From Thermococcus thermotolerans (GTDB lineage: Archaea > Methanobacteriota_B > Thermococci > Thermococcales > Thermococcaceae), in assembly GCF_024707485.1 (NCBI RefSeq), contig NZ_CP102602.1:558001-622000 (forward strand): a stretch of DNA of 64,000 nt. The letters run 5' to 3'. The position numbers were made by a program, and so were the translations under genes. The first letter of the stretch is position 1, and each line of letters starts with the position of its first letter. Below are positions 1-64,000 of this stretch, piece after piece. Below the pieces are notes generated by a model that was given only the letters and a program-made list of their open reading frames with translations, was not told where the DNA came from and did no database searches.

Positions 1-1
1 G

Positions 2-1156
2 TCAACTTTCTTCTCGGCGGCAACCCTTGTCGATGTCCAGATTGCCAATTATCCCTTCACAACGATAAACGCTAACGTCGGTGTTACCTACGCCATAGCG
101 GAGCATCCCTGCAGGGAACTTGGCTGCACGCCGAACCCTCGGAACTACGAATACAGGGACGGAAAGGCACTGATACCGATAAAGATGATAGACGTTGCCG
201 GTCTCGTTCCGGGAGCGCATGAGGGACGTGGGCTGGGCAACAAGTTCCTCGACGACCTGAGGATGGCCTCCGCTCTGATACACGTGGTTGACGCCACCGG
301 AAAGACCGACGCCGAAGGACAGCCCACCGACCACCACGACCCCGTTGAGGACATCGAGTTCCTTGAGAGGGAGATAGACTACTGGATTTACGGCATTCTC
401 AGGAAGAACTGGGAGAAGTTCGCGAAGAGGATAAAGCTCCAGCACCTCAAGCTCGCCCAGGCGATAGCCGACCAGCTGACTGGAATAGGAGTTACTGAGG
501 AGGACGCCTTCGAGGCCATCCACAAGCTCGGCCTAGACAACGACCCGACAAAGTGGAGTGATGAGGACCTCTTCGCCTTCGTCCGCGAGCTGAGAAAGAT
601 AAACAAGCCGATTATCATAGCGGCCAACAAGGCCGACTCTGCTGCTGACGCCCAGATAGAGCGTCTGATAAGGAAGGGCAGGAGCAGGGGATATATAGTC
701 ATCCCCACGAGCGCAGCGGCGGAGCTTACCCTGAGAAAGGCTGCCAAGGCGGGCTTCATAGACTACGTCCCCGGTTCGAGCGACTTCAAAATCCTCAAGC
801 CGATGAGCCCCAAGCAGGAGAAGGCCCTTCAGCTGATAAAGGAGAAGGTTCTCGACCGCTTTGGCTCCACGGGTGTTCAGGAGGTCATAAACAGGGCAAC
901 ATTTGAGCTGCTCAACCTAGTCCCTGTTTACCCGGTCGAGGACGAGCACAAGCTAACTGACGGGTTTGGCAACGTTCTGCCCCACGTCCACCTGCTCCCA
1001 AGGGGGTCAACGCCCCGCGATCTGGCCTACAAGGTGCACACCGACCTGGGGAAAACCTTCCTCTACGCAGTCAACGCGAGAACCCACAGGCGCGTCGGGG
1101 ACGACTACGAGCTGGAGTTCAACGACATAATCAAGATAGTCGCGACGGCTCGCTGA
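2..1156 (+). CDS. YchF/Obg-related GTPase with TGS domain (5' partial)
   Basis: The reading frame is open from the first bases, so the N-terminus lies outside the window. The visible protein begins at STFFSAATL, which normally follows the P-loop GKS. The DxxG switch II motif is DVAGLVPGAHEGRGLGN and the base-recognition motif is NKAD. The last ~65 residues (FGNVLPHVHLLPRGSTPRDL...) form a TGS domain, ending in a family-typical DIIKIVATAR. This is the archaeal YchF-like TRAFAC GTPase, a ribosome-associated nucleotide hydrolase of uncertain role. The downstream cyaB-lrp-ubiX operon is convergent and 3 nt away. Family assignment is firm; substrate and partner are inferred. Confidence 0.92.
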   Translation, partial: STFFSAATLVDVQIANYPFTTINANVGVTYAIAEHPCRELGCTPNPRNYEYRDGKALIPIKMIDVAGLVPGAHEGRGLGNKFLDDLRMASALIHVVDATGKTDAEGQPTDHHDPVEDIEFLEREIDYWIYGILRKNWEKFAKRIKLQHLKLAQAIADQLTGIGVTEEDAFEAIHKLGLDNDPTKWSDEDLFAFVRELRKINKPIIIAANKADSAADAQIERLIRKGRSRGYIVIPTSAAAELTLRKAAKAGFIDYVPGSSDFKILKPMSPKQEKALQLIKEKVLDRFGSTGVQEVINRATFELLNLVPVYPVEDEHKLTDGFGNVLPHVHLLPRGSTPRDLAYKVHTDLGKTFLYAVNARTHRRVGDDYELEFNDIIKIVATAR

Positions 1157-1159
1157 GCG

Positions 1160-1675
1160 TCATTTCCTTTTCTCAAGTTCTTTAAGGAGCTCCTGATAGA
1201 GCCTGGGCTCAACGTCGTCCTCACTCAGTCCCATTCTCCCCGCCATCTCCCAGATTTTCCGCTTCGCTTCATCCACGTCGTCGGAAATGACCTCAATGTC
1301 AAGAAACGCTCCAAGGCCTTCGACCTCGCTAAGTTCAAAGGTAACCCCGTCCAGGCGGTACACCAGGCGTCTCTTCCTGACCCACACGTCCTCCTTAAAG
1401 CCGAGACGCTTCAGAATCTGAAGGGTTTTCTCAAAATCGGAAACCTCCACCTCTATCTCGTCAAACTCCTCGTTCCTGCCGGGATCTGCTATGCGTTTAT
1501 ACGTCAGAAAAGAGCGGTTGAGGTTGCTTATCCGTCTTACCCTGAGGAGTTCGGGGAGGGGAACGGAGAGGTAAACATCCTCCTGTATCTCTTCCCTCAC
1601 AAACCTAGCTCCGATGGATTCTATAGCCCTTTTGACCCTTTCAAAGTCAACGCGGAACTTGACCTCTATCTCCAT
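1160..1675 (-). CDS. cyaB: CYTH domain protein, CyaB-like (class IV adenylate cyclase/thiamine-triphosphatase fold)
   Basis: 171 aa. It opens with MEIEVKFRV, the ExExK signature that binds triphosphate through divalent metal in the CYTH tunnel fold. Alternating charged strands follow (EEFDEIEVEV, VRKRRLVYRLDG, FELSEVEGLGAFLDIEV), typical of the eight-stranded barrel. Archaeal members are usually annotated CyaB, but whether they make cAMP or hydrolyse a triphosphate is not settled. The ATG is the base next to the stop codon of the upstream Lrp gene, so the two are co-transcribed. Last gene of the ubiX-lrp-cyaB operon. Confidence 0.88.
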   Translation of the reverse strand: MEIEVKFRVDFERVKRAIESIGARFVREEIQEDVYLSVPLPELLRVRRISNLNRSFLTYKRIADPGRNEEFDEIEVEVSDFEKTLQILKRLGFKEDVWVRKRRLVYRLDGVTFELSEVEGLGAFLDIEVISDDVDEAKRKIWEMAGRMGLSEDDVEPRLYQELLKELEKRK

Positions 1676-2158
1676 TTAAACACCCACGAGGAAGCCCACG
1701 AGACCGTCGCCCTTGCTGAACTCATCCAGTATGAAAACATCGACCCGTTTGAGAGTTGGAAGAACCCTGATCGTCTCGTCAACGAAGCGGTTGAGCTTTT
1801 CGGGAGTATCTTCACCGATGAGAGCCACTACCCCGTCCTTTCCGCTCCTGGCAACGGCCAAGACGTTGGGGAGCAGTGAGAGTGTCTTCATTATGTGGCG
1901 GATGTACCTCTCAAGGAAGTCCTCGATTATCGGGGTCTCAGCCTGGATGTAAACTATGGCGAGGCTCTTTGGCTGAAGGCTCTCGCCCAGAACGATGGTG
2001 TATTTATCGATTATGTTTCGCTCCTGGAGCTTTTTAATCCTGAAGTGGATTGTAGATTCAGGCCGGTTTAGCCTATCGGCGATTTCTGAGATGGTTAATC
2101 TAGCGTCCTCCTTCAGGATGCGGAGGATAGCCCTATCAAGGTCATCGAGCTGAACCAT
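1676..2158 (-). CDS. Lrp/AsnC-family transcriptional regulator
   Basis: 160 aa from the ATG at 2158. An upstream in-frame start would run into ubiX; the chosen ATG has AGGAG about 9 nt upstream, inside the ubiX tail. Residues 1-55 are a winged helix-turn-helix (LDDLDRAILRIL, SEIADRLNRPESTIHFRIKKL, IIDKYTIVLG). The remainder is an RAM/AsnC-like alpha/beta ligand-binding domain. Family members form dimers to octamers and respond to amino acids or other small molecules. The operon position between ubiX and cyaB suggests local or autoregulation, which is inference. Confidence 0.9.
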   Translation of the reverse strand: MVQLDDLDRAILRILKEDARLTISEIADRLNRPESTIHFRIKKLQERNIIDKYTIVLGESLQPKSLAIVYIQAETPIIEDFLERYIRHIMKTLSLLPNVLAVARSGKDGVVALIGEDTPEKLNRFVDETIRVLPTLKRVDVFILDEFSKGDGLVGFLVGV

Positions 2159-2159
2159 G

Positions 2160-2693
2160 TTAACTCCTCCATCGGGGGTATATCTCGTTCTCAATACCAA
2201 GAAGGTCTAAGATTTTTCCAATTATAAAGTTTACCATATCGTCCAAAGTTTTGGGCTTTGTGTAAAATCCTGGGGAAGCTGGCATAATTATTCCCCCAGC
2301 TTGTGTAACCCTTACCATGTTTTGAAGATGTATCAAGTTCAACGGCGTCTCTCTGACGAGCAAAATTAGCTTCCTGCGCTCTTTCAGTGCCACGTCGGCC
2401 GTTCTCGCTATCAGGTTGTCGGCGTATCCGTTGGCTATCGCGGAGAGCGTCTTCATTGAGCAAGGGGCTACGATCATGGCATCGAAGGGATTCGAGCCTG
2501 AAGCAATGGGGGCAAAGAGGTCTTCCTCCATGTAGTCCGGCCGAAAATCTACCCCTGTCTCATGCCTCATGACGGCGAGGCCCGTCCTGGAGGCTATCGT
2601 GATGACCTCATGACCAAGCTCCCTGAGAACCTGCACCAGCCGAAGACCGTAGATGGAACCGCTCGCACCGGTGATTGCGACGACTATCCTCAT
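2160..2693 (-). CDS. ubiX: UbiX/Pad1-family flavin prenyltransferase
   Basis: 177 aa. The N-terminal [19 protein letters not shown] is the flavoprotein GASGS signature. Further on are [35 protein letters not shown] and the [13 protein letters not shown] segment, both characteristic of UbiX. The enzyme prenylates FMN to make prenyl-FMN, the cofactor of UbiD-type decarboxylases; no ubiD homologue lies in this window. First gene of a three-gene minus-strand operon whose next start codon is 1 nt beyond its TAA stop. Confidence 0.93.
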
Positions 2694-2793
2694 CCCTCAC
2701 ACCAAAAAGCCTACGGCGGGTTATGTTTTAACATTTTCTAAGGACGGTAGGTTTTTATACCCGCTGGAGTTATTTTGTTAATGGTTGGTGGAT

Positions 2794-3597
2794 ATGGGCA
2801 AGGAGGTTCCCGATGTTCTGATAAAGAGCGCCGTGGATGTCGTGAGGGCACTCGATGGCAAGGCCCTCGTTATTCTGGAGGATATTGAACCTGAGAGCGT
2901 CCCCGATGTGGACGTCACCGTTGTAATCGTCAGTTCTTCTTTTGATGTGGAGAGTGAGAGGGTAAAGAGGGTCTCGATTCCACAGAACCTCGACATAAAC
3001 AACGTTCTCAACCTAATCTCCGCTTTTCTCCTTGAGCACGATATACTCAGGGAGGGTGACTCCTTCGTTTACGTTACCCCTGAGCTGATCGGGATTAAGA
3101 CCGTTAAAAAGAGCATATCGGCCATGAGAGGATTCTTCGCCCAGAACCAGAACGTCCTCCAGAGGCTTCTTGAGATAACGATAGAACTGAGCATCGAGGG
3201 CAGGGAGGGTGTTCCGGTTGGAACTATCTTCGTCATAGGCGACACAAGGCGGGTTCTCAGGCACTCCCATCAGCTCATACCCAACCCCTTCAAGGGCCAC
3301 AAGGTAAACGTTCTCGACAGGAACAGCAAGGAGATAATAAAGGAGTTCGCCCAGCTGGATGGGGCGTTCATTGTCCGGGACGACGGTAGAATAGCGGTGG
3401 CGGGCCGGTACCTTGAGGTCGAGCCGAAGGTAATAGACCTCATGCTTCCCCCTGGCCTTGGGAGCAGGCACATAGCCGCGGCAGGAATAACACGGCTCAC
3501 CAAAGCGATAGCTATAACCCTCTCGGAGAGCGGCACTATAAGGATATTCAAAAACGGGCTCATGCTCCTGGAGTACAACCCAAGAATAAAATACTGA
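2794..3597 (+). CDS. dacZ: DacZ-type diadenylate cyclase (c-di-AMP synthase)
   Basis: 267 aa from ATG 2794, preceded by GGTTGGTGG; a TTG codon three codons upstream is an alternative. The C-terminal half is a DisA_N (DAC) nucleotidyltransferase domain with DGAFIVRDDGRI and the GSRHIAAAGITRLT motif. These correspond to the DGA and RHR-type active-site motifs that join two ATP into cyclic di-AMP. The N-terminal ~110 residues are the archaeal DacZ-specific alpha/beta domain. In euryarchaea c-di-AMP controls osmotic and potassium balance. A stand-alone gene with its own TATA region at about 2750-2760. Confidence 0.9.
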   Translation: MGKEVPDVLIKSAVDVVRALDGKALVILEDIEPESVPDVDVTVVIVSSSFDVESERVKRVSIPQNLDINNVLNLISAFLLEHDILREGDSFVYVTPELIGIKTVKKSISAMRGFFAQNQNVLQRLLEITIELSIEGREGVPVGTIFVIGDTRRVLRHSHQLIPNPFKGHKVNVLDRNSKEIIKEFAQLDGAFIVRDDGRIAVAGRYLEVEPKVIDLMLPPGLGSRHIAAAGITRLTKAIAITLSESGTIRIFKNGLMLLEYNPRIKY

Positions 3598-3601
3598 GGG
3601 C

Positions 3602-4843
3602 TCAGAAGAGCCACTGATTCTCTATGCACTCGTCACATGGCGGCTTTTCGCCGGCTATCGCCTTGAACTTGGTGTAGATGCACTCCGGCAGGCCGAGTGG
3701 ACAGCGCTCTGGCGTGATACCTGGCCTGACCTTCGTCGGGTCGAGCTTTATCTTGAGGTACGCCTCGTACTCCTCGACCTTCTTCCACGGTAGTACCTTT
3801 GCCCCGTAGATGACCAGGTTGTCGTATATCCTTGCGTAGTCGCCGACGACGGCGTTCTCCTTGAGGATAACGTTCTTTCCAACGACGACGCCCTCTCCGA
3901 GGATGCTGTCCTTTATCTCGGCGCGCTCCTTGACGATGTCGCTGCCAATGAGTATGGCGCGCTTGAGGTATGCCTTCTCCTCGACAACCGTGTTCGGGCC
4001 GATGTAGGTGTAGGCCTTTATCTTAACGCCGTGCCCGATCTTTGCCCCCTCGTCTATGTATGCCGGTCCCTGAATCTCGACATCCTCTGGAACTTCGGCT
4101 CCCTCCTTGATTGTGTAGTAGCCGTTCTGTTTGGTTATCTCATCCATGGCAAGCTGGTGGGCGTAGAACAGGTCGTCGGGCGTTCCGAGGTCAATCCAGT
4201 AGGACTCCCGGGGTATCTTGTGGGCATAAACGGCACCCTGGCTCACGAACTTGGGAAGCACTTCCCTCTCGAAATAGACCTCCTTCCCGCGGGGTATGGC
4301 CTCCAGCACTTTCCTGTTGACAACGTATATTCCCGCATCAACGAGGTTCGTCTTGGGCCTCTTGGGCTTTTCTTCGAAGTGGGTTACCTTGTTCTCCTCG
4401 TCCACTTCGACGACTCCATACTTTTCGGGGTCATATACCTTGGTCACGGCAACAGTTATCATGCCGTCGTTCTCTTTGTGGGCCTCTATCAGTTCCTCGA
4501 AGTTGAAGTTCGTGAATACGTCTCCGTAGATAACCAGAAAGTCATCGCTCACATACTCCTCGACGTTTTTGAGGGCACCGCCAGTCTCAAGGGGCATGGG
4601 ATCGTTGACGAACTTGATGCCCTTGGGATAGTCGGCCATCCTCTCGTCTATGAACTCCCTTATCTCACCGCGCATGTAGTGAACCGAGAGGATTACCTCA
4701 TCGATTTCCGGTATCTTCTCCAGGCTCTCAAGGAGGTACTGGAGGTTGGGTTTTCCAAGAACTGGGATCATGGGCTTTGGTCTGGTCGATGAGAGCGGCC
4801 TTAACCGGGTCCCAAAACCGCCAGCAAGAATAACAGCTTTCAT
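3602..4843 (-). CDS. Sugar-1-phosphate nucleotidyltransferase with left-handed beta-helix tail
   Basis: 413 aa from ATG 4843, chosen because GGTGAT lies 4-9 nt upstream (4847-4852). The N-terminal nucleotidyltransferase domain has the GGFGTRLRPLSSTRPKPMIP signature, VIYGDVF and DAGIYVV. The C-terminal part (about 240-370) has hexapeptide repeats (AKIGHGVKIKAYTYIGPN, AVVGDYARI). Candidates are mannose-1-phosphate guanylyltransferase or glucose-1-phosphate thymidylyl/uridylyltransferase; sequence alone does not fix the nucleotide. The last ~35 residues hold four cysteines (CPLG, PECI, CDEC), an unusual tail that could bind a metal. A TATA-like element (rc AAATATATAAG) lies near 4876. Confidence 0.88.
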   Translation of the reverse strand: MKAVILAGGFGTRLRPLSSTRPKPMIPVLGKPNLQYLLESLEKIPEIDEVILSVHYMRGEIREFIDERMADYPKGIKFVNDPMPLETGGALKNVEEYVSDDFLVIYGDVFTNFNFEELIEAHKENDGMITVAVTKVYDPEKYGVVEVDEENKVTHFEEKPKRPKTNLVDAGIYVVNRKVLEAIPRGKEVYFEREVLPKFVSQGAVYAHKIPRESYWIDLGTPDDLFYAHQLAMDEITKQNGYYTIKEGAEVPEDVEIQGPAYIDEGAKIGHGVKIKAYTYIGPNTVVEEKAYLKRAILIGSDIVKERAEIKDSILGEGVVVGKNVILKENAVVGDYARIYDNLVIYGAKVLPWKKVEEYEAYLKIKLDPTKVRPGITPERCPLGLPECIYTKFKAIAGEKPPCDECIENQWLF

Positions 4844-4930
4844 GGTATCACCATTTAACATTCCGGGGGGAAACTTATATATTTTACGGCCATTAAATAT
4901 GCCCAGTAATGAACTGGAAGGGCTGGAGGT

Positions 4931-5185
4931 TCATCTCTGTCCACTAATCCGAAAGTCAGTCACGGTGTATACCTTCCCCTTGAACCTGAAACACGAACCC
5001 GGACAGACACTGCTGAGGGGACAGCTCTCGCAGGCCGAGCTTCCGGATTCAACCCTCTCGATATAGCCAAGGCTCTCCAGGATCTTCAGGGCACCCTCCA
5101 CCTCCTCCAGAGGCATTGAGAGTTCATCGGATATCTCGTCGATGCTCTTTCCGGCCTTTATGAGTTCCAGTATCTTCTCAAGCAT
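4931..5185 (-). CDS. feoC: FeoC-like winged-helix Fe-S protein
   Basis: 84 aa. Residues 1-48 form a small winged helix (SIDEISDELSMPLEEVEGALKILESLGYIERV). A cysteine cluster follows, CESCPLSSVCPGSC, which is the arrangement of FeoC-like proteins thought to bind a [4Fe-4S] cluster. FeoC proteins act on FeoB stability or sense iron or oxygen in the Feo system. The gene follows feoB by about 10 nt with GGTGG as its ribosome binding site, making it third in feoABC. Role is inferred from context and Cys pattern. Confidence 0.85.
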   Translation of the reverse strand: MLEKILELIKAGKSIDEISDELSMPLEEVEGALKILESLGYIERVESGSSACESCPLSSVCPGSCFRFKGKVYTVTDFRISGQR

Positions 5186-5194
5186 ATCTCCACC

Positions 5195-7171
5195 TCAGTA
5201 CCCCAGTGCCGTGCCAACGTTCCAGACCAGGATTCCCACGATGCTTGCCAGGGCTATCATATAAATCACGGTAAACGCCGCCCACTTCCAGTTGCTCTCG
5301 GCCCTTATGGCCCCTATTGTTGCTATGCAAGGTATGTAAAGGGTCGTGACGAGCGCCAGCACAAACGCCTGGAGGGGCGTCATGGCATTTACTATCTCGT
5401 CAACGCTGCCGTAGATTATGCCGTAGGTCGAGATGACGTTCTCCTTGGCGATGATTCCAAAGAGCAGGCTAACAGCCGCCTTCCAGTCCAGCCCCATGAG
5501 CCCCATGTACGGTTCAAAGAGGGTTCCCAGCCTCTCGGCGTAGCTTCCCCCGGTTCCTATCTCAACGGGGTAAGCACTAAGGTACCAGATGGCAATCGAT
5601 CCGAGCAGGATAATCGTCCCGGCTTTCTTGATGAACTCCTTGCTCCTCTCCCAGGAGTGAAGCGTCACAGTCCTCCACGAGGGTATCAGGTACTCCGGCA
5701 GTTCGATTATGAACGGACTCTCTTCACCTTTCACAACGAACCTGCTGAGTATCCATGCCACGACCAGCGCAAGGAGGATTGCAGTGGCATATATGCTCAC
5801 CGCAACGAGCGCCTGGTTGCTGGCAAAGAACGCCCCGGCAAGGAAGCTTATGACGCTCAGCCTGGCGCTACATGGAACTAGGGGATTTACCAGCATGGTC
5901 ACTATCCTGTCCCTCTCATCGTCGAGGGTTCTCGTTGACATAACAGCGGGGACGTTGCAGCCGAAGGCGAGCACTAACGGTATAAAGCTCTTTCCGGGAA
6001 GGCCGAACTTCCTCATGATGCGCTCCATGACCACAGCCGCTCTAGCCATGTATCCAACGTCTTCCAGGATGGACATGGAGAGGAACAGCAGGAAGACGAG
6101 CGGGAAAAAGCTGAGAACGGAGCCAACGCCGGCTATTATCCCGTCGACTATCAGACCGCGCAGTGCTTCGTTGGTGATATGGGGCGCCAGCCATTGGCCA
6201 AAAGCCACGAAACCGTCATCCAGCATGCCCTGGAGGGGCAGTCCGATCGCAAAGACGAACTTGAAAATAACGTAGAACACCCCGAACAGTGCGAAGAGAC
6301 CGTAGACCGGGTGGGTCAGAAACCTGTCGAGCTGATCACTGAAGGTCTCGCCCCCTTCGTGGGAGTACCTGACGAATCTGTGCATGAGCCTGTCTATGAA
6401 CTCGTACTTCTGGCTGGCTATTATGAGGTCCATTGCCCTCTTGTATCTCTCCTCGACCTCAGATATATGTCCCATGATCTCGTCGAGCTTCTCCTTTCCA
6501 AGATGGCGGAGGACGAGCTTTATGACGCCGTCGTCCCTCTGGAGGAGCTTCACCGCCAGCCAGCGGAGATTGTAATGGTCGGCCAGTTTTGTGTCCCTGA
6601 GAACGGTGGTTATGTGCTCGATTTCCCTCTCGACATCTCCGTCGTATTTCGGCACGACTGGATTTGTCCGAAGCTCCCCGGCGGCCATTTTAGAAACAGC
6701 CTCTTTAAGCTGATCCAGGCCGACTCCTCCCTTTGCGTTCAGTGGGACAACCGGAACCCCAAGGAGCTCTTCCATCCTCCTTACGTTTATCTCAATGCCC
6801 CTCTTCTCAGCCAGGTCAATCTTGTTCAGGGCAATGATGACGTTCTTCAGCCCCATCTCAAGAATCTCCATCGTCAGAAAGAGGTTCCTCATTAAGGCAG
6901 TGGCATCGACGACGTTAACAACCACGTCGGCGCTTCCCTTGAGGAGGAAATCCCTTGCGACAAGCTCGTCAACGGAGTGCGCGGTGAGCGAGTATATCCC
7001 CGGCAGGTCGATCACCAGGAACTTCTCTCCCCCATACTCAAGTATTCCCTCCTTCTTCTCCACAGTCACTCCGGGCCAGTTGCCCACGTGCTGCCTCATT
7101 CCCGTCAGAGAGTTGAAGATTGTCGTCTTTCCGACGTTAGGGTTTCCAGCAAGAGCCACGACCTTCATCAT
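5195..7171 (-). CDS. feoB: FeoB ferrous iron transporter
   Basis: About 658 aa. Start at ATG 7171, with GAGGTG 6 nt upstream; the adjacent ATG 7168 is also possible. The N-terminal G domain has GNPNVGKTT, switch DLPGIYSLT and NKID, followed by a helical linker (~165-260). The polytopic membrane domain contains two Gate repeats (ARAAVVMERIMRKFGLPGKSFIPLVLAFGCNVPAVMSTRTL and IIAKENVISTYGIIYG). It takes up Fe(II) across the cytoplasmic membrane. The stop of feoA lies just beyond the start, so feoA and feoB are translationally close. Confidence 0.97.
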   Translation of the reverse strand: MMKVVALAGNPNVGKTTIFNSLTGMRQHVGNWPGVTVEKKEGILEYGGEKFLVIDLPGIYSLTAHSVDELVARDFLLKGSADVVVNVVDATALMRNLFLTMEILEMGLKNVIIALNKIDLAEKRGIEINVRRMEELLGVPVVPLNAKGGVGLDQLKEAVSKMAAGELRTNPVVPKYDGDVEREIEHITTVLRDTKLADHYNLRWLAVKLLQRDDGVIKLVLRHLGKEKLDEIMGHISEVEERYKRAMDLIIASQKYEFIDRLMHRFVRYSHEGGETFSDQLDRFLTHPVYGLFALFGVFYVIFKFVFAIGLPLQGMLDDGFVAFGQWLAPHITNEALRGLIVDGIIAGVGSVLSFFPLVFLLFLSMSILEDVGYMARAAVVMERIMRKFGLPGKSFIPLVLAFGCNVPAVMSTRTLDDERDRIVTMLVNPLVPCSARLSVISFLAGAFFASNQALVAVSIYATAILLALVVAWILSRFVVKGEESPFIIELPEYLIPSWRTVTLHSWERSKEFIKKAGTIILLGSIAIWYLSAYPVEIGTGGSYAERLGTLFEPYMGLMGLDWKAAVSLLFGIIAKENVISTYGIIYGSVDEIVNAMTPLQAFVLALVTTLYIPCIATIGAIRAESNWKWAAFTVIYMIALASIVGILVWNVGTALGY

Positions 7172-7181
7172 GAAGAACACC

Positions 7182-7409
7182 TCAGAGCTTCCTCACCATG
7201 ACCTTGCCCGCAAGACCCTTACCTATGGCGAACCTCACTCCACCGACGGAGATTATTATTGGCCCCATGGGGTGAGATTCGAGCACCTGAATCGTTGCCC
7301 CTGGGGTTAAGCCCATGGAGACAAGCTTCTGCCGGGCGTTGTGCCCTCCGAGGATATTGACAACGATTCCCCTCTCACCGGGGCCCATCTCACTTAAAGG
7401 TACAACCAT
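7182..7409 (-). CDS. feoA: FeoA-domain protein
   Basis: 75 aa, SH3-like FeoA fold (VPLSEMGPGERGIVVNILGG, KLVSMGLTPGATIQVLES, VGGVRFAIGKGLAGKVMV). Start ATG 7409 is preferred over GTG 7418 and ATG 7415 because those two overlap the GGTGAT ribosome binding site (7414-7419). FeoA is a small cytoplasmic partner of FeoB. First gene of the feoABC operon. Its promoter region carries two TTAGG-type operators (see separate entries), so iron-dependent repression is likely. Confidence 0.94.
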   Translation of the reverse strand: MVVPLSEMGPGERGIVVNILGGHNARQKLVSMGLTPGATIQVLESHPMGPIIISVGGVRFAIGKGLAGKVMVRKL

Positions 7410-7420
7410 GAGCATCACCG

Positions 7421-7434
7421 TTAGGCTCTCCTAA
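7421..7434. promoter_or_regulatory. Metalloregulator-type operator 1 of feoABC
   Basis: TTAGGCTCTCCTAA is an inverted repeat with arms TTAGG/CCTAA around 4 nt. It resembles the core of DtxR/MDR1-family iron-repressor operators. It sits between the feo TATA box (about 7460-7468, rc CTTTTTAAGG) and the start codon, where a bound repressor would block initiation. Regulator identity is inferred. Confidence 0.65.
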
Positions 7435-7469
7435 TTCGATATTCCAATCCCTCGACAACCTTAAAAAGC

Positions 7470-7483
7470 TTTGGTGAGCCTAA
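7470..7483. promoter_or_regulatory. Metalloregulator-type operator 2 of feoABC
   Basis: TTTGGTGAGCCTAA, reverse complement TTAGGCTCACCAAA, shares TTAGGCTC with operator 1 in opposite orientation. It lies on the upstream side of the presumed TATA box, so the two sites bracket the promoter about 36 nt apart. Likely the second half of a cooperative DtxR-like site. Confidence 0.55.
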
Positions 7484-7625
7484 CAAAACTCAGGGGTTCG
7501 AAATCAGAAAGTTTCCGGTTCAGAGAATTTCCGTTCTGCTCCCAAAGGGACGCCTTAAAACTTTGGAAAGGTATTTAAGGAGTTGGGTAAAATACAATTA
7601 ATTGAGTTTCGGAGGTGTGTTTGCA

Positions 7626-7988
7626 ATGGAGGAGATTCCACCGGAAGAGCCCAAAAAGACCTCCCTCGGGATGGAGGAGAACATTGAAGGGCTCATAGCA
7701 TATCTGCTCGGCCCCATAACGGGGATTATCCTTCTGCTGCTTGAGAAGGAGAGCGACTTCGTCCGTTTCCACGCGATGCAGTCAACGATAACCTTCATCA
7801 GCATATGGGTTCTGCAGATAATCTTCAGGTTCATCCCCCTGCTGGGAATGTTGCTCGGCATGTTGCTGTCCCTCCTTGCGCTGGTGTTCTGGATACTCGG
7901 AATGCTCAAGGCCTACCAAGGCGAGCGTTACAAGTTCCCGATATTCGGTGACCTGGCGGAGCAGTGGGTCGGTAAGGTCAACGTATGA
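7626..7988 (+). CDS. DUF4870/Tic20-like small membrane protein
   Basis: 120 aa. Start ATG 7626 is chosen because GGAGGTGT (7611-7618) precedes it; an upstream TTG would include the ribosome binding site. A charged N-terminus (MEEIPPEEPKKTSLGMEENIEGL) precedes three to four hydrophobic helices: ~23-40, ~57-75 and ~79-100. FVRFHAMQST is the hallmark of DUF4870 proteins. Function unknown. A TATA-like GGTATTTAAGG lies at 7568-7578, so it is transcribed alone, divergent from feo. Confidence 0.85.
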   Translation: MEEIPPEEPKKTSLGMEENIEGLIAYLLGPITGIILLLLEKESDFVRFHAMQSTITFISIWVLQIIFRFIPLLGMLLGMLLSLLALVFWILGMLKAYQGERYKFPIFGDLAEQWVGKVNV

Positions 7989-8025
7989 GGCTTAGATTTT
8001 TAAGCCTCCCCGGCTACTTTTTCCC

Positions 8026-8820
8026 ATGATTGAGAGAGCCGTCGAGGACATCAGAGAATTCTCAGAGGAGAATGCTCTCTATGGAAGACGAATCCTCGTT
8101 CTCTTTTCCGGCGGAAAGGACAGTTCGCTCGCCTTATACCTGCTGAAGGAAGCCGGTCTGGACGTTTCAGCCCTCACATTCTTCCACCGCTGGAGTTGGA
8201 GGGAGACGCTGAACTGGACTATGGGCTTCACCAAGAGGCTCGGCGTCGAGCACTTCCTGGTGGACGTAACCGACGGCCTTCTGCGCGAAGCGGTGGGGAG
8301 AAAGGGGCCGATATGCATCAACTGCAAGAAGGTCATGCTCTGGAACGCCAAGTGGTTCGCCCTCAACAACGGCTTTGACGTCCTAGCTAAAGGCGACAAC
8401 GCCAACGACAAAATCATCGGGGCCTTGCTGGACCAGTGTGAGGGTGATATAAGGCTGTGTGGAATTCCGAGGATAGGGGTTCCTTTCTTCAGGCCCCTCA
8501 TAAAGTACACCGCCGAGGAAGTTGAGGCACTCGCGGACGAGGCCGGAATAAAGCCCTACCGCATGTACGAGCACGCCCGGAGGAGGCAGTGGCGCGAGGG
8601 CTGCCCGCTCCAGTATATAGATCGGGAGGAGAGGGTAACCCCAGAGCTGATGGACTTGGCTTACAGGACCAACTACGAGATAAGCAAAGTCGCCCGGCGG
8701 AGGAAAGTCCGCATGAGCGTCCGAGTGCCAAGCTTTGAGATAATGTGCTGGGACTGCGATGAGAAGACGCTGAGCGAGGCGAGGGAAGTTATTTCAAGGT
8801 TCATGGAGGGCAAAGAATGA
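8026..8820 (+). CDS. PP-loop superfamily ATPase, putative RNA or cofactor sulfurtransferase
   Basis: 264 aa. The pyrophosphate-binding loop is SGGKDSS (residues ~29-35), as in TilS/TtcA/TtuA-like N-type ATP pyrophosphatases that adenylate a substrate. It has CINC (~97-100), DQCEGDIRLCG and CPLQY, and ends with a second pair, CWDC. The cysteines resemble those of thiolating PP-loop enzymes that hold an Fe-S cluster or a persulfide. The stop overlaps the start of the next gene (ATGA), so the pair is translationally coupled with a PurM-like ATPase. It is not a clear match to TtuA, LarE or QueC; exact substrate unknown. Confidence 0.8.
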   Translation: MIERAVEDIREFSEENALYGRRILVLFSGGKDSSLALYLLKEAGLDVSALTFFHRWSWRETLNWTMGFTKRLGVEHFLVDVTDGLLREAVGRKGPICINCKKVMLWNAKWFALNNGFDVLAKGDNANDKIIGALLDQCEGDIRLCGIPRIGVPFFRPLIKYTAEEVEALADEAGIKPYRMYEHARRRQWREGCPLQYIDREERVTPELMDLAYRTNYEISKVARRRKVRMSVRVPSFEIMCWDCDEKTLSEAREVISRFMEGKE

Positions 8821-9815
8821 GGCTCCCGCCCGGAAAGCTGAGGAATGACGTCCTGAGGGACGTCGTGTTTCCCAACCTCGGAATAGATGACATGAGGGTT
8901 GTCTACGGCCCAAGGGAGGGCTTTGATGCGGCAGTCCTTGAATACGGCCGCGACCACTACCTGATCGTCGCCACGGATCCTGTTCTGGGCGTCCCGGAGG
9001 AGACCTTCGGGTTCTTTGCGTACCACTTCGCCGGGAGCGATGTTGCAGTTTTCGGGGCAAGACCGAGGTGGCTCGTTGTTGATATCCTCCTTCCGCCCGG
9101 AAGCGAAAAGGAATTTCTCGAAAAGGCGATGCGTGACCTGAACGCCGAATGCAGGAAGTACGGGAGTTCGGTAATCGGCGGCCATACGGGCGCTTATCCA
9201 GGTGTGGCCGAGCCAATCGCTACCACCACCGCGATGGGGCTCGTTAGGAAGGACGAACTGAAGCTCCCACTTGCAAAGCCCGGCGATAAAATAGTCGTGA
9301 CCGGCAAAGTCGGCCTGGAGTTCGCGGTCTCGGCGGCATATTTCCGCGAGAGGGAGCTTAGAAAGCTCCTGTCCTTCAGGGAAATATCCAGGCTTAAGAC
9401 GTCTTTCAGATTTGAAACCACCGTTCCTGACGCTTTAACAGCCAAACCTTTTGTCCGCGGCATGCACGATGCCACAGAAGGGGGTTTAACTGCCCTCCAC
9501 GAGATAGCCGACAACTCCGGGACGGGTTTTGTAGTCCATGCTGAAAAACTCAGGCTCGACCCGATGGTGCAAAAAGTCCTCGACTTTTACGGCGTTGACC
9601 CATGGAGCGTCTCCTCCACCGGTACGCTGATAGCGATAACCCCACCAGAAAAATCCGATTCCTTAATTACAGAATTACAGAAAAATGGGATTATTGCATT
9701 TGAGCTCGGGGAGTTCACCGCGGATAAAAAGCGGGTTTTAATCGAAAACGGGGAAGAGAAGGCGTTTCCGACGTTTAAGAGCGACCCCTACGTGGCGCTG
9801 TACAGCAAAAGATAA
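8817..9815 (+). CDS. AIR synthase-related (PurM/HypE/ThiL-fold) protein
   Basis: 332 aa. The layout is that of the PurM superfamily: GIDDM and FDAAVLEYG near the N-terminus, ATDPVLG and FAGSDVAVFGARPRWLVVDILLP in the ATP-binding half, then IGGHTGAYPG, VTGKVGLEFAV and MHDATEGGLTALHEIA in the C-terminal half. MHDATEGG and IGGHT are HypE/SelD-like, but the HypE C-terminal Cys motif (PRIC) is absent and no hyp genes are nearby. It probably uses ATP to activate an amide or carboxylate oxygen. ATGA overlap with the PP-loop ATPase implies one pathway. Confidence 0.82.
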   Translation: MRLPPGKLRNDVLRDVVFPNLGIDDMRVVYGPREGFDAAVLEYGRDHYLIVATDPVLGVPEETFGFFAYHFAGSDVAVFGARPRWLVVDILLPPGSEKEFLEKAMRDLNAECRKYGSSVIGGHTGAYPGVAEPIATTTAMGLVRKDELKLPLAKPGDKIVVTGKVGLEFAVSAAYFRERELRKLLSFREISRLKTSFRFETTVPDALTAKPFVRGMHDATEGGLTALHEIADNSGTGFVVHAEKLRLDPMVQKVLDFYGVDPWSVSSTGTLIAITPPEKSDSLITELQKNGIIAFELGEFTADKKRVLIENGEEKAFPTFKSDPYVALYSKR

Positions 9816-9840
9816 ATACCAAGAGGGGGTATTACAGACC

Positions 9841-10158
9841 ATGAGTCGGGAGATTATCCGGGATGTGATTCTTAGGGTATCGCGAGAGCTTGGTCTTGAT
9901 GTCGATGATATAATCCTCTTCGGTTCCCGGCTTAGGGGCGATTTTAGGAACGATAGTGATTGGGATGTTCTGGTTGTGCTATCAGAACCAATCGAGAGAA
10001 AGATAGAGCTGGAAGCGTACAAAAGGGTACACAGGGAACTTCTGTTAAAAGGAATCAAAGTAGACGTCCTCTTTATATCAAGTGATGAGCTTGAAAAGGT
10101 CAAGGATGATACAGGTTTTGTTTATTACTACGCCCTTCGGGAGGGTGTGAAAATTTGA
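9841..10158 (+). CDS. MNT-type nucleotidyltransferase (minimal NTase)
   Basis: 105 aa. GSRLRGDFRNDSDWDVLVV is the G-S-x(9)-DxD polymerase-beta-like motif, followed by KVDVLFIS supplying the third acidic residue. In HEPN/MNT pairs this protein acts as the antitoxin and can AMPylate the HEPN partner. It overlaps by 4 nt the HEPN reading frame that follows and is frameshifted. AT-richer than its neighbours. Confidence 0.85.
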   Translation: MSREIIRDVILRVSRELGLDVDDIILFGSRLRGDFRNDSDWDVLVVLSEPIERKIELEAYKRVHRELLLKGIKVDVLFISSDELEKVKDDTGFVYYYALREGVKI

Positions 10159-10522
10159 GCTTTAGAGAATGGCTCAAAAAGGCTGAAAAAGACCTTGTGC
10201 TTGCCAAAAACAGTCTCTCCCTTGACTTCTACGACTATGCAACTTCCACGCTCAGCAGTGCGCTGAAAAGGCTTTGAAGGCGTTTTTGATATCAAAGGGA
10301 AAACCCATCAAACGGACCCACGACATCGGGGAGCTCATACTCCTGTGCGCGGAGGTGGATTCTGAATTCTTGAAACTCTTCGATAATGATGTGGATCTTC
10401 TAACCGCCTATGCCGTCGAGGCGAGATACCCTACCATTCACGAACCGGACAAAGAAGAGGCAGAAAATGCGATAAAGCTGGCCGAGCTCGTCCTTGAATT
10501 TGTGGGTTCCAGACTCACCTAA
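10155..10522 (+). pseudogene. HEPN-domain protein, frameshifted
   Basis: A TTG start at 10155 overlaps the NTase stop and gives LSFREWLKKAEKDLVLAKNSL, a typical HEPN start, but the frame closes at a TGA near 10278. Adding one T in the ACTTCC at 10242-10247 restores ATFHAQQCAEKALKAFLISKG and continues to a stop at 10520-10522, giving about 122 aa. That consensus is diagnostic for HEPN, so the gene is a whole HEPN with a one-base deletion. It may be a sequencing error or a disabled toxin. The 3' end overlaps the convergent Pelota gene by 8 nt. Confidence 0.85.
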
Positions 10523-11588
10523 TCCTGAACCTCAGCAGTGCCGCCAGGCCGCCAAGGGCCTTCAGCTTGTCGCCGCCCTCGTGCTCCGAGCTGACGACCA
10601 CGACCTCACCCCTCGAATACCTCACCGCGTCCATTAGCTCCTCGATCTTCTCCCTGTGCTCTCCCTTGAGGAGCTCGTCGAGAACCAAGAGCGTCTCAAC
10701 CGCGCCGTAATTGACGGCCTCCTCTACCTCTCTGAAACCGTAAGCTGCCAGACCATTGTTCTTAGCTATATTTTCGAGCACCTTCTCGACGAGCTGGACC
10801 TCCTTGGCGACGCGGTTCTCGTGGTAGACCTTATCGACCGTTCCGCGCCTTATGACCTCGTAGATGCCGGTCCTTCCGGTCACGCTCGTATCTTCGATGA
10901 CCACCTTCTTCGCCAGCTCGGGATAATTCTCGCGCAGGAACTTGTAGAAATCCTCCTTGACGAAGCCGGGACCGGCTACTATGGCCCTCTCTATGCCCTC
11001 CCTGCTTATTATCTCCTCCATGCTCTTAGCGACATCGTGGAAGAACTTCTTCTCCTCGCTCTCGCGGTTTGTGTTGTACCTCTTTCCGCCGAGGTTGTAG
11101 CGTATCCCCTTGAGTATCTCGACGCCGTACTCCCTGATTATCGCCATATCGGCTTCCCCGTCGTCTATGACGACTATCATGACACGGGCGCGCTTTGAAG
11201 CTTCCACGGCCTCCTTAAGGCGCTCGATGTGGTGCTCCTTCCAGCGGGGCTTCTGTAGGGTAACGACCGTGCCTTCCTCTATGGCTATCGTGTGGTACTT
11301 GCCGAGGGGGACGTCGTCCCTGCTGGCGTAGACTATCGGCCCGGTGACGCGGACCTGGTTGGCGAACTTGTGAAAGTTTATCTTTTCAGCCCTAACTCCG
11401 AGGAAGACTGGAATGACCTCGACCTTCTCGGCTCTGAGCGAATCGCTCCTCTGACTCTGCTTCCTGAGCGTTTTGGCATAAACAACGTCGCCCGGGTCTA
11501 TGATGTGATAGAGGTGCCAGAGGTCGTCGAGCGTCTCGGCCTTGACCTTTATCTTGCCCTCCTTGACGTCCTGGTGGATTATCTGCAC
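10515..11588 (-). CDS. pelA: Pelota-like mRNA surveillance protein
   Basis: 357 aa from GTG 11588. GGAGGTGAG is about 5 nt upstream and homologues begin MQIIHQDVKEGK; a TTG 5 codons earlier would include the ribosome binding site. Domain order: Sm-like N-terminal domain (1-130), central eRF1_2 domain (GFVKEDFYKFLRENYPELAKKVVIEDTSVTGR, ~200-230) and C-terminal eRF1_3 domain. It lacks the GGQ and NIKS motifs of aRF1, as expected for Pelota. It works with aABCE1 to rescue stalled archaeal ribosomes. Confidence 0.95.
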   Translation of the reverse strand: MQIIHQDVKEGKIKVKAETLDDLWHLYHIIDPGDVVYAKTLRKQSQRSDSLRAEKVEVIPVFLGVRAEKINFHKFANQVRVTGPIVYASRDDVPLGKYHTIAIEEGTVVTLQKPRWKEHHIERLKEAVEASKRARVMIVVIDDGEADMAIIREYGVEILKGIRYNLGGKRYNTNRESEEKKFFHDVAKSMEEIISREGIERAIVAGPGFVKEDFYKFLRENYPELAKKVVIEDTSVTGRTGIYEVIRRGTVDKVYHENRVAKEVQLVEKVLENIAKNNGLAAYGFREVEEAVNYGAVETLLVLDELLKGEHREKIEELMDAVRYSRGEVVVVSSEHEGGDKLKALGGLAALLRFRIR

Positions 11589-11648
11589 CCTCTCACCTCC
11601 CAAAAAGAGTTGGCGTTTAGGTTTAAAAAGTTGCCAAAGGGGGAGAAA

Positions 11649-12695
11649 TCAGATAAGCTCCCTCTCGGTCTTTGTAAGCCTCCTCGCTCCGTTCTCGGTT
11701 ATGACGACGGTGTCCTCTATCCTAACTCCGCCGAACTTGGGAATGTAAATGCCTGGCTCGATTGTTATGACCATCCCCGGCTTGAGAACGGTCTCGTCCT
11801 GCTGGCTCACGCGCGGCCACTCGTGTATCTGAAGTCCTACGCCGTGTCCTGTGGAGTGTATGAAGTTGTCTCCGTAGCCGTACTCCTTGATGACGTCCCT
11901 GACGATTGTATCGAGCTCTTTGGCCGTTATGCCAGGCCTGGCCGCTTCAACGCCCTTTCTCTGGGCCTCAAGGACGGCGTAGTAGATGTCCTTCTGCTTC
12001 TCGTTGGGGCTTCCCACGACTATGGTCCGGGTCGTGTCCGAGTGGTAGTGCTGGTATAAAGCCCCCTCGTCGATGACGACCAGATCACTCTTCTCTATCC
12101 TCTTGTCGCTGGCGACCCCGTGGGGCAGGGCAGAACGCCATCCGCTGGCTATTATCGTGTCGAAGGCCGGCTTCTCTGCCCCATTCATCTTCATGACGTA
12201 CTCCATCTTCGCCGCTATCTCCCTCTCGCGCTTGCCCTCGCTTATTTCCTCAAGGGCAGCCATCATGGCCATGTCCGCTATTTCGCAGGCGGCCTTTATG
12301 GCCTCAATCTCTTCGGGCGTCTTGATAATCCTTAGCTCTTTGATGACGTCATCAACCACAACGAAGTCCTCCACCCCGGCCTTTTCTTTGAGGGACTGAA
12401 CCGTTGAGAAGCTGGTCTTCCCCTCGATGCCAAGCTTTGTGGGTTTAAATCCTTTAAGTTTCTCGTAAAGTTCTTTACCTGTCTTGAATTTATCCACGGG
12501 TACCTTCGAGGTCTCCCTTGCCTCCTCATATTCAAGCTCGGGGACTATGAAAAGGACATCGTCAGGAGTAACAACGAGGTAACCACCTAAAACAGGGGAA
12601 CTTCCTGTGAAGTAGAAGAGGTTTTCTTTTGCTGTTATCAAAGCGGCATCAAGTTCCTTCTCCACAATGAATTCCTGGAGCCTTTTAATCCTCAT
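11649..12695 (-). CDS. pepQ: Xaa-Pro dipeptidase (prolidase)
   Basis: 348 aa, the same length as characterised Pyrococcus prolidase. Start ATG 12695 has GGTGGTT just upstream. N-terminal creatinase-like domain (1-~125), then a pita-bread M24 metallopeptidase domain. Metal-ligand regions are visible as VIDEGALYQHYHSDTTRTIV (two Asp), HSTGHGVGLQIHE (His), ITIEPGIY (Glu) and GVRIEDTVV (Glu). It cleaves dipeptides with C-terminal proline in the cytoplasm and is usually Co/Mn/Fe dependent. Monocistronic, followed by the pelA promoter. Confidence 0.95.
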   Translation of the reverse strand: MRIKRLQEFIVEKELDAALITAKENLFYFTGSSPVLGGYLVVTPDDVLFIVPELEYEEARETSKVPVDKFKTGKELYEKLKGFKPTKLGIEGKTSFSTVQSLKEKAGVEDFVVVDDVIKELRIIKTPEEIEAIKAACEIADMAMMAALEEISEGKREREIAAKMEYVMKMNGAEKPAFDTIIASGWRSALPHGVASDKRIEKSDLVVIDEGALYQHYHSDTTRTIVVGSPNEKQKDIYYAVLEAQRKGVEAARPGITAKELDTIVRDVIKEYGYGDNFIHSTGHGVGLQIHEWPRVSQQDETVLKPGMVITIEPGIYIPKFGGVRIEDTVVITENGARRLTKTERELI

Positions 12696-12819
12696 CTGGC
12701 AACCACCGGGTCTCTTTAACTGTACCACCAATAAAACCCTTTCGGAGAGCATCCTGCATGCCCGCGGAGAAACCGAAAGGAGTTATAAACCCTGAGAGGA
12801 AACTATCCAGGGGATCAAA

Positions 12820-13482
12820 GTGACGGTGTACCTGTTTGACTTCGACGGCACCCTTGTGGACAGCACCGGGGCGGTCGAAAAGGCCCTCAGAATCGCTATC
12901 GAGAAGACAATTCCAGCGGTAATAGAGAGCGACCTCTACGAGGACTACTACAAGGCGCTTTTCCTCTTCATCAAGGGCAAGCTCACCTACCAGTACCTTG
13001 GAGTCATCCACGAGCTCGTTGCCCAGGGCACGATACACGAGTACTACAAGCTCATGCCCCGGTACATCAAAGACTTTCCGTTCGCCAGGGAGGTCGTCAG
13101 GGAGCTCAGGATGCGGGGAAGGAAGGTAATAAGCTTTTCTGGGGAGCATACGTACCCCGGAGGGAAGGTCATTTTCATGAAAAAGACGGGATGGTACGAC
13201 GAGTTCGACGAGGTCATAACGTTTAAAGGGACTAGGGACATGCTCAAGAAGTTTGAGACACTGCGGGAGCTCTACCCAGAGGAGCCGTTTGTCTGGGTTG
13301 ACGACAGTCCCAGCAGGTTCACGTACGTTCTGGACGATAACACTCTCTTTGTCCAGAAGTTCTCCCCCTACAAGAGCGATGTGGCACTGCTGTTTGACAG
13401 GGAAAACTTCATCAAGATCAAGAGCATACGGGAAGTCCTCAACATAGACGACGGACTGGCAGGTTTTGAGGATAAACCTTAA
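12820..13482 (+). CDS. HAD-superfamily hydrolase
   Basis: 220 aa. Motif I is FDFDGTLVDS near the N-terminus, with a helical cap (~15-85). Motif II is the serine in VISFSGEHTYPGG, and motif IV the acidic pair in FVWVDDSPSRFTYV. Start GTG 12820 follows AGGGGATCA; GTG 12826 is possible. Substrate unknown. The HTYPGGK insertion after motif II is not a standard phosphoglycolate phosphatase feature. Adjacent to L35Ae with 50 nt between. Confidence 0.82.
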   Translation: MTVYLFDFDGTLVDSTGAVEKALRIAIEKTIPAVIESDLYEDYYKALFLFIKGKLTYQYLGVIHELVAQGTIHEYYKLMPRYIKDFPFAREVVRELRMRGRKVISFSGEHTYPGGKVIFMKKTGWYDEFDEVITFKGTRDMLKKFETLRELYPEEPFVWVDDSPSRFTYVLDDNTLFVQKFSPYKSDVALLFDRENFIKIKSIREVLNIDDGLAGFEDKP

Positions 13483-13532
13483 AAGTCTCCCACGCAACCC
13501 CGAATCGGTAGGAGTCGGTGGGGGTGAGGGCG

Positions 13533-13799
13533 ATGGCCAGGGGGAAGGCTCTCGTCCTTGCCTACGCCGGGACCCACGAACATCAGGACAACCACCACAT
13601 GATTCTGAAACCTCTCGGCATCGACGACAGGAACGCGGCTTCAAGGCTCATAGGCAGGAAGGTCGTCTGGACGACTCCAACCGGCAGGAAGATGTACGGT
13701 AAAATCCTCAAGACCCACGGCAACAGGGGCGAAGTAAAGGCATACTTCAAGCCGGGCCTACCAGGTCAGGCCCTCGGCGACTACGTCGAAATCCTTTAG
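13533..13799 (+). CDS. rpl35ae: 50S ribosomal protein L35Ae
   Basis: 88 aa, from ATG 13533 preceded by GGTGAG. The sequence [20 protein letters not shown]...[34 protein letters not shown] is a clear L35Ae match, a beta-barrel large-subunit protein present in Thermococcales and eukaryotes. It sits directly upstream of trm1 (45 nt). Confidence 0.97.
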
Positions 13800-13844
13800 A
13801 GAAACCCTTTAAACCTCCCAACCTTTTCTTTCTCCGGTGGGAGA

Positions 13845-14981
13845 ATGGGGTTCATTGAGGTGCGTGAGGGCCTTGCAAAAATCCTTGTCCCAAAGGCGGA
13901 GAGGATATACGACGCCCCCGTCTTCTACAACCCTGTCATGGCATTAAACCGCGATATAAGCGTCCTGGCCGTGGGGATATTCAAACCAAAGAGGGTTCTC
14001 GATGCCCTCTCCGCGACCGGAATAAGGGGCATCCGCTACGCCCTCGAAACTCCGGCCGAAGAAGTCTGGCTCAACGACATAAATCCCGATGCCTTCAACC
14101 TGATCCTGAAAAACGTCCGGCTGAACCTCGGCGTTGAGGGGGAGTGGATAAGTGAGAAAAGTATCGCTTTTCAGGGAAAGAAGGAGATGGTGGCCAACCT
14201 CGACGACGCCAACAGGCTTATGGCTGAAAAGTTCCGGTACTTTGATTTCTTGGACTTGGATCCCTTCGGCTCACCGGTTGAGTTCCTGGACACGGCCCTG
14301 AGGAGCGTCAGGAGAAGGGGTGTTCTTGCCATTACCGCCACCGACACCGGCGTCCTCTGCGGGGCCTACCGACATGCCTGCCGCAGGAAATACCTCGCCG
14401 AGCCCATACGGGGCGAGCTCTGCCACGAGGCCGGACTGAGAATCCTCATCGGAACGGTTGTTAGATACGCCGCCAAGTACGACCTCGGTGTGGATGTCCT
14501 GTTGGCATACTACCGCGACCACTACTTCCGTGCATTCCTGAGGCTGAAGAGTGGCGCGAGGAAGGCCGACGGGAGCCTTTCAAACCTTGGCTACCTCCGG
14601 CAAGAACCCAACGGCCGCTTCGAGTATGAGAAGGCGTTCATCCCGGAGGGGCTTCCGGCCCACGGCCCGCTGTGGCTCGGCCCCCTCAAGACCCAGGAAT
14701 TCGTCGATGAAATGCTGAGCCTGGCAGGTACTCATTCCCTCGCCCACAAAAAGACGCTCCAATTCATCAAAACACTCGCAGGGGAACTGGACGTTCCGTT
14801 CCACTACGACACCCACGCTCTGGCTAGGAGGAACAACATTCAGGTCGGAAAGCTCGTGGATATAATCGGGGCCCTCCGCGAGAAAGGTTATCGCGCCACG
14901 AGAACGCACTTCTCGCCGGTGGCGCTGAAAACCGACGCACCCTTTGAGGAAGTCCTGGAGGTTCTGAAATCCATTCAATGA
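13845..14981 (+). CDS. trm1: tRNA (guanine-N2)-dimethyltransferase Trm1
   Basis: 378 aa. It begins with [36 protein letters not shown], typical of Trm1, and has the SAM-binding [15 protein letters not shown] and the [15 protein letters not shown] motif. A C-terminal helix-rich domain follows. It dimethylates G26 of tRNA using S-adenosylmethionine. Start ATG 13845 follows GGTGGG. The stop is immediately followed by a hairpin (14981-14997). Confidence 0.96.
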
Positions 14982-15000
14982 GTTCAGGTTCTGAACTTTT
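14981..15000 (+). promoter_or_regulatory. Inverted repeat between trm1 and the VIT1-like gene
   Basis: AGTTCAG-GTT-CTGAACT forms a perfect 7-bp stem and runs into TTTT, so it could terminate trm1. The inner GTTCTGAAC also matches the GTTn3AAC core recognised by the Thermococcales redox regulator SurR, and it lies just upstream of the TATA-like TATTTAACC (15008-15016) of the next gene. The two readings cannot be separated from sequence. Confidence 0.45.
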
Positions 15001-15047
15001 CGATATGTATTTAACCTGTCCCGGTATGATTTTTAGGGGGTGAGCCA

Positions 15048-16142
15048 ATGGACGAGATGATCGAGCTTGCCAGGGAGTTTTATACAGATGAGTACGCCGA
15101 CTCGGTTCTATACGCTCAGCTTGCGAGGATCGAAAAAGATGAGGAGATAAAGAAGGAATTTCTGAGGCTCTCAAACATCGAATCAAAGCACGCCAAGTTC
15201 TGGCACGACTTCATAAAGCGGCACGGTGGGGAAGTTCCAAAGCCTTCCGTGAAGAGGCTCACAATCTTCAGCGTCAAACTCCTTCGGAGGATTCTCGGGC
15301 CGGGCTCGGTAGCTTCCCTTCTCGAAATGGGCGAGAACAGTGCGATAGGAAAGTACTTCAAATACCTGACCACCTACGCCGAGGGGTTCAGCGAGGAGGA
15401 GATGAGGGAGATAAAGGAGGTCATACTCGACGAGCTTGAGCACGAGAAGTTCTTTTACGAGAGCAAGAAGCGCTTCCACGTCGAGAACACACGAGACCTC
15501 GTTCTTGGCATGAACGACGGGCTGGTTGAAATCCTCGGTGCCGTTACGGGTCTGTCTGCAGTTTATCCAAACAACCCACAGCTCGTTGGAATAAGCGGTC
15601 TGATAGTCGGCGTCGCCGGGGCCCTCTCCATGGCGATAGGCACCTTCGTCTCCGTCCGCTCTCAAAGACAGGTGAAGGAATCCATCCGCGACAGAATGGA
15701 GGTCCTCTTCAGAGTCTCGCCCGAAAGAGCCGCTGAGGAGTTGGTGGAGAAGCTCGTCGAGGGAGGAATGCCCGAAGAGGTCGCGAAGGAAGTTGCGAGA
15801 GAGCTCGCCGACAACAGCGAGGCGATTATGCAGCTCCTCCTTCCTGAGGCTGAGGAAAACGAGATAAGGGCGGCGCTCTACACCGGTCTTTCTTATCTGG
15901 TCGGTGTTGCCTTTCCGGTTACACCCTACTTCCTCGCCTCCAGCTCATTAACCGCACTCCCGTTCTCAATACTCTTAGCGGGATCCGCCCTGGCGATAGT
16001 GGCCACGCTGATCTCCCTGCTCTCGGGAATATCCATCAGGAAGAAGGTTGCGGAGATGGTGGCGACGGGACTGGGCGCGGCGTTCCTGAGCTATCTCTTC
16101 GGCCGGCTGATGGAGGCCCTCTTCAACGTCTCGGCGCTTTAG
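15048..16142 (+). CDS. Ferritin-like/VIT1 (CCC1) iron-manganese membrane protein
   Basis: 364 aa in two parts. Residues 1-~140 are a rubrerythrin/ferritin-like four-helix domain with ExxH pairs (IESKHAKFW, DELEHEKFF), typical of di-iron sites. The C-terminal part is a VIT1/CCC1 membrane domain beginning RDLVLGMNDGLVEILGAVTGLSAV, with about five membrane spans. Homologues such as MbfA export or detoxify iron using the ferritin-like domain as sensor. With feoABC 8 kb away, this window holds both iron uptake and likely iron efflux. A TATA-like element is at 15008-15016. Confidence 0.88.
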   Translation: MDEMIELAREFYTDEYADSVLYAQLARIEKDEEIKKEFLRLSNIESKHAKFWHDFIKRHGGEVPKPSVKRLTIFSVKLLRRILGPGSVASLLEMGENSAIGKYFKYLTTYAEGFSEEEMREIKEVILDELEHEKFFYESKKRFHVENTRDLVLGMNDGLVEILGAVTGLSAVYPNNPQLVGISGLIVGVAGALSMAIGTFVSVRSQRQVKESIRDRMEVLFRVSPERAAEELVEKLVEGGMPEEVAKEVARELADNSEAIMQLLLPEAEENEIRAALYTGLSYLVGVAFPVTPYFLASSSLTALPFSILLAGSALAIVATLISLLSGISIRKKVAEMVATGLGAAFLSYLFGRLMEALFNVSAL

Positions 16143-16537
16143 AGGTAGAACACCTCGATGCCGAGTTTTTTTGCTATTTCTCCCTGCTTTTCATCGCTCG
16201 TGGCGAGCTTTCCGTATTTGAGTGCCTGGGCGATGTAGAGGGCGTCATAAACCGTGATTTTGTGCTCCAGAGCTATACCCCTCGCAGGTGGAAGATACTC
16301 AACTCCGTTTTCCAGAACAACCACATTGGGGATCGCGTCAATCACGCGGGACCTTCTCTCAAACTCCTCCCGTGAGATTCTTCCGTAGAGGACGTGATGC
16401 TTCCAGAGGGCGTTTGAGACCTCTACCAAGGCGTAGTCAAGCGAGATAACGTCTTTTAGGAGCAGTTCCTCCACCTGTTCCCAGCCGGGTTCGAGGAGGA
16501 TGTACTTCGCAAGGACGGAGGCGTCAATTGCTATCAC
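16139..16537 (-). CDS. vapC: VapC-type PIN-domain ribonuclease toxin
   Basis: 132 aa. PIN acidic residues are in MIAIDASVLAKY (D5), YALVEVSNALWKH, ITVYDALYIAQAL and LATSDEKQGEIA. It cleaves RNA in a metal-dependent manner and is neutralised by VapB. It overlaps the antitoxin gene by 14 nt upstream and its stop overlaps the convergent VIT1-like gene by 4 nt. Confidence 0.9.
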   Translation of the reverse strand: MIAIDASVLAKYILLEPGWEQVEELLLKDVISLDYALVEVSNALWKHHVLYGRISREEFERRSRVIDAIPNVVVLENGVEYLPPARGIALEHKITVYDALYIAQALKYGKLATSDEKQGEIAKKLGIEVFYL

Positions 16538-16745
16538 GATCCTCCCTCACATATCTTTTTGCGGTCCCTTCCCTGGTGGGGGTTCCTCCGGCAAGCAATT
16601 CGTGCATCCTCTCAAGGGTTCTTTTCTTTTCCTCTTTGCTTATCCTCAAAGCTATGAACCTCCTTATCTCCTCGCTCCAGTTAATGTCGTACTTCTTCAT
16701 CTTCTCCTTTAGCTCGTCCGGAACGCGGACGCTTATGACGGCCAT
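16524..16745 (-). CDS. vapB: VapB-type antitoxin
   Basis: 73 aa. The N-terminus MAVISVRVPDELKEKMKKYDINWSEEIRRFI is a ribbon-helix-helix DNA-binding domain. The C-terminal tail (MHELLAGGTPTREGTAKRYVREDRDSN) is where VapB wraps its VapC. First gene of the vapBC pair; GGTGATTATATGG gives its ribosome binding site. Autoregulation is expected from the family. Confidence 0.88.
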   Translation of the reverse strand: MAVISVRVPDELKEKMKKYDINWSEEIRRFIALRISKEEKKRTLERMHELLAGGTPTREGTAKRYVREDRDSN

Positions 16746-16792
16746 ATAATCACCGTTTACAAAAACGCATTACAAAGATATAAACGTTGCTG

Positions 16793-18193
16793 TCATACCC
16801 TCACATATTTCCATTTTCCTCTCTTGAACGCCCACCAGAAGAGGGCCGCCGTCGTGAAGGTCTCCAAGCTCATGGCTATCCATGCCGCTATGACACCGAG
16901 TCCCTCGAAAGTAAACCCCGGGAAGGTTATACCGAGCACATCAAACGACGGAATAGAGAAGCCAAAGCCGAGTAAATATGCCGGAATTATCCGGAAGAGA
17001 AGCTTGCTGGTGGCGGTTATGTACATCGGAGTCTTGGTGTCTCCCGCTCCTCTCAGTGCACCGCCGAGGACGAAGAGCCAGCCGAGGGGAATCTCGCTTA
17101 TACCGACGATTATCAGGTATATGCTGGCTAGGTGAAGTACTTCGCCGTAGTTGGGGTCGCTCGGATTTATGAAGGGCATAACTAGGTAGCGCGGGAATAT
17201 TATCAGGATAGCCGCCATGACGCTCATGAAGATGCCAACCATTTTCAGTGCCTCGTAGACAGTCTTCTCTGCCTTCTCTGGGTTTTCCTCGCCGAGGCTC
17301 TGACCGACTAGGGCCGAGGTGGCCACGTTGAAGCCAAACGCCGGCATGTATGCGATGCTCTCAACGCGCAGGCCCACCTGATGGGCGGCTAACGCAACGG
17401 TTCCGAAGCGAGTGACTATGCTCATGTAGAGGAAGTTGTAGAAGCTGAATATTCCGCGTTCGATCATCGTGGGGATGCCTATGCGGAGGATCCTCCCGGC
17501 CATGTCGGGATGGAAGCTCCAGCTCGGTTTAAAGTGGAGTATAAGCTTCCCGCTCCAGAGGAGGTAGAGGCCGATTAGGAACGAGGTCGTTATCCCTATT
17601 CCCGATGCCCAGGCGGCACCGACAGGACCGAGCCGCGGAAAGCCAAACTTTCCGAAGATGAGGAGATAATCAAAGACTGCGTTGATTATGTTCATCAAAA
17701 TACCGAGCTTCATAGGTGTTTTGGTGTCTCCCGCACCCCTGAGGGCAGCAAAGGCGGTAAATCCTGCGAATCGTATTGGGTAGAACGCAAAAAGGACTTT
17801 GATGTACTCATATCCGAGTTGGATGACATCCGGCCTGGCGCCCATCACCCTGAGTATATCATCCCCCAGAAACCAGCCGAAGAGCATGACCGGAATCCCG
17901 AGAAGGAAAGCAAGGTAAAGGCTCTGCTCCAGAGCGAGGGTCGCGTTAACATCGTCCTTTGCTCCAGCGAACCTCGCAACGAGGGCGAGTGTTCCCGTAG
18001 CAATGGCCGCCATTATCGGCATCATGAACCAGCTGACCTGTCCACCGAGGCCAACGGCGGCCAGAGCTAAAGCACCCAGCTGGCCGACCATCATCATATC
18101 CACTAGGTTGAGAAGCGTCTGGGATATGTTGCCCATTATCGCGGGCCAGGCGAGGTTCCAGAGACGGCGCTGGTCTTCGTTGAGGCGGATCAT
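16793..18193 (-). CDS. MATE-family multidrug/Na+ antiporter
   Basis: 466 aa, twelve predicted spans in two related halves. It starts RLNEDQRRLWNLAWPAIMGNISQTLLNLVDMMMVGQLG, the standard MATE opening. GLGGQVSWFMMPIMAAIATGTLALVARFAGA and AALRGAGDTKTPM (repeated later as GGALRGAGDTKTPMYI) mark the duplicated domain. It exports cationic drugs or metabolites in exchange for Na+ or H+. Monocistronic. The 108 nt upstream of the start hold its promoter region but no clear operator. Confidence 0.94.
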   Translation of the reverse strand: MIRLNEDQRRLWNLAWPAIMGNISQTLLNLVDMMMVGQLGALALAAVGLGGQVSWFMMPIMAAIATGTLALVARFAGAKDDVNATLALEQSLYLAFLLGIPVMLFGWFLGDDILRVMGARPDVIQLGYEYIKVLFAFYPIRFAGFTAFAALRGAGDTKTPMKLGILMNIINAVFDYLLIFGKFGFPRLGPVGAAWASGIGITTSFLIGLYLLWSGKLILHFKPSWSFHPDMAGRILRIGIPTMIERGIFSFYNFLYMSIVTRFGTVALAAHQVGLRVESIAYMPAFGFNVATSALVGQSLGEENPEKAEKTVYEALKMVGIFMSVMAAILIIFPRYLVMPFINPSDPNYGEVLHLASIYLIIVGISEIPLGWLFVLGGALRGAGDTKTPMYITATSKLLFRIIPAYLLGFGFSIPSFDVLGITFPGFTFEGLGVIAAWIAMSLETFTTAALFWWAFKRGKWKYVRV

Positions 18194-18301
18194 TAAGACG
18201 TCCCTCTAAACGATAAAGCAGATATAGAAGTTAATAAGGGTTGTGGTGATAGTGGGATATTACAACTCGGAAGGAACGTCCAAAAGAGAAAATAAAAGGG
18301 C

Positions 18302-18493
18302 TCAGTAGGGGAGGTTCCTCTTCTTCCTCCACTTGTGGGACCAGCTGTACTTCCTCATGCGCCTACTCCTGCCGAAGCCGCACGAGGCGCAGTAGCCCTT
18401 CTTGATGTTGTAGGCGCGCTTTCCACAGCGCCTGCACTTAATGTGAGTTGGAGTGTGGTTCCTCCTGCCCTTCGGTGCAGTCCCGCTTCCCAT
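18302..18493 (-). CDS. rpl37e: 50S ribosomal protein L37e
   Basis: 63 aa, [40 protein letters not shown] with the CxxC-x(n)-CxxC zinc ribbon, and a basic C-terminus. GGTGATAGC precedes the ATG. It is 25 nt downstream of the LSm gene. This lsm-rpl37e pair is conserved in archaea. Confidence 0.98.
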
Positions 18494-18518
18494 GCTATCA
18501 CCCCACTAAGGTCTCACT

Positions 18519-18749
18519 TCACTCAATCTCGACAGGGGAAATGGCCAGAACGTTGTCTCCCCTGATGACGATTTTACCGTACTTCTTCACGACCTCGCCG
18601 TCCTGAATGAGGGCAGCATCGGCGAGGACAACGTTCAGGTGGATGTCGTAACCGATGAGCCTGCCCCTGAACTCGGAACCCCTCTTCAGGAGCACGAGCA
18701 CGTCCTTATCGAGCGACCTGTGGATAACATCGAGTGGTCTTTCCGCCAT
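18519..18749 (-). CDS. LSm/Sm-like archaeal RNA-binding protein
   Basis: 76 aa from ATG 18749, with GGAGGTG 8 nt upstream; a longer frame to 18881 would run through the promoter region. Sm1 motif: LDVIHRSLDKDVLVLLKRGSEFRGRLIGYDIHLNVVLADA. Sm2: KYGKIVIRGDNVLAI. It forms a heptameric ring that binds U-rich RNA. Operon with rpl37e. Confidence 0.96.
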   Translation of the reverse strand: MAERPLDVIHRSLDKDVLVLLKRGSEFRGRLIGYDIHLNVVLADAALIQDGEVVKKYGKIVIRGDNVLAISPVEIE

Positions 18750-18872
18750 TTTCACGCACCTCCAAATAATCAAAGCTCGTAACGATAACGAGGGAAACGG
18801 TTTATAACTCTTTCCCCGTGCTTTTTGCCGGGGTTCCAGGAACACACCTCCTGGGAAAACCATATAACTATG

Positions 18873-18889
18873 TATCACCAAGGGTGACT
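18873..18889. promoter_or_regulatory. Thermococcales glycolytic motif at the pullulan hydrolase promoter
   Basis: TATCAC-CAAGG-GTGACT matches the TGM consensus TATCAC-N5-GTGATA at 10 of 12 positions. It lies between the TATA-like CATATAACTA (18861-18870) and the ATG at 18901. This is the repressing position known for TrmBL1-controlled glycolytic and starch-use genes. Confidence 0.7.
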
Positions 18890-18900
18890 ATGGTGGTTCC

Positions 18901-21186
18901 ATGAAAAAAGGTGGTCTGCCTCTGATTCTCATACTCCTAACCGCCATAGTGAGCGGGTGCATCTCGGGTGGAACCCAGAACCAAACGGGCACGACTTCAA
19001 GCGTGGTTCCCACGACAGCCACTTCCCCTGTGCCTACATCGACATCAACCTATACCCCTCCCCAGGAGGAGTTCGGACTGCCGGAGGGCAACTACACAGC
19101 GATCTACACCGGCTTTGGCAGGACGTGTCCAACCGGGAGGGTTCCCGTCAGGTTTGCCTACTACCCGGGAAACGAGACGGTAAAGTCGGTAAGTCTGCGC
19201 GGGAGTTTCAACAACTGGGCCGAGTGGCCAATGAAAGAGGAGAACGGGACCTGGAGCACAACGGTCTGCCTCAGGCCCGGGAGGTACGAGTACAAGTACT
19301 TCATCAACGGCCAGTGGGTCAAGGACATGTCGAATGACGGCACCGGAAAACCCTACGACCCCGACGCCGATGGATATGCCGATGACGGCTACGGTGGGAA
19401 GAACGCGGTCAGGCTTGTTGAAGGAAAGGCGGGCTTTTACGTGGAGTTCGACCCTGGGGACCCGGCCTATCTGAGCGTTGCCGACAACCGGACGGTTGTG
19501 AGGTTCGAGGCAAAGAGGAAGGCCGTAAGCTCGGCCGTCCTTGTAACCGAGGGAGGAAACTACACCATGAAGCTCCAGGTATGGTGGGACTCGGGGGAGG
19601 TGTGGCGCGCCGAGGTGCCATTCGTTGGACCTATGAGCTACTACATCGTTATAAACTCTGCCGACGGGGGAAGGTTTCTCGTCCTTAACACAAGCGAGAG
19701 CCCGTTCTTCAGCTTCGACGGCGTTGATAAGTTCCCCCAGCTGGAATGGGTGAGCAACGGGATAGCCTACCAGATATTCCCTGACAGGTTCAACAACGGG
19801 AACGAAAGCAACGACGCCCTGGCGTTGGACCACGACGAGCTTCTCCTCAACCAGGTCAACCCGGGAAGGCCCCTACTCTCCAACTGGGGCGACCCGATAA
19901 CTCCCCTCCACTGCTGCCACCAGTACTTCGGCGGGGACATAAGGGGAATAACCGAGAAGCTCGACTACCTCCGGAGCTTGGGCGTCACGATAATCTACCT
20001 CAATCCCATCTTTCTCTCAGGGAGCGCCCACGGCTATGACACCTACGACTACTACAGACTGGATCCGAAGTTCGGGACGGAGAAAGACCTCAGGGAGTTC
20101 CTTGATGAGGCCCACAAGCGCGGCATAAGGGTCATCTTCGACTTCGTGCCCAACCACTGCGGGATTGGCAACCCTGCATTCCTCGATGCCTGGAAGAACG
20201 GAAAGCAAAGTCCCTACTGGGACTGGTTCTTCATCGAGAAATGGCCATTCAAGCTGGGCGATGGAGGAGCATACGTCGGCTGGTGGGGAATTGGCAGTTT
20301 GCCAAAGCTCAACACAGGGAATCCGGAGGTCAGGGAGTATCTCATTGGTGCCGCCCTCTACTGGCTCGACTTCGGCTTTGATGGGCTGAGGGTGGACGTG
20401 CCGAACGAGGTTCTCGACCCGGCGACGTTCTTCTCCGAGCTGAGAGAGAGGGTAAAAGAGAAACATCCCGACGCCTACCTCATCGGCGAGATATGGACGC
20501 TCTCGCCGGAGTGGGTTAAGGGCGACCGCTTTGACTCGCTCATGAACTACGCCCTCGGAAGGGATATACTCCTGAACTACGCAAGGGGCTACCTAAGCGG
20601 CGAAGCCGCAATGAAGATGATGGGCAGGTACTACGCCTCCTACGGTGAGAACGTTGTTGCAATGGGCTTCAATCTCGTTGACTCCCACGACACATCGAGG
20701 GTTCTCACCGACCTCGGCGGCGGGAGCCTTGGAGATGAACCTACCAACGAATCTATCCAGCGGCTCAAACTGCTTTCAGCCATCCTCTACTCGCTTCCCG
20801 GGACTCCAGTAACCTTCCAGGGTGACGAGTGGGGTCTGCTGGGCGACAAGAACCACTACGACGAGCAGCGCTACCCGATACAGTGGGATCAGGTAAACGA
20901 GGACGTGCTGAACCACTACAGGGCGCTGGCAAAGCTCAGGAAGAGCGTTCCCGCGCTGAGGAGCAGCGCCATAAGGTTCTACACCGCGAAGAACGGCATG
21001 ATGGCCTTCTTCAGGGGGCACAACGATGAAGTTCTCGTTGTGGCAAACAGCTGGAAGAAGCCTGCCGAGCTCCAGCTTCCGTCCGGGGAGTGGAGGATCC
21101 TCTGGCCCGAGGACCACATGGGGGTTACCGTGTCGGGAAGCATCGAGGTGCCCGGAGTCAGTGTCCTCATACTGGAGAGGGGTTGA
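18901..21186 (+). CDS. Pullulan hydrolase type III / GH13 alpha-glucan hydrolase, lipoprotein
   Basis: 761 aa. Residues 1-20 are a lipoprotein signal with lipobox VSGC (C20), then an S/T/P-rich linker (~22-55). A CBM48-like domain (SLRGSFNNWAEWPMKEE..., ~95-145) precedes the GH13 catalytic domain from ~285 (NGIAYQIFPDRF). GH13 regions: DFVPNH, GLRVDVPNE with nucleophile D499, LIGEIW with acid/base E530, and VDSHDTSR with D597. Length and layout match the Thermococcus pullulan hydrolase type III, which cuts alpha-1,4 and alpha-1,6 bonds of pullulan and starch outside the cell. Followed by glyS, as in T. kodakarensis. Likely repressed without substrate via the TGM site. Confidence 0.9.
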   Translation: MKKGGLPLILILLTAIVSGCISGGTQNQTGTTSSVVPTTATSPVPTSTSTYTPPQEEFGLPEGNYTAIYTGFGRTCPTGRVPVRFAYYPGNETVKSVSLRGSFNNWAEWPMKEENGTWSTTVCLRPGRYEYKYFINGQWVKDMSNDGTGKPYDPDADGYADDGYGGKNAVRLVEGKAGFYVEFDPGDPAYLSVADNRTVVRFEAKRKAVSSAVLVTEGGNYTMKLQVWWDSGEVWRAEVPFVGPMSYYIVINSADGGRFLVLNTSESPFFSFDGVDKFPQLEWVSNGIAYQIFPDRFNNGNESNDALALDHDELLLNQVNPGRPLLSNWGDPITPLHCCHQYFGGDIRGITEKLDYLRSLGVTIIYLNPIFLSGSAHGYDTYDYYRLDPKFGTEKDLREFLDEAHKRGIRVIFDFVPNHCGIGNPAFLDAWKNGKQSPYWDWFFIEKWPFKLGDGGAYVGWWGIGSLPKLNTGNPEVREYLIGAALYWLDFGFDGLRVDVPNEVLDPATFFSELRERVKEKHPDAYLIGEIWTLSPEWVKGDRFDSLMNYALGRDILLNYARGYLSGEAAMKMMGRYYASYGENVVAMGFNLVDSHDTSRVLTDLGGGSLGDEPTNESIQRLKLLSAILYSLPGTPVTFQGDEWGLLGDKNHYDEQRYPIQWDQVNEDVLNHYRALAKLRKSVPALRSSAIRFYTAKNGMMAFFRGHNDEVLVVANSWKKPAELQLPSGEWRILWPEDHMGVTVSGSIEVPGVSVLILERG

Positions 21187-21189
21187 CCC

Positions 21190-21206
21190 CTGGCAGTCTT
21201 TTTTCA
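21190..21206 (+). terminator. T-run terminator after pullulan hydrolase
   Basis: A run of six T at 21199-21204 lies just after the stop codon, as is usual for Thermococcales intrinsic termination. It separates the gene from the glyS promoter. Confidence 0.5.
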
Positions 21207-21278
21207 TTGCCACTCTGACGATTCCCGCCCCAAAAGCTTTTTATGAAATGTCCTTACTCCAGTTTCAGGTGGTGAGTG

Positions 21279-22991
21279 ATGGGAGAGAAGCCCGACAAGT
21301 ACGAGGTTCTTCAGGATTTGATGAGGAGGAGAGGCTTTGCCTGGGGCAGTTTTGAAATCTACGGCGGCGCGAGGGGTTTTTACGATTACGGTCCTCTTGG
21401 GGCGACGATAAAAAGGAAAATCGAGCAGAAGATACGCGAGGCCTTTCAAAGGGAGGGCTTCTTCGAGCTTGAAACGCCGGACATCACGCCGGAGAAGGTC
21501 TTCATAGCGAGCGGTCACGTTGATAAGTTCGTTGACCCGCTGGTCGAGTGTAAGAAGTGCGGGGCAAGGTTTAGGGCCGACCACATAGTGGAAGAGGTTC
21601 TCGACATCGACACTGAGGGCATGAGCGCCGAGCACCTCACCCAGCTCATCCGCGAGCACGACATCCGCTGTCCGGAGTGCGGCGGCGAGCTTTCCGATGT
21701 CTGGTACTTCAACCTCATGTTCGAGACCAAAATCGGCCCCTACGGCGACCAGAAGGGCTACCTGAGGCCCGAAACGGCCCAGGGCATCTTCGTAAACTTC
21801 AGGCGCCTCAACGCTTTCGCGAGAAACAAGCTTCCCTTCGGCGTTTTCCAGATCGGCAAGGCCTACAGAAACGAGATTTCACCGAGACAGGGAATGCTCC
21901 GCCTGAGGGAGTTCACGCAGGCTGAGGCCGAGATATTCTTCAACCCCAAGGAAACCGAGCATCCGCACTTCGATGAGGTTAAGGACGAGGTTCTCCGGCT
22001 CTATCCGATAGAGAACCAGCTCAAGAACCTCGGAATGATTGAAATAACCGCCGAGGATGCCGTCAAGAAGGGCTACATCATGAACACCTTCTTTGCCTAC
22101 TACATGGTCATGGTCAAGAGGACGCTCCTCGACATCGGCATCCCCGAGAAGGCTATACGCTTCCGCCAGCAGTTGCCCGAGGAAAGGGCACACTACTCAA
22201 GCGACACCTGGGACGTTGAGATACACAGCGAGCGCTTCGGATGGGTGGAGTGCGTCGGCATGGCCTACCGCGGCGACTACGACCTCAGCAAGCACATGAA
22301 GATGAGCGGGGCGGATTTAACCGTCCTCATACACTACGACGAGCCGAAGGTTGTGAAGCGCCTCAAAGTGAGCCTCAACATGAAGCGCGTTGGACCTAAG
22401 CTGAAGAAGGACGCCAAGAGGATAAACGAGCTCATCCAGAGCTGGGACGAGGAGAAGCTGAGGAACCTGGTTGAAGTTCTTGAGAAGGACGGCAGGATAA
22501 CCATCGAGGGCTACGAGCTGGAGAAGGACGACTTCATAATCAAAGAGGTTGAGGAGAAGATCACCGGAGAAAAGATAGTGCCCCATGTTTTAGAGCCGAG
22601 TTTCGGAATAGACAGACCCTTCTACCTGCTCCTTGAGAACAGCCTCGTCATCGAGGAGGACAGGACTTACCTCAGGCTCAAGAAGGACATGGCGCCGATT
22701 GAGGTTGCCGTTCTCCCGCTCGTTGCGAAGGAACCTCTCAAGAGCATCGCCTACGATGTCTTCAGAAAGCTCCAGAAGGCGGGCTTCATAGCAGTCTACG
22801 ACGAGAAGGACACCATCGGGAGGAGATATCTCCGCTACGACGAGATTGGAACGCCCTACTGCGTTACCATCGACAACCAGACACCGGAAGACAGCACTGT
22901 GACGATACGTGACCGCGACACGAGGGAGCAGGTGAGGGTGAAGATCGAGGAGCTACCCGAGAAGCTGAAGGATCTGATTTTCGGGGAGTGA
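21279..22991 (+). CDS. glyS: Glycyl-tRNA synthetase (class II)
   Basis: 570 aa from ATG 21279, preceded by GGTGGTGAG. Class II motifs: the family-specific N-terminus RRRGFAWGSFEIYGGARGFYDYGPLG, FRNEISPRQGMLRLREFTQAEAE (motif 2) and VLEPSFGIDRPFYLLLE (motif 3). A zinc-binding CxxC...CxxC (CKKCG, CPECGG) lies at ~90-135. The C-terminal ~110 aa are an HGTP anticodon-binding domain. Alpha2 archaeal/eukaryal type. Confidence 0.98.
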   Translation: MGEKPDKYEVLQDLMRRRGFAWGSFEIYGGARGFYDYGPLGATIKRKIEQKIREAFQREGFFELETPDITPEKVFIASGHVDKFVDPLVECKKCGARFRADHIVEEVLDIDTEGMSAEHLTQLIREHDIRCPECGGELSDVWYFNLMFETKIGPYGDQKGYLRPETAQGIFVNFRRLNAFARNKLPFGVFQIGKAYRNEISPRQGMLRLREFTQAEAEIFFNPKETEHPHFDEVKDEVLRLYPIENQLKNLGMIEITAEDAVKKGYIMNTFFAYYMVMVKRTLLDIGIPEKAIRFRQQLPEERAHYSSDTWDVEIHSERFGWVECVGMAYRGDYDLSKHMKMSGADLTVLIHYDEPKVVKRLKVSLNMKRVGPKLKKDAKRINELIQSWDEEKLRNLVEVLEKDGRITIEGYELEKDDFIIKEVEEKITGEKIVPHVLEPSFGIDRPFYLLLENSLVIEEDRTYLRLKKDMAPIEVAVLPLVAKEPLKSIAYDVFRKLQKAGFIAVYDEKDTIGRRYLRYDEIGTPYCVTIDNQTPEDSTVTIRDRDTREQVRVKIEELPEKLKDLIFGE

Positions 22992-22993
22992 GT

Positions 22994-23338
22994 TTAGCAG
23001 AATTCTTCTACCATTTTCTCCACGCTTTCTTTCAGTTCAGGTAACTGAAAGCGGATTATCCTCCAGACAATATTTAGGTCAACGCCGAAATAGTGGTGAA
23101 TCACGACGTTTCTAAGTCCTATAATGCGCCTCCACGGAATGTCGCTATATTCCTCCTTAATTTCCTCTGGCACGTATCTGGCGGCTTCCCCTATTATTTC
23201 AAGGTTCCTGAGGACTGCATCAACGGTTTTCCTATCCCTTATGAAGTCCTCGAACTCATAAACCTCCGTGTACTCTTCGATTCTGTTGATTGCCTCAAGC
23301 ATGTCGCCCAAAAACAGACAGGGGTCTCGCTTAGACAT
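22994..23338 (-). CDS. hepT: HepT-like HEPN ribonuclease toxin (DUF86)
   Basis: 114 aa. The RNVVIHHYFGVD segment carries the Rx4HxY motif of HepT RNase toxins. The rest is a helical HEPN fold (FLGDMLEAINRIEEYTE, VDAVLRNLEIIGEAARYVPEEIKEEY). Paired with the MntA nucleotidyltransferase, whose gene overlaps its start by 8 nt. In this family MntA neutralises HepT by tri-AMPylating the tyrosine of the motif. Confidence 0.92.
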   Translation of the reverse strand: MSKRDPCLFLGDMLEAINRIEEYTEVYEFEDFIRDRKTVDAVLRNLEIIGEAARYVPEEIKEEYSDIPWRRIIGLRNVVIHHYFGVDLNIVWRIIRFQLPELKESVEKMVEEFC

Positions 23339-23633
23339 AGACGAGATCCCTCCTTATATGCTCCCAGAAGTTTCTCCTGCTCATGGCGGCGTTTTTCGTG
23401 ACCAAATCCACCTTGATTCCAAGCAGGGATTCGAGGTAGTCCTTGAGGTCGACTATCTCCCATCCGATGGGCCGTTCGAACTCGACGAGTATATCCACGT
23501 CGCTAAGCTCGGTCTCCTCGCCCCTCGCATAGGAGCCGAATATAGCAATCGAGCTAACCCCGAACTTCTTGCGGAGCTCCTCTTTGTGTGCCCTGAGGAC
23601 ATTCTCAACTTCGGAAAGGGTAATTCCTGTCAT
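23331..23633 (-). CDS. mntA: MntA-type nucleotidyltransferase antitoxin
   Basis: 100 aa from ATG 23633; the frame is open further upstream but without a ribosome binding site. GSYARGEETELSDVDILVEF is the GSx10DxD NTase motif, and IKVDLVTK gives the third Asp. It AMPylates the HepT partner. First gene of the mntA-hepT pair, divergent from the DUF402 gene 60 nt away. Confidence 0.9.
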   Translation of the reverse strand: MTGITLSEVENVLRAHKEELRKKFGVSSIAIFGSYARGEETELSDVDILVEFERPIGWEIVDLKDYLESLLGIKVDLVTKNAAMSRRNFWEHIRRDLVYV

Positions 23634-23693
23634 CAATAAACACTGAAGTTGTGAAAATATAAAAAGGTTCAGTCCTACCCTCCCTGAGGCATC

Positions 23694-24254
23694 ATGTCCG
23701 GGAAAATCCACCTCCTCTACCGCCGCCTTCCGAACAGGCTTCTTGAGCGTGATGATGAGGTAGTCGCTGATTTAGGCGATGTCATAGTCGCCAAATCCCG
23801 CTTCGAAGGTATGCTCGCTCCCCTGAGAGTGAACGGCGTCGAGGTCATAAAAAACGGCTACACCATGATCTACTTTGCCTTTGTCGGGGAAAACTACGAC
23901 ATCCTGAAGGTCTACGACGAGAAGGGAAACTTCAAAGGCCTCTACATCGACGTCTTGGCTTACACGAAGAGGGAAGGAAACACCCTTGAGATGCTCGACC
24001 TCTTCCTCGACATCTTCCTCTCTCCTAGCGGGCAGGCATTCCTCCTCGACGAGGAGGAGCTTGAGATGGCACTCAACTACGGCGTGATTGACAGGGAAAC
24101 CTTCGACTTCGCCTACCGCGTTGCGAGGGAAATCCTCGGAAAGATTAAACGGAAGGAGTTCCCGCCCGATATCGTGTGGAAGTACAGCCTTCAGGGGACG
24201 CCGAGCGAGTCGAGGGTTATGTTCATGAAGGAAACGACGTGGGAAGCCAGGTAG
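23694..24254 (+). CDS. DUF402 (FAU-1-like) protein
   Basis: 186 aa. Matches the DUF402 beta-barrel, with conserved [34 protein letters not shown] in the middle and [24 protein letters not shown] later, as in the C-terminal domain of FAU-1 RNase E/G-like proteins. No S1-like N-terminal domain, so this is a stand-alone DUF402. A nucleotide or RNA hydrolase role is possible. Its last 64 nt overlap the convergent trmY gene. Confidence 0.8.
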
Positions 24255-24796
24255 CTCTTCGGCCCGACACTCACCCTCTCCGCTATTCCGTCGAGGAAGG
24301 CCTCGTCTTCCCTGCTCAGCCCTTTGTGGTCGCCGAGGACGAAAGCGACATTTTTTCCGAAGTCCACCTTTCCAATGGGTCCGCCCTCCTCGTGGAGGTA
24401 GTAGAGCTCAGAGCCCTTCAGTGTTCTTCTTATAACGTCCTCAAAAGTCAGATTGCTAACGTAGATTCCCGGCAGAACCTCAAGCTCCTTCGAGGGTTCT
24501 CTAAGCCTTTCACCTGCCTTTAAGGCCTTCACTATGAGCTTCGCTGTGCTCAGCTCGTCGGGGTTGAGCCTGACCCTCAGCCCTGGCCCTTCGAAGCGTA
24601 TCGACTTCGACGGTTTAGGCGGGCCGTAAAGGAGGAGCCAGACCCTCACGTTCTTCCTTATGCCGTGTGAGAGCAGGAAAGCGCTGTTGAGAAACCGGCA
24701 GAGCAGATTTATCCTCCCGCTTGTGCCGGGTAAGTCCTTCAGACTGAAATCGTAGGCAGTGTGGGCCTCGTTTGCCTTGACTATGAAGATTCTCAT
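24191..24796 (-). CDS. trmY: tRNA pseudouridine(54) N1-methyltransferase TrmY
   Basis: 201 aa. SPOUT-type enzyme beginning [48 protein letters not shown] and carrying the SAM-binding knot [10 protein letters not shown]. It makes m1-pseudouridine at position 54 of archaeal tRNA. A TATA-like AGACTTTTAAACTC about 25 nt before the ATG and no Shine-Dalgarno suggest a leaderless transcript. Converges on the DUF402 gene with a 64-nt coding overlap. Confidence 0.93.
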
Positions 24797-24855
24797 GTGC
24801 CCTGGTAGGGGGTTAGAGTTTAAAAGTCTGCACCCCTAATCCCCCCGGTAGTGAT

Positions 24856-25140
24856 ATGAAGTTCCTGAAGGAGACGAGGGACGGAACTATCATCCTCATC
24901 CATGTGCAGCCGAAGGCAAAGAAGAGTTCCATCGAGGGTGTCGATGAGTGGCGCGGACGACTGAAGGTTAGGATAGCGGCGCCACCAGTGGAGGGGAAGG
25001 CGAACAAGGAGGTCGTCAGGTTTTTCTCGAAGCTCTTCGGGGCCGAGGTCGCGATAGTCAGGGGGGACACCAGCAGGGAGAAGGACCTGCTCGTGAAGGG
25101 GCTCAGCGCGGAAGAGGTTCTGAAAAAACTTGAGCTCTGA
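24856..25140 (+). CDS. DUF167 (YggU-like) protein
   Basis: 94 aa. The core IHVQPKAKKSSIEGV...GRLKVRIAAPPVEGKANKEVVRFFSKLFGAEVAIVRGDTSREKDLLV is the DUF167 signature. A small alpha/beta protein conserved across life, of unknown function. GTAGTGAT precedes the ATG. Monocistronic. Confidence 0.9.
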   Translation: MKFLKETRDGTIILIHVQPKAKKSSIEGVDEWRGRLKVRIAAPPVEGKANKEVVRFFSKLFGAEVAIVRGDTSREKDLLVKGLSAEEVLKKLEL

Positions 25141-25243
25141 TGTTCACGGTTGTCCTGGGCTCTTTCCTTTGTTTCACAGAGGAACATCCTTTTTCAGGCA
25201 AAGCTTAAATCTATGAACCTTTCTTCAACCATCGGTGGTGGTC

Positions 25244-26350
25244 GTGAAGAGGCTCACTCTGGCTGAGGCAAGTGCGATTCTTATTGGGACTCAAATCGGC
25301 GCGGGCGTTCTGGGTCTGCCCTATGCGTTCAGGGAGGCGGGCTTTGCAGGGATCGCTGTCATAATGGCTGTCGGGTTCCTCACTCTGTTAACTGCTCTCT
25401 TCGTCCTCGAACTGGCCGCCCACAGGGGCGGTACGATGACCTCTCTGGCGAGGGAGACCCTTGGAAACGCCGGCGGCTGGCTCATGCTGGCGAGCATCTC
25501 CGTCCTCAGCTACGGTGCGCTCATAGCCTATATAGCCGGGAGCGGGGACATAATCTCGTCTCTCACAGGCATCAGAGGGACAGCATCATCAATAATCTTC
25601 TGGCTCGTGATGAGCGGGATAGTTCTCATGGGGCTCAAGGCCTCGGGCAAGGCGGAACTGGTGCTCAACTTCCTCCTGCTGGGTGCGCTGACGATTGCGG
25701 TTGCCCTGATGCTCCCAAAGGTCGAGCCGGCAAACATGTCCCCAACAAACACCGGCGCGGTGGTTTCAGGGATAGGTGTGGCGATATTCGCCTACGTCAG
25801 CCACATGGTCGTCCCCGAAATGTACAAGGGGCTTGGAAGCGCGGAGAAGACGAAAAAAGCCGTCCTGATAGGCTACCTTGTGCCGATGGGCTTCTACGCC
25901 CTCTTTGTACTTGCCTTCGTCGGTGCCCTTGGAGTGGACACACCGCAACTGGCAACTTCGGCCCTGGAAAGCTACTACGGTTCCCTTGGGAAGATTCTCG
26001 GGCTCCTCCTTCCGCTGGCGGCGATAAGCACGAGCTACATAGGGATCGGCTTTGCCCAGATGGACAACCTCCGCGAGGCGTTTAATCTCGACAAGAGAAC
26101 TGCATGGCTGCTTACGGTTATCCCGCCCCTGATGATATACTTCGCCGGGCTCAAGAGCTTCATCAGCGCCCTATGGCTCGCCGGAACCTTTGGAGGACTG
26201 CTCTACGCCGGAATCCTGCCGGTGGCGATGTACCTCAGGACGAGGGACGTCCACTCCCCGAAGTGTGTGAAGGTTCCGCACGGCGTTGCCTACCTAGTCG
26301 GGGCGGTGTTTTTCCTCGTGTTCGTCTATTCAGTGGCCTCTTTGGTCTGA
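25244..26350 (+). CDS. Aromatic amino acid permease-like transporter (APC superfamily)
   Basis: 368 aa. Start GTG 25244 is chosen because GGTGGT (25234-25239) would be its ribosome binding site; earlier in-frame GTG codons overlap it. About eleven membrane spans. The first helix has IGTQIGAGVLGLPYAFREAGF, the unwound GxG substrate site of the tryptophan/tyrosine permease (AAAP/HAAAP) group. The mid-protein AYVSHMVVPEMYKGLG also fits. Substrate inferred as an amino acid taken up with H+ or Na+. Confidence 0.85.
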   Translation: MKRLTLAEASAILIGTQIGAGVLGLPYAFREAGFAGIAVIMAVGFLTLLTALFVLELAAHRGGTMTSLARETLGNAGGWLMLASISVLSYGALIAYIAGSGDIISSLTGIRGTASSIIFWLVMSGIVLMGLKASGKAELVLNFLLLGALTIAVALMLPKVEPANMSPTNTGAVVSGIGVAIFAYVSHMVVPEMYKGLGSAEKTKKAVLIGYLVPMGFYALFVLAFVGALGVDTPQLATSALESYYGSLGKILGLLLPLAAISTSYIGIGFAQMDNLREAFNLDKRTAWLLTVIPPLMIYFAGLKSFISALWLAGTFGGLLYAGILPVAMYLRTRDVHSPKCVKVPHGVAYLVGAVFFLVFVYSVASLV

Positions 26351-26361
26351 TTTCCTTTTTT
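26351..26361 (+). terminator. T-rich terminator after the permease
   Basis: TTTCCTTTTTT directly follows the stop, in the 59-nt gap before the convergent GAPDH gene. Confidence 0.45.
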
Positions 26362-26409
26362 GCGGAGAAGCATAAAACGTTGGCAAGAAATTGGGGGATA
26401 ACAGGAAGA

Positions 26410-27414
26410 CTATTTCAGAATCCCCAGACTCTCGTTCGTCTTCTTTATGCTCTCCCACTTGTCGGCGAGCTCGAACATCGCCCTTATCGCGTCGATGTTC
26501 TCAGGAACCACGTCACTCTCCTGGTGGACGGCCTGAATGTAGAACAGCCTGTTCCCCCTCACGCTGATGCTCTCCTTCCAGACGGCTATCTCGTAGAGGT
26601 TGTTCCACTCGCGGTGCAGGTCGCGGGCGAACTCTATGAGCTGCGCGGTGCTCTCGAAGCCCTTCTCCTTCTCGAAGAGGAGGACGCGGGTTGTGTTCTC
26701 AAAGATGTCAACGACGTCCTTGGCTTCGAGCGGCTTCTTCAGCTCGACCATTATGCTGTGGACGTGCATGAGCGTCGTCGGCACGACGAAGGCTGAAGTC
26801 TCAATGTTTATCGGGATGACCGTTTGAACATCCGGCCCGTGGTGTGAAGGGACCGTCACGCTCGGCTTTATCGCGTTGACCGGACCGCGTCTGGCGTCGT
26901 TCGGGTCGGTAGCGCGGCGAATCATGACTGCGTAAACGTAGTCGATGTACTCCTGAATGGCTGAGAGCGTTCTCGTTAATCCGGTCGTGTTGCAGGAGAC
27001 GACGCGGACGTAGTCTTTTCCGAGAGCCTTCTCGTAGTTGGCCTGGGCCACGAAGGAGACCTCAGCGGTGCCAGCTTTCTCACCGCCTTGGAAGATTGCT
27101 TTTACACCAGCCTTCTCGTAGAGGGCCCTGTTCTTTGCCCCCATCCCTCCAGGGGTGGCGTCGACTATGACATCAACCTTTTCGAGCAGATCTCCGAGCG
27201 TCCCGGCAACCTCGAAGTTAGCTTTCTCGAACCTGGAGAGAAACTCCTCGCTCGCGGCATAGACCGGAATCCCCAGCTCCCTGGCGCGGTAGGCCTCGAA
27301 ATCCGGCTTCGTCTTGGTGACGCCGATGAGCTCCATATCATCCTGCTTCGTGACCGCGTAGGCGACGCGCTTGCCTATCGTCCCATAACCGTTAATGCCG
27401 ACCTTCACTTTCAT
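26410..27414 (-). CDS. gap: Glyceraldehyde-3-phosphate dehydrogenase, archaeal type II
   Basis: 334 aa from ATG 27414 with GGTGGT 3-8 nt upstream. Rossmann N-terminus [21 protein letters not shown], catalytic Cys141 in [11 protein letters not shown] and VPSHHGPD in the substrate domain. In Thermococcales GAPDH serves gluconeogenesis, while GAPOR serves glycolysis, so opposite regulation to the pullulan hydrolase is expected. The palindrome at 27459-27477 supports this. Divergent from the CinA-like gene. Confidence 0.97.
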
Positions 27415-27458
27415 GCTACCACCAGAGAATTTTATAGCGATAAAATACTTAAGTCTTG

Positions 27459-27477
27459 TTTTCACTCGTGGTGAAAA
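27459..27477. promoter_or_regulatory. TGM-like palindrome upstream of gap promoter
   Basis: TTTTCAC-TCGTG-GTGAAAA is a perfect inverted repeat. Its TTTCAC-N5-GTGAAA core differs from the TGM consensus TATCAC-N5-GTGATA at two of 12 positions. It lies upstream of the AT-rich TATA region (27437-27455) of gap, the activating position described for gluconeogenic genes. It could alternatively serve the divergent gene. Confidence 0.6.
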
Positions 27478-27582
27478 GTGCACTCGACTGGGTCCTGTTT
27501 TTACATTTGTCTGCAAAACCGCTCCGCTTTTTGACCGGGGGAGTTATAAATTTCCCCACCCAAAAAACCTTCGGTGGTTGGA

Positions 27583-28341
27583 ATGTTTGCCGAGATGCTG
27601 ACTATTGGCGATGAACTGCTCACCGGAAATACCGTTGACAGCAACTCCGCCTTTATTGCTCAGAAGCTCACCGAGAAGGGCTACTGGGTGAGGCGGAAGA
27701 CAACTGTCGGAGATGATGTTGGGGAGATAAAGAAAGTTATCCGTGAGATTCTAAATAGGAAGCCCGAAGTCCTCATCATCAGCGGCGGTCTGGGGCCGAC
27801 CCACGACGACGTTACGATGCTGGCCGTTGCCGAGGCACTTAACAGAGAACTCGTTCTCTGCGAAGAGTGTCTCGAACGAATCAGGGAGTTCTACCGCGAG
27901 CTCTACGAGAAAGGCCTGATAGACGACCCCGAGCTCAACGAGGGGAGGAAAAAGATGGCTTATCTTCCGGAGGGTGCAGAGCCCCTTAAGAACACCGAGG
28001 GGGCCGCCCCGGGTGCCTACATCGAACACGAAGGGGTCAGGATATTCATCCTCCCAGGAATGCCTCGCGAGATGAAGGCCATGCTTGAGAAGGAAGTCCT
28101 GCCGAGGCTTGGGGAGAGGAAGTTCATCCAGAGAAAGCTGCTGGCCGAGATAACCGATGAGAGCAAGCTCGCACCCCTTCTGATTGAGGCTCTGGAAAGG
28201 TTCGACGTCAGGATACACTCCTCTCCAAAGGGCTTCGGGAAGTACATTGGCATAATCATATTTGGAGAGAGTGAGGGGGAGATAGAGCGCGCGAAGGCCT
28301 TCCTTGAAGAGAAGGGGGTTAGGTTTGAGGAAGGCTGGTAA
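27583..28341 (+). CDS. CinA N-terminal-like (MoCF/COG1058) protein
   Basis: 252 aa. Start ATG 27583 with GGTGGTTGG upstream. MFAEMLTIGDELLTGNTVDSNSAFIAQKLTEKGY and LIISGGLGPTHDDVTM are the molybdopterin-binding-like fold of CinA. The nicotinamide-nucleotide amidase domain is absent. Related proteins hydrolyse ADP-ribose or FAD/NADH-type pyrophosphates. Archaeal stand-alone COG1058; exact substrate unknown. Confidence 0.88.
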   Translation: MFAEMLTIGDELLTGNTVDSNSAFIAQKLTEKGYWVRRKTTVGDDVGEIKKVIREILNRKPEVLIISGGLGPTHDDVTMLAVAEALNRELVLCEECLERIREFYRELYEKGLIDDPELNEGRKKMAYLPEGAEPLKNTEGAAPGAYIEHEGVRIFILPGMPREMKAMLEKEVLPRLGERKFIQRKLLAEITDESKLAPLLIEALERFDVRIHSSPKGFGKYIGIIIFGESEGEIERAKAFLEEKGVRFEEGW

Positions 28342-28386
28342 CGAAAGGGTGATAAAGACCAATACATAACCAGAAATGGTGGAAAC

Positions 28387-28575
28387 ATGCCCGTGAAAAT
28401 AGACGTTCCCAGAGAGATAGAACCCATTGTGAGGGAGATACTCAAGGCAGTGCGAGAGGAGCGAAGGAAGGGCGTCCTAAAGGAGTTAGAAGATGTTATC
28501 AGGACAATAAATAAAGAAGTTCCCGATGAAATTCCCGATACCATTGAGCTGTTAGAGGAGCTGAGGGAGAGATGA
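28387..28575 (+). CDS. Probable VapB-like antitoxin
   Basis: 62 aa, MPVKIDVPREIEPIVREILKAVREERRKGVLKELEDVI... A short strand followed by charged helices, and an ATGA overlap with the PIN-domain gene that follows. Identified as antitoxin from context more than from sequence; it is AT-richer than its surroundings. Confidence 0.7.
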   Translation: MPVKIDVPREIEPIVREILKAVREERRKGVLKELEDVIRTINKEVPDEIPDTIELLEELRER

Positions 28576-29009
28576 TAGTGGCGGATGCCTCTTTTATAGT
28601 AGATGCCCTCATCGTTCCAAGGAGAAGAAAAAAAGACGAGCTGTATTTTAAGCAATTGAAACGACACCAGAGGGCTAAAGAGTTGCTCTCCATCTTCTTA
28701 GAGGAAGGATTTCAGATTTACATGCCTTTTTTGGGTCTCGTGGAGGTTTCTTCCCTACTCACAAGAAAACTCGGAAAGGACGCCAATGCTGATACTGTTT
28801 TGAGTTTTCTGGAGAAATACATCCTTATTGTTTCTGAAGAGGAACTGAAGAGAACCCTTCTGACATTGGCGAAAGAAACGGGTTCCAGAGCCGCGGATAT
28901 TTATTATATCTCGGTTGCAAAATCAAAGGGCGCGGTTCTGGTTACCGCCGACAGGAAAATGGCAGATGTCTCAAAAGAACTTGGAGTTAAAGTGGTTTTA
29001 CTGGAGTGA
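28572..29009 (+). CDS. vapC: VapC-type PIN-domain toxin
   Basis: 145 aa. MIVADASFIVDALI (first Asp), MPFLGLVEVSSLL (Glu), GSRAADIYYISVAKSKGAVLVTADRKM (last two Asp) make the PIN active site. Metal-dependent RNase, coupled to the small upstream gene. Second VapBC-type pair in the window and unrelated in sequence to the one at 16.1 kb. Confidence 0.86.
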   Translation: MIVADASFIVDALIVPRRRKKDELYFKQLKRHQRAKELLSIFLEEGFQIYMPFLGLVEVSSLLTRKLGKDANADTVLSFLEKYILIVSEEELKRTLLTLAKETGSRAADIYYISVAKSKGAVLVTADRKMADVSKELGVKVVLLE

Positions 29010-29015
29010 TGACGA

Positions 29016-29843
29016 ATGCTCCCGCAGGAAGTTCGCTCGATACTTGAGGAGATGCGCGCCGAGCGCATAAGGGGTGCCAGCTGGCTCGCAATGAGGGGTG
29101 CGGAGGCATACATGACACTCGCGGGCCTGCTTGAGGGAGATGAGCTCAAGAGGGCGCTTGAGGACATGAGGCAGGAAATTCCAGCCATCAACAGGACAAT
29201 GGCGTCGCTCTACAACCTCTCACGCTTCATACCCATAACTGGCAACCCTGAAGTGGTGCGGACAAAGGCCGAGGAGTTCGTCCGCCTCGCAGGGGAGGCT
29301 AAGCGCGAGATAGGCAACATCGGCAGTGAGCTGATAGACGAGAACGAGGTAATAATCACCCACTCGTTTTCCTCGGCAGTTCTGGAGATATTCAAGGCGG
29401 CGGTAAGAAAGGGCAAGCGCTTCAGGGTCGTCCTCACGGAGAGCGCGCCTGACTATGAGGGAGTAGCCCTTGCGAGGGAGCTCGATTCCCTCGGGGTCCC
29501 GTTTGAAGTTATAACCGACGCACAGCTGGGTCTTTTCGCTAGGAAGGCCACTCTCGCGCTGGTCGGGGCGGACAACGTTACGCGCGACGGGGCCGTTGTT
29601 AACAAGGCAGGTACTTACCTCCTCGCTTTAGCGTGCCACGACAATGGCGTGCCCTTCTACGTTGCCGCGGAGAGCTTCAAGCTCCACCCCGAACTGAGCT
29701 CCGAGGATGTCGAGATTGTGGAGAGGCCCTATGCAAGACAGGGTTACCGGGTGAGAAACCTCCTCTTCGACGTTACCCCTTGGCGGTACATCAGGGGGAT
29801 TATAACCGAGTTCGGGATTCTTGTGCCCCCTAAGGAAATCTGA
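29016..29843 (+). CDS. eIF2B-like/ribose-1,5-bisphosphate isomerase-family protein (aIF2B-related)
   Basis: 275 aa. Helical N-terminal half (RAERIRGASWLAMRGAEAYMTLA) and Rossmann C-terminal half. VIITHSFSSAVLEIFKAA, VVLTESAPDYEGVALARELDSLGVPFEVITDAQLG, LVGADNVTRDGAVVNKAGTYLLALA and PFYVAAESFKLHP are signatures of the eIF2B alpha/beta/delta-MtnA-R15P isomerase superfamily. Shorter than R15P isomerase (~320 aa) and closer to the archaeal aIF2B group, of unclear role. It may be a sugar-phosphate isomerase or nucleotide sensor. Confidence 0.82.
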   Translation: MLPQEVRSILEEMRAERIRGASWLAMRGAEAYMTLAGLLEGDELKRALEDMRQEIPAINRTMASLYNLSRFIPITGNPEVVRTKAEEFVRLAGEAKREIGNIGSELIDENEVIITHSFSSAVLEIFKAAVRKGKRFRVVLTESAPDYEGVALARELDSLGVPFEVITDAQLGLFARKATLALVGADNVTRDGAVVNKAGTYLLALACHDNGVPFYVAAESFKLHPELSSEDVEIVERPYARQGYRVRNLLFDVTPWRYIRGIITEFGILVPPKEI

Positions 29844-29883
29844 CCCCCGACACAAAACTGAGAAAGAGGAGAAAAGAAAGGCC

Positions 29884-31988
29884 TCACTCCTGGTGGGCAA
29901 GCCAGAGGAGGACCCCCTTGACGAAGGGCCAGTTGGTGTTGATGTAGTGGCCATAATAGGCATCGCTTATGGCCCTGCTTGAACCATAGGCGACTATCCT
30001 GCCCTGCCCTGCCTCCACTGCGGCGGCTATAACGGGCTTGGAGCCCTTCTCATAGATTATATTGCCGTCCCTGTCTTCGGAATATGCAGTCTCATAGCCC
30101 TTAACGAGCCAGGCCACGCTTCCACTCACAGTGAGGGTGTCACCGTTATAGTACATCTGGTGGTCGGCGGAGAGGAACCTCATGGCCGGATGGTCGAGGT
30201 TGTAGATTCCAACGAGCGGGAACCACTTTCTGCCGGTGTTCATGTCATCGTCCATGAGTTCGTCGTTGTTGAACTGAATTCCGTACTTGCCGACGACCTT
30301 GTTGAGGCTCTTGTAGTAGACGTGGCCGTAGTAGCTCTCGCCGAGTATGAACAGACCGCCTCCATTCTCCACGAACTCCTGTATCGCCTGCGCTTCCTCA
30401 TCGGTTATATCCTGACTCGGATTGGTGATTATGAGCACGTCGTAATCCTTGAGCTTCTCGTAGGTTATCGGTTCCGTGTTTATATCAACTATCCAGCCCA
30501 GCTCGTTCTTTATGTTCTCTATGAGCGTTGCCATGCCGTTCTGGTCGGTCTTGGTCGGGTTGTAGTACTGACCGTGGGACGCATCGATAAGAACCTTGGT
30601 TATCTTGATAGTCACGTTGGTCGATGGAGTAACGTTGGTCTGGTTCGCGGGGGTCTCATTACCCGGTGCAGGTGCGGGCGCGTGACAGATGGGTTTTACC
30701 TGTTCATACGTGCTGTGAAGTATCGGAAGCACGAACTCAAGCTCTTTCATCACGTCCCTGCTCATCATTGCGGCCTTTCTTATGTGGACCATAACGGGGT
30801 AATAGTAGGCGTTCCTGTAGGGGTTCTGCTGGATGAGGAGTCCCTTGAGTGTGTTGTACAGGGAGTACTCCTTCTGTATCTCTTCCATGGTGCCGTTGAT
30901 CCACTGGATTCTGGATTCGAGGTCTCCGAGGCTGACGCCGCAGGATGTGAGCTCACCGACCACCCAGGTGAGGTTTTCGTAGAGCGGAGTCACGTTGACC
31001 ATTTCCTTGTTGTAAAGTCTCTCGTAGTAGGGTGTGAGGCCGTAGGAGAGCTGATACGGGTTGGAATGACGTTGACCGGAACTATCTTTTCACTCTCCTC
31101 GGCGATTATTGTTAATGTATAGCTTCCCGTGGATTGGGGAACCACATAGAACTCGACAACTTTGCTCTCACCGGGTAGCAGGGTGAACTCTGTAGAGTAC
31201 ACCTGAACTCCATCGAATGTGGCTGAAAAGCTTACGTTACTTGCGGTACTACCACTGTTGAACACAGTCGCACGAACCCTTGTGGGGACTTCCTCCATGA
31301 ACGCATAGTACTCGACGTCCGTTACCTTGACTGCAGGGTTGTATAGCTGATACTCAACTGGAAGAACTTCATAAGAGTTTCTGTAAATATAGACAACGCC
31401 AACGAAGTATTTGAACTTTGCCCCAGGCTCCAGTGTGCTGGGAAGGCTTGAACTGGAGAATATATACGCTTCACCGCTTCCGTCGTCTATCCACAGCTTG
31501 GTGTACCAGCTGTCATACCTCCCGGTTATCTTCGCATCAACGAACTTGACGAGAACGCTCTGGTATTCGGGCCTGTCGTAGTCCGCGGTTGGTATCACCG
31601 CGGGCTGGGGCACTTCCGCAGTCCCGACGACGGAATAGTATTCCCCGTAGCTGGGGCTGACCGAGAGTTCCCTGAGACCGTTGTAGTACTTGGGATACCC
31701 GTAGACCTCAACGACATCCCCCGGCTGAACCGACGGGTACGACTTGTAACCCGTGTAAACGTATATGCCCGTATACGCCCCAGTGCCGTTCTGGATCATA
31801 AAGCCGTTGCTGTCCACATATGTTACGATTCCTCTCGTGAGAACGTCGCCTCCGTATGCATAACTGTCGAAGTTCTGGTTGAGCTCTACCAACGGAATAT
31901 AAGTTGCTGCCGCTACTGGCTTTAGACTCCACACAGGCATCAAACTCAAAACCAAAATCAGGGCCATTATCAGCGCTGATTTCCTCAT
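29884..31988 (-). pseudogene. Secreted DUF4350-type protein, frameshifted
   Basis: Two frames belong to one gene. From ATG 31988 (GGTGGTGCC upstream) comes a signal peptide (MRKSALIMALILVLSLMPVW...AAA), an OB-like domain (~35-205) and a CARDB-like beta domain (EVPTRVRATVFNSGSTASNVSFSATF). The frame is lost after VNVIPT. One extra base in the GGG at 31058-31060 restores PYQLSYGLTPYYERLYNKEMVNVTP and joins the second part. That part ends in a glutamine amidotransferase-like DUF4350 domain (LIDASHGQYYNPTKTDQ, YDVLIITNPSQDITDEE, GGGLFILGESYYG). Whole length about 700 aa. Extracytoplasmic; function unknown. Confidence 0.82.
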
Positions 31989-32127
31989 AGGCACCACCCA
32001 AAAAAGAAGGCCGCCAATGTATAAATAAGTTTCCCCAATGTTTTATTTCAGCCATTTATCACTGGTAGTGTATCATCTTGTCCAAAAAGAATAAAACCTC
32101 GGGCTTCGAAACGTTTCCGGTGATGGT

Positions 32128-32643
32128 ATGCCGATAACGACCAAAACGGGTGATAGGGGTTTGACCGGCCTCTTCACCGGCGACCGCGTTGCGAAGTTCT
32201 CTCCCATCATGGACGCCAACGGCACAATAGACGAGCTGGACAGCTTTCTCGGTGAGGCCAAGCACTACGTCCCCGAAGAGATGGCAGAGATCCTCGAAAA
32301 AATCCAGGTTCAGCTCTACGACCTTATGGCGGAGCTGGCGAGCAAGGGAAAACACGCAAAAGTCAATGAAGAGGACGTTAGGTGGCTCGAAGGGCTTATC
32401 CATAGATACGAAAAGGAAGTTCAGCTTAAGGTCTTCGTCCTTCCGGGCTCTACCGTCGCCAGTGCCAAGCTGGACATCTGCAGAACAATAGCAAGAAGGG
32501 CCGAGAGAAAGGTCGCAAAGCTTGTCCTTGACTACGGCTTTGGGAATAACGCCCTCGTCTACCTCAACAGGCTCAGCGACCTTCTCTTCATAATGGCCAG
32601 AACGATAGAGAAGAGGGAAGGCAAGCTGAAGGAGGTCAGGTAA
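32128..32643 (+). CDS. Cob(I)alamin adenosyltransferase, PduO type
   Basis: 171 aa. MPITTKTGDRGLTGLFTGDRVAKF is the ATP-binding start of PduO-type enzymes. DANGTIDELDSFLGEA, PGSTVASAKLDICRTIARRAER (with the key Arg) and NALVYLNRLSDLLFIMAR follow. It adenosylates cob(I)alamin with ATP to make coenzyme B12. GGTGATGGT precedes the ATG. Confidence 0.95.
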   Translation: MPITTKTGDRGLTGLFTGDRVAKFSPIMDANGTIDELDSFLGEAKHYVPEEMAEILEKIQVQLYDLMAELASKGKHAKVNEEDVRWLEGLIHRYEKEVQLKVFVLPGSTVASAKLDICRTIARRAERKVAKLVLDYGFGNNALVYLNRLSDLLFIMARTIEKREGKLKEVR

Positions 32644-32691
32644 CCTTCCCCTATTTTCTCCCGTTCATCGCCTGGCAAGTCCTGTCGGGGC

Positions 32692-33930
32692 TCATCCCAC
32701 CACCTCATCGGGGCCTTTTTCAAAGCCAATGCCCAGCAGGAGTTCCTTAAAGCGAAGGTAGTACAGGGAAACCAGCATGCTCGGCACCACCGTGGCGACT
32801 ATCAGCGGGACGGGCCCAATCCTATCCAGGAGGGGGCCGGCTATGGCCATCCCCAGGGGCGTCGTTGCCATTACCGCGGTCTCAAAGGCCGAAAACACCC
32901 TTGAGCGCAGCTCCCCCGGGACGGCCTTCTGGAGCTTCGTGAACAGGGGAACATTGACGAGGACATTGCACAGGCCGGCCATGGACAGCAGGACGAGGAG
33001 GAGTGGATAAGCGGCATCTCCCAGGGACGGGAGGACGGCTAAGAGGAGCATGAGTGTGAGCTGTCCGAACATCGCCTTGAAGAGAAGGTTCTCGGAGCGC
33101 TCCTTGAGCTTCCCGGCTATGAGGAGGTTCCCTGCCAGAGCCCCTACCGTCGCTGCGGTTCCAACGCTCCCGAACTGAACGGCCGAAAGCCCGAGGACGA
33201 CCCTGGTCATGTACGGGATGAGCAAAGTGAAAACGGGATTCAGTAGGGTGTTGAGTATTATGGCGTAGACCATCAGGAGAACAACCGGCCTGGAGGCCTT
33301 TATAAACCGGAACCCCTCGGCCATGTCCTCCCAGACCTCACGGATGCTTGAGATGCTCCGCGTTTCCCAGGGATATTCAATCAGGACATCAAACAGTCCC
33401 GAACCAAAGAAGCTGGCCGCGTTTATGAGGAGGGCAAGTTTAATCCCACCAAACGCGTAGATTACTCCTCCCACTATTGGGCCGACTATCCTCAGAACCT
33501 GTCCGCCCATCTGGAGTACTGAGTTCGCCTGGGCCAGCCTCTCCTTTTCGACCAAGTCCGGGAACATCCCGGTTATGCCTGCAGAAAAGAACGTCCCCAT
33601 CACGCTCATCAGCACCTGGACTATGAGCAGGCTCCCCAAGTCAAGCATACCGAGGGCTATAACCCCAAAGAGGAGGATTCCCCTCGCGAGGTCAAACCCC
33701 ACCATCAGGTGTTTTCTGTTGTAGCGGTCCCCTATAACCCCGGCTATTGGATTCAGCAGGAGCCTCGGTATCAGCTCGGCCATTATGAAGACGCTCATCA
33801 TCGCTCCGCTGCCGGTCTGATCGAGCACGTACAGCGGAACGGCGACATCCTGGATAACCCAGCCGGCCTGAGATATCCACCGACCCACGGTATAGAGCCA
33901 GAAGTTCCGGCCCAGTCCTGTGTCGAGCAT
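32692..33930 (-). CDS. MFS transporter (DHA/EntS-like exporter)
   Basis: 412 aa, about twelve spans. NFWLYTVGRWISQAGWVIQDVAVPLYVLDQTGSGAMMSVF and the loop 2-3 motif GVIGDRYNRKHLMVG fit the MFS_3/enterobactin-exporter-like group. Substrate unknown, probably a drug or metabolite. Monocistronic, with repeated AGAATTAAA-type sequence (33976-34002) in its promoter region. Confidence 0.9.
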   Translation of the reverse strand: MLDTGLGRNFWLYTVGRWISQAGWVIQDVAVPLYVLDQTGSGAMMSVFIMAELIPRLLLNPIAGVIGDRYNRKHLMVGFDLARGILLFGVIALGMLDLGSLLIVQVLMSVMGTFFSAGITGMFPDLVEKERLAQANSVLQMGGQVLRIVGPIVGGVIYAFGGIKLALLINAASFFGSGLFDVLIEYPWETRSISSIREVWEDMAEGFRFIKASRPVVLLMVYAIILNTLLNPVFTLLIPYMTRVVLGLSAVQFGSVGTAATVGALAGNLLIAGKLKERSENLLFKAMFGQLTLMLLLAVLPSLGDAAYPLLLVLLSMAGLCNVLVNVPLFTKLQKAVPGELRSRVFSAFETAVMATTPLGMAIAGPLLDRIGPVPLIVATVVPSMLVSLYYLRFKELLLGIGFEKGPDEVVG

Positions 33931-34008
33931 TACCCCTAACCCCCAACTTCCACATCCGGATCTGTTATTTGGTTGCAGAATTAAAGAATCAAAGAATTAA
34001 ACAAAACA

Positions 34009-34662
34009 TCAAATGAGCTCAACCCTTACCCCGCCGTTCACGGTGCTCGCCTTTACCCTGTACGTTCCGGCACCGACTACAGGGTCATCGGGGTCAATAC
34101 CAACGAGCCTCACTTCCCCGTTGACCCTGCTGGCGACTATCCTCGCATCACAGAAGTCGGAGAGCCGAATCATCACGTCCCCGTTGACGGCACTGACCTC
34201 GATGTCGTCCTCAAGCTCCTCGATGGTCAGGGATATTTTTCCGTTCACCGTTGAGGCCCTGAGAGGGCCAGCTGTTACCAGGTGGGCATTTATTCCACCG
34301 TTTACGGACTTCAGAAACTCCGCCTCGCATTCTTCAAGCTCAACCGTTCCGTTGACCGTTGTGGCTTCGGTCAGCCGAACACCGCGGGCGGTTATCTCTC
34401 CGTTCACGTTCCTGGCCTTCACAACCACGCCCTTGGGAACCCTGACCCCTATCTCGGCCCATCCAGAATTCCTAACTAGGTTGAAGAACTTCTTTTTCTG
34501 TTCTTCCCTTATGATGAGCCTGCTCCCCCTCTGCTCAACGCTCACGTTAACTTCCCCGTGGAGGACGTAGTTCACTTCCACGTAATTGTTTTCCCACCCT
34601 TCAATCTTCACCTGGGCACCAACGGTGTTCAGTTCAACTTCCCGGACGTTTTCAAATATCAT
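34009..34662 (-). CDS. DUF4097-type beta-helix adhesin-like protein
   Basis: 217 aa from ATG 34662, with GGTGGT upstream; a longer frame overlaps the preceding gene. Regular strands repeat every ~20 residues, with a recurring VNGE/TVNG motif (ARNVNGEITARGVRL, TTVNGTVELEE, SVNGGINAHL, STVNGKISL, AVNGDVMIRL, RVNGEVRLVGID). This is the DUF4097/4098 right-handed beta-helix pattern. No signal peptide. Paralogue of the preceding frameshifted gene. Last gene of an ArsR-headed operon. Confidence 0.85.
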   Translation of the reverse strand: MIFENVREVELNTVGAQVKIEGWENNYVEVNYVLHGEVNVSVEQRGSRLIIREEQKKKFFNLVRNSGWAEIGVRVPKGVVVKARNVNGEITARGVRLTEATTVNGTVELEECEAEFLKSVNGGINAHLVTAGPLRASTVNGKISLTIEELEDDIEVSAVNGDVMIRLSDFCDARIVASRVNGEVRLVGIDPDDPVVGAGTYRVKASTVNGGVRVELI

Positions 34663-35331
34663 CTTCACCACCTTCCCAGATGGACAACTCCAGTATTCCC
34701 CCAATCTCCGCCCTGAGCGTTACCGTGTTCCTCCCATCGCCGAGGACGGGGTCTTTCGGGTCGATACCCTCCAGCTTAACGACCCCCCGTTGTCCTCAAT
34801 TTTTATCGAGGCGTCGGAGTCAATCGGGATAGTCAGCTTTAGTATCCCCATGTTGCTGACCGCCTCGATGTCTCCATCGAGTTCCTTAACCTTCAGGGTG
34901 ACCCTCCCGGCTATGGCCATTACGGACGCCTTTTCCTTCACCACAACTGATCCGCTGAGTGTGGAGACGGCAGAGATTAGGTCTCCAATGATGCATCCTT
35001 TTAGCGAGGTTTTGCACTCGCCGACCGAAAGGCTCTCAAAGTGCACGCCCTCTGCCGTAACCTGCCCCCTCTTGATTCCCACAGAAACCGGAACCCCGAA
35101 AGGGACGCGGAGTTCAAGGGGTTCCAGGCTCCTGTCCCGCTTTATGGTCTTTTCAAGTTTCCATAGGGCCTTATAGTCCACCGAAAGCCTGCCGTCTTTG
35201 ACCCGGACTTTGATGCCCTTCTCCGAGCGGGGGTTAAGCTCCACGCAGTCCCTGTTCCAGGCGGATATTTTGAGGTCAACGTCGACGAGCTTCATCCAGA
35301 TCTCCTCGATGCCTTCAAACCTCACAGCCAT
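34652..35331 (-). pseudogene. DUF4097-type protein, frameshifted
   Basis: From ATG 35331 the frame reads MAVRFEGIEEIWMKLVDVDLKIS... and is normal until IKIEDNGG. The six C on the plus strand at 34783-34788 (six G in the message) should be seven. With the extra base the protein continues VVKLEGIDPKDPVLGDG and ends at 34652, overlapping the start of the next gene. That tail aligns with the paralogue (VRLVGIDPDDPVVGAG), so the deletion is clear. As given, a spurious C-terminus stops at 34720. A sequencing error or recent damage. Confidence 0.85.
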
Positions 35332-35455
35332 CCCTCTGGGAGGGAATCAAAAAGGGGCCTCTCGTGCCCCGATGCTTTTTTGAGCCCTTCATCTCCGTTT
35401 TTACCAGCGGAATCCTTCTGCGGGAGCCTCTGGAAGGTGGTGGATCCCATTTAGC

Positions 35456-36754
35456 TCACCCAATATAGCCCATTAGCTCGTCAAGAAGCTCCTTCACCCT
35501 CTTATTGAGGAGCGCCCTGTCTATCCCGAGCCCCTCTATCAGCTCGGCGCTCTGCTCCTCGACTATCTCCTTCGCTTTCTTCCTGACGAGCCTGTACGCA
35601 TCGGGGTCTTCCACAGTGTAAGTCCTTCCGCCGGCCCTTATCCTGACCCTGCCCTCTCTGGCGGAAATGATGACGTCCTCGATGCGTATCTTGGCCCTTC
35701 CCCTGCCAACGCTGACCGAGACGTCGCCCGAGCGGAGCGAGACGGTCTCACCAAGGCTCAGCACTTCGTTTCCGCTCCTGTATGTCACCCTCTCACCGTC
35801 AACTTCGATGGAATACTCGTCCGTCTGGATCCTCAGCCTGTCCCCAACCCTGGTCAGCTGGAAGCCGTTGCGGAGCTCTCTGATGGTGAGCATGTCCCCG
35901 GGAGGCATCTCCGGGTTGCCCTCCCTGAAGCGCATGGGCCCTATCCTGACCTCCTCACCGCCCGGCGTCTCTATGACCTCGATGAAGGGCAGCTTGACGT
36001 ACTCAAAGCCCTCACCCTCGTAGACTTTGAGGAAGCCGAGGTCGACAACACTGGCCCTCTTTTTATCCCTGTACAGCCGGTCTGGGTTTACGAGTCCACT
36101 GACCCTCCTGACGAAATCAGGATCGGCGGGAACTTTCCTTCCGGCTATGTCCTCCTCGGTCCATACAATCACAGGGCTCAGAAGTTTCTTTGTTATCTTT
36201 CCAAGGGGCGTGCCTGCCCTCACCGTGACCTCGCCGTCTATGACCCAGCCGACTTTTCTTCGTCCAAACTTCACGGGATAGGCCTTGCCATTCCCCTCCA
36301 GCTTCACCCCATCGAAATCCGCTCCGTTGAACTCGTAGGCCTTGCCCTCCACTTTGACGTCGAGTCTCCTCTCGTCAAACTTCGCCAGCAGAAGCCCCGC
36401 TATAACCAGGACCACCGCGTATGCGAAGGCCGTTCCCGCGTAGTCGTGGAGGTTTTTGCTCATTCCCAGCCACTGGCCGAAGAACAGGAAAATGCTCGTC
36501 CAGAAGAAGCCCTTGGCCAGGGCAAAGACTACCCCGCTTACCGTCACTCCGAACCACTTGCCGACCGAGAGCACCTCAAAGGCAAACAGGAGCGCCACTA
36601 TGGCGTACACCAGCTGGTCGTTGTATGCATCAAGCCTCAGTGGTCCCTTGAACAGCCATGCAATGAGCAGTATTGCCGTGAGGGCTTTGAGGTACTCCGC
36701 CAGCTTAAACCTCGGGCCTTCGTGAGTAGCTTGGTACTTCCATCCAAAACTCAT
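35456..36754 (-). CDS. Membrane protein with C-terminal beta-rich domain, unknown function
   Basis: 432 aa, not recognised. About four membrane helices in the first ~120 residues (LTAILLIAWLF, LVYAIVALLFAFEVL, FALAKGFFWTSIFLFFG, AFAYAVVLVIAGLLLA), then beta-rich cytoplasmic or extracellular segments (~130-400) with an alternating YRSGNEVLSLGETVSLRSGDVSVSV pattern resembling DUF4097, then a helical tail. ATGA overlap with the ArsR gene upstream. Likely an envelope-stress component with the two DUF4097 proteins downstream. Confidence 0.75.
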   Translation of the reverse strand: MSFGWKYQATHEGPRFKLAEYLKALTAILLIAWLFKGPLRLDAYNDQLVYAIVALLFAFEVLSVGKWFGVTVSGVVFALAKGFFWTSIFLFFGQWLGMSKNLHDYAGTAFAYAVVLVIAGLLLAKFDERRLDVKVEGKAYEFNGADFDGVKLEGNGKAYPVKFGRRKVGWVIDGEVTVRAGTPLGKITKKLLSPVIVWTEEDIAGRKVPADPDFVRRVSGLVNPDRLYRDKKRASVVDLGFLKVYEGEGFEYVKLPFIEVIETPGGEEVRIGPMRFREGNPEMPPGDMLTIRELRNGFQLTRVGDRLRIQTDEYSIEVDGERVTYRSGNEVLSLGETVSLRSGDVSVSVGRGRAKIRIEDVIISAREGRVRIRAGGRTYTVEDPDAYRLVRKKAKEIVEEQSAELIEGLGIDRALLNKRVKELLDELMGYIG

Positions 36755-37161
36755 TCTTCCACCTCCTCAAGGGCGGTTATTATCTCAAGCAAGCGCAAAA
36801 ACAAACGTCCGTCAGGCGATATCTCGTACTTGTCCGCCCGCCTCACCATCCGGGTTCTCACGAGGAGTTTCAGGTGGTGGGAAACGGTGGGGCTTTCCAC
36901 CCCGAGCGCTTCCTTTATCTCCTTGAAGCCCATGGGCCTCTCGGAGAGCATCTTGAGTATCCTTATCCTGTCGGGATTGGCGAGGGCCTTGAGGGTCTTC
37001 GCGGCCTTCTCTTCATCAATCTCCGGCAGGGCTCCCCCCTCAAGTTTTCGCCGGAGGCGCATCTTTATGGAGAGCATGACCTCATCCACCGGGTCAATGC
37101 TCTCCTCCAGCACCTCCAGCCTTTTCTTCAGCTCTTCGAGCTGAACTCTGAGATCCTCCAT
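36751..37161 (-). CDS. ArsR-like winged-helix transcriptional regulator
   Basis: 136 aa. An N-terminal coiled coil (MEDLRVQLEELKKRLEVLEES) precedes the ArsR-type HTH (LKALANPDRIRILKMLSERPMGFKEIKEALGVESPTVSHHLKLLVRTRMVRRADKYEISP). First gene of the operon with the membrane and DUF4097 proteins. Its promoter carries two palindromes (see entry), consistent with autoregulation. No metal-binding Cys motif of the classical type. Confidence 0.9.
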   Translation of the reverse strand: MEDLRVQLEELKKRLEVLEESIDPVDEVMLSIKMRLRRKLEGGALPEIDEEKAAKTLKALANPDRIRILKMLSERPMGFKEIKEALGVESPTVSHHLKLLVRTRMVRRADKYEISPDGRLFLRLLEIITALEEVEE

Positions 37162-37186
37162 GCTACCACCAGGTACATATTTTTGT

Positions 37187-37231
37187 AGTACAATTTTCTG
37201 TACTTAACTAGTGCACTAGGTATATAAAAGT
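37187..37231 (-). promoter_or_regulatory. ArsR operon promoter with two palindromes
   Basis: TATA box CTTTTATATA on the minus strand (rc of 37221-37230). Downstream of it are the palindrome CTAGTGCACTAG (37208-37219) and the perfect inverted repeat AGTACA-N6-TGTACT (37187-37204). Both lie around the likely transcription start, where a bound regulator would block initiation. Confidence 0.65.
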
Positions 37232-37294
37232 TTACCTAAAACACACTTTCAAAATCGTGTATTCTCTGTTTAAGTATCAATGATGAAATCCATA

Positions 37295-38028
37295 TTAGAT
37301 TATGTCTTGGGTTTTGATCTCGTATAAGAGAGCCTTGATTAATTTATCCTTTTCCATGTTGCTTTTTATACCAATATCCAATTTTTTAGCTACTTTCAGG
37401 AGATCATCCTTAGTGAAATAATTTAAGATAGTTTTGACCTTATTATACCCCTGATCATATTTTTGCAATATGTAAATTACTTTAGCAATCTCTTTTTCAG
37501 ATAAACTGTGATAAACTAATTTCCAGAATTTTGAACGTACGATTGTATAGTTTTTTGTGAGTATGTTACTTTTGAGTTCACCTTTTGAAGTAATATTTTT
37601 TCCATGTAGTCTTTTAAATCCGAGGAATAAATTATAAAAACAGGCACACTTGGAAATAAATAAGCGTCCCCTATCATATAGCCATTAATTTCAGAGAGTT
37701 TCTTGTCTATGCTATCTTTATTAGTTGTTCTCCCATATCCGACATCCTTGCTTGGAGAGAAATACACTCGTTCAGTTAGTGTCCGGACTTCCCATTTTCC
37801 CTGTAATTCTCCCGATTCTACAATGAGGTCATAACCTTTATTTGGATGCGCTAACTTAGCGTTTAATATCCTAGCTAGACGTATCTCCAACAAGAAAGAT
37901 AATCTCCTTCCGTCAGAGAAATATCCATAAACATCGTTTTCACTTCTAAATTCAAGGCAATCTTTGAGCTTTTTGGTATCAAATATTAGAATGTCGAGAA
38001 ATTTGACTTTAAGATCTCCTCTCTTCAT
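37295..38028 (-). pseudogene. Restriction-endonuclease-like protein, frameshifted
   Basis: A frame from 38028 gives MKRGDLKVKFLDILIFDTKKLKDC..., with GYDLIVESGELQGKWEVRT, a D-(x)n-ExR pattern like PD-(D/E)xK nucleases with Arg in the Lys place. It ends at 37516 after DYMEK. Adding one A to the six-A run (plus strand T 37596-37601) gives NITSKGELKSNILTKNYTIV, continuing to a stop at 37295-37297. Restored length is about 244 aa. The restored C-terminus ends in a SAP-like helical segment (KDDLLKVAKKLDIGIKSN). Part of an AT-rich restriction-modification island. Confidence 0.75.
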
Positions 38029-38038
38029 GGAGATCCCC

Positions 38039-38713
38039 TCACAATCTGGGGCAATTTGTTATTATACCATGATAGTCGGTGTTAAATTCTACTTTTGTTT
38101 TCAATTTTAGTGAATACAGGTCATGGATACCAAATTCTTTTATTTTCCAGCATTTGCACTCGTACGGCATACTTTTCGGCAAATCACAATCTCGAAGTTG
38201 GTAAATCTTAACTAGAACCATTATATGTGGGGCATCTCCATGTATTTTGTAGCTAGTTAATCTGGGTAAAACCTGGATGTGAAAGTGAATCCCCTCGCCA
38301 GAGTCTCTGTTCGAGTTAACGGAAATAACCTTGCCAGGACTAACATAAAAATCTCTGGGAGAATGCATATTTCTTCTAGCAGTAGCCTTTACTTCAACGT
38401 AACCCACCGGAGTATCGGTGGAAACATCCACAATTTCAATATCTGGGTATCCTGACCCCGACAACCAGTTAGCACGCAATCCCTCGGAGAGTACATTGAA
38501 CTCATTAACAATCGTTTCCTCCAGACAGGGGGTATTCGAGCAAGTATTATTACTGACATCATTAGGACGTTTAGCATAGAATATCATGTTTTGGAGGTTG
38601 TTCAAGCTTTGCTTGAGATACCGTACCATATTACGATGAACAGGGTTGTTCTGAGTATCTATCGGAATAATTTTATGGCCTGTTATACTATAGATTACAT
38701 CCCGTAGATACAT
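38039..38713 (-). CDS. Putative type II restriction endonuclease, PD-(D/E)xK
   Basis: 224 aa. Start ATG 38713 is preferred over 38746 because GGTGAT (38720-38725) precedes it. GYPDIEIVDVSTDTPVGYVEVKA shows the PD-x15-ExK active site. GSGYPDIEI also places the catalytic Asp in the loop typical of restriction enzymes. No close family recognised. AT-rich codons. Divergent from the AbrB-like regulator and N4/N6 methyltransferase and followed by the second nuclease-like gene 10 nt later. Confidence 0.72.
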   Translation of the reverse strand: MYLRDVIYSITGHKIIPIDTQNNPVHRNMVRYLKQSLNNLQNMIFYAKRPNDVSNNTCSNTPCLEETIVNEFNVLSEGLRANWLSGSGYPDIEIVDVSTDTPVGYVEVKATARRNMHSPRDFYVSPGKVISVNSNRDSGEGIHFHIQVLPRLTSYKIHGDAPHIMVLVKIYQLRDCDLPKSMPYECKCWKIKEFGIHDLYSLKLKTKVEFNTDYHGIITNCPRL

Positions 38714-38754
38714 ATGGATATCACCCGTTGTAATGATGACTACCACTGACTTTT

Positions 38755-38793
38755 AAGATATTCTGAAGATTTTTAGAAAAATTTAAATATCTT
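38755..38793. promoter_or_regulatory. Divergent promoter/operator of the restriction-modification island
   Basis: AAGATATT (38755-38762) and AATATCTT (38786-38793) are 8-bp inverted arms in an AT-rich 107-bp gap that holds promoters for both directions. Plausible operator for the AbrB-like regulator that follows. Confidence 0.45.
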
Positions 38794-38820
38794 GAAAATC
38801 CTGGATATTCGGGTGATAGC

Positions 38821-38982
38821 ATGGGAGAGATTTTGGGAGTTTCAGTTCTCTCAAGTAAGGGGACTGTAACGATTCCTAAAAAAGTTAGAGACCTTCTAAG
38901 ATTATCCAGGGGAGATTTAATTATCTTCAAGTTAACAGATAATGGTGATATTGTAATAAAAAGGGGTGATGAGATTGAGTAA
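38821..38982 (+). CDS. AbrB/SpoVT-like small DNA-binding protein
   Basis: 53 aa, [53 protein letters not shown]: a single swapped-hairpin AbrB domain. GGTGATAGC precedes the ATG. It overlaps the methyltransferase gene by 14 nt, so the two are coupled. Likely the controller of this restriction-modification locus; alternatively an orphan MazE-like antitoxin. Confidence 0.85.
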
Positions 38983-39880
38983 AAAATACAACAAAATATA
39001 TCACATGGACTGTCTTAAAGGAATGCGCGAATTGCTGGATGACGGAGAAGTCGATGTTGTCGTGACATCACCTCCGTATAACCTAGGGATTAAGTACAAC
39101 AAATATGAAGACAATCTCCCACGAGAGAAATACTTAAAATGGATGGAAGATGTTGGAAAGGAGATAAAAAGGGTCCTAAAGGATGAGGGCTCATTCTTTT
39201 TGAACATAGGATATACAAACAAGGATCCGTGGATTGCGTGGGAAGTGGCATTTAGACTAAAAAAGCATTTTGTCTTACAAAATGTTATTCATTGGGTAAA
39301 GTCTATTGCCATCCAAAAAGAAGATGTTGGAAACTATCCTAATATTCTTGGCGATATTGCAGTTGGTCATTACAAACCGGTCAACAGCAAGAGATACTTG
39401 AGTATTATGCACGAATATATATTCCATTTTACAAAGAAAGGTAATGTTGAATTAGATAAACTTGCGATTGGTGTTCCATATCAAGATAAAAGCAACATTA
39501 AAAGATGGAAGAGTGCTAAAGCCGATTTAAGAGACCGAGGAAATGTCTGGTTTATTCCGTATGAAACAATTAAATCCCGAGAAAAACAAAGACCTCACCC
39601 TGCTACATTTCCCACAAAACTTCCCGAAATGTGTATAAAACTTCATGGGCTTAGTCGAACAAAGTTAGTCCTTGATCCCTTTATGGGGTTAGGTAGTACT
39701 GCTGTTGCGGCAGTAAGGCTGGGAGTGAACTATATTGGCTTTGAAATCGATGACTATTATATCAAAGTTGCTGAAGAGAGAGTAGCAAAAGAGAAGCAAC
39801 TGCTTCAAAATAAATCCCAAGTTAAATATCAAAAAACGGAAAAATCTTCAAAAACAAAAACAATTACGGAGTTCATATAA
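38969..39880 (+). CDS. Type II DNA methyltransferase, beta class (probably N4-cytosine)
   Basis: 303 aa from ATG 38969. Motif [14 protein letters not shown] (residues ~33-44) precedes the target-recognition region, and motif [26 protein letters not shown] comes last, the beta-class order. TSPPY favours N4-cytosine but N6-adenine methylation cannot be excluded. Protects DNA from the divergent nucleases. AT-rich with many AAA codons, unlike its neighbours: signs of transfer. Confidence 0.88.
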
Positions 39881-39881
39881 C

Positions 39882-40361
39882 TCAACCAAGCTTTGACTCT
39901 ATCGTCCTTATCTCCTCATCCAGTATGTCGCGTATCCTCTTGAGAAGCTCCAGGTAGGTCTTGACGGTCTCCCTGTCCATCGGCATCTTAAGCTCCATCT
40001 CCTCGAGCTTCTTCTTCAGAGCCTCATGGTAGTTCACGGAGGTGTACAGAACCCTCAAGGCGAGGTCGTTGGAGGTTTTCAGGTAGTCCCAGCCCTTCTC
40101 GGTGAGGCTGTACTTTACCCGCCTGACCCTCCCGCGATACTCCTCCCTCGGCTCCAAAAGCCCGTCTTCGACCATCTTGTTGAGGAGAGTGTACAGATTG
40201 CTGTGACTGGGCTTCCAGAGCCCGATGGCGAACTTCTCAAGCTCCTTGAGAATCTCATAGCCATGAGCTTCTCCCTTCAGGCCGACGATGACAAGTATGA
40301 TGTTCTTCAGCGGAACCGTGAAGAGCCCCTTGATTATCCTCCGCTCCACGTCTTCCCCCAT
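39882..40361 (-). CDS. PadR-family transcriptional regulator
   Basis: 159 aa from ATG 40361 with GGTGGTCGAG upstream. Winged helix LFTVPLKNIILVIVGLKGEAHGYEILKELEKFAIGLWKPSHSNLYTLLNKMVEDGLLEPREEYRGRVRRVKYSLTEKG, then a helical dimerisation tail (~100-159). PadR repressors often control efflux pumps. The divergent gene is a large RND transporter and a perfect palindrome lies between them. Confidence 0.92.
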   Translation of the reverse strand: MGEDVERRIIKGLFTVPLKNIILVIVGLKGEAHGYEILKELEKFAIGLWKPSHSNLYTLLNKMVEDGLLEPREEYRGRVRRVKYSLTEKGWDYLKTSNDLALRVLYTSVNYHEALKKKLEEMELKMPMDRETVKTYLELLKRIRDILDEEIRTIESKLG

Positions 40362-40418
40362 CTCGACCACCCATGGTCGAAGGTTGAACCACAACCCTTA
40401 TAAACGCTTCTCTCAACG

Positions 40419-40439
40419 ACATGTCGAATTTCGACATGT
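40419..40439. promoter_or_regulatory. Palindromic operator between padR and RND transporter
   Basis: ACATGTCGAA-T-TTCGACATGT is a perfect inverted repeat of 21 bp. It lies between the divergent start codons, 58 nt from padR and 40 nt from the transporter. Expected PadR binding site controlling both genes. Confidence 0.7.
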
Positions 40440-40478
40440 TTGAATTCATCATGTTGATAAGCGACAATGGTGGTGGGG

Positions 40479-43400
40479 ATGGCGTGGAACGACTGGATCG
40501 TTAAGCATGCAAAGGCCATTGTGGCCCTCTGGATAATAGCAGTTATAGCCGCGATGCCCCTGGCTGCAAAGCTAGCCGACGTGACCAACTACAGCATGGA
40601 TCAGTTCCTCCCGAAGGACGTGGAGTCCGTCAAGGTTCAGGACACCCTGGCAAAGGAGTTCCCCGAGTTCTCGACCAGCGACAACCAGACCTACATGATA
40701 GTGAGTGGAGTGGACGTGAACGACCCCGCGACGAGAGAAGCCTACGAGCGCTTCAAGGCCGAAGCAAATTCCTACGGCTCGGATTTCACTTCCTACTACG
40801 ATGCCGTTGATATGCTTCACAACAGATCCTATGAGATAGCGCTCAACCTCACCAAAACGGCTGCCAACTTGACCGGGCTCTTGTATATATCCGCCATAAA
40901 CGCCAGCAACGCCTACGGGGCCCTTCTCTCCCAGGTTGAGAACCTCAGCGAGCAGGTCAAGACCCTCAATGGAACCGTCCCCCAGCTGGCCAGAGCCTAC
41001 CTGGCGCTTGAGGCCAACCTGACGGTTCTCTACAACCAGAGTCTCGCCCTCAGGAGTGCCATCAACGAGACCGATAAGGCCTACGTGGCTCTCCACGAGA
41101 ACCTCACCGGGGCCAGCGAACAGCTGAAAGCGCTGAACTCCACGATAGCCGGGCTAAACGTCGGCCTCTACAACCTGAGCGATAACTACGCGGGAACTTA
41201 CCTCGGAACGATAGGAGCCTACGACGCCCTCGTCCAGGCGGGGGCCTACGGGAGGGGCCTTGATCAGGCAACGGCGCAGGCCATAGCTGAAAAGCTCGGC
41301 GTTCCAGTTGAGTTCGTTTACGCGGTTTACAACTCCACCTACCCGGCCTACTCCACCTACGGGGCCGGCGCGATAACCGACGGTTTCCTGGCCAACGTTA
41401 CCAAGGCGATGGTTCTTGGCCATGTTGGCGACCCGATGGATAAGCAGCTCGCAGAGGCTTACTCCATTGCCTTTTATCAGGGCGTCGTGGCATTCGACGG
41501 CAAAGCTGGAAGCGACTATGCTCTAATCAACCTTGGCAAGAACGCGGCCAAGCCCGTCGAAGAAATAGCGGGTGAGGCCCTCAATAATCTCCCCGGTATC
41601 ATCGGAAAGGCCGGCGGAAGCTACGAAGTTCCAGGCTTCGGAGAGGTTCCGGCGGAGACTTTGGCCTACATCGTGAACGTCTCGATAAGTCTTGGAAGAA
41701 ACCCAGCACCGCCAGCCATTGAGAACGCGACTATCGAGGTTGCCAAGGCCATTATGGCCGGAAGCCCTCTTCTGGAGATGCCAAACCCAGACGAGGTACT
41801 CAGGACGCTCCTCGTCTACGGACCGACCATGGAGCTTGAAGAGAGCCTGCTCGTTGGTGCCCTGAAGGACAAGCTTCCTGTGGAGCAGAGAGCTTTAGCA
41901 GAACCAATGGCCAGGATCGTTGTGAGCTTCGACGCCAACGCCACCGGCGTTCTGGCCGAGAACCCTGCCCTGCTGAAGAAGGGCACAGTCTCCCTGCTCG
42001 CGGAGGTACTGAAGGAGAGTGGCGTTGGGCTCCCGGAGAGCGTTATTGGCAAGGTCTACGACTCCAGCGGGAACGTCAGGCCAGTAGCGAGGGAGCTTTT
42101 AATCCCGGAGACAGCGGAAAGAGTCGGAGACGAGGAAACCGCCAGAGTTATCGTCGACGCCGTTCTCAAGAACCCGAGGGAGCTGGCGGGGGGTGTTGGC
42201 GTTAAGGAGACGGTCAGGGAGATAATTACGGCGCTGGCAGGAGATGTCCCGGTGGACATAGGAAAGGCCGTGGACGGGGTTTACGCCGGCAAGAGTCCGG
42301 AGGAGATAGCCTACACCCTGTTCGAACAGGGCGTTGATGAGAAGCTCGCCAGCGTCAGCGCACCCGAGGAAGTGAAGGAGACGCTGAGGGAGATAATGCT
42401 GACCGTTGCCAGGGACTACCCGATGAGCGACTCCCGGATTGAGGCCCTGGTCAGGGAGGAGGCCGTTAAGCTCGTCGAGAAACTCATCAGGGAGATTGAC
42501 CTCGGAGTTCCGCTCCACATCAACGCGACCAGGCTTGTGGAGATCGCTTTCAAATTCAGGGACGATCCAGGAGCAATTACCAGGGAGGACGTCAAGCCCA
42601 TTGAAGAGCAGGTCTACCCGTCCATTTACAGCCTCGCAGAGAGTTACATCGGCATGCTCAAGAGTCCGGACAACAGGACGATGCTGATACTCTTCGTCCC
42701 CAAGGGTCTCGAGGGAGTCAGCGACCTGGAGAAGCAGAGCAAAGCGCAGTACGAGAGCTCTCTGGAGGCAAAGGGGATTGCGCTGAGGGAGTTTGGGAAG
42801 GTCTCACCGGAGGTTAAGGCCTACGTCACCGGAACCCCCATCCAGACCTACGAGGCCATCAAGTACGGCAAGGAGGACAACGACAAGACCACCAAGTTCA
42901 GCATAGCGGGGGCACTGCTCGTGCTCCTGGTACTCATGGGTGCGGCTCTGCTGGCGACGCTCCTCCCCTTCACCGGCGTGGCAACGGCAACGCTCACCGC
43001 TCTGGGAATCCTGTACCTGCTCGCGAAGGGAGACTACCTCGACGTCGGGAGCTGGGCCCAGATGCTGACCGTCACGACGGCGCTCGGACTGGGGATAGAC
43101 TACTCCACCTACTACCTGCACAGGTTTAGAGAGTACCTCGCTGAAGGCTACGACCACAGCAAGGCCGCGAGCGAGGCGTTAAAGAGGGCGAAAGATGCCG
43201 TCCTCGCGAGCGCCTCAACGGACATCATAGCCTTCGCGAGCTTTATCCTGGCCTGGGAGTTCCCGATATTCAAGACCATGGGCATCATAGCGCCCCTCGC
43301 CGTCGTTATAGTCCTCCTCGCCAGCCTGACCTTTATTCCAGCGATAACGGTCCTCATAGGCGACAAGCCGGCCTTCTGGTGGCCGAGGCACATCGAGCAC

Positions 43401-44531
43401 CACCTCAGCAACGTAAACCTCCACGAGAGGAGCAGGATCGCGGAGTGGGCCGTTAAGCACGCCAAGATAGTGGTGGTCATTGCTTTGCTCCTGGCCGTTC
43501 CCGCGGCCTACAACTTCGCCAACTTCAACGGAACCCACGACATAAAGCTCTTCATTCCCAAGGACAGCGAGACATACAACTTCCTCCAGCTCAGCGAGAG
43601 CACGGTTGGTGCGGGCGTTACTTCACCGACTTACGTCGTCATAGACCTGGGCCACCCGCTGAGCGATGGCGACCTCAAGACCATCGAGGCGCTCGCGGGA
43701 AGGATTTCAAAGGTGGAGGGCGTCGAGTACGTCTACACCGTGACCCAGCCCTACGGGAGGCCCGTGAACGTCAGTGTGAAGGAGCTGAAGTCCATTGGCG
43801 GCGACCGCTATCTGTCCAGGGACGGCACCAAAGTGCTGATTCAGGTAACCGGGAAGTACGAGGCCACCGATGACCGCTCTAAGGACATGGTGAGGGAGAT
43901 AAGGGGGATAGTGAAGGGCGAGGAAGAGTCGGGGGTAATAAAGTCCGGGATGGTCGGGGGCAATACCGCTTTAGCCCTCGACCTCAGTGACCTTATCAAC
44001 GACGTCTTCTGGCACAGGATCTTCCCGGTGGCACTGCTGCTGATGTTCCTCTCGTTGATACCGACCCTCAAGGGACTGCCAGCGGTTATAACCACCATAG
44101 GCACCATAGCAGTCGGCGTGCTCCTCAGCATAACGGTCTCCAGCTGGCTCTTCGAGAGGGTCTTTGGCCAGCAGGTCATGTGGTTCCTGCCCATGATGGT
44201 CTTCGTGGTGCTCATGGGCGTTGGCATAGACTACAATAGCTTCTATCTCGTCAAAGCAAGGGACGAGTTCGAGCGCAGGAGCGCGAGGGACGCGCTGGTG
44301 GTCGCTGCCGGAACGATGGACACCCTCGTCGTCGGCCTCGCGGCGGTGCTGGCGGTGACCTACGGCTCGCTGATGACTGGGGCGACCTGGGGCATCAGGG
44401 AGATAGGCTTCGCCCTGGCCGTTGGAGTCCTGCTAACTGCCACAGCGGCAGTTTACCTCATCGGCCCGGCCACGATGGCGCTCTTCGGAGAAAAGGCCTG
44501 GTGGCCACTGCACAAAGGAAGGAAAGAGTAG
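40479..44531 (+). CDS. RND/MMPL-family membrane transporter
   Basis: 1350 aa from ATG 40479 with GGTGGTGGGG upstream. One span at the N-terminus (IVALWIIAVIAAMPLAAKL), then an unusually long (~750 aa) external domain. It is rich in coiled and helical segments (TGLLYISAINASNAYGALLSQVENLSEQVKTLN) and repeated DUF-like modules. Five spans around 810-970, a second external domain (~1010-1170) and the last five spans follow. GLGIDYSTYYLHRFREYL and GVGIDYNSFYLVKARDEF are MMPL motifs. Probable proton-driven exporter of hydrophobic compounds or lipids, controlled by PadR. Confidence 0.88.
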   Translation: MAWNDWIVKHAKAIVALWIIAVIAAMPLAAKLADVTNYSMDQFLPKDVESVKVQDTLAKEFPEFSTSDNQTYMIVSGVDVNDPATREAYERFKAEANSYGSDFTSYYDAVDMLHNRSYEIALNLTKTAANLTGLLYISAINASNAYGALLSQVENLSEQVKTLNGTVPQLARAYLALEANLTVLYNQSLALRSAINETDKAYVALHENLTGASEQLKALNSTIAGLNVGLYNLSDNYAGTYLGTIGAYDALVQAGAYGRGLDQATAQAIAEKLGVPVEFVYAVYNSTYPAYSTYGAGAITDGFLANVTKAMVLGHVGDPMDKQLAEAYSIAFYQGVVAFDGKAGSDYALINLGKNAAKPVEEIAGEALNNLPGIIGKAGGSYEVPGFGEVPAETLAYIVNVSISLGRNPAPPAIENATIEVAKAIMAGSPLLEMPNPDEVLRTLLVYGPTMELEESLLVGALKDKLPVEQRALAEPMARIVVSFDANATGVLAENPALLKKGTVSLLAEVLKESGVGLPESVIGKVYDSSGNVRPVARELLIPETAERVGDEETARVIVDAVLKNPRELAGGVGVKETVREIITALAGDVPVDIGKAVDGVYAGKSPEEIAYTLFEQGVDEKLASVSAPEEVKETLREIMLTVARDYPMSDSRIEALVREEAVKLVEKLIREIDLGVPLHINATRLVEIAFKFRDDPGAITREDVKPIEEQVYPSIYSLAESYIGMLKSPDNRTMLILFVPKGLEGVSDLEKQSKAQYESSLEAKGIALREFGKVSPEVKAYVTGTPIQTYEAIKYGKEDNDKTTKFSIAGALLVLLVLMGAALLATLLPFTGVATATLTALGILYLLAKGDYLDVGSWAQMLTVTTALGLGIDYSTYYLHRFREYLAEGYDHSKAASEALKRAKDAVLASASTDIIAFASFILAWEFPIFKTMGIIAPLAVVIVLLASLTFIPAITVLIGDKPAFWWPRHIEHHLSNVNLHERSRIAEWAVKHAKIVVVIALLLAVPAAYNFANFNGTHDIKLFIPKDSETYNFLQLSESTVGAGVTSPTYVVIDLGHPLSDGDLKTIEALAGRISKVEGVEYVYTVTQPYGRPVNVSVKELKSIGGDRYLSRDGTKVLIQVTGKYEATDDRSKDMVREIRGIVKGEEESGVIKSGMVGGNTALALDLSDLINDVFWHRIFPVALLLMFLSLIPTLKGLPAVITTIGTIAVGVLLSITVSSWLFERVFGQQVMWFLPMMVFVVLMGVGIDYNSFYLVKARDEFERRSARDALVVAAGTMDTLVVGLAAVLAVTYGSLMTGATWGIREIGFALAVGVLLTATAAVYLIGPATMALFGEKAWWPLHKGRKE

Positions 44532-44537
44532 TCCCGC

Positions 44538-44552
44538 TCTGTTTTTATTTTT
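44538..44552 (+). terminator. T-rich terminator after the RND gene
   Basis: TCTGTTTTTATTTTT follows the RND stop codon closely. Confidence 0.5.
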
Positions 44553-44584
44553 GTTCGTTCCTTCGCCCCAACCCCTTCCATTTT

Positions 44585-44597
44585 TATGTTCGACATA
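44585..44597. promoter_or_regulatory. PadR-like half site upstream of the AEC permease
   Basis: TATGT-TCG-ACATA, containing TTCGACAT as in the padR palindrome (40430-40439). It lies 30 nt upstream of the ATG of the next gene, so the permease may belong to the same regulon. Weak, because the two sites match over only one arm. Confidence 0.35.
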
Positions 44598-44626
44598 CTT
44601 TTAAACGCTAAGTCCGAGCTTTTAGC

Positions 44627-45505
44627 ATGGATGTCTATCAGATGCTCGCCCTCATAGCCCTCGGATACGTCCTGAAGCGCTTAATTAAGGACGAGAGGCC
44701 ATTCTATTGGCTCAACCTCTTCTCCACCCGCATTCTCCTGACGCTCTTCGTCTTCGGCAACGTCGCGAGCAAGGACCTGGGCTACCTCCTGAGCATAAAG
44801 CTGGTTTTCATCTATGTCCTCCTCATCATTGCCCTCAGTCTGGGCCTCTCGTACCTCTACACGCGGTATTTCGTTAAAGACGAGGACTGGCGCGGGGCGC
44901 TCATGATACTCTCGACCTACCCAAACACCGCGGCGATGGGCTTTCCCATAGCGAGCCTTTTTCTCGACGACATAACCCCTGCGATACTCTACTCGACCAC
45001 CAACAGCCTCATCGTTCTCCCGCTGGTGACTTTTATAGCGGCCCACTACTCGAGCGGAAAGGCGTCAATCAAGGACAGCCTCGTCAAAGCCCTCAAGTTT
45101 CCTCCGACGGCGGCAAACCTTCTGGCCCTCTTCATAGTCCTGACGAGGGTCAAACTGCCCTCCTGGCTCCTCGAACCGGCGAGATCAATAGGCTGGTGGA
45201 GTATACCTCTCCTGCTGGTCTACTTCGGCTCGATAATAAACCTCCGCGAGTTCAGACTGAGGCACCTGGCTGAAGTCGGTCTCTTCAGGAGCGTGATTCC
45301 CTTCCTCTTCGTCCTCCTGACGCTGAGGGGGGCCGGGGACATATACTACGCCGTCCTCGTCGAGGCCTCGATGCCCCCGGCCATAATGGCCAACGTAGTC
45401 TTGGCCCACTACAAGCTGAAGGCCGAGGAGGGAATAGGCGTCACGGTGGTGCTGACGCTCATAACCCTTCTTTTCTTCATGGCCATCAAAGCCTTAGGGG
45501 CATGA
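44627..45505 (+). CDS. AEC-family (auxin efflux carrier-like) permease
   Basis: 292 aa, about ten spans. The first residues MDVYQMLALIALGYVLKRLIK, the mid-protein ILSTYPNTAAMGFPIASLFL and the late VEASMPPAIMANVVLAHYKL are the conserved blocks of AEC/malonate-transporter-like proteins. Family members export organic acids or hormones. Substrate unknown. Confidence 0.85.
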   Translation: MDVYQMLALIALGYVLKRLIKDERPFYWLNLFSTRILLTLFVFGNVASKDLGYLLSIKLVFIYVLLIIALSLGLSYLYTRYFVKDEDWRGALMILSTYPNTAAMGFPIASLFLDDITPAILYSTTNSLIVLPLVTFIAAHYSSGKASIKDSLVKALKFPPTAANLLALFIVLTRVKLPSWLLEPARSIGWWSIPLLLVYFGSIINLREFRLRHLAEVGLFRSVIPFLFVLLTLRGAGDIYYAVLVEASMPPAIMANVVLAHYKLKAEEGIGVTVVLTLITLLFFMAIKALGA

Positions 45506-45554
45506 AACCGATGCCCTTTTCAAACCTTCGAGCGATTTCTTAACGGTGATCCAC

Positions 45555-46574
45555 ATGGAACGCATCGTTGAAATTCTGAGGAAAATCCTTGAGATTCCTT
45601 CCCCGACAGGATACACGAAGGAGGTTACAGCCTACATCGCCCAACTCCTAAACGAGAACGGAATTAAAACGTACTACACGAACAAAGGGGCGCTTGTGGC
45701 GGGCAACCACCCCAAGCCAGAGCTGGTAATAGCGGCTCACGTTGACACCCTCGGTGCAATGGTAAGGGGAATCCGGCCCGACGGGCACCTTACCTTCACG
45801 AGGATTGGCGGCCTCCACCTGCCTGCCTTCGAGGGCGAGTACTGCACGATAATCACCCGCTCGGGCAAGCGCTACCGCGGGACGCTCCTCCTCAAGAACC
45901 CGAGCGTCCACGTGAACAAAGAGGCCGGTAAGAAGGAGAGGAAAGAGGAGAATATGTACATCCGCCTGGACGAGCTCGTTGAGAAGAAAGAGGACACGGA
46001 GAAGCTCGGCATAAGGCCCGGGGACTTCATAGCCTTCGACCCGAAGTTTGAGTACGTTAACGGCTTTGTCAAGGCCCACTTCCTCGACGACAAGGCGAGC
46101 GTTGCAGTCCTCATTGACCTGATGCTCGACCTCGGTGCTGAAACTCTGGAAAAGCTCCCGGTGGCTTTCTTCTTCTCGCCCTACGAGGAGGTCGGACATG
46201 GAGGTTCGAGCGGCTATCCACCGAGCATGAGGGAGCTCCTCGTCGTTGACATGGGCGTCGTTGGCGATGGTGTCGCCGGCAAGGAGACAGCTGTATCGAT
46301 AGCGGCCAAAGACTCGAGCGGCCCTTACGACTACGAGATGACGACGAAGCTCATTGAGCTTGCCGAAAAGAGGGATATCCCGCACATGGTCGATGTCTTC
46401 CCTTATTACGGCTCCGACGGGAGTGCAGCTGTCAGGGCTGGCTGGGACGTCAGGGTAGCCCTCATCGGCCCTGGCGTTCACGCGAGCCACGGCATGGAGA
46501 GGACGCACGTCAAGGGGCTGCTCGCGACGAAGGAGCTGATAAGGGCCTACATTGAGGAGGGGTTTGGAGTTTAA
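45555..46574 (+). CDS. M42-family metallo-aminopeptidase (TET-like)
   Basis: 339 aa from ATG 45555; GGTGAT at 45545-45550 is the ribosome binding site. Metal-binding and catalytic residues: AAHVDTLG (His, Asp), AHFLDDKASVAV (Asp), FSPYEEVGHGGSSG (Glu-Glu) and GPGVHASHGMERTH (His). A PDZ-like insertion (~80-165) with a lysine-rich stretch (KEAGKKERKEE) fits the TET group, whose dodecamers trim peptides in the cytoplasm. Confidence 0.94.
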   Translation: MERIVEILRKILEIPSPTGYTKEVTAYIAQLLNENGIKTYYTNKGALVAGNHPKPELVIAAHVDTLGAMVRGIRPDGHLTFTRIGGLHLPAFEGEYCTIITRSGKRYRGTLLLKNPSVHVNKEAGKKERKEENMYIRLDELVEKKEDTEKLGIRPGDFIAFDPKFEYVNGFVKAHFLDDKASVAVLIDLMLDLGAETLEKLPVAFFFSPYEEVGHGGSSGYPPSMRELLVVDMGVVGDGVAGKETAVSIAAKDSSGPYDYEMTTKLIELAEKRDIPHMVDVFPYYGSDGSAAVRAGWDVRVALIGPGVHASHGMERTHVKGLLATKELIRAYIEEGFGV

Positions 46575-46580
46575 GCTCTC

Positions 46581-46590
46581 TCTTTTTCTC
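46581..46590 (+). terminator. T-rich stretch between M42 peptidase and SBP
   Basis: TCTTTTTCTC lies between two convergent genes and probably ends the peptidase transcript. Confidence 0.4.
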
Positions 46591-46647
46591 TTGGTTTTGA
46601 ACCTGAAAAAGATAGGAAAGTCAACTAGCTATGTTGCCCCTCAGGCT

Positions 46648-49038
46648 TCATCTTTTCCAGCCCATGAGGAGCACCAGCACCAGTGTCAAAAGGCCCGCCA
46701 GGCCAATTGCATATATGAGCGAGGTGTTGGTGGCTGTTTGGTGGTCATCTGACCCGTTAGTTGGTGTTGGGGACTCGCTTTGAGAGGATGAAGTCGAGAC
46801 CTGGGACATCGTGGGGGTCGTTGCTGGGGAGGGAATCGGAGATACTCCTCTAAACGCCCTCAGCTCCATGAACAGGTTCTCCGGGACGTTCTTCTCGATG
46901 TAGAAGGAGCCGTCGCTTACGACCGCGTGGTGAAAGGTGTCTATCCATCCAATGAGCCTCGCGTAGCCCTCCTCAGGATCGCTCACGTCGTCTGCTATCG
47001 CAGGTGGGATCGCTCTTTTCTCCATCAGATGTACCAGTACCTTCCTCAGGTCAGCAACGTGTTCCCTGGTCAAGAGGTTGAGGCACTCTATCTTTCCCTC
47101 GGCGTTGCCAAGGGAGTACCTCTCGTAAACGCCGTAGGAATCTCCGTTAGCCACGAGCTCGCCCATCGCGTAGTAGAGCTCCCAGGGGGACTTTGGGTAG
47201 AAGACGTAGTCCTTTGCCGTGAGATCGTCGGCGATTGGATGGGCATAGTTGCCGTAGACAACGTAACCGTTCTCCGTGAACTCAAAACCGAGAACGTTCC
47301 CCAGCAAAGTGGCAGTCTCGGAGAGGTCGTCCTCGTAGTAAGGGTCATTGGGGATATCCTTATAGGCCCAGATGTAGAGGAAGGCTATGTAGTACTTGAT
47401 GTCAGTTTCTCCCATCCTAACGCCATTCTGCCACTCGTCGAGGTCGCAGGAGACGCTTACCCTAACCTTGGCCCTCTCACCCGCGTGGGGGGTTATCCAG
47501 CCAGAGGTCTGGTTGTAGATGACGGCATCGTTTGGAACCGTGAAGTTTCCCCTCTCAACGTTCCACCTGCACCTATAAGGTGTGTAGAGGCCGTTCTGAT
47601 CAGTATACCCCGCAGGATCGTGGAGGAGATCCCAGATGTCTATTGGAAAGACATGGTATTCGGACTCAACCGCGGGGTTGAAGGGGAGGCAGAAACAGCA
47701 GCATGTGAGAACGAAGTGAGCAACCCTCAGAACTCCATCGGGCGTTTCCGCGCTCAGGAGGCTCCACCTGTTGAAAAGACCCACGTTCGGATCCGCCTTT
47801 ATCTCCGAAACCCTCACCCCGTTGACGGGGGAAAGCTCCCAGACCTCGGTGAGGAATATCCTAACACCCTCCATTATGCCCAGTCCCATAGATATCTTCT
47901 GCAGGTCCCAGTACTGGTCGGCGCTTTGGATGGTGTAGTTCTCGCCATTTACTTGAAGGCTGAAGTGGACGAGCAGTCTCGTCAGCTCTTCTTCCGTCCA
48001 GTTGAGAATCTCCCCAAGCTCGGAGGCGCTTTTGTAGTACTCTGCCCGAATAACCCTGAGTCCCTCGTCTGCATCGCCGTTTCCCACGTACCTGAGGAAC
48101 TGGCCCACGGTAACGATGTTCCGGTGTTTGGGTTCAACCTTGCTGGGCAGGTAACCGTACCAAGCTGAATAGAACCAGGCAGTGTAGTCATCAATCCAGA
48201 CGCTCGGAACCCCACTCTCGACCTTCCAGCCTCCGGTGTAGACGTTCCACTCGTATTCGCTCGGAGGGGTTGCGAAGACCACCTGTCCGGCTTTCTGCCT
48301 GTCCCACTCAAGGCGCTCAACCTTAAACCCAAAGTACTCTTCAATCAGATCCGCAACGTAGCGGCCGATTTTCTGCCTCTCGTCCTCGATGCGGATAACG
48401 AACTTGATGGTCACGGGCTTCCCGTCGAAGTACCACGTGCCGTTGACCTCCTCGAGGGTGTGGTTGTAAACAGCGACCTGCCTAACGGCCATCTCCATGC
48501 CCTCGTTGAAGAGCTCCATGGCGTACTCAACGTTCTGGGAGGCGGAGAGGTTAAGGGCGCTATAGACTGGCTCGAAGTACTTGTTGGCCGGGTGGCTGGG
48601 CCTTATACAGCCGAGCATTGGGGCGCCACTACCCTGGTAGATGTTCTGGACGATGTAGTCCCTGCTGACGAGGAAGTTCATTGCAAACCTGACTTCCCTG
48701 ATGGCGAACGGGTTGAAGTAGACCTGGTCACCAACGGTAACCAGTGGAGCATCCTTGTCCTGATCATGGTAAGTGTTGAAGGTCAGCTCATTGTAGGAGA
48801 CGACGGTCTTGTAGAGTTCGAGGTTTTTGAGAAGGTCTTCATCAAGACGGCGGTATTCATCGGCCGGAAGGGAGAAGAGCCCGACGTCGTATTCGCCCTT
48901 AGCTATCTGGCGGAGAACCCCCTCGGGATTCTGGACTCCCTGGAACTTGATCACCTCAACGGGAGACCACTCACCGGCTCCCGCTAATGGTGCCAGGAGA
49001 ACGAGCAGGAGCAGAGAAAGGGCCATTGCCGACCTCAT
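46648..49038 (-). CDS. Membrane-anchored SBP_bac_5-like (oligopeptide-type) solute-binding protein
   Basis: 796 aa. A signal sequence (MRSAMALSLLLLVLLAPLAGAGEW) leads to a large lobed domain with SBP_bac_5 features (PLVTVGDQVYFNPFAIREVRFAMNFLVSRDYIVQNIYQGSGAPM). An S/T/P-rich linker (SPIPSPATTPTMSQVSTSSSQ) and one C-terminal span (IYAIGLAGLLTLVLVLLMGWKR) anchor it on the outer face. TCCCFCLPF is an odd Cys cluster near residue 450. No permease or ATPase genes are adjacent, so its transporter partner must be elsewhere. GGTGATGGTTT precedes the ATG. Confidence 0.88.
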   Translation of the reverse strand: MRSAMALSLLLLVLLAPLAGAGEWSPVEVIKFQGVQNPEGVLRQIAKGEYDVGLFSLPADEYRRLDEDLLKNLELYKTVVSYNELTFNTYHDQDKDAPLVTVGDQVYFNPFAIREVRFAMNFLVSRDYIVQNIYQGSGAPMLGCIRPSHPANKYFEPVYSALNLSASQNVEYAMELFNEGMEMAVRQVAVYNHTLEEVNGTWYFDGKPVTIKFVIRIEDERQKIGRYVADLIEEYFGFKVERLEWDRQKAGQVVFATPPSEYEWNVYTGGWKVESGVPSVWIDDYTAWFYSAWYGYLPSKVEPKHRNIVTVGQFLRYVGNGDADEGLRVIRAEYYKSASELGEILNWTEEELTRLLVHFSLQVNGENYTIQSADQYWDLQKISMGLGIMEGVRIFLTEVWELSPVNGVRVSEIKADPNVGLFNRWSLLSAETPDGVLRVAHFVLTCCCFCLPFNPAVESEYHVFPIDIWDLLHDPAGYTDQNGLYTPYRCRWNVERGNFTVPNDAVIYNQTSGWITPHAGERAKVRVSVSCDLDEWQNGVRMGETDIKYYIAFLYIWAYKDIPNDPYYEDDLSETATLLGNVLGFEFTENGYVVYGNYAHPIADDLTAKDYVFYPKSPWELYYAMGELVANGDSYGVYERYSLGNAEGKIECLNLLTREHVADLRKVLVHLMEKRAIPPAIADDVSDPEEGYARLIGWIDTFHHAVVSDGSFYIEKNVPENLFMELRAFRGVSPIPSPATTPTMSQVSTSSSQSESPTPTNGSDDHQTATNTSLIYAIGLAGLLTLVLVLLMGWKR

Positions 49039-49055
49039 AAACCATCACCGCGACG

Positions 49056-49071
49056 TTACCATGTGAGGTAA
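49056..49071. promoter_or_regulatory. Inverted repeat in the SBP leader
   Basis: TTACC-ATGTGA-GGTAA lies between the TATA-like CTATATAAACC (49098-49110, minus strand) and the ATG at 49038. Repressor-like position. Confidence 0.4.
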
Positions 49072-49140
49072 AGCCGACAGAACAATATACCCTTTGTAAC
49101 TATATAAACCTTACCACTGCAAAGGAAAAAGAAAAGGAAC

Positions 49141-50148
49141 TCACTCAATCTTGGCCCCACAGACGGGACAGAACTTTGCTCCCTCCGGAACTATGTGGCC
49201 GTTGGGACAGCGGTGTATCTGATGTCCGCAGTATGGACAGAAGCGCGCTCCCGGCGGTATCGGCTTGCCGCAGTAGGGGCATATCTCCTGTTGTTGTGTC
49301 GGTTGAGCCGGTGCCCCAGGCTGGGCCGCCCCCTGATAGCCAGCGGGAGGAACGCCTCCACCGGCGTAGGGTTGTGCCGGCTGGGCTGGCTGAGCCGGCT
49401 GCTGAAGGAGCTGAGGCATTATGACCATACCCGTTCCTATCGCGGCACCCTCGCTCTTTCCAAGTTCCGCTGCCACCTGCTTGGCCGTGTCCATCTGCAT
49501 AACGGCTTGAGCGTTGCCGGTCTGCATTATCCAGAAGAGCCTCTGGCGCCACTCGTCGGTGGTGTTCACGCCCTCAATCTTGACGTCGACCAGCTCAAGG
49601 CCGAGCCTGCGGAAGTCCTCGATGAGCTTGACCTTGACCTGCGTGCTGACCATGTCGAGGTTCTGGAAGAGGTCAACGATGGAGTAAGTACTGAGATGCT
49701 TCATCATGCCCTCGTTGAAGTAGGCGCGGATGAACTTGGTGACGTCGCTGGTATCATACAAACTCTGGCCGCCGACGACCTCGGTGATGAAGAGAACCGG
49801 GTCAGCAACTTTGAACCAGTAGACGCCGTAGTACTTTACTGGGGCAAGTTCTCTCGTTTGCGTTTCTCCGCCGTAGCGTCCCTGGAACTGCTTCATGCTG
49901 ACGAATATCACCGTCGCCTTGAAGGGGCTGTTTGAACCGCCGACGAGCTTGTAGAGGAGCGGTAAGTTCTGCGTCGTCAGCGTGTGCCTTCCGGGGCCGA
50001 GAACGTCGTAGATCTTGCCGTCGCGCATGAAGACGGCCACTTCGTACTCGTGGACTATTAACTGAGCACCCCACTTAATGACCTCGTTTGGATACCTCCA
50101 GATTATCTCGTCCTCTCCGGGGTTCACCCATTCTATTACTTGCACCAT
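49141..50148 (-). CDS. SPFH/Band-7-like protein with C-terminal zinc ribbons
   Basis: 335 aa from ATG 50148 with GGTGAGTG upstream. An SPFH-like domain of the virion core/YdjI kind (~1-215: VIEWVNPGEDEIIWRYPNEVIKWGAQLIVHEYEVAVFMRDGKIYDVLGPGRHTLTTQNLPLL) is followed by a low-complexity linker rich in Q/P/A (QQPAQPAQPAQPYAGGG). Next come double zinc ribbons (CPYCGKPIPPGARFCPYCGHQ, CPNGHIVPEGAKFCPVCGAK). No predicted membrane span. Last gene of a tight four-gene operon, 1 nt from the preceding gene. Confidence 0.85.
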   Translation of the reverse strand: MVQVIEWVNPGEDEIIWRYPNEVIKWGAQLIVHEYEVAVFMRDGKIYDVLGPGRHTLTTQNLPLLYKLVGGSNSPFKATVIFVSMKQFQGRYGGETQTRELAPVKYYGVYWFKVADPVLFITEVVGGQSLYDTSDVTKFIRAYFNEGMMKHLSTYSIVDLFQNLDMVSTQVKVKLIEDFRRLGLELVDVKIEGVNTTDEWRQRLFWIMQTGNAQAVMQMDTAKQVAAELGKSEGAAIGTGMVIMPQLLQQPAQPAQPAQPYAGGGVPPAGYQGAAQPGAPAQPTQQQEICPYCGKPIPPGARFCPYCGHQIHRCPNGHIVPEGAKFCPVCGAKIE

Positions 50149-50149
50149 C

Positions 50150-50644
50150 TCACTCACCCGCCGCGAAGCTCATCCTTCCGTTGAGGACTTCCTCGAAGTT
50201 TATCAGCTTGTCATCTAGGTTCAGAACTGCCATGCCCAAAGCTTGAGGGTTCGCTATCTGCCCGTTCAGGGCTTTAACCTCGTTCAGTATCTCCTCCGCA
50301 AGCTCTACCATCTTGGCGTCGTATTCCAGTAGCCTGTTGAGCTCCTTCTCCTTGAACTTCACCCTGTCGAAGTAGCCGCGGTAGCCGGCCTCCGCGTGCC
50401 TCACCCTGCTCTCAAGGGCCATGAGCTTCTTCCTCAGGTTGTCTATGGCAACCATCTGGGCACAGCTCACCATGGCGCACCTCTGAAGGGCGCGCTCCAT
50501 TTCCCTCCGAGCCTGGGCAAGGATATCGGCCACTTTGCCCCGGACGAGCCTATCGTCCTCTCTTATGAGCTCCTTCTTCTTATAGCCGTGGAAGCCTGGA
50601 ATTACGAGCTCAAGCTTCTCAACTATCGAAGTTTCCTTTCCCAT
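50150..50644 (-). CDS. Coiled-coil protein of SPFH operon
   Basis: 164 aa from ATG 50644 (GAGGTGTTGCTT upstream). Almost entirely helical: AREMERALQRCAMVSCAQMVAIDNLRKKLMALESRVRHAEAGYRGYFDRVKFKEKELNRLLEYDAKMVELAEEILNEVKALN. It resembles PspA/ESCRT-III-like coiled coils in general character but no specific family is recognised. Packed between the zinc-ribbon and SPFH genes. Confidence 0.72.
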   Translation of the reverse strand: MGKETSIVEKLELVIPGFHGYKKKELIREDDRLVRGKVADILAQARREMERALQRCAMVSCAQMVAIDNLRKKLMALESRVRHAEAGYRGYFDRVKFKEKELNRLLEYDAKMVELAEEILNEVKALNGQIANPQALGMAVLNLDDKLINFEEVLNGRMSFAAGE

Positions 50645-50654
50645 AAGCAACACC

Positions 50655-51551
50655 TCACATAGGCTTGAAATACAGGTTACCCCTGTTGACTCTAGTGACC
50701 TCACTCACCTTCCTTTTCTTCACGGCGCCTTTCCGGAATATGCCAAAGGCCCCGGCGCCTCCGGGGATGAGCCCGCCTATGAGCCCCCAGGCGCTTCCGT
50801 ATGCGCCGGCCGTGATTATACCGATTATCAGCCCGGCTGCCAGAACACCTGTTCCCAGGAGGCTGGCCTTCTTCCTGGCACCGCTCATGAGCGGGTACTC
50901 CGCCTGAACAACCCTCCCGTCTGTTCCATCGATGTATCCCACGAAGTTTTGACCTCCGTATTCGTAGTGAACCTCCCAGAGGGGATAGTGCACCAGTCCC
51001 AGGTAATTCACCTCCACCTCAAAATCTCCCAGGGACTTGTCCTCCTGGCTGGCTTCGCTCCTCAGGGCGCCCTCCATGAGCTTCCTCGCTATGGCCTCAG
51101 CCTCTTCCTTTGACATCTTCGGCTCATAGTACCTGCCCTTCTTGACCACGGATTCGTCGAAGAAGCGCTTGCCCCTTATCGGGAAGGGGTAATCCTTCAG
51201 CAAACCCTGGAAGGGTGAGCCTGCGGGGATTCCAACGAAGCGAACCTCCTCTATCGTCGACCATCTCTTGCTCCTCCCGTGGAGGTAGAAGAAGTAAACC
51301 GGCACCCAATGGAGCTCTTTTTTCGTTACCTTTGCCCCCGTTATGTCGGCCGGGGCACCGTACTGCCTGGAGAGGAACTTGAGCAGAACTCCTCCGGCGT
51401 CCTTTCTCATCGGCGGGAAGAAGAAGTGCTCCTCCGGGCTCTCTTCGCCGGTGTGAACGTGGAAGGTCGTTCCGCAGTATGGGCAGGTGGCTATACTTAC
51501 CGTGTCGGGAACCTTAAACTTGGCCGAGCAGGTTGGGCACTGGACTTCCAT
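50655..51551 (-). CDS. Zinc-ribbon membrane protein 2 of SPFH operon
   Basis: 298 aa from ATG 51551 (GGAGGTGATCG upstream). N-terminal zinc ribbon CPTCSAKFKV...ATCPYCGTTF, then a soluble alpha/beta region (~45-200, VHYPLWEVHYEYGGQNFVGYIDGTDGRVVQAEYP), then two membrane helices (~228-275) rich in Gly, and a basic tail. Paralogous in layout to the next gene upstream. Confidence 0.78.
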   Translation of the reverse strand: MEVQCPTCSAKFKVPDTVSIATCPYCGTTFHVHTGEESPEEHFFFPPMRKDAGGVLLKFLSRQYGAPADITGAKVTKKELHWVPVYFFYLHGRSKRWSTIEEVRFVGIPAGSPFQGLLKDYPFPIRGKRFFDESVVKKGRYYEPKMSKEEAEAIARKLMEGALRSEASQEDKSLGDFEVEVNYLGLVHYPLWEVHYEYGGQNFVGYIDGTDGRVVQAEYPLMSGARKKASLLGTGVLAAGLIIGIITAGAYGSAWGLIGGLIPGGAGAFGIFRKGAVKKRKVSEVTRVNRGNLYFKPM

Positions 51552-51556
51552 GGCGA

Positions 51557-52573
51557 TCACCTCCTGAGACCTCCCCTAAAGCTCCCCATGATACCGGTGC
51601 TCCTCTCCGTCCTCTGCCCCTCAAGAACCAGCGAGCCAAAGTAACCGCTGGCGCCGGCCCCGAGTATCAGCGAGAGCACCGAAACCAGAGCCGAACCGTT
51701 TGCACTGCCGTAGGCCGCTCCGGCGGCACCTATGACTATTCCCAAAACGACGCCGGCCATGTACTGGGCGCGTCTCCAGAGGAGCATAGGCTCGGTGGCT
51801 GCAACGTCCCTTCCGTCCCAGCCGGCGAAGACGGCGTGGTATATCGAGTTCTCGTGCTTGTAGTAGACAGTCCACATGGGCAGGAGAACCAGGGAAACGT
51901 TCTGGGGTTCATCGGCAGTTATATCAAAGCGCTCTATCCTGTCTGCCTTGGCTGAATAGCGGCTCCTTATAACGTCTATCGCGTCCTCGCGCATTATCAT
52001 CTTCGCCTGGGTCTCGTCTATTTCAGTGTTGAGTATCTCCAGCTTTATCTTTCCCCACTGCTCCTCGTCCAGCTCAAGGAGCTTTTTTCCTTTGGGTCTT
52101 GCCCTCGAGTAGTGGACGATGATGTCATCAACGCCGAAGCTCTTTACCTGCCTCCTCGCGGAGCCAATAAGGCTCAAAACCTCGTCAACGTAGTCGTGGT
52201 AGTGCCTCTCGACGGTGTGGCAGTGGGTTTCGCCCTCCGAGTCGGTGTGACACTCCTCCTCACGCACCATGTATTCGACGTCGCCCTCGACGTGAACGTT
52301 GCCCACCCAGTAAGGTGCGTAGTGGCCTTCTATGTCGACTACCTCTATTTGGTCCTTCATCCTCTTCAGGTCAAAATCCCTGTTGACACGGTCCCAGAAG
52401 GCTTTGGCTATGGCGTTTTTGTCGATTGTCGGGACGATGTAGATGTTTTCCGTCTTCAGGTTTCCGCTTATATGGTTCGGAAAACCGCAGTACGGGCAGA
52501 TGGAGACTATAGTTTCGGGGGATACATCCAGAGGCGCACCGCACCTCTCACATTTGAATCCAACGGCCTCCAT
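51557..52573 (-). CDS. Zinc-ribbon membrane protein 1 of SPFH operon
   Basis: 338 aa from ATG 52573. N-terminal zinc ribbon FKCERCGAPLDV...SICPYCGFPN, a long soluble region with a His/Cys-rich patch (EEECHTDSEGETHCHTVERHYHDY, ~110-130) that may bind metal, and WTVYYKHENSIYHAVFAGWDGRDVAATEP. Two Gly-rich membrane helices (~255-305) end it. It shares with the next gene the zinc ribbon, the DGRDV/DGRVV turn before the membrane helices and the C-terminal pair of spans. First gene of the operon; its leader carries the hairpin GTCCTG-N7-CAGGAC (52583-52601). Confidence 0.78.
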   Translation of the reverse strand: MEAVGFKCERCGAPLDVSPETIVSICPYCGFPNHISGNLKTENIYIVPTIDKNAIAKAFWDRVNRDFDLKRMKDQIEVVDIEGHYAPYWVGNVHVEGDVEYMVREEECHTDSEGETHCHTVERHYHDYVDEVLSLIGSARRQVKSFGVDDIIVHYSRARPKGKKLLELDEEQWGKIKLEILNTEIDETQAKMIMREDAIDVIRSRYSAKADRIERFDITADEPQNVSLVLLPMWTVYYKHENSIYHAVFAGWDGRDVAATEPMLLWRRAQYMAGVVLGIVIGAAGAAYGSANGSALVSVLSLILGAGASGYFGSLVLEGQRTERSTGIMGSFRGGLRR

Positions 52574-52582
52574 AGCCATCAC

Positions 52583-52614
52583 GTCCTGGTTATTTCAGGA
52601 CTCCCTGTATTTAA
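52583..52614 (-). promoter_or_regulatory. Promoter and leader palindrome of the SPFH operon
   Basis: A TATA-like CTTAAATACAGG on the minus strand (rc of about 52603-52614) is followed by the inverted repeat GTCCTG-N7-CAGGAC (52583-52601), which would fall at the transcription start. Likely operator or leader hairpin. Confidence 0.4.
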
Positions 52615-52673
52615 GGGTAGTGCATTCCTCCAGGCCAGGTTTGAATTCCAAATGAGGGAAAAATTAAAAGTAG

Positions 52674-52694
52674 AGATTTCGAAATTTGAAATCT
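52674..52694. promoter_or_regulatory. Inverted repeat between divergent operons
   Basis: AGATTTC-GAAATTT-GAAATCT, perfect 7-bp arms, in the AT-rich 215-bp gap between the SPFH operon and the ODP operon. A candidate shared operator. Confidence 0.4.
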
Positions 52695-52788
52695 GTCTGT
52701 TATGAAATTGAAACCAAAGGTTTAAAATACAAACCAGCTGATTTGATCTAAAACACAAGAGGCTGGAGATCATGCAAAGGTGGGTAAA

Positions 52789-53100
52789 ATGATATCAGAG
52801 ACAAAGAATCTAGTTAGACCAACTCTTATCTGGACCGTTAATCCCTTTGAGTATCTCTACATGCTGTGGGGATACCTGAGCAAACCTCCTGAGAACGCGA
52901 TTCCCCATATCGTTGGGACGCTCGAAGTCATCGGGGACAGGATAACTGAAATGGAGATCGAAGCAGTGTTCCACGACAGGGAAAGACAGTTGGTCCTCAA
53001 GGATGGCTACAGGGTATACTTTCTTGTGCCTGTGAATCCTTTGGAGGGTGTGGAAGGTGCCTACCTTCGCCTCCAGGAAATCTTGGGTGAGGCCCTATGA
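52789..53100 (+). CDS. Small protein of ODP operon, unknown function
   Basis: 103 aa from ATG 52789 with AGGTGGG upstream. LVRPTLIWTVNPFEYLYMLWGYLSKPPENAIPHIVGTLEVIGDRITEMEIEAVFHDRERQLVLKDGYRVYFLVPVNP. Not recognised; alpha/beta, soluble. Stop overlaps the next start (ATGA). First of three genes that end with a di-iron hydrolase-like protein. A TATA-like GGTTTAAAATAC lies at ~52720. Confidence 0.72.
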   Translation: MISETKNLVRPTLIWTVNPFEYLYMLWGYLSKPPENAIPHIVGTLEVIGDRITEMEIEAVFHDRERQLVLKDGYRVYFLVPVNPLEGVEGAYLRLQEILGEAL

Positions 53101-53891
53101 AGCGCAGGAACACATCTGTGGAGATAAACGCCCCTCGGGAGAACGTTGAAAAGATACTGGAAGATGCCCCGCAGTTCATCACCAACTGGCCGTATGTTGT
53201 CAGGGTAAACACCCGAAACGGCGTTCAGGCAGAGATACTACTTCCGAGGTTCGTCTTCAAGTTCGGGGACACATACACATTTACCGTGATGAACGACAGT
53301 AGCAGCTACATCTACGACGGGATTGGGGAGAAGAGCCATCTCACAGTTACAATTGGGATGAAAGAGTGGCAGAAGAGCGTTACTGCGGACATCGAGCTCT
53401 CCTACCAGGGGCGCGGTGAATTTCTGCTCGGAAAAACCCTTGAGGTACTCGTAAGTGGAATCGCCAGGAGCCTGAAAGAGCTGGCTGAGAACCTTGATAC
53501 GGTTCCACCGCTATCGGCCTCGGCAGGTATCGTTGATAATGTGGACTTTTCAGACCCTATGAGTGTGGTGTCTTTCCTTTCCAAATCAAAGATGGTCCAC
53601 AGCGGACTCCACATAATCCAAAAGGGCGGTCTCTTCGACGTCATTATGGAGATGCGTGGAAAGCTGAGCTATAGTACCCTCTACGTGTCGGGGATAACCC
53701 AAGACGGAATGAAGGCATTTAAACTTCTTATCAAGGGAAGTCAGGTACTCGCGGTCGAGTACAGGAACCAGAACGGCACTCAGGTGGTGAAGGTTGAGGA
53801 CGATGAAACAGCCAGAAAAGCCCTTGAAATAGTCTCCGGGATCGAGGGCGCTTATATGGTCAATGTCTGGGTTCCCGTGGGAGGTGTTTGA
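53097..53891 (+). CDS. SRPBCC-like protein with C-terminal regulatory-like domain
   Basis: 264 aa. Residues 1-~140 look like a START/SRPBCC barrel (TSVEINAPRENVEKILEDAPQFITNWPYVVRVNTRNGVQAEILLPRF...VTADIELSYQGRGEFLLGKTLEVLVSGIARSLKELAENL). Residues ~150-264 are a second alpha/beta domain (GLHIIQKGGLFDVIMEMRGKLSYSTLYVSG). Not assigned to a known family. Tight operon: 4-nt overlap upstream, 1-nt gap to the ODP gene. Confidence 0.68.
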   Translation: MKRRNTSVEINAPRENVEKILEDAPQFITNWPYVVRVNTRNGVQAEILLPRFVFKFGDTYTFTVMNDSSSYIYDGIGEKSHLTVTIGMKEWQKSVTADIELSYQGRGEFLLGKTLEVLVSGIARSLKELAENLDTVPPLSASAGIVDNVDFSDPMSVVSFLSKSKMVHSGLHIIQKGGLFDVIMEMRGKLSYSTLYVSGITQDGMKAFKLLIKGSQVLAVEYRNQNGTQVVKVEDDETARKALEIVSGIEGAYMVNVWVPVGGV

Positions 53892-53892
53892 A

Positions 53893-54666
53893 ATGATAAG
53901 GAATATGAACAGCTATCCCCTCTACGATGACGGAGAACATAGGGTTTACTGGCTCGGTATTGAGGAGGCCGAAGACGAAAAGGGCATCCTCACGAATCAA
54001 TATCTTGTTATAGACGGGAACGAGGGAGCTTTGATAGAGCCAGGTGGTTTCTTTGTCTTCTCGCGAGTGCTCAAGAACGTCTCGGCACTGATTCCACCGA
54101 CGCAGATAAAGTACCTTATGTACTCCCATCAGGACCCAGATGTTGTTGCGGGCCTGAACCTCTGGTTTGAGTACGCTCCGCTTGCAAAGGTCGCCATTTC
54201 AGAGCTCTGGGTTCGCTTCATTCCCCACATGGCGGTGCTGAGCGCAGGGAGAACCATTGGAATTCCCGATAAGGGGGCCGAGCTTAAACTTGGAAACTCG
54301 GTGATAAGGGCAATCCCCTCCCATTACCTGCACAGTCCTGGCAACTTCTCGTTCTACGATGAGAAGAGCGGGATACTCTTCAGTACAGACATAGGGGCGG
54401 CCGCCTTCCCCAAGGGCGAGTGGTACCTCTTCGTTGAAGACTTCGAAAAACACGTCAAACTCATGGAAGGCTTTCACAGGAGATATATGAGCTCGACGAA
54501 GGGCCTGAAGGCGTGGGTTCGCTCAGTTAGAAGGCTGAACCCAAAGACCATAGCTCCCCAGCACGGTGCGATATTCAGGGACGAGAACGTTGGCAAATTC
54601 CTTGACTGGCTCGAAAGCCTAGAAGTTGGAATAGACGTCTTTGAAAAGGAATTCTACGGGGACTGA
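53893..54666 (+). CDS. ODP-type (oxygen-binding di-iron) metallo-beta-lactamase-fold protein
   Basis: 257 aa from ATG 53893; GGGAGGTG lies upstream. MBL fold with di-iron ligand motifs YSHQDPDVVAGL (HxDxD-like), SHYLHSPGNFSFYD and APQHGAIF, arranged as in the ODP domain of FprA/FDP-like proteins. No flavodoxin domain, so redox partners must be separate. Possible oxygen sensor, or NO/O2 reductase component. Its end overlaps the convergent HAD gene by 13 nt. Confidence 0.85.
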   Translation: MIRNMNSYPLYDDGEHRVYWLGIEEAEDEKGILTNQYLVIDGNEGALIEPGGFFVFSRVLKNVSALIPPTQIKYLMYSHQDPDVVAGLNLWFEYAPLAKVAISELWVRFIPHMAVLSAGRTIGIPDKGAELKLGNSVIRAIPSHYLHSPGNFSFYDEKSGILFSTDIGAAAFPKGEWYLFVEDFEKHVKLMEGFHRRYMSSTKGLKAWVRSVRRLNPKTIAPQHGAIFRDENVGKFLDWLESLEVGIDVFEKEFYGD

Positions 54667-55322
54667 GTCCCTAGACTTTTTCTTACCAGTTCCACAAGCT
54701 CCCAGAGATCCTTCACGTAGTAGTCAGCACCCTCGATTTCACCAAAGCGCGTAACGTTGACCACTTTCATTCCAGCGCGCTTTCCGGCGAGCACATCGTG
54801 GCGGCTGTCGCCAACCATCAGTGCTTCCTTCGGCCTAAGCCCGAGTGCCCTCAAGGCTTTTTCAACGAGGTAGGGGTTTGGCTTGACGCCGTCGAGGTTG
54901 GAGTAGTCCTTCCCGTAAACAACCTTGAAGTGCTTCCTCAGACCGAAGAGGTTCAGAACGAACTCCGTGCACTCCTGGGAGGCGTTGCTCACCGCGGCGA
55001 GCCTCAGGCCCATAGCTTTCAGCTCTCTAAGGGCATCAACGTCTGGAAATGCCCGTATCTTTCCCCGTTCGGCCATCCACCGGCGGTACTGGAGGTTCAC
55101 ACCGTCAACGATTTTCCAGAACTCCACGTGGTCTATGCCAAAGCGCTCGACGTAGCTCCTCGGAAGTTCGCCGGTCACCGTCTTTCTGTAGGTCTCGTAG
55201 TCCAGCTCGATGCCGCGCTCCCGGAGGGCCGGCATAACCCACCTCTCATACCATTCCCTGTGATTGTAACCCTCATAGTAAACCAGGGTTTCATCAACGT
55301 CGAATATCAATCCTTTGAGCAT
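54654..55322 (-). CDS. HAD-superfamily hydrolase (phosphoglycolate phosphatase-like)
   Basis: 222 aa from ATG 55322; a longer frame (to 55349) would encode only the sRNA candidate region. Motif I DVDETLVYYEG, motif II AAVSNAS, motif III GVKPNPYLVEKAL (Lys) and motif IV ALMVGDSRHDVLAGKRAGM. A helical cap lies at ~20-85. Subfamily substrate not determined. Its 5' leader overlaps the C/D box sRNA candidate. Confidence 0.88.
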   Translation of the reverse strand: MLKGLIFDVDETLVYYEGYNHREWYERWVMPALRERGIELDYETYRKTVTGELPRSYVERFGIDHVEFWKIVDGVNLQYRRWMAERGKIRAFPDVDALRELKAMGLRLAAVSNASQECTEFVLNLFGLRKHFKVVYGKDYSNLDGVKPNPYLVEKALRALGLRPKEALMVGDSRHDVLAGKRAGMKVVNVTRFGEIEGADYYVKDLWELVELVRKSLGTQSP

Positions 55323-55325
55323 GCC

Positions 55326-55377
55326 TCGGCCTCCTGGACTGGTCATCATCCTTCAGCCGGTTGATCCTTCGTCATCG
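55326..55377 (-). ncRNA. Candidate C/D box guide sRNA targeting 16S rRNA 5' end
   Basis: Minus-strand order: C box variant CGATGA (55372-55377), guide, D' CTGA (55353-55356), spacer AGGA, C' TGATGA (55343-55348), a 13-nt second guide, D-like CCGA (55326-55329). The D' guide ends in AGGATCAACCGG, complementary over 12 nt to the conserved archaeal 16S 5' end (CCGGUUGAUCCU) and directly adjacent to D'. The fifth-nucleotide rule places 2'-O-methylation on the first U of GGUU. Weak points are the non-canonical C and D boxes. Confidence 0.65.
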
Positions 55378-55410
55378 GCGTAGAAAGTAGGAAAAGGGAG
55401 TTAAAAACCT

Positions 55411-56139
55411 TCAGAACAGCTCCTCAAGCTTGACGTCAATCTTGTCCGGGTTGAAGGGCAGGACGTGCCTGGTGGTCTTCGGGGAATAGACCTCGCCGCG
55501 CTTGACGAGCTCCATAACCTCCTCCTTGCTCGGGGCCTTCCTGATGAAGACGTAGTCGATCTCACCCCTGCCCATGTCTTCCCTGGCGTCCTCCTTGAGG
55601 CCGTAGTAGATGAGCTCGATTTTACCCTCAACGCTCATCTCGTCGAGGACCTTGCTGACCTTCTTCTGCTCCTCAAGGCCGCCGGGGATGGAGAAGCTCT
55701 TCTCGCCGACGAGGGCAAAGGCTATCTCACCGCGCTCGGCCTTCTCCTCGGCATTGGGGTCCTCGATGACTTCGAGGCCTTCCTCCTTGAGTCTCTCAAG
55801 GACTTCCTCAAGGCTTCCCTTGAAGGCCGGATACCAGGTGTAGACCTTGACATCATCGCTGAAGTAGTCGAGTATAACCGATGGAGCCCTCTTGGCACCG
55901 AGCTTCTGGAGGCCGGCCCAGCGGTGGTGACCGTCGACGATGAGGTAGGTGTCCTCACCGGGAACCTTGGCGAGGAGCATGGGCTTCCAGAAGATTCCAC
56001 TACCGGTAACGCTCTCGATGAAGGCCTCAAGCTCCTTCTGAACGAGCTGCTCGTGGGGCTTCATCTTGTCGAGCTCGATAAAAACGTAGTCAACCTTCTT
56101 GGTCGGAATGTCGTACTTCGGAACCTTTTCAACTCCCAT
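55411..56139 (-). CDS. serK: ADP-dependent L-serine kinase (SerK-like, ParB fold)
   Basis: 242 aa from ATG 56139, GGGAGGTATG upstream. ParB-like fold with DYVFIELDKMKPHEQL and the LIVDGHHRWAGLQKLGAKRAPSVILDYF motif; E30 and D69 fall where the catalytic residues of T. kodakarensis SerK were described. It phosphorylates free L-serine to O-phosphoserine for cysteine synthesis and is found across Thermococcales. Monocistronic. Confidence 0.88.
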   Translation of the reverse strand: MGVEKVPKYDIPTKKVDYVFIELDKMKPHEQLVQKELEAFIESVTGSGIFWKPMLLAKVPGEDTYLIVDGHHRWAGLQKLGAKRAPSVILDYFSDDVKVYTWYPAFKGSLEEVLERLKEEGLEVIEDPNAEEKAERGEIAFALVGEKSFSIPGGLEEQKKVSKVLDEMSVEGKIELIYYGLKEDAREDMGRGEIDYVFIRKAPSKEEVMELVKRGEVYSPKTTRHVLPFNPDKIDVKLEELF

Positions 56140-56234
56140 GAGCATACCTCCCGTGGATTTACGATGGAGTAAACGTGCCGGGGGATAAAAAGGTTGTGGC
56201 AAAGGTTAAATCGTTTTGATACGAGGGGGTTGTG

Positions 56235-57380
56235 ATGAGGAACATCGCCGATTTACCCCTTCACGGGGGCCATGTTCCGGCGTGGCTGGCGCAGAGGATG
56301 AGGAAGCTCACGAGGTTAGTGCTGGTTCTCGCTGTCGAGGAGTACGGCACCAAGGGACTCTTAGAGAGGCTCTCCGACCCGGTCTGGTTCCAGGCCTTCA
56401 ACAACGTCATCGGGATGGACTGGGACTCCTCCGGCTCGACAACCGTTACTGCCGGCATGATAAAGGACGCCCTCTGGAGGGAGGAGTTAGGAGTTAAAGC
56501 CGCCGGGGGCAAGGGGAAGAAGAGCCGCGCCACGCTAGATGAGCTGAAAAGGATAGCGGAGCTCTACGGGCTTGATCCGGAACTATACATTAGAACATCA
56601 CGGCTGGTCGCGAAGGTGGACACCGTCGCCCTACAGACCGGCTACCAGCTCTACCACCACGTTTTCTTCCTCGATGAAGAGGGCAACTGGGCGGTGGTAC
56701 AGCAGGGCATGAACGAGAAAGCCAAGCTCGCGAGGCGCTTCCACTGGTTCGATGCCGATACCTTTACGCTCGACCCACATAAGGCAATAGCGGGCCTGCA
56801 GAGGGAGTTCGCCCTCAACACCGTCTCAAAGGAAGCCAAAGAATACCAGAAGACGCTCCTCGACGTGGTTCAGGAAAACCCGGTTAAAATAGAGCGTGAG
56901 CTGGAGAGCCTGAAAGCGCTCGTAAAAGGCTACCGTCCGCTCGTTTATTACAAGCCTCGCGACGTCGATGAGGTTTCCATCCTGAGGCGCTACGAAAGTC
57001 TGGGAAGGTTTGAGCTGAACAAGAGGGCATTAGAGTTTGCCCGTGAGCTTAGTGTGAGCAACTACGAGGAGTTCCTCCTGCTGAAGGGCCTAGGCCCGAG
57101 CACTTTACGCGCTCTTTCGCTCGTCCTTGAGCTGGTCTATGACGTCCACCCGAGCTGGAAGGACCCGGTAACGCATCCGCCCGACCCCTTCAAGTTCACC
57201 TACGCCGTTGGGGGCAAGGATAGAGTGCCTTTCCCGATAGACAAGCCCGCCTACGATGAGCTTATTTCCTTCCTGGAGGAGCTCGTCTCAAGACACCCGG
57301 AGGAGAAGGCTCTCGTCCGGAATGTGACGAAGATAACCAGAAACTGGAAGTTCCCAGAGGGGGAGAAGAGGGCGACTTGA
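56235..57380 (+). CDS. DUF763 protein
   Basis: 381 aa from ATG 56235; a GTG one codon earlier is possible. IADLPLHGGHVPAWLAQRMRKLTRLVLVLAVEEYGTKGLLERLSDPVWFQAFNNVIGMDWDSSGSTTVTAGMIKDAL is the DUF763 opening. VALQTGYQLYHHVFFLDEEGNWAVVQQGMN is the central block, with LKGLGPSTLRALSLVLELVYD resembling a helix-hairpin-helix segment. Conserved in archaea and some bacteria; proposed DNA-related role is inference. Divergent from serK. Confidence 0.82.
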   Translation: MRNIADLPLHGGHVPAWLAQRMRKLTRLVLVLAVEEYGTKGLLERLSDPVWFQAFNNVIGMDWDSSGSTTVTAGMIKDALWREELGVKAAGGKGKKSRATLDELKRIAELYGLDPELYIRTSRLVAKVDTVALQTGYQLYHHVFFLDEEGNWAVVQQGMNEKAKLARRFHWFDADTFTLDPHKAIAGLQREFALNTVSKEAKEYQKTLLDVVQENPVKIERELESLKALVKGYRPLVYYKPRDVDEVSILRRYESLGRFELNKRALEFARELSVSNYEEFLLLKGLGPSTLRALSLVLELVYDVHPSWKDPVTHPPDPFKFTYAVGGKDRVPFPIDKPAYDELISFLEELVSRHPEEKALVRNVTKITRNWKFPEGEKRAT

Positions 57381-57766
57381 ATGTATGGCCCTAATGCATA
57401 ACTATCGCCCTGGTAGCATACTATCACCCCGGTAGTTTGACCTCACGGTGATAGCTCACAATATTGCACACAAGCTTTAAGAAAGCTTGACCAAAAGTTG
57501 GTAGCTCTTTATAGTGTTGCACTCTGAGGATGGGTTTCTAAACTCAAGGCCAGCTTTCTCATGAGAATCTCCAAAGATTCCTTACAGAGGGTTTGACTTC
57601 AAAAAGGTACCTGAAGGACATCAAAAGAAAGCAAACCCTGCACAAAGAGGCTTTTAAAGCAATTCTCTACGCCAAACCGCCCCGATAATAAGAAACCCCC
57701 TGAAAACCAGCAGTTCAAGAAGGAGCTACGAACTTTGATGAAACTTTTCGCCAGAAAAGTTTCTTA
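57381..57766. other. Noncoding region with repeated CTATC motifs and hairpins
   Basis: 386 bp without a supported gene. It holds CTATCGCCCTGGTAG (57402-57416) and CTATCACCCCGGTAG (57421-57435) in direct order, plus an inverted CTATCACCG copy near 57446. Perfect hairpins CAAGCTTT-AAG-AAAGCTTG (57471-57489) and GAAACTTTTC-GCCA-GAAAAGTTTC (57740-57763) follow. The second directly follows the tRNA 3' end on the minus strand and may be a processing or termination signal. Confidence 0.5.
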
Positions 57767-57843
57767 TGGTGGGCCCGCGGGGATTCGAACCCCGGACCTC
57801 CACCTTGTAAGGGTGGCGTCATAACCATCTAGACCACGGGCCC
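57767..57843 (-). tRNA. tRNA-Val (anticodon UAC)
   Basis: 77 nt including an encoded CCA. Acceptor GGGCCCG/CGGGCCC, D arm GTCTAGATGGTTATGAC, anticodon stem CCACC/GGTGG with loop CTTACAA, anticodon TAC (reads GUA), variable AGGTC, T arm CGGGG-TTCGAAT-CCCCG. TATA-like TTTATAACG (minus, ~57870-57878) lies about 27-35 nt upstream. Confidence 0.97.
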
Positions 57844-57881
57844 GCCCGAAATAGGAGAAGGGAGGGACGTTATAAAATTTT

Positions 57882-59624
57882 CTACTTCCCAACGCCCCTG
57901 CGAACCTTCACAGCCAGTCCGCTCTGGAAGACCTTCAGCTCCTCGCCGTTGAGGAGGGTCTGTCCGGTGGCCAAAAGCTCGTCCCTCTCGTTCACCACCA
58001 GAACCTCGTCGTAGGGCCTTATCTCCGGGTCTGCATCGACCACGAACTTGGCGAAGACGTTCTTCCCCCTCCTCGCGAACGGCTCTGCATCTTCGTTAAC
58101 CACAACGCGCATCCTCGGGAATGATAGTATCTCATGCAGCCTTCTGGCACCTTCAATGCCGAGGGTCAGAAGGCCGTCCTCAGCCCTGAAGGTAGCGAGA
58201 TGCTTGCCCTTGGCCTTAATCTGCCTTGGCATTCCTGTCTTCCGGGAAAGCTCGACGAAGGCATCCTTGAATGCTTCTCCTGCACCTTCGCCGAACTGGT
58301 ACTCCGCTATGGCCATGATGTAGCTCCTCGCTTCTCCCTTGGCGGGCTTGGTTATGGTGAAGTCTTCCTCGCCCTCGCTCTGGGCAAATGGATAGCTCAG
58401 GCTGAGGTACTTCGGAATCTCACCGAAGATTGGGTGGCTTACCCTCTCCGGGAACTTCTTGGCAACATGCTCGGCCCTCTCCTTAGCGCGCTGGACGATG
58501 GGCCAGCCCATCGCTTCCTCGCTCACCTTGAAGAAGGCACTCGCCTTGGTCACCGGCTCGTTCTTCTCAAGGTACTCCCTGTACTCCAGCAGCCTCTTGT
58601 AGGCGGCGAACATCTTGGGGTGACTCCTGGCCCTCTCATCGACGAGCTCCCAGAGGGTTCCCTCCTTTATCGCCTGCCTGACCCGGTTGAGCTCCTCGCG
58701 GATTACCCAGAGGTTGTGGAGAGCCAGAAGCCTCGTCCTCTCTTCCTTCGGCATCTCGCGGAGCTCCTGCGGAGTGTAGCGGGAGCAGACCGGGCAGGAG
58801 CAGGGGAAGTACTCAAGCTCGTCGAGCCTCTTGGTACCTTCGGGCGTTAAATAGCGGTCGTCCTTTGCGTAGAGGGCATAGCTCGCGGAATCGAAGAGGT
58901 CTATCCCCATCGCGACCGCTAAAGCAAAAATCATCGGATGTCCTGCACCGAAGAGGTGGACGGGCCTGTCGGGTCTCAAACCGAGCTTTGAAGCGATAAC
59001 TACATCAACAAGGTCTTTATATCTGTAGCTCTCCATGAGTGGGACGACTGCTCCAACCGGGTGAATCTCGAAGTTCATCTCGCTGAGCTTTCTGGCCGCG
59101 TAGGTTCTCAGGTCTGGATAGGTGGAGCCCTGGACTGCCGCGTTCATCGCGATGTTCTTGACTTCCTCGGCTTCCTTTGCCCTTTCGAGGGTTATTCTGA
59201 GGTCTTCCTTGGCCTTCTCCCTCGGTGCATCCGGTGGAGTTGGAATGTCGAGGAAGGTGCCTATATCGACCCCTATCCTCTCCTGGAACTCGATAATCTC
59301 CCTGTTCGTGACGTCCACACCGCCGTACCGCATGAGCTGGAAGGAGCCTGAATCGACTTCTATTATGCCGTCGTAGTCGAGGAGCCTGTGGATTCCAAGC
59401 TCAAGGGCCTTCTCCCTGAGTTCGGGCGTCTTGTAGATGATGTACGAGTTGGTGATCACCATCCCGAAGCCCATCTCCCTCAGCTCTTTGGGTGTCACTA
59501 TCAGCTGCTTCGGGTTGATGACCGGCATTATAGCAGGAGTCTCTATCGTTTTTCCGTTAACGGTCAGCTTCCCTATTCTCCCAGCGGCGTCTCTCGCCTT
59601 TACCTCAAACTTGAACTCGACCAT
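57882..59624 (-). CDS. tgtA: Archaeosine tRNA-guanine transglycosylase
   Basis: 580 aa from ATG 59624 with GAGGTG upstream. TIM-barrel catalytic domain with PAIMPVINPKQLIVTPKEL and DSGSFQLMRYGGVDVT (catalytic Asp), LFGAGHPMIFALAVAMGIDLFDSASYAL, and zinc site CSCPVC...H (about 275-310). C-terminal C1/C2 and PUA domains (RMRVVVNEDAEPFARRGKNVFAKFVVDADPEIRPYDEVLVV). It exchanges G15 of tRNA for preQ0 on the way to archaeosine. Confidence 0.97.
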   Translation of the reverse strand: MVEFKFEVKARDAAGRIGKLTVNGKTIETPAIMPVINPKQLIVTPKELREMGFGMVITNSYIIYKTPELREKALELGIHRLLDYDGIIEVDSGSFQLMRYGGVDVTNREIIEFQERIGVDIGTFLDIPTPPDAPREKAKEDLRITLERAKEAEEVKNIAMNAAVQGSTYPDLRTYAARKLSEMNFEIHPVGAVVPLMESYRYKDLVDVVIASKLGLRPDRPVHLFGAGHPMIFALAVAMGIDLFDSASYALYAKDDRYLTPEGTKRLDELEYFPCSCPVCSRYTPQELREMPKEERTRLLALHNLWVIREELNRVRQAIKEGTLWELVDERARSHPKMFAAYKRLLEYREYLEKNEPVTKASAFFKVSEEAMGWPIVQRAKERAEHVAKKFPERVSHPIFGEIPKYLSLSYPFAQSEGEEDFTITKPAKGEARSYIMAIAEYQFGEGAGEAFKDAFVELSRKTGMPRQIKAKGKHLATFRAEDGLLTLGIEGARRLHEILSFPRMRVVVNEDAEPFARRGKNVFAKFVVDADPEIRPYDEVLVVNERDELLATGQTLLNGEELKVFQSGLAVKVRRGVGK

Positions 59625-59664
59625 CTCCAACACCTCTAAGCCCTTCGGTGGGGGGTTTAAAAGC

Positions 59665-60573
59665 CTAAGCTAAAACCGTGATGAGGAGGTAGGATATCGC
59701 ACCCGCGAAAACCGGGGCTATTATCCACCCCTTCACGATTCCCACGAGGAGTTTGACGTTTACATGCTCACCCTTGTATACTCCAAGGCCGCTTATGGCG
59801 CCGACTATGGCCTGACCAGAGCTGACTGGCAGGCCTATCAGGTTGGCCGCGCTGACGGCCAGAGATGCTCCGAACTGGCTCGAAAAGGCCGAGGTCGGCC
59901 CGAGGGGGGAGATATCCCTTCCGACCGTCATCATAACGTCGTAGCTGAAGGTCAGCGCCCCCAGTGTAAGGGTGAGCGCCAGGAGGAGCTTAAACGGACC
60001 GTTTATTCCAAGCCCTTCCATCAGCCCGGCGACGTTGGAGAGCTCGTTGGCGCCGAGGTTGAAGGCCGAGAAGGCTGCCGCCGTGAAGACGAGCCACTTC
60101 TGGGTCAGTTCAAGGTTTCGCAGGCACTTTATCTTCCCTAGCAGGGGCTTGTAGAGCCTGTAGACGGCCAACGCGAAGAGAGCGGCGACGATCGGTGAGA
60201 GAACCCACGCCGATGCTATTCTGCCGACAGTCCACCAGTCAACCGGCAGTCCGAGGGCGAGGGAAGCCCCGACGAGGCCGCCTATTATGGACTGGGTCGT
60301 TGAGATTGGCCTTCCCCACAGGCTCGCGATGGTCACGGCCGAGGCCGCGCTGAAGAGAACGAGACCGACCTCGCCAGCAGACATACCCTCGGCCAGCCCG
60401 GAGACCGTTCCGGAAACGCCGGAGCCGCCGAGAAAAACGCCTAAGGTGGTGAATACACATATTAGGAGCACTGCCCTCTTGAAGCCTATGACTCCCGACC
60501 CAACGGCTGTGCCAACCGCCTTTGCACTGTCGTTCGCGCCTATCGCCCACGCCATGAAGAGCGCCGTTATCAT
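59665..60573 (-). CDS. pitA: PiT-family inorganic phosphate transporter
   Basis: 302 aa from ATG 60573; GTG 60582 or ATG 60579 are alternatives. GANDSAKAVGTAVGSGVIGFKRAVLL and GANELSNVAGLMEGLG are the two inverted PiT signature repeats. SLWGRPISTTQSIIGGLVGASLALG and IGLPVSSGQAIVGAISGLGVYKG also match. About 8-9 spans. Symport of phosphate with H+ or Na+. No PhoU gene beside it. Confidence 0.93.
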   Translation of the reverse strand: MITALFMAWAIGANDSAKAVGTAVGSGVIGFKRAVLLICVFTTLGVFLGGSGVSGTVSGLAEGMSAGEVGLVLFSAASAVTIASLWGRPISTTQSIIGGLVGASLALGLPVDWWTVGRIASAWVLSPIVAALFALAVYRLYKPLLGKIKCLRNLELTQKWLVFTAAAFSAFNLGANELSNVAGLMEGLGINGPFKLLLALTLTLGALTFSYDVMMTVGRDISPLGPTSAFSSQFGASLAVSAANLIGLPVSSGQAIVGAISGLGVYKGEHVNVKLLVGIVKGWIIAPVFAGAISYLLITVLA

Positions 60574-60582
60574 CGTCATCAC

Positions 60583-60620
60583 TATAGTCTATTTGTTGAC
60601 ACATAATCTATATAGTCTAT
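60583..60620. promoter_or_regulatory. Direct repeats upstream of pitA
   Basis: TATAGTCTAT occurs at 60583-60592 and 60611-60620, 28 bp apart, in the promoter of pitA. The minus-strand AGACTATATAG-type sequence probably includes the TATA box. Candidate phosphate-responsive operator. Confidence 0.45.
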
Positions 60621-60665
60621 GTAGCACATGGTTGAGCACTTAAAAGGTTTTCGCTCAGTATTGCT

Positions 60666-61715
60666 TTATACCCTCTCAAGGAGCACCGAGAGGTAGCCGT
60701 AGATGTGGAGGGTAAGGTAAAAGGCCGCCCAGAACCAGACGATTATCGGGAACAGGAGAGCGTTTATCAGCCTTCCCCCCTCGAAGAGAGTCGGTAAAAG
60801 CATAGTGAGGGTCTCGAAGAACCACCAGAGGGCGAAGAGGGTAAAGTTCCCGGTGACAAGAAGGAGGGGTGGAACGATCACGTCAAGGAACGCCACAACA
60901 TCCCCGAGAATCAAAAAGGCCCAGTCCTTGGTGAAACCACCGCCGAGGTTCATCAGGTCGCCGAGGAACCAGCGCTTCCTCTGGCGCCAGAGCACACCAA
61001 TGCTCTTCGGCATCTCTGTCCAGACCCTTGCCCCTGGGGCATAGACGACTTTTCCAAACGCTTTTAGCGCCTTTGTAGTGGCATAGTCCTCGACGATGTC
61101 CTCAACAAAGCCGCCGATCCTCTCAAGGGCTTCCCTTCTGAAGGCAGAAACCGGCCCGGGTGCGACGCTCAGGTCATCGAACTCCTTTGCCCGGCGGAAC
61201 ATGGCTATTCTGAGGTGCTCCGCGTCCTGTGCCATCTCAAGGAAAGAGCCTCCAGAGACGCGAACCTGTCCGCCGACACCGAAAATTTCGTTGGAGTAAA
61301 AGCGTCTCACCAGCTCCTTAACGGCATCTCGTTCGAGATAACTGTCGGCGTCGGTTGTGACTACAATCTCCCCACTAGCCTTCGAGAGGCCGAAGTTCAA
61401 AGCTTTGGCCTTTCCACCGTGCGCCACCCTGTAAACCCTGAGCCTCGGATCGTTGACGGAATTGGCAACCTTAAAGGTGTTGTCTTCACTCCCATCATCT
61501 ACCACTATGACCTCAAAGTCCGGATAATCCTGTGAAAGGGCTGAGTTGATCGCCTTGAGAACCTTCTCACCCTCGTTGTAGGCAGGGATTATAATGGAGA
61601 CCTTCGGCTCCCACTCCCGAATTCTGTAATTACGGAAAAGGCTAATTATGTAATTGAAGAAAAAGTAGCCGTCCCAAAGCAGGATGAGGAAGAGGCCAAG
61701 GGAAAGAGGATCCAT
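60666..61715 (-). CDS. Family 2 glycosyltransferase, membrane-bound
   Basis: 349 aa from ATG 61715, about 25-30 nt after a TATA-like TTATTAAAAAG, so probably leaderless; longer starts at 61760 and 61796 would overlap the promoter. N-terminal span (~5-23), GT2 domain VSIIIPAYNEGEKVLKAINSALSQ, VVDDGSEDN, VTTDADSYLE (DxD), VSAFRREALERIGGF, EDYATTKAL and QRKRWFLGDL (QxxRW), then three to four spans. Processive-type GT2 like N-acetylglucosaminyl- or cellulose-synthase-like enzymes. Product unknown. Confidence 0.88.
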   Translation of the reverse strand: MDPLSLGLFLILLWDGYFFFNYIISLFRNYRIREWEPKVSIIIPAYNEGEKVLKAINSALSQDYPDFEVIVVDDGSEDNTFKVANSVNDPRLRVYRVAHGGKAKALNFGLSKASGEIVVTTDADSYLERDAVKELVRRFYSNEIFGVGGQVRVSGGSFLEMAQDAEHLRIAMFRRAKEFDDLSVAPGPVSAFRREALERIGGFVEDIVEDYATTKALKAFGKVVYAPGARVWTEMPKSIGVLWRQRKRWFLGDLMNLGGGFTKDWAFLILGDVVAFLDVIVPPLLLVTGNFTLFALWWFFETLTMLLPTLFEGGRLINALLFPIIVWFWAAFYLTLHIYGYLSVLLERV

Positions 61716-61813
61716 GGGAGTAAATCTGAGATGGAACTTTTTAATAATGTCGGCTTCCATCCATCTGCCAAAAGGACTAAATATGATGCCTCCCAAAGTC
61801 CAATGGGAGAGCC

Positions 61814-62395
61814 ATGGGGATAGAGATTAACGATGACGAGATAATAATCAACCGCGAGCTTAGTGAGCTGGACAGGTTCGTACTCGACGTTATAGGTATA
61901 GTTGAGAGGCATATCCGTTACGTCATAGTCAGTGGATATGTTACCATCCTTTTCGGCCGTTCCAGAGGTACCGAAGACGTGGACTTTATTATTGAGCATA
62001 TCACCAAGGGGAGATTCCTACGTATGTGTGAAGAAGCTCAGAAAGCAGGCTTTGAATTTTTGAATCCAGAGGACTGTGAGGGACTCTACGAAATGCTGAC
62101 TGAAAGGCTCGGAATAAGGATGGCCAGAAGAGGCGAGATAATCCCGAACGCTGAGATAAAGTTCCCCAAGGATTATTTTCACAGGGAAGCACTTAAAAAC
62201 AGGATCCCCGTCCGACTTAACGGTCATTGGATTTACATATCGCCGATAGAACTCCAGATAGCCTACAAGCTCTATCTTGGCACGGACAAGGATGTAGAAG
62301 ACGCGTTTTTCCTCTATGAGCTTTTCAAGAAAAGGATAGACAGGAGGACACTAAATGACTATGCGAAAAGGCTCGGCGTTGAGGTTCCCTTCTAA
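61814..62395 (+). CDS. AbiEii/NTase-like nucleotidyltransferase
   Basis: 193 aa. YVIVSGYVTILFGRSRGTEDVDFIIEH is the G-x(n)-GRxRxTxDVD NTase motif of DUF6036/AbiEii-like proteins. The C-terminal ISPIELQIAYKLYLGTDKDVEDAFFLYELF is typical of the group. Often part of toxin-antitoxin or defence loci. The following small gene overlaps it by 41 nt. Confidence 0.8.
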   Translation: MGIEINDDEIIINRELSELDRFVLDVIGIVERHIRYVIVSGYVTILFGRSRGTEDVDFIIEHITKGRFLRMCEEAQKAGFEFLNPEDCEGLYEMLTERLGIRMARRGEIIPNAEIKFPKDYFHREALKNRIPVRLNGHWIYISPIELQIAYKLYLGTDKDVEDAFFLYELFKKRIDRRTLNDYAKRLGVEVPF

Positions 62396-62579
62396 GCGTG
62401 ACATGGAGGAGAGACTTGCATTCATCCAGCTCTACGTCAAAAGGCTAAAGGAGAACCCGGATGAGGTCTTCAGGCAACAGGTGAAACTCGTGAACTCGTT
62501 TCTCGCCTCGGCAAAAGACTTTCCGCTGAGCAGGGAGGAGTACCTGAGAATGAAAGGAGAACTAAGGGAAAGGAATTAA
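62355..62579 (+). CDS. Small protein partnered with NTase
   Basis: 74 aa from ATG 62355, with GGAGG 8 nt upstream; ATG 62403 would give 58 aa. Mostly helical: MEERLAFIQLYVKRLKENPDEVFRQQVKLVNSFLASAKDFPLSREEYLRMKGE. Overlaps the NTase by 41 nt in another frame, so the pair is coupled. No family recognised. Confidence 0.7.
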   Translation: MTMRKGSALRFPSKRDMEERLAFIQLYVKRLKENPDEVFRQQVKLVNSFLASAKDFPLSREEYLRMKGELRERN

Positions 62580-62605
62580 ACAGAATCCTTCACTATTTTA
62601 TCACT

Positions 62606-62929
62606 CTACCCATTTCCCTTATTGGAGAGTTTTATTCCACGCGGCTTGAAGTCTCCAACCCTGTACCTCACCACGTACCTGCCGTGCTCGAACTCATCTT
62701 CCTCGGCCTCCAAAACCTCCACCGGCTCGATTTCCAGGCCGAAGTCCATCGCCTCCCACTTGATATCATCGAAGTAGTCGTAGAGCCCGCACGTGGCACA
62801 GAATGAGCCGGAGAACTCAATGATAGCCTCATCTCCCTCAACTCGCAGTATCTTCGCTTGAGCCTCACTCCCGTGAAGCCTGTTGAACTCCTCCAGGACT
62901 CTCTCCAGTTTCCCAATCTTCCCTTCCAT
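62606..62929 (-). CDS. Small protein with CxxC, NifU-like C-terminal-type character
   Basis: 107 aa. GDEAIIEFSGSFCATCGLYDYFDDIKWEAMDFGLEIEPVEVLEAEEDEFEHGRYVVRYRVGDF. The CATC pair in a strand-loop-helix recalls Fe-S scaffold or thiol proteins, but no family is certain. Divergent from the Lhr-like helicase. Confidence 0.62.
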   Translation of the reverse strand: MEGKIGKLERVLEEFNRLHGSEAQAKILRVEGDEAIIEFSGSFCATCGLYDYFDDIKWEAMDFGLEIEPVEVLEAEEDEFEHGRYVVRYRVGDFKPRGIKLSNKGNG

Positions 62930-63020
62930 CCTCTCACCGTTTTGAGTTCCTATTCAGCACTTAAAAAGTTTGTTAAGATAACCGAATAGCTTAAAAATCG
63001 AAAACCCAACCGAACCTCGA

Positions 63021-64000
63021 TGCGCGGGGAAAGGATACGCTACGCCGAGAGGGAATACACTGATGAGGAAATATTTGGGATACTCAGCGAGCCGGTTAGG
63101 GAGTGGTTTAGGCGGAAGTTTGGAACATTCACACCGCCACAGCGCTACGCGGTCATCGAAATCCACAAGGGAGAGAACGTGCTCATCTCATCTCCAACCG
63201 GTTCCGGGAAGACCCTTTCGGCTTTTCTCGCGGCCATAAACGAGCTTATCCTCCTCGGCAAGGCCGGGAAGCTTGAGGATAAAATCTACGTGCTCTATGT
63301 CTCCCCGCTGAGGGCTTTGAACAACGACATTAAGCGCAACTTGGAGGGGCCCTTGGCCGAGATAAAGGAGGTGGCAAAGGAGCTCGGCTACGAGATTCCG
63401 GACATAAGGGTTGGCATAAGAACGAGCGATACCTCAAGCTACGAGAAGAGCAAGATGGTGAAGAGGCCGCCGCACATACTTATAACCACACCCGAAAGTC
63501 TTGCCATAGCCCTGAATGCCCCCAAGTTCCGCGAGAGGCTTAAGACGGTCAAATACCTCATCATAGACGAGGTTCACGCTTTAGCTGAAAACAAGCGCGG
63601 CACTCACCTCGCGCTCAGCGTCGAGAGGCTCGCCCATTGGTCCGAGAACGAATTCGTGAGGATAGGCCTGAGCGCGACAATTCATCCGCTTGAGGAGGTC
63701 GCCAAATTCGTCTTCGGCTTCGATGACGATGGGAAGCCGAGACCGGGCCTGATAGTTGACGTTAGCTTCGCCAAGGAGACTAAGATATGGGTCGAGAGCG
63801 TGGTTGACGACCTTGTTTATACCGATGCTGGAACGCTTAGCAACGCCCTGTACCGCCGTCTGGCGGAGCTCATCAGGGAGCACATGACAACGCTGATCTT
63901 CACCAACACGAGGAGCGGTGCCGAGAGGGTCGCATACAACCTGAAAAAGCGCTATCCGGAGTTCGAGGGTCTTATAGAGGCGCACCATTCAAGCCTCTCG
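63021..64000 (+). CDS. lhr: Lhr-like ATP-dependent helicase (3' partial)
   Basis: First ~326 aa of a large (~900 aa) SF2 helicase that runs out of the window. FTPPQRYAVIEIHKGENVLISSPTGSGKTLSAFLAAI (Walker A), YVSPLRALNNDIKRNL, ILITTPESLAIAL, LIIDEVHALAENKRG (DEVH box) and IGLSATIHPLEEV (SAT). Typical Lhr start. A TATA-like CTTAAAAATC (62991-63000) about 25 nt before the ATG suggests a leaderless transcript. Confidence 0.93.

Follow-up and report, generated by a model that had tools for sequence, protein, structure and literature searches.

The window analyzed here is the whole stretch of 64,000 nucleotides from Thermococcus thermotolerans. On its minus strand, a SerK-like gene is followed by a TATA-like element, a complete C/D box sRNA that can be read directly from the sequence (positions 55379 to 55323), and a HAD hydrolase gene. 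The features are as follows.

55411 to 56139, minus strand: SerK-like gene with domains SerK_C and ParB_N, whose end lies immediately upstream of the TATA-like element; the same neighbor is found in T. kodakarensis
55401 to 55407, minus strand: TATA-like element TTTTTAA, a proposed promoter ∼20 nt ahead of the point where the sRNA begins
55323 to 55379, minus strand: whole C/D box sRNA, sR14 family, with terminal stem GCC/GGC of 3 bp (sequence, Rfam, orthologs)
55369 to 55375, minus strand: C box ATGACGA (Rfam sR14 alignment; covariation of its position 5 with position 2 of the D box)
55357 to 55368, minus strand: D' guide AGGATCAACCGG, complementary to 16S nt 4 to 15, with U8 as predicted N+5 target
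55353 to 55356, minus strand: D' box CTGA (sequence, orthologs)
55343 to 55349, minus strand: C' box ATGATGA (sequence, orthologs)
55330 to 55342, minus strand: D guide CCAGTCCAGGAGG (type A), 13 nt, whose 3' end is the HAD Shine-Dalgarno sequence GGAGG (55334 to 55330)
55326 to 55329, minus strand: D box CCGA (sequence, Rfam, covariation)
54654 to 55322, minus strand: HAD hydrolase gene, likely start ATG 55322, with the sRNA as leader (Pfam HAD; start-to-D-box spacing in relatives)

The HAD protein might act in the same phosphoserine pathway as the neighboring SerK-like L-serine kinase. The minus strand of the element reads GCC G ATGACGA AGGATCAACCGG CTGA AGG ATGATGA CCAGTCCAGGAGG CCGA GGC ATG. 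Boxes C, D', C', and D stand in canonical order with the spacing ATGACGA-12-CTGA-3-ATGATGA-13-CCGA, and box order and guide lengths agree with those of archaeal C/D box RNAs (RUGAUGA, CUGA, guides of ∼10 to 13 nt). A strict C-D'-C'-D pattern matched the 64-kb window once, at this element, and found nothing in 60 first-order Markov shuffles. Folding of the free sRNA is unremarkable (z = −1.25), as expected for the class. The original prediction had read the C box as CGATGA, a misplacement, since the Rfam sR14 alignment sets it at ATGACGA (55375 to 55369), and the spacer is therefore exactly the guide AGGATCAACCGG. The predicted C' box is present, but it is ATGATGA, 3 nt after D', and not TGATGA at 4 nt. 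The C and D boxes had been described as variants; each indeed carries one substitution relative to the consensus, but with the C box correctly identified the two substitutions match each other as a C:C pair.

The D' guide pairs perfectly (12/12) with nt 4 to 15 of 16S rRNA, and the 2.07-Mb genome contains CCGGTTGATCCT at just two places, one antisense to the element and one at the 16S start. The guide scored 31 in 16S rRNA, while the maximum among 300 shuffled guides was 25. C/D box RNAs select the methylation site by the N+5 rule, which predicts 2'-O-methylation at 16S U8 from the guide sequence. Among the nucleotides bound by the guide are CCGG (nt 4 to 7), which forms the 5' strand of helix 1 with CCGG (nt 17 to 20) as its partner, and U12-C14, which by homology with E. 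coli should pair with GGA (nt 863 to 865) as the 5' strand of the central pseudoknot. Because the guide duplex spans both strands and has a free energy of −21.7 kcal/mol versus −9.5 kcal/mol for the local helix 1 hairpin, its formation is expected to exclude helix 1 and the central pseudoknot.

Several Rfam C/D families match at the position of the element. The family sR14 (RF01145) matches its full length at 33.1 bits, below the gathering cut-off of 38, and scored 27.0 bits over positions 2 to 37 in the genome scan. As judged by sequence comparison, the element is an sR14 relative by descent, though it falls below the Rfam score: it has the same D' guide and boxes as sR14 members above the cut-off, and a graded series of orthologs is found. 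Several of these lie at a serK-like locus, including the T. kodakarensis ortholog, whose sR14 match (38.9 bits, 316134 to 316188) lies inside the published circular RNA sR15/Tko-sR16 (316130 to 316191); in this genome, published T. kodakarensis C/D RNAs were found at their published coordinates. sR15/Tko-sR16, which reads CCGTCCGATGATGACGGATCAACCGGCCGAACGGTGACGACATCGGTCTTGTCTGAGGGACA and has the same D' guide as the window element, is expressed and circularized, with 1,629,229 reads and 698 circular reads (PMC9014305). Box order, spacing, and the D' guide GGATCAACCGG are common to the window element and sR14 RNAs including sR15/Tko-sR16, which likewise lies directly after a serK-like gene. In contrast, the window element has the D guide CCAGTCCAGGAGG in place of ATCGGTCTTGT or GTCCGCATCAC, a k-turn pair that is C:C rather than U:U, a HAD start 3 nt downstream, and a score below the cut-off. 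We regard the element as an addition to an already described family of guide RNAs, which the original prediction had not mentioned; standard thresholds miss it, probably because its second guide has been replaced. A circular RNA labeled TK0058 'HAD superfamily hydrolase' (PMC9014305) resembled this arrangement at first sight but was rejected as an ortholog, since the similar protein there shares just 28% identity and the two are encoded on different strands. The TK0058 circular RNA is a C/D RNA antisense to a HAD-like protein (L123, 4408 to 4899 and 4912 to 4978), so the published gene label may mislead.

A genus-level DNA search, a family-level sR14 search, and regional fetches yielded 72 parsed orthologs in several genera of the Thermococcaceae, in which the arrangement of boxes and the guide to 16S rRNA are found again. 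All four boxes are kept in these 72 sequences, as the box conservation test attached to the original prediction demanded. Together with the Rfam C/D matches and the sequenced T. kodakarensis ortholog, this recurrence bears out its central claim, that a C/D box guide sRNA directed at the 16S 5' end lies in the HAD leader. The 11 guide bases adjoining D' are nearly invariant, and the base beside the C box varies freely (A in 24, T in 21, C in 15, and G in 12 of the 72); these per-position counts lean upward, as the parsing regular expression demanded a near-match to the guide, which the homology searches did not. The selected guide would then be 11 nt long, so that the 12/12 pairing claimed for the window holds but only 11 of the 12 bases are conserved. 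The pattern TGAHGANGGATYAACCGGCYGA occurs once each in 64 of the 94 family genomes and is absent from reversed controls. With one mismatch allowed, it had no match in 21 genomes from other families of the same class. A scan of genome contigs with TGATGA-N2-8-GGATCAACCGG-N0-4-CTGA, which probed only other registers because its minimum gap of 2 omits the Thermococcus register, gave five bacterial matches and no archaeal match.

In one genome (G009), two copies lie 842 bp apart (L059, 477 and 1319, both minus strand). One is a normal sR14; the second is degenerate (GGATCAACCCA), has a different D guide, and stands in front of a HAD gene. This arrangement looks like a duplication or a recombination with a g4-type leader (g3 to g6 denote genera here). 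Another C/D-like RNA, whose guide GCATTAACCGG is related, was found at G015:C1:1599888-1599909, G037:C23:3103-3124, and G047:C23:27896-27917, and in G015 and G047 it is present alongside sR14.

The orthologs also clarify the two variant boxes. In the k-turn, position 5 of the C box faces position 2 of the D box (pair 3b:3n). Archaeal C/D RNAs have a strong preference for U:U at 3b:3n (PMC5689011). Among the orthologs, C at C box position 5 was combined with a D box starting CC in 30 genomes and CT in 7, while any other base was combined with CC in 1 and CT in 32. This covariation between U:U and C:C is strong (Fisher P ≈ 5e−12, with orthologs treated as independent and phylogeny ignored). Three T. 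kodakarensis-like genomes show the same double change, as a separate instance, between their C' and D' boxes. The association of C with C suggests that ATGACGA and CCGA in the window are a matched pair and not two defects, and a coordinated change of the 3b:3n pair is possible on this sequence comparison.

The D guides fall into lineage-specific types and turn over while the D' guide stays constant. All D guide targets were scored on the rRNA of the window genome itself. For ATCGGTCTTGT and ATCGGCCTTGA, the best 16S site is 448 to 459 (equaled by 2 of 200 shuffles), and for GTCCGCATCAC, the guide of genus g3, which by its name should be Pyrococcus, it is 759 to 770 (9 of 200 shuffles as good). 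Genus g4 has the type GTCTAGCCTAT, for which a match to tRNAs was rejected because it falls on the antisense strand. No target was found for the type A guide of the window (CAGTCCAGGA) in the 5' leader, 16S rRNA, the ITS and 23S rRNA, or 30 of the 44 tRNAs; its best 16S score was matched by 158 of 200 shuffles. Besides the antisense strand of its own locus, the exact complement of an 11-mer of this guide occurs at only two sites, neither of which has a tRNA gene.

The type A guide is probably also constrained by the gene that follows it. In 23 type A genomes, the HAD start lies 3 nt past the D box, and the guide ends in GGAGG, a Shine-Dalgarno sequence 7 nt from the ATG. The guide has GG as its final two bases in 23 of 23 genomes with HAD at +3 versus 3 of 9 without adjacency, and CAGTCCAGGA is kept in both groups, which suggests two overlapping constraints. 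In the window, ATG 55322 behind GGAGG has better backing, from this spacing and from relatives, than a start at 55349. The longest ATG-started HAD ORF begins at 55349, in frame inside the C' box ATGATGA, so that gene callers may set the HAD start within the sRNA. The original prediction had proposed a search for the element beside HAD genes of relatives, and it was found there in the 23 type A genomes and in genera g4, g5, and g6, where HAD follows within 10 or 20 nt. In many genomes a DUF835 gene separates the two. HAD can be at a distance of 540 to 565 nt, and in other genomes the fetched locus does not contain it; the latter include all g3 copies, which are at other loci. The persistence of the RNA without an adjacent HAD gene argues that it most likely acts in trans. 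A TATA-like word is found upstream of the sRNA in 66 of the 72 orthologs. Seven loci (L023, L024, L034, L088, L091, L094, and L082) have a DUF835 gene between sR14 and HAD or after sR14 without HAD. Right after the sRNA and ahead of this gene stands a conserved motif resembling CACCTACATAACCACTTACAAAAA, which could be a promoter or operator.

We conclude, with a probability of about 0.87, that the element belongs to the sR14 family of archaeal C/D box guide RNAs, acts in trans through its 16S guide, and also forms the HAD leader. Assembly of L7Ae, Nop5, and fibrillarin on C/D k-turn and k-loop motifs is established for this class, and these proteins would assemble on the two motifs of the element. 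The D' guide would then bind 16S nt 4 to 15 and direct the predicted 2'-O-methylation of U8. While bound, it would keep helix 1 open and the 5' pseudoknot strand occupied, which may be functionally important. The most likely transcription start lies behind the TATA-like element after the serK-like gene, with the transcript running into HAD, so that the sRNA would also be the HAD 5' leader, with the Shine-Dalgarno sequence supplied from the D guide. A single transcript would probably yield either mature sRNA or translatable HAD mRNA, as excision of the sRNA would likely remove the Shine-Dalgarno sequence. Of archaeal C/D genes, ∼7% overlap an ORF at its 5' end, and such an overlap lowers expression of the downstream gene according to a review (PMC7994747). 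The window element resembles these in that the start codon lies directly past the D box and sRNA and mRNA would share a transcript; it differs in that the D guide itself ends in the Shine-Dalgarno sequence and in having its own TATA-like element. The element is thus real, conserved, and descended from a known family, and its 5' overlap is a known arrangement as well. Less familiar are the retention of the 16S 5'-end target across the Thermococcaceae and the dual use of the D guide, which makes this a clean natural case of one stretch being both guide RNA and ribosome-binding site.

A chance resemblance in an intergenic stretch has a negligible probability. A 12-nt match to 16S rRNA is expected several times in 64 kb on both strands, which makes the match alone weak, and two of the boxes are variants. 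However, the absence of matches in 60 shuffles, the Rfam match, and above all conservation across genera and at different loci and the sequenced ortholog refute this reading. It is also very improbable that the element is a cis-regulatory k-turn only, on which L7Ae would repress HAD translation while the 16S complementarity is incidental. The element does sit directly on the HAD Shine-Dalgarno sequence, and L7Ae represses mRNAs that carry k-turns in their leaders (PMC5539422), but the RNA is kept with the same, nearly invariant D' guide where HAD is distant or missing from the fetched locus, including g3, and in T. kodakarensis, where no HAD gene is adjacent, the ortholog is abundant as a circular sRNA.

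A third reading takes the element as a functional counterpart of U3 box A, whose main job would be to delay the formation of helix 1 and of the central pseudoknot while 16S rRNA folds, with methylation secondary or absent. We consider this unlikely, though less so than the other two. Like U3, the element is a C/D-class RNA that pairs with the helix 1 and central pseudoknot region of the small subunit, with a duplex that competes with helix 1 and spans the expected pseudoknot strand, and its D' guide is fixed under far stronger constraint than the D guide. In other respects it departs from U3. The guide abuts the D' box with the canonical spacing that suits ordinary methylation guiding, and the window D guide makes no contact with helix 27, which we equate by homology with 16S 845 to 857; type B D guides have this as their second-best site and prefer 448 to 459. 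A search for a counterpart of the U3 hinge pairing with the 5' external spacer, with the D guides against the 287-nt 5' leader, gave no convincing match. Since a resemblance to box A is expected of every guide directed at this conserved site, we take the likeness as one of target and not of homology. Eukaryotic U3 box A occupies the same region, and its release permits pseudoknot formation (PMC9196750). Cryo-EM and mass spectrometry of the P. abyssi 30S subunit listed ac4C17 in helix 1 but not Um8, a point in favor of this reading and against the predicted U8 methylation, although sensitivity may have been low, as only two ribose methylations were listed overall (PMC7005279). According to a 2021 review, U3 and snoRNPs that fold rRNA independently of modification are not known in archaea (PMC8339473). 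If pairing at the 16S 5' end matters for folding, timing of the archaeal central pseudoknot by a guide RNA would be directly testable in the genetically tractable T. kodakarensis.

Finally, six genomes (L028 1565, minus strand; L033 1564, plus strand; L037; L038; L040; and L043) carry a GC-rich insert of 19 to 21 nt between D' and C'. These inserts (e.g., GACCGCGCTTCACGCGGCGCC) are mostly hairpin-like and would convert the usual k-loop to a stem-closed k-turn, comparable to that of the artificially stabilized st-sR26 (PMC7089733).
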